From Jimgerdemannia flammicorona (taxonomy: Eukaryota; Mucoromycota; Endogonomycetes; Endogonales; Endogonaceae): a stretch of 10,276 nucleotides of DNA. The DNA lies in contig RBNI01007470.1 of the NCBI GenBank assembly GCA_003990745.1, forward strand, positions 1 to 10,276, in the 5' to 3' direction. The notes under the pieces were generated by a model that was not told the DNA's origin, did not search any database, and was given only the letters and a program-made list of their open reading frames with translations. The position numbers and the translations under genes were made by a program. Positions 1-10,276 of this stretch are shown in pieces. Positions within the stretch are counted from its first letter, which is position 1. The number at the start of each line of letters is the position of its first letter.

Positions 1-350
1 AAAAAAAAGGAGGAAGCCGGGGTGGAGATATCAAGCATACCTTCATGAAGATAAGGTCTGTTGTCGTAGATTGAGAGTACCGCGCACTACAAATTGCAGG
101 AAATCTTATTTTATGATCTTATGACATAATCAAATGGGATGCGATACCCAAACTTCAAGTCAATTTCAAATCATACCAGAATGTCCTCGCGTTTTTTATC
201 ATATTCGGTAGACGAAAAGGCCTTTCCCAAGGGAAAGAAAAATTTCGGTACGGCCTGGAGTTTCCGGAAACATAATACGTGGTTAAATATAGATTAATAA
301 ACATCTATGAGCGAGTTCGCGTGCACAGCTTTGATCATATGTTTTTCGCA
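1..350. other. Left-edge intergenic DNA, no gene supported
   Basis: This stretch lies downstream of the minus-strand gene that ends at 351 and probably contains its 3' untranslated region. I see no open frame with a codon pattern I would trust. One suggestive site is on the minus strand at 46-35, where ATGAAG is followed directly by a GTATGC splice-donor-like sequence. It could be the first exon of a gene leaving the window to the left, but nothing else supports that. Confidence 0.5.
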
Positions 351-1703
351 TCAGCGCCGATTGCTCACCATCTTTTCTCTCCGTCCATTCTCAGAAGCCG
401 GTATCTTTTCTGGCATCTCTCTATCTTCGATTTGCTGCGACTGTGATATCAGTCCTGCAAGGGACAGTGTCGCGGTGAGAGCCAGCAGTGGGGAAGACGG
501 TGGCTGTGATGGAGGCGATTGCGATAGATATGCCCCAGCCAAAAATGTAACATTTTCATCGCCGTTGTTATTCGCACGTGTAAAATCCACCTCGCTATGG
601 GCTCCTGGTGCCAACACTGGTTCTTCGTTTGAGACAAGGTTCTTTAAAGCCCGACTGGCATCGCTTTCGTAGGCAAAGGGAACCGTCGACATAAGCGAAA
701 AGTCTTCTGCGGTCTCGCCCGAGTCTTTTTCAGAATTATTTTGTGCCGCCCTCTGTGATCTGCTGGGCGAGAGGGTTGTGGATGTCGCCTCCGTTGGCTT
801 CACATCCTCCCTAGCATGATCGTCATTTCCACTGTTGACACAGTTCACAGAAGCGCCATAGCTGGCAGCCGGGCTCTCGTGGAAATTGAACAAGACCTAC
901 AGTCAAATCATTTGTGTGTGAGATACTAGCATGGAAGGTTAAATACATTTTGAATTAAGACATCGTATCGTTTAGATAGATAGCCCTCACCATCGGATGA
1001 ACGGTATCCACGTGGCCTGCACCAATCCCAAAAGGTATTAATGTGGGCGATTTTGGTGGCGAGTGGTCCATTTGGGGCTTCGGTGGTGATGAGATGAATA
1101 GCGCATTCCTCAGGGATTCTGCAAGGAAGCAAAGGGTTGGTTCACGTGATATATAATGGCCAAATGCACACAGTTGCACAAAATGTCCTTGGTTGTAAAA
1201 TTGAGCAACCGCTCGCAGGTTTTTTCTCTGTTATTGTAGGACACGATCACACCAAACACACCTGCCTGCCTGTCTGGCGACTTGCTGTTGACCCTCTTCC
1301 ATGCACGAGATTGGGGACTTCTGGGAGGAAGTGGCGGGCTATTGGGAGGCGTGGAGTTCATTTCATCTTTTGTATAGTGATGTTGAGCACGGTGGCCCTC
1401 GGTTGTTTGTGTGACGGTGTGTGAGGATACGGGTATGGGAATGGGTTGCGCGACGGTAGAGCTGACAAAATTTGTGGTTGGTTTTACGGGATCAACAGAG
1501 GAGGGCGTGGGGGGTGATCTGGGCTCGACGGAAGGATTGAGAAAGCGAGAGGCGGCAGGATATATTCTTCCGAGGTTGTCGGCTAGGAAGATTGTTGTCC
1601 GTTTTGGAAAGTAAGCGACAAGGTTCCGCAGGAAGTAGTGGGAGAAGGGCAAGTAAGCGGCGATGTGTGTTGGGGGGTGCTTACTACTGCTGCGAGTGTC
1701 CAT
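351..1703 (-). CDS. Unrecognised fungal protein, three exons
   Basis: I do not recognise the family. Proposed exons on the minus strand are 1703-1180, 1118-947 and 896-351, giving about 413 residues. Intron 1 (1179-1119, 61 bases) has donor GTGCAA and a pyrimidine-rich acceptor TTCCTTGCAG, and splicing it joins two conserved-looking frames cleanly. Intron 2 is less certain: donor GTATTT at 946 (50 bases) or GTCTTA at 961 (65 bases), acceptor TGTAG at 897; both keep the frame. The N-terminal 60 or so residues are basic and aromatic. Residues of roughly 65-135 are Pro/Ser/Thr-rich and probably disordered. The best-ordered part is about 135-245, with GVFGVIVSYN, a TTEAPNGPLATKI stretch and WDWCRPRGY. 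The tail is Ser/Asn/Glu-rich with one hydrophobic stretch (LLALTATLSLAGLI), too weak to call a membrane anchor. It shares its upstream region with the divergent rhodanese gene. The start ATG at 1703 is the first in the frame. Confidence 0.55.
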
Positions 1704-1729
1704 TATTTGCGGGAAAAGGGAGAAGAGGA

Positions 1730-1758
1730 GGGAGGGTGGTGGGTTGGCGGGGGAGGGG
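1730..1758 (+). other. G-quadruplex-capable G-rich tract
   Basis: The plus strand carries five G-runs of three or more (GGG, GGG, GGG, GGGGG, GGGG) separated by loops of one to five bases, which fits the usual four-run quadruplex pattern with a spare run. It sits 27-55 bases upstream of the minus-gene start, so in that gene's leader or core promoter the C-rich complement is the transcript-like strand. Confidence 0.55.
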
Positions 1759-1872
1759 AAGGTTATGTAATTTCATCATGACATATCAAGTCCTCGTCAG
1801 GCGAGGCGAAAAGGAGTCCGATCCGCCAGAAGCGCGTTCGTACAGACCAAGCCACAATCACCGCGGTCACAA

Positions 1873-1882
1873 ATGACATCAT
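1873..1882. promoter_or_regulatory. CYS3/MetR-like bZIP site
   Basis: ATGACATCAT matches the published Neurospora CYS3 consensus ATGRYRYCAT at every position; it lies 50 bases before the rhodanese start codon. CYS3 (MetR in Aspergillus) is the bZIP activator of sulfur-acquisition genes, and a rhodanese is a plausible target. A generic CRE-like bZIP site (TGACATCA) is an equally simple reading. Confidence 0.4.
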
Positions 1883-1931
1883 GTAGTCATCGCATCCGTT
1901 TTCCCACAATCCCCCACAATACCTTGCAATC

Positions 1932-2707
1932 ATGCTGCTTGCCCGCTTCGCTCTCCTAAGCATAATCCCGCGGGTGCCACACACCCGTCTGCTTGCTCCT
2001 CTTGCGCGTCGTGCGACCATATTCATGCCTCCGAAGCCAACCAGCGCCCTCTCTCTGCCAACTCGGACCTTCACCTCTCCGACTGCTGTTCCAAAACAGG
2101 ATGTCACCTTCGACGAACTCCAAGGTCTTGTGAAGGACCACACTCTATCCGAAAAGGTATCGATCTGTTGTATGTTTCACTGATTCCCACGCGGAAACAT
2201 CTCTAATTTATATTGACAACCAGGATTATATACTCGTCGATGTGAGAGAGCCGGAGGAACTTCTCGAGGGATACATTCCGACCGCGAAGAATCTTCCTTT
2301 AGTAAGCCTCATTTCAATCTCCTTTCATCAAAGATTCTGAATTTTGATGGGCATCACATTTCGATTTATTTAATCATGTTTTTTTTTAATCTATTATTCC
2401 TCAGAGCTCTTTTGAATCCGGCTTGAAGGCTTCTGAGCCTGAATTTGAAAAGCTTTTCGGCTTTAAAAAGCCGACCAAGGACGCCCAGATCATATTTTAC
2501 TGCAGGTCCGGGAGGCGGAGCATCATGGCAACCGAGTTTGCCAGGGCTCATGGCTACAAAGAGTCGGTATTTGGTGTGGTCGGTTCTTTTAATAATTGCT
2601 TCGATCTGGCCGTTCACCATTCATCTCAATTTTTATCATTACAGTGCAAGGAATTATCCTGGGAGCTGGCTGGAATATTCCGAAAACAATTCCAAAAAGT
2701 GATTTAG
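1932..2707 (+). CDS. Mitochondrial rhodanese-type sulfurtransferase, last exon out of frame
   Basis: This is a single-domain rhodanese, which moves sulfane sulfur from thiosulfate-like donors to acceptors through a cysteine persulfide. Exons read 1932-2156, 2224-2301, 2405-2566 and 2645-2707, with introns of 67, 103 and 78 bases, all GT-AG. The first 60 or so residues are rich in Arg, Ser, Thr and Leu with almost no acid, a typical matrix-targeting presequence. The domain follows: VTFDELQGLV, then ILVDVREPEE and GYIPTAKNLPL, then FGFKKPTKDAQIIFYC and the active-site loop CRSGRRS (Cys near residue 134). The family's closing NYPGSWLEY motif is present in exon 4, but one base out of frame: canonical splicing instead gives CKELSWELAG and stops at 2707 (175 residues in all), while the conserved frame would stop at 2702. 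Either a one-base indel, a sequence error or a non-GT donor explains this. The closest named relatives are the yeast RDL-type proteins. Confidence 0.85.
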
Positions 2708-3556
2708 CACAAGCTTGTGGTTACATTCGGTATGCCAACAAAGTACTTGACAAAAACTATCATATTGAGGGGGCTAGAGCAAGCCGTAGTATGGCTTCTA
2801 ATCGAAGAACGCGAAAGTTTATGTCTTTTATAAAAGAAATGCTCCGTTGATAATACCATTCCAATATGTTCAGCTACATTGAACTTTTTCTATACGCCAA
2901 GTGCTGGCTTCGGGATGTAGTAAACGGCCTCCTTTCCCTCATTTGATTTCGGCAAGATCTTGTATCATGTAGGATGGAGCTGCATGAAAGGTGAGGGGAG
3001 GATAAATATAAATTTAAACCGGATATGGTTACATATATATCCTACAGCCACTCGATCTTCTTCAGACCCAGTCGATAATTGTAAATTTCCACCAACATGT
3101 TCAGCCCTTAACAAAGAAACATAAGTGTAAATCATGCTCATGACATGAGAAGCCAGGAAATATGACCGGTCTGTGACAAAGGCAAATCCCTGTGACAAAA
3201 GCGAGTCATATAAATCGGGATTGTGGTTGCAAGACCTCGCTGGACACTAGGTCTTATCCTGTTATGGTAATTGCTTTTTAAATAAATGTTTCATTCGTCG
3301 GAGGATGTTTCCCAAACCCCGAAATATTCAGCAAGTAGGACCATTTTCATTACGCGCGGCTAATAATAATCATGTCGCCGATCATGAGTTTATTAATTGG
3401 CAAATGCATACGTGTGTTGTTTTCTAATTACATTCCAACAATTCCTGATAAACGCAAATCTACAGTCAGTCCCAATTTAGCGGAACATCCATCCGCCATG
3501 TGTATAAAATTGCCCTTTGCTACTAACAAATCCTTTCAACAGTCAATTTAGCCATC
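2708..3556. other. Intergenic DNA between rhodanese and MDR pseudogene
   Basis: No convincing gene is visible. An 84-codon open frame that overlaps the last rhodanese exon runs to 2850, but it resembles nothing known and is probably 3' untranslated sequence. The right end is the promoter of the MDR pseudogene. No tRNA-like B box or other RNA signature was found by eye. Confidence 0.5.
3503..3508 (+). promoter_or_regulatory. TATA box of the MDR pseudogene
   Basis: TATAAA lies 48 bases before the ATG at 3557, a normal fungal TATA position, and is followed by a C/T-rich, A-ending leader. It is the only clear TATA box next to a gene start in the window. The promoter may therefore still be intact although the gene is broken. 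Confidence 0.45.
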
Positions 3557-4694
3557 ATGCGCGCAGCTTATATTGAATCATCATTGGTCGCGATGTCGCT
3601 AAGCCTGTTATCACGAAGGAGATCAAATCATTATCGAAGTCTACGCCGTGTCGCTTAACCTTATCGGTATGTGCATTCTGATATAGGTCGGGCGCTGGCT
3701 GTTTTGTATGGCTGGCTCACGGTCATTCCCTTAACCTCGCACCATCTAGACTACAAGCGCAATAAGGGCAATCTCAAACTGATTCACGCCGACACTTTCC
3801 CCCACCGTTTTGGCTACGACGTTTCTGGCATCGTCGCGGGCACCACGAAATTCAAAGCTGGCGACGCCGTCTTCGCCCGGGTTGGAGAGATCGAGGCCGG
3901 AACGCTCGCCGATTTTGTACTGACGACCGAAACCAAGTGCGCCCGCAAGCCCAGCAACTTGACACATATCGAAGCATCGTGCATCCCGCTCGCGGGCTTG
4001 ACGGTCTATCAGAGCTTTGTGAGAGCCCAGGTTCGCGAGAAGAACTACAAAAAGTGTTTATCCCGGCGTCGGCTTCAAGCATGGGGCTGGAAGGACGAGT
4101 TGTCAAAAGGAAGGTGGGCGGAGACCCCAAAGAGATAGTGGGAAGGTAGGGCAATCCAGTTGGCGAAGAATCACTTCGGGGTTGAGGAAGTCGCGACAAC
4201 GGTGAGCGAGAAGAAAATCGAGCTGGTAAAGGGTTTGGGTGCCAGCATAGTAATAGATTACAAGAAGGTCGGTGAAATACATAATTGTGCATTTGCTTTG
4301 TCTGTTTATTTCGCGTCTTATGCAAATACCACTATTTGCATTCATGGAAAAGCTCTCCTCGTATGACTTCGTTTTCGACACCACAGGGCGGTGCCCTCTT
4401 CTCCATTGCCACCATCCCCGACGGGGCGGAAGTCACCGAAATTCCCTGGGTTTGTTGTGCGTCACCTCCTCGCGCAAATACAAGAAAGCCGCCAAGGCTG
4501 CGGGAGTCGAATACCAATATTTGCTGATGATCCCCTCGGGTGAGGATCTCGAGGTGCTCGCGCAGTTGAGCGAGGAGAAGCTTCATCCTGTAGTTGATTC
4601 CATATACGAACTGGAGGAGACGAGAAAGGCTGTCGAACGTTTGATGGATGGGCATGTGACTGGGAAAGTTATGGTACGAGTGAAGCAGGAGTAG
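3557..4694 (+). pseudogene. Zinc-type / quinone-oxidoreductase-like MDR pseudogene
   Basis: Pieces of a medium-chain dehydrogenase/reductase, an NAD(P)H-dependent reductase fold, are found in order over the length expected for about 330 residues. Exon 1 begins MRAAYIES, then changes frame to DVAKPVITK and again to IIIEVYAVSLN. A good intron follows (3667-3749, donor GTATGT, acceptor CTAG). Then comes the longest intact part, the GroES-like catalytic domain: FPHRFGYDVSGIVAG, FKAGDAVFARVG and ASCIPLAGLTVYQS. The frame shifts after this. KVFIPAS marks the start of the nucleotide-binding fold, but the expected glycine-rich loop is replaced by an odd basic stretch. The frame returns at AIQLAKNHFG and GASIVIDYKK. 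A probable intron (about 4272-4352) leads to YDFVFDTTG, one more shift to FSIATIPDGAEVTEIP, and a shift back to the C-terminal part ending KVMVRVKQE at the stop, 4692-4694. At least six frame changes make it non-functional as read. The damage is indel-type, not RIP-type. Confidence 0.8.
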
Positions 4695-5167
4695 AGACAA
4701 ATTTGTTATGTGACATCATCTCGTTATGACAGGATTCGTTTGTAACTGATTTGTCATTAGGATTTTGGACAGGAATTGATCTAATTTGTTAATACATTCT
4801 TGGCAGCATATGATCGACGAGAATGATCATAAAGCAACCTCTTGTGAACAAGCCGAATCTTCGGGTTGTAAAAATCGATTTTTTCATCCCTGGCTGAAAT
4901 TAGGGAAGAATCCTTGAGCACGTATCCCTACATACGCCTTTATACCATTACCACCAATCATTATAATCGTTCTCCCAGCACACAACTGGTTCCTCACCCA
5001 AAAGAACAAATTTTATCTACTCCCCGTATTATTCACCCCGAAGGAATGCAGTCATATAATCCGCATCATTGGTAAGCACAGCCCAACAACGATGCAAGGT
5101 CAACTTTTCTAAAAGGAAGAGTAAGCATTATTACGAGGAGGCGTGAAAAAAAGGAACTACCACCACC

Positions 5168-5193
5168 AAAAATAAAATAAAATAAAATAAAAA
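5168..5193. repeat. AAAAT microsatellite
   Basis: About five perfect units of the five-base motif AAAAT stand in the 3' region of the G-protein gamma gene. It looks like an ordinary slippage microsatellite; I attach no function to it. Confidence 0.8.
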
Positions 5194-5475
5194 CTAGCAG
5201 TTAACTAAACACTAATAAATTAAATGTCCAGTGATGACTGCAATATGACAAGAGGTTGTATCATGAGAGCGAATAAAGCTCACAATAATCACAATGAACT
5301 CGCATGCCAGATAGAAATACAAATATCAGCGTAATAAGATAAATAATAATAATAAATGTCCGTTAAAGGTTGAATGTGTGGAAAACATATTTGCTTGAAA
5401 CGGGTAGAAGGAGCCATGGTGACAGTGGTATAAAGGAGAAATCGACGAATGTTCTATGTTGTTGTCAGAGGAAAG

Positions 5476-5507
5476 CTTTTTTTCTTTTTTCCTTTTTTCT
5501 TTTTCTT
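5476..5507. repeat. Pyrimidine (T/C) tract
   Basis: An unbroken run of T with scattered C on the plus strand, which is a purine tract in the sense of the G-protein gamma transcript, about 180-210 bases past its stop codon. It is low-complexity sequence of no clear role. Confidence 0.7.
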
Positions 5508-5687
5508 GAGTACCTGTCGTGGTTGCAAAACGCGTACAAAAAATAGTGTGAGGGAGTGTGTCCGCATATAGTCAAGGAGGAAGGGGGGGAAGAGAGATCG
5601 TTATAACCAACAGGGTCAGATGTGACGCCCTCCAAACAACTCACAGTGTTGAATATGCGGCAACGTAGAGCATGAATATGTCGCCGT

Positions 5688-6076
5688 CTACATTATTATA
5701 CAACAGCCTCCGCTGGTTGTGGGCTGGTAAGGATCGGCACCACGATCCACTGGACCCCACACGGATGGCACGAGGTGATCCTTCGTTGAGTTGCAGTATT
5801 TAATGAGTCTGTTGGAGAGTTTCACGTTCGTCCGAGAAGAGAAAGGATGAGAAAGGTAAAACGTTGAAGAGGCGGTATGCAAATTCAGCAGTTTCTGTCA
5901 ACTTGACGATATACGACGATTACGCAAAAGGAAGCTTACGCTTCGCTCGCCTCGGACACTTTGATGCGCGGAATGTCGAGTTGCTCGCGCAGGCGCTGGT
6001 TGTGCTCAAGAGCGCGCTTGAGCTTCGACTCAGATAGATTTTGAGAGCGTTTGCTGTTACTTCGGTAGCCGGACAT
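5688..6076 (-). CDS. gng-1: Heterotrimeric G-protein gamma subunit
   Basis: The gamma subunit pairs with G-beta and anchors the dimer to the plasma membrane, passing on pheromone and nutrient-receptor signals. Two exons, 6076-5940 and 5808-5688, give 85 residues, the normal size for filamentous fungi (about 85-95). The intron (5939-5809, 131 bases) has donor GTAAGC and acceptor CCAACAG and splits an Ala codon. The N-terminal helix LKRALEHNQRLREQL is the coiled coil that contacts G-beta. The segment PRIKVSEASEALIKYCNST is strongly conserved, as is the VPSVWGPVDRGADPY motif. The end is GGCCIIM: the penultimate Cys group forms a CaaX box (CIIM), where Met favours farnesylation, and the Cys before it is a likely palmitoylation site. 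An in-frame ATG upstream at 6145 would add 23 residues; I prefer 6076 because family members begin only a few residues before this helix. Orthologues are Neurospora gng-1, Aspergillus gpgA and yeast STE18. Confidence 0.93.
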
Positions 6077-6366
6077 TGCTGTGGTCTTTGCAGAGAAGAG
6101 ACTCAGGGGTGGCTGACACCGCTTGGACTTAGGGGGTTTTTGCAATTGTTGTGACGGTGTTGACTAATCTCTCACAGGCGACACCAATATCAATGGCATA
6201 CCCATTTGTAGCCTGTCCAACTACCCCGCTTTCTCTTGAGCAAGCCATCCTTCTCAGAAGCCAGAGACCATTACTTAATATCTCATGCAACTCCCTGTTC
6301 CAGGGCAGGTCGCGTCATTATGCTATATCGTAAAGTTACTAATCTGAAAGCAGTAGTTCATGTGCA

Positions 6367-6383
6367 CCCCCCTCCCCCCCCCC
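6367..6383. repeat. Poly-C run
   Basis: Six C, one T and ten C in a row on the plus strand. It is a homopolymer that sequencing may count wrongly, lying about 290 bases upstream of the G-gamma start. Confidence 0.85.
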
Positions 6384-6477
6384 ATTATGACTCCGTATCA
6401 GATTATCGTATGGGTTTACGGATGGTTTGCATTGGTCATTACAAGCCACCACTGCCTTAAATCATATGTAACTGGCG

Positions 6478-6550
6478 CCCCCTAAGGCCCCTAAGGACCC
6501 CTAAAGCCCCTAAGCCCCCCTAAAGCCTCTAAGACTCTAAGACTTAAGGA
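6478..6550. repeat. Degenerate CCCCTAAG tandem repeat, G-quadruplex motif on minus strand
   Basis: About eight units of eight to ten bases follow the pattern CCCCTAAGG / CCCCTAAAG, well kept in the first five and decaying to CTCTAAGA at the right. Each good unit contains the fungal telomere hexamer CCCTAA, but the spacing is eight to ten rather than six bases. Read on the minus strand, the five best units give runs of four to six G with loops of four to six bases (CTTA, CTTTA, TCCTTA, CCTTA), an excellent quadruplex motif. It lies 400-475 bases upstream of the G-gamma start and near the border of the AT-rich block. Confidence 0.75.
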
Positions 6551-6972
6551 TAGCTCCAGATCTTCCGAGTGCCACTCACACCCAGCCGAGGTGGTGGACA
6601 CTCCACAGAGTATTTATGCTCAAGACAAAAAAGGGCGCTTAAGATACGATTTTTCCTGTGAAATCTCGTCACGACCCAATCGTTTTGAGTAACTCCTAAT
6701 GCTTTTGTATTTTACTGAAAATATAACTGAATGTTTATATTCAAAAGCTATCTAGTGGTAAGCGTATGCAAATCAACAGTATAGCATGTCATCGTTGGGT
6801 GCGAAATTCATATTATTACAGGGTATGAGAGATTTCGAAACATCAAATAAAATAAAATTCAATAAAATGAAATGACTACAAATATTAACTATCAATAGCT
6901 AATAGAGATCTTAAGTAATATATATACTATCTCTTTGAAGTATAAATTTCCTACCTCTGATAAAAATTTTAC

Positions 6973-6988
6973 AAAAAAAAAAAAAAAA
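6973..6988 (+). repeat. Poly-A run
   Basis: Sixteen consecutive A residues inside the AT-rich block. It could be the tail of a non-LTR retroelement insertion, but no target duplication or coding remnant next to it supports that over chance. Confidence 0.7.
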
Positions 6989-7558
6989 TGAATAAATGAG
7001 TTATATTTTTAACAGAAAAATAATATTTAAAAAATCATTTTTTGCAATCTTTAATTTATCTGCTAAATAAATTTAAAGATATTCTTACCTATAGACAAAG
7101 AGATATAAATAATATTAGTAAACTTTAGTTTATTATAATATTTAAAACTAATATTTTATATACTAATTTCTTCTTCATCATCACTATTCTCTAGGAGAGC
7201 TAGTAGTTTGTTCTTCTGGTCTTTCTTTTCATACTACTTCTGTTTTCTTTTCTTCTTATTATAATGAATCTTGTAAATCTTAGTAATATATTTACAGCAC
7301 TCATCTATATACTTTATATAGTATATTCAAATTTCATAAGAATATACTTCTTATAGAATATATTCTTTAGTAATTTTTTTGTATCAATCTTCTTCACTAA
7401 TCTATTTAATCTTCTTTTTCTTTTGAGTGGTTACTATATAGGCTGGCTTACTGTCTTCTTTTTCTATCTCAGAGAGTACTTTTTTATTAATAGATGGGAA
7501 TTTACATCTTTTGTTCTCAGTAGATAATCTATATCTTCTGAGAGTTTATGTCAATTAT

Positions 7559-7568
7559 AGCCTTGGCT
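7559..7568 (+). repeat. Target-site duplication, left copy
   Basis: AGCCTTGGCT, identical to 7901-7910. On the minus strand it encodes part of the KAKA segment of the disrupted protease. The exact border is uncertain by one base because a T also matches on the outer side (TAGCCTTGGCT at 7558 and 7900). Confidence 0.75.
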
Positions 7569-7900
7569 AATACTCTCAATGAATTAAATTAAATTTAATT
7601 TGATGAGATCAAAGGTCCAATTTGATTCAATTTAAATCAAATCAAAGGCTAATTCAATTTGAGGTCTAATTCAACCTCTATTTTTTTAAATATAATAACT
7701 TGATAAATATATATCCAAAGTTAATAATATTTAGCTTGTTAGATTCCTCTTATATAAGGGAATCTAACAAGTTAAAATTTATTAAATTTAGATGTGTATT
7801 TGTCGAGTTATTATATTTTGAAAAATAGGGTTCAAATTGGACTCTCAATTTGATTTGAATTTGATTTAATTTGAATTAATTTGATTCATTTGGGAGTACT
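7569..7900. mobile_element. Palindromic MITE-like element inserted in the retroelement remnant
   Basis: The 332 bases are an almost complete inverted repeat around a 37-base near-perfect palindrome at 7735-7771. The left arm begins AATACTCTCAATGAATT and the complement of the right arm begins AGTACTCCCAAATGAATC. The arms match outward for most of their length, with a left-arm surplus of about 30 bases, and many arm-to-arm differences are C/T or G/A. It has no coding capacity. AGCCTTGGCT stands at both borders, and excision with one border copy restores the host reading frame. A 10-base duplication with terminal inverted repeats fits Mutator-like non-autonomous elements (8-11 bases) best, but the family is not proven. 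Confidence 0.8.
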
Positions 7901-7910
7901 AGCCTTGGCT
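7901..7910 (+). repeat. Target-site duplication, right copy
   Basis: AGCCTTGGCT, the perfect partner of 7559-7568. That both copies remain identical while the surroundings are mutated suggests that few susceptible sites lie in it or that the insertion is not very old relative to the mutation phase. Confidence 0.75.
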
Positions 7911-8419
7911 TTGTAAAGTCACTAATTATTAATGAGGATTTTATGATTAGTAGTATTTATGATAATTATATCTACTGAAATAGTTGCTCCTCTAAAATTA
8001 ATAAAGATATCTTAAATTTTTTTTAGAAGAGTAGTTCTTATATTATCTGTTGTAATAAATACTAATTTTATCATTCTTTTAATTTTCCAACCTAGGCAGT
8101 CTATAGCTTTCTTACTGAGAAGTCATTCTTATATTTCTATATTAATAATAGCTTTAAAGATCCTATCTTTAATCTGATAGATAGTATTGATAGAGATCTT
8201 ATAGTTGTTTTTTTTACTTTCTTTATCTAAATTCTCTTATATATTATTATTCTCAACTATCTTCCACTTTTGATCCTTAACTATTTTAGTAAGTCTCAAT
8301 CTTATTTATTATCTAAAGATAGAGATTTCTGCTAACTATCTAAAGGTTATATTGACTTTTTGCTGACTGAGATCTTTGAATATATTATACTTGAAGATCT
8401 TTATAAGCACATAATCTCT

Positions 8420-8540
8420 AAATTATCAAAATCACACATTACTCTCAGAACAAATTTAGAAACCATATGCAAGATCACAAAGCTGAGTTAAACCAAAGTT
8501 ACAAATTATAAAGCTGAGTTAACTAAAAGTTACAGAATAT
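8420..8540 (+). repeat. 31-base-period leader repeat, four units (mutated copy)
   Basis: Four units of 32, 27, 31 and 31 bases can be aligned to units 1, 3, 4 and 5 of the intact leader at 9424-9575. The second unit of the intact copy is missing here, precisely and without scar. The best preserved word is AAAGCTGAGTTAA, seen twice. Confidence 0.75.
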
Positions 8541-8667
8541 AAGATTTACAAAAACAGAATCTTATCAATTAAGACTGAAAGTATATATATTGAATATATA
8601 GATATATCAAAATGAAGAACTATAACAAACCAAATAAATAACTATAACTCTTAAACATATACTAAAT

Positions 8668-9400
8668 ATGATCACTGAAATCTATAACTATATTTATACT
8701 GACATTTAGAATACTATTATCAACCAAGCTATAGCTTTTCTACTTCTTATAAATATCTATAATCTAGCATCTCTTTATTTTATAAAAACCTAATAGAATA
8801 CTCTGAACATACTTAGTAAAGCCTACTGAATTAGACAAATATCAAGCTACTATTAGATTGACTACCTTTTAGAAGATATAGTTAGTTACTACTATAATAT
8901 AGATATTACTGAAATATCTCAATATCAGAAACTCATCACTTGTAAATACTGAGAATACTTCTATAAGTATAGTACCTTTATTCTCCATCTCTGAGTTACT
9001 ATCACTAAAATGGTTACTACTCTATTTTATAGTCAAATTGATGATATGGTACAAGAACTCAATTACAAGTATATCAAGTATGCTCAAACTACAGATAGAC
9101 TCTTTCTACACTCAGATGACTATATTCAATAAATGCCCCAAGTTAGATACTATAAAGGATATCTATGATGTAATCTAGTTCAATAATAATAAAACAGAAG
9201 ATAATAATCTCTCTGATACTGATATAATCTCTAGCCAAAGTTCTCTACTAATATTGATCACTCTGCTGACCTTACTAATAAACTTACAATAGTTCATAAC
9301 TACTATTGAGATAATGATCACTGATATGAGTACTAATCTGCATTCATGTCTAATTACTTCAACTACAATAAAAAGACCAGAGAATATAACCTATACCTTC
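8668..9400 (+). pseudogene. RIP-killed copy of the repeat-encoded protein
   Basis: The start codon ATG survives, but stops appear at once. The first, TAG at 8707-8709, stands where the intact copy has Trp codon 14 (TGG). Others sit at positions of CGA, TGG, CAG and CAA codons in the intact copy, for example TAA-TAG where the intact copy has CGA-TGG. This is the expected nonsense spectrum of C-to-T and G-to-A mutation on both strands. Because this copy begins 1026 bases earlier, its part from about 9251 to 9400 shows, in degraded form, what follows the window edge in the intact copy: a Leu/Ile/Thr-rich continuation of at least 40 codons with few stops. The copy is then cut off by the start of the second unit. 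Confidence 0.85.
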
Positions 9401-9423
9401 AGACATGTAAGCGCACAACCTCC

Positions 9424-9575
9424 AAGCCACAGAAATCACATGTCACCCTCTTAACAAGCCACTGAAATCGCACGTGACCTCTGAACAAATCTGGAAATCA
9501 CCTGTGCGATCACAAAGCTGAGTCAAACAGAAGTCACAGCACACAAAGCTGAGTCAATACAAAGTCACAGAACAC
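9424..9575 (+). repeat. 31-base-period leader repeat, five units
   Basis: Units lie at 9424-9455 (32 bases), 9456-9486 (31), 9487-9513 (27), 9514-9544 (31) and 9545-9575 (31). Units 1 and 2 share AAGCCAC-GAAATC-CA and a GTCACC/GTGACC core; units 4 and 5 share AAAGCTGAGTCAA and AAGTCACAG; unit 3 is intermediate. Unit 2 contains CACGTGAC, a bHLH-type E-box. The array lies 119 bases before the coding start and could be a promoter or leader element of the mobile unit. Confidence 0.75.
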
Positions 9576-9693
9576 AAGGTTCACACAAATGGAATCTTAC
9601 CAATCAAGAACAGATGCATATATACTGAGCCCTGAGATGCGTCGAAACAGAGAACCAAAACAAATAATAACCATAACTTCCAAAAACACAAAC

Positions 9694-10276
9694 ATGACTA
9701 CCGAGATCTACAACCGCATCCGCGCTGACATTTGGAATGCCATTGTCAACCGAGCCACACCCCCTCTGCCTCTTATGAATATCCATAGCCTCGCACTCCT
9801 TTACTTTGTGGAAGCCCGATGGAATGCCCTGAACATGATTAACGAGGCCCACCAGATTGGACAAATATCAAGCTACTACCAGATCGGCCGCCTCCTGGAA
9901 GACATGGTCGAACACTACCATGATACAGATATTACCCAGATGTCTCAACACCAGAAGCTCATTGCCCGCAAATACCGAGAACTCTTCTACGAGTACAGCA
10001 CCTTTATTCCCTGCCTCCGAGTTACTACCAGCGAAATGGTTGCTACTCTGTCCTATAGCCAAATCGATGATATGATACAAGAACTCAACCACAAGTATCT
10101 CGAGTATGTTCAGACTACTGACAGAACCTTCTCACACCCCAACGACCACATCCTGCAAATGCCCCAAGTTGGATATGCCATGAAGGATGTCTACGATATA
10201 ATCAACTTCGATGAAGACGAAGCAGAAGACAATGATCCCTCTGATGCTGACATGACCTCAAGCCAAGGATCTCTAC
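9694..10276 (+). CDS. Repeat-encoded protein of unknown family, 3' end beyond window
   Basis: From ATG at 9694 (context CAAACATGAC) the frame stays open for 194 codons up to the window end. The start is supported by the aligned ATG of the mutated copy at 8668. I do not recognise the family. The visible part is mostly helical and hydrophilic: MTTEIYNRIRADIWNAI opens it, a moderately hydrophobic stretch follows near residues 24-40 (PLPLMNIHSLALLYFVEARW), then YYQIGRLLEDMVEHYHD, KLIARKYRELFYEYSTF and SYSQIDDMIQELNHKYLEYV. From about 172 it turns strongly acidic (NFDEDEAEDNDPSDAD). No signal peptide, zinc knuckle or catalytic motif is seen. Its repeated, RIP-targeted setting makes a transposon protein likely, perhaps a Gag-like or accessory first reading frame. 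A duplicated host gene is the alternative. It escaped the mutation that destroyed its neighbour copy. Confidence 0.7.
   Translation, partial: MTTEIYNRIRADIWNAIVNRATPPLPLMNIHSLALLYFVEARWNALNMINEAHQIGQISSYYQIGRLLEDMVEHYHDTDITQMSQHQKLIARKYRELFYEYSTFIPCLRVTTSEMVATLSYSQIDDMIQELNHKYLEYVQTTDRTFSHPNDHILQMPQVGYAMKDVYDIINFDEDEAEDNDPSDADMTSSQGSL

Follow-up and report, generated by a model that had tools for sequence, protein, structure and literature searches.

The element and its setting

The DNA under analysis, referred to below as the window, is the whole 10,276-nt stretch of contig C7470. It carries a foldback element within a degraded, retroelement-like repeat (Table 1). The element is a MITE of an ordinary kind, one of hundreds of copies: short, non-coding and bounded by terminal inverted repeats, with no listed frame of 80 aa or more inside the window copy.

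Table 1. Features in and around the element, with positions in the window.
Feature	Position	Strand	Sequence or basis
Host repeat, AT-rich, many stops; retroelement-like by the first-pass reading	7140..8460	-	flank matches
MITE, very probably of hAT type, 334 bp	7568..7901	.	termini with 8-bp duplications in 38 other copies; orientation from end type
Target-site duplication, left copy, 8 bp	7560..7567	.	GCCTTGGC
Target-site duplication, right copy, 8 bp	7902..7909	.	GCCTTGGC, identical to left copy
Type-A end	7568		TAATACTCTCAATGAATT...
Type-B end	7901		TAGTACTCCCAAATGAATC..., read on minus strand
Terminal inverted repeat, left	7568..7579	+	TAATACTCTCAA; other copies TAGTGCTCCCAA
Terminal inverted repeat, right	7890..7901	-	TAGTACTCCCAA, minus-strand reading
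Subterminal YRAATY repeat region, left	7580..7709	.	8 matches per 130 bp
Subterminal YRAATY repeat region, right	7760..7889	.	9 matches per 130 bp
Central near-palindrome, 37 bases (13-base arms around 11 bases)	7735..7771	.	sequence and fold

The first-pass annotation had described a foldback with a 37-base central palindrome, and this description was borne out, the window copy having arms of 119 nt that are 77% complementary. Folded as single-stranded DNA, the element reached -78.6 kcal/mol, compared with a mean of -26.0 for its shuffles (z = -13.5; none of 100 shuffles folded as well), and its alignment to its own complement scored 147 against a maximum of 63 over 200 shuffles. The foldback is thus genuine, with scores far outside those of shuffled sequence.

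The GC-richer part of the window holds rhodanese-like and zinc-type dehydrogenase-like pieces at 2423-2707 and 3671-4694, for which Pfam returned PF00581 and PF13602 over their cut-offs and PF08240 under its own. Along with the pronounced C-to-T bias between the two gag-like copies described below, these pieces suggest that the host is a filamentous fungus. The G+C content drops from 0.46 (1-6700) to 0.23 (6700-7559), and three 19-base direct repeats of the type CCCCTAARGCC lie at 6479-6535.

Copies in the genome and longer elements with the same ends

A search of the 134.8-Mb assembly (7754 contigs), in which the best 40 of 1126 first-look candidates were scored, showed that the MITE has matches at many other sites in its own genome. 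A 33-position terminal pattern gave 279 matches, compared with none for the reversed control. The 30 copies that were aligned are 303 to 429 bp long. Termini of hAT elements begin with the consensus YARNG. They are also short, with inverted repeats of 10-25 bp (PMC3942097), and the 12-base termini found here, TAGTGCTCCCAA in several copies and TAATACTCTCAA and TAGTACTCCCAA in the window, are of this kind.

Two long elements, L091 (4586 bp) and L092 (4625 bp), have the same termini as the MITE and are flanked by duplications agreeing at 6 of 8 positions with two transitions and at 7 of 8 with one, respectively; their right ends were picked from two and three candidates. Each contains a match to PF05699, the hAT dimerisation domain (L091, C49:39469-39669, 4.9e-11; L092, C218:20139-20348, 4.8e-12), about 1.6 kb inside a terminus of the MITE's end-B type. 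The two are alike over 2847 columns at 75%, and stops now interrupt their transposase regions. None of five open pieces taken from the long elements was assigned to a hAT family by Pfam, and the one piece compared with solved structures had no match, so that the genome-wide PF05699 matches are what the hAT assignment depends on. A Cohesin_load match of one open piece fell below its cut-off and was disregarded.

The resemblance between the MITEs and the long elements extends well inside the termini. When nine hand-chosen MITEs were compared with L091 and L092, with matches below 45 columns excluded, homology reached 139 columns at 88% for end B (L017 versus L091) and 125 columns at 78% for end A (L077 versus L092). 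The window copy is among the weaker ones: its left end matches end A of L091 over 106 columns at 73%, and its right end likewise matches L091 end A, over 71 columns at 80%, because the repeat-rich ends resemble each other. Counted over 130 bp and without a shuffle control, YRAATY hexamers number 15-21 at the ends of L091 and L092, about 1 in the interiors of these two elements and 8-17 at the ends of four MITEs, the window copy included, in keeping with the subterminal repeat arrays of hAT elements. In all, four loci combine end B with transposase-type DNA, and the second end was recovered in two; in the other two (C85 and C4), the stretch read held only one-mismatch candidates for it, without matching duplications. 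Eight loci (L061, L065, L068, L072, L075, L081, L087 and L088) combine the MITE's end B with other interiors, and the longer elements among them form two groups or more (L065/L081 and L061/L068/L088).

The hAT transposase acting on the MITE might still have come from a family other than the relatives of L091 and L092. The genome does hold at least 150 PF05699 matches (762 first-look candidates), and neither long element contains a convincing counterpart of the MITE's palindromic core, so that the MITE is no simple deletion product of L091 or L092. Against such cross-mobilisation, the identity of the 12-base termini and a homology of the ends that reaches 139 columns indicate the L091/L092 family, and the fetched stretches of the 30 best-scoring PF05699 loci contained no exact copy of the termini (one-mismatch sites occurred in 18 of the 30), an absence that also tells against the hAT reading itself. 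We therefore consider mobilisation by another family unlikely, and favour a source among the relatives of L091 and L092.

The core is common to the aligned copies and could in principle be a functional part, such as a transcribed hairpin feeding small-RNA silencing, rather than filler. No special conservation of it was seen, the mean pairwise identity in 30-column bins ranging from 0.73 to 0.87 along the MITE, apart from one sparse bin at 1.00. This fairly even profile counts against a functional core, which we regard as very unlikely.

Target duplication and empty sites

A direct repeat of 10 bases, AGCCTTGGCT, is indeed present, its copies at 7559-7568 and 7901-7910 being separated by 332 bases, and the first-pass annotation had read it as a 10-base target duplication of a Mutator-like element. 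We compared the flanks of 38 other copies in which both termini are exact and which were chosen without reference to the duplication, a choice made to avoid selection bias. They comprise 25 of the 29 loci of the first genome search (window excluded; L009, L014, L025 and L029 lack an exact end) and 13 of 30 terminal-pattern loci, the remaining 17 having no exact second end within the searched 560 bp. In an earlier pass, which compared flanking 8-mers, allowed one mismatch per end and partly selected the end pair by the duplication, both termini had been placed in 29 of the 30 loci of the first search, L025 being without a right end.

Among the 38 copies, the flanks agreed on average at 5.8 of 8 positions, compared with 2.7 in mismatched pairings, and 21 copies matched at 7 or 8 positions, as did 0.2% of the mismatched pairings. 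Identity was 0.63-0.79 at each of the eight positions and at control level immediately outside them. Perfect flank pairs occurred in six copies at length 8 and in none at any other length from 4 to 12. Many mismatches between duplication copies are transitions. At least five positions agreed in 30 of the 38 copies; the other eight, which have both canonical ends and fewer than five agreements, are a point against the hAT reading. For hAT elements 8 bp is the usual length, with groups of 5, 6 and 7 bp also existing (PMC12730594), and it is this usual length that the comparison over the 38 copies singles out.

The element is therefore 334 bp long, not 332, and the 10-mer consists of the 8-bp duplication, the terminal T/A of the element and a flanking A/T that matches by chance. 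A Mutator-like (MULE) MITE with a 10-bp duplication, the alternative that the 10-base repeat itself favours and for which the genome would offer at least 21 MULE-type transposase matches (PF10551), is highly improbable and was rejected on the comparison over the 38 copies. The outer A and T that it requires are both present in 5 of the 38, 8 bp is the only duplication length common to the other copies, and the recovered elements that have these termini contain a hAT domain. The search for copies with the same termini and duplications of 9-11 bases that had been suggested as a check thus yielded the copies, with duplications of 8 bp instead, and a different duplication length in other copies is the very outcome that had been named as contradicting the proposal. 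A superfamily call made from one insertion is hereby corrected from Mutator to hAT. More generally, a direct repeat can be lengthened by chance where the outer flank matches the terminal base of the element, an effect that stays hidden when the flanks are joined.

Duplications of the Ac type of hAT elements follow the consensus nTnnnnAn. In the 30 copies with at least five agreements, T at position 2 was present in both duplication copies in 20 and A at position 7 in 16; the window duplication GCCTTGGC has neither. The central TA of the Buster pattern nnnTAnnn was seen in 1 of the 30. Judged by these base patterns, the family may lean to the Ac-type group rather than to Buster.

Empty sites were sought in the host repeat as well. 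Each flank of the MITE had 39 other matches (the 40 best scored of 858 and 468 candidates), and these form 23 pairs whose members share contig and strand and are no more than 5 kb apart. At an empty site, the flanks should lie 10 bases apart, 8 of them target and 2 omitted from the queries. This gap was found in 19 of the 23 pairs, the remaining four having gaps of 9, 14, 18 and 1108, one each, so that the search for empty sites proposed in the first-pass annotation succeeded. We read 16 junctions, 14 with a gap of 10 and two with gaps of 14 and 18; a single target copy was present in related form in 14 of the 16, and in L104 and L105 the target site is adjoined by an added TA-rich stretch, of 4 and 8 bases, that shifts the frame. 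In a retroelement copy on C2472, the flanks are about 1.1 kb apart at this site, which suggests a different insertion nearby.

Insertion of the MITE into a retroelement-like repeat, as originally claimed, is thus upheld by the other copies and the empty sites. These same empty sites, together with the target duplications and the numerous scattered copies that have these ends, contradict a foldback born in place by inverted duplication or palindromic replication error without insertion, which only the long inverted-repeat structure would suggest and whose probability is negligible, and this origin was rejected.

The joined flanks had also been offered as an independent test of the borders. On the minus strand, LYKAKA is indeed collinear with IIDINSQKI in the joined flanks of the window, and the same order occurs in related form and in one frame at 14 of the 16 other junctions read. 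However, any register of the cut through a direct repeat gives the same joined sequence, so that this test cannot tell 8 from 10 bp; a clean insertion is supported by the empty sites and not by the frame. Nor does excision restore a disrupted frame. The inserted length, 342 bp, is divisible by three and leaves the frame unshifted, and stops occur in the flanking frame itself. The protease reading of that frame likewise went unconfirmed, since it gave no Pfam family when searched as one frame with X at stops, and none of 150 listed RVP_2 matches (3512 first-look candidates), compared by eye, overlaps the retroelement flank matches.

Proposed mobilisation, related systems and decay

Taken with its termini, its 8-bp duplication and the hAT-domain elements that have the same ends, the element at 7568-7901 is almost certainly a non-autonomous, Ds-like MITE of the hAT superfamily, which would have been moved in trans by cut-and-paste. 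The MITE, which has no gene, would keep the expected targets of a hAT transposase, namely the 12-base termini and the dense subterminal YRAATY array. A transposase from 4.6-kb elements with the same ends would bind both MITE ends and, supplied in trans, cut the MITE from its donor site; the MITE would then have been joined at its present site through an 8-bp staggered cut, giving the duplication of GCCTTGGC. This course is modelled on what is reported for the Kat1 hAT transposase, which nicks at the terminus, forms a hairpin on the flank and carries out strand transfer (PMC4763223). The family is presumably inactive at present.

Maize Ac/Ds (Ds1, Ds2; PMC3260210) is alike in pairing short elements, present in hundreds of copies with 8-bp duplications, with a transposase element some 4.6 kb long that has the same termini and subterminal repeats, and in that the interior of the short elements is largely not from the autonomous one; the MITE core, without a match in the transposons, resembles this filler of Ds. 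Ds1 has little in common with Ac beyond 11 bp and a few hexamers, and Ds2 about 200 bp, whereas the MITE ends here are homologous over up to 139 columns. The sequences themselves differ, and the present MITEs are long foldbacks whose copies differ mainly by transitions. Mar, a MITE family of the hAT Buster group in Drosophila (PMC3517528), is similarly AT-rich and non-coding, with 8-bp duplications, 11-bp termini and only relic full-length elements found; its duplications follow nnnTAnnn, in contrast to the single TA-centred case and the enrichment of T at position 2 and A at position 7 described above. The ends recognised by Kat1 of Kluyveromyces lactis combine terminal repeats with AATTCA/TGAATT subterminal repeats, which the authors speculated to enhance transposase activity (PMC4763223), and the dense hexamers here are comparable; Kat1 itself is a domesticated yeast transposase. 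In Fusarium oxysporum, mimp (miniature Impala) and mFot5 are also short non-coding fungal elements tied to larger transposons (PMC3599309), Impala and Fot5 in their case and hAT elements in ours. This MITE family was not found in the literature searched, although it may have been published before. With hundreds of short copies and 4.6-kb relatives in one genome, probably fungal, the family is an Ac/Ds-like pair that can serve annotation and help to date RIP-like decay.

Over the 305 of 473 alignment columns used, 30 oriented copies, the window included, have a median divergence of 0.18 and 3.4 transitions per transversion, a pattern consistent with RIP-like decay. Nine copies (L004, L005, L006, L007, L019, L022, L063, L067 and L085) were left out of this alignment, seven of them with fewer than five duplication agreements. 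MITEs, transposons and host repeat alike have probably decayed through RIP-like mutation of the C-to-T type. The two duplications of the window are identical, like those of 6 of the 38 other copies, which may hint that this insertion came later than much of the surrounding decay.

A gag-like stretch occurs twice in the window, at 8444-8963 and 9479-9989, about 1.03 kb apart, one copy being AT-rich and the other GC-richer. They differ at 239 of 843 aligned positions; at 181 of these 239 the AT-rich copy shows C>T or G>A, with change rates highest at CpG (35/52) and CpA (84/141), a substitution pattern that reads as a RIP-like signature. The frame of the GC-richer copy is open to the window end (229 aa), and a protein search with it returned one JGI hypothetical protein among 41 candidates.
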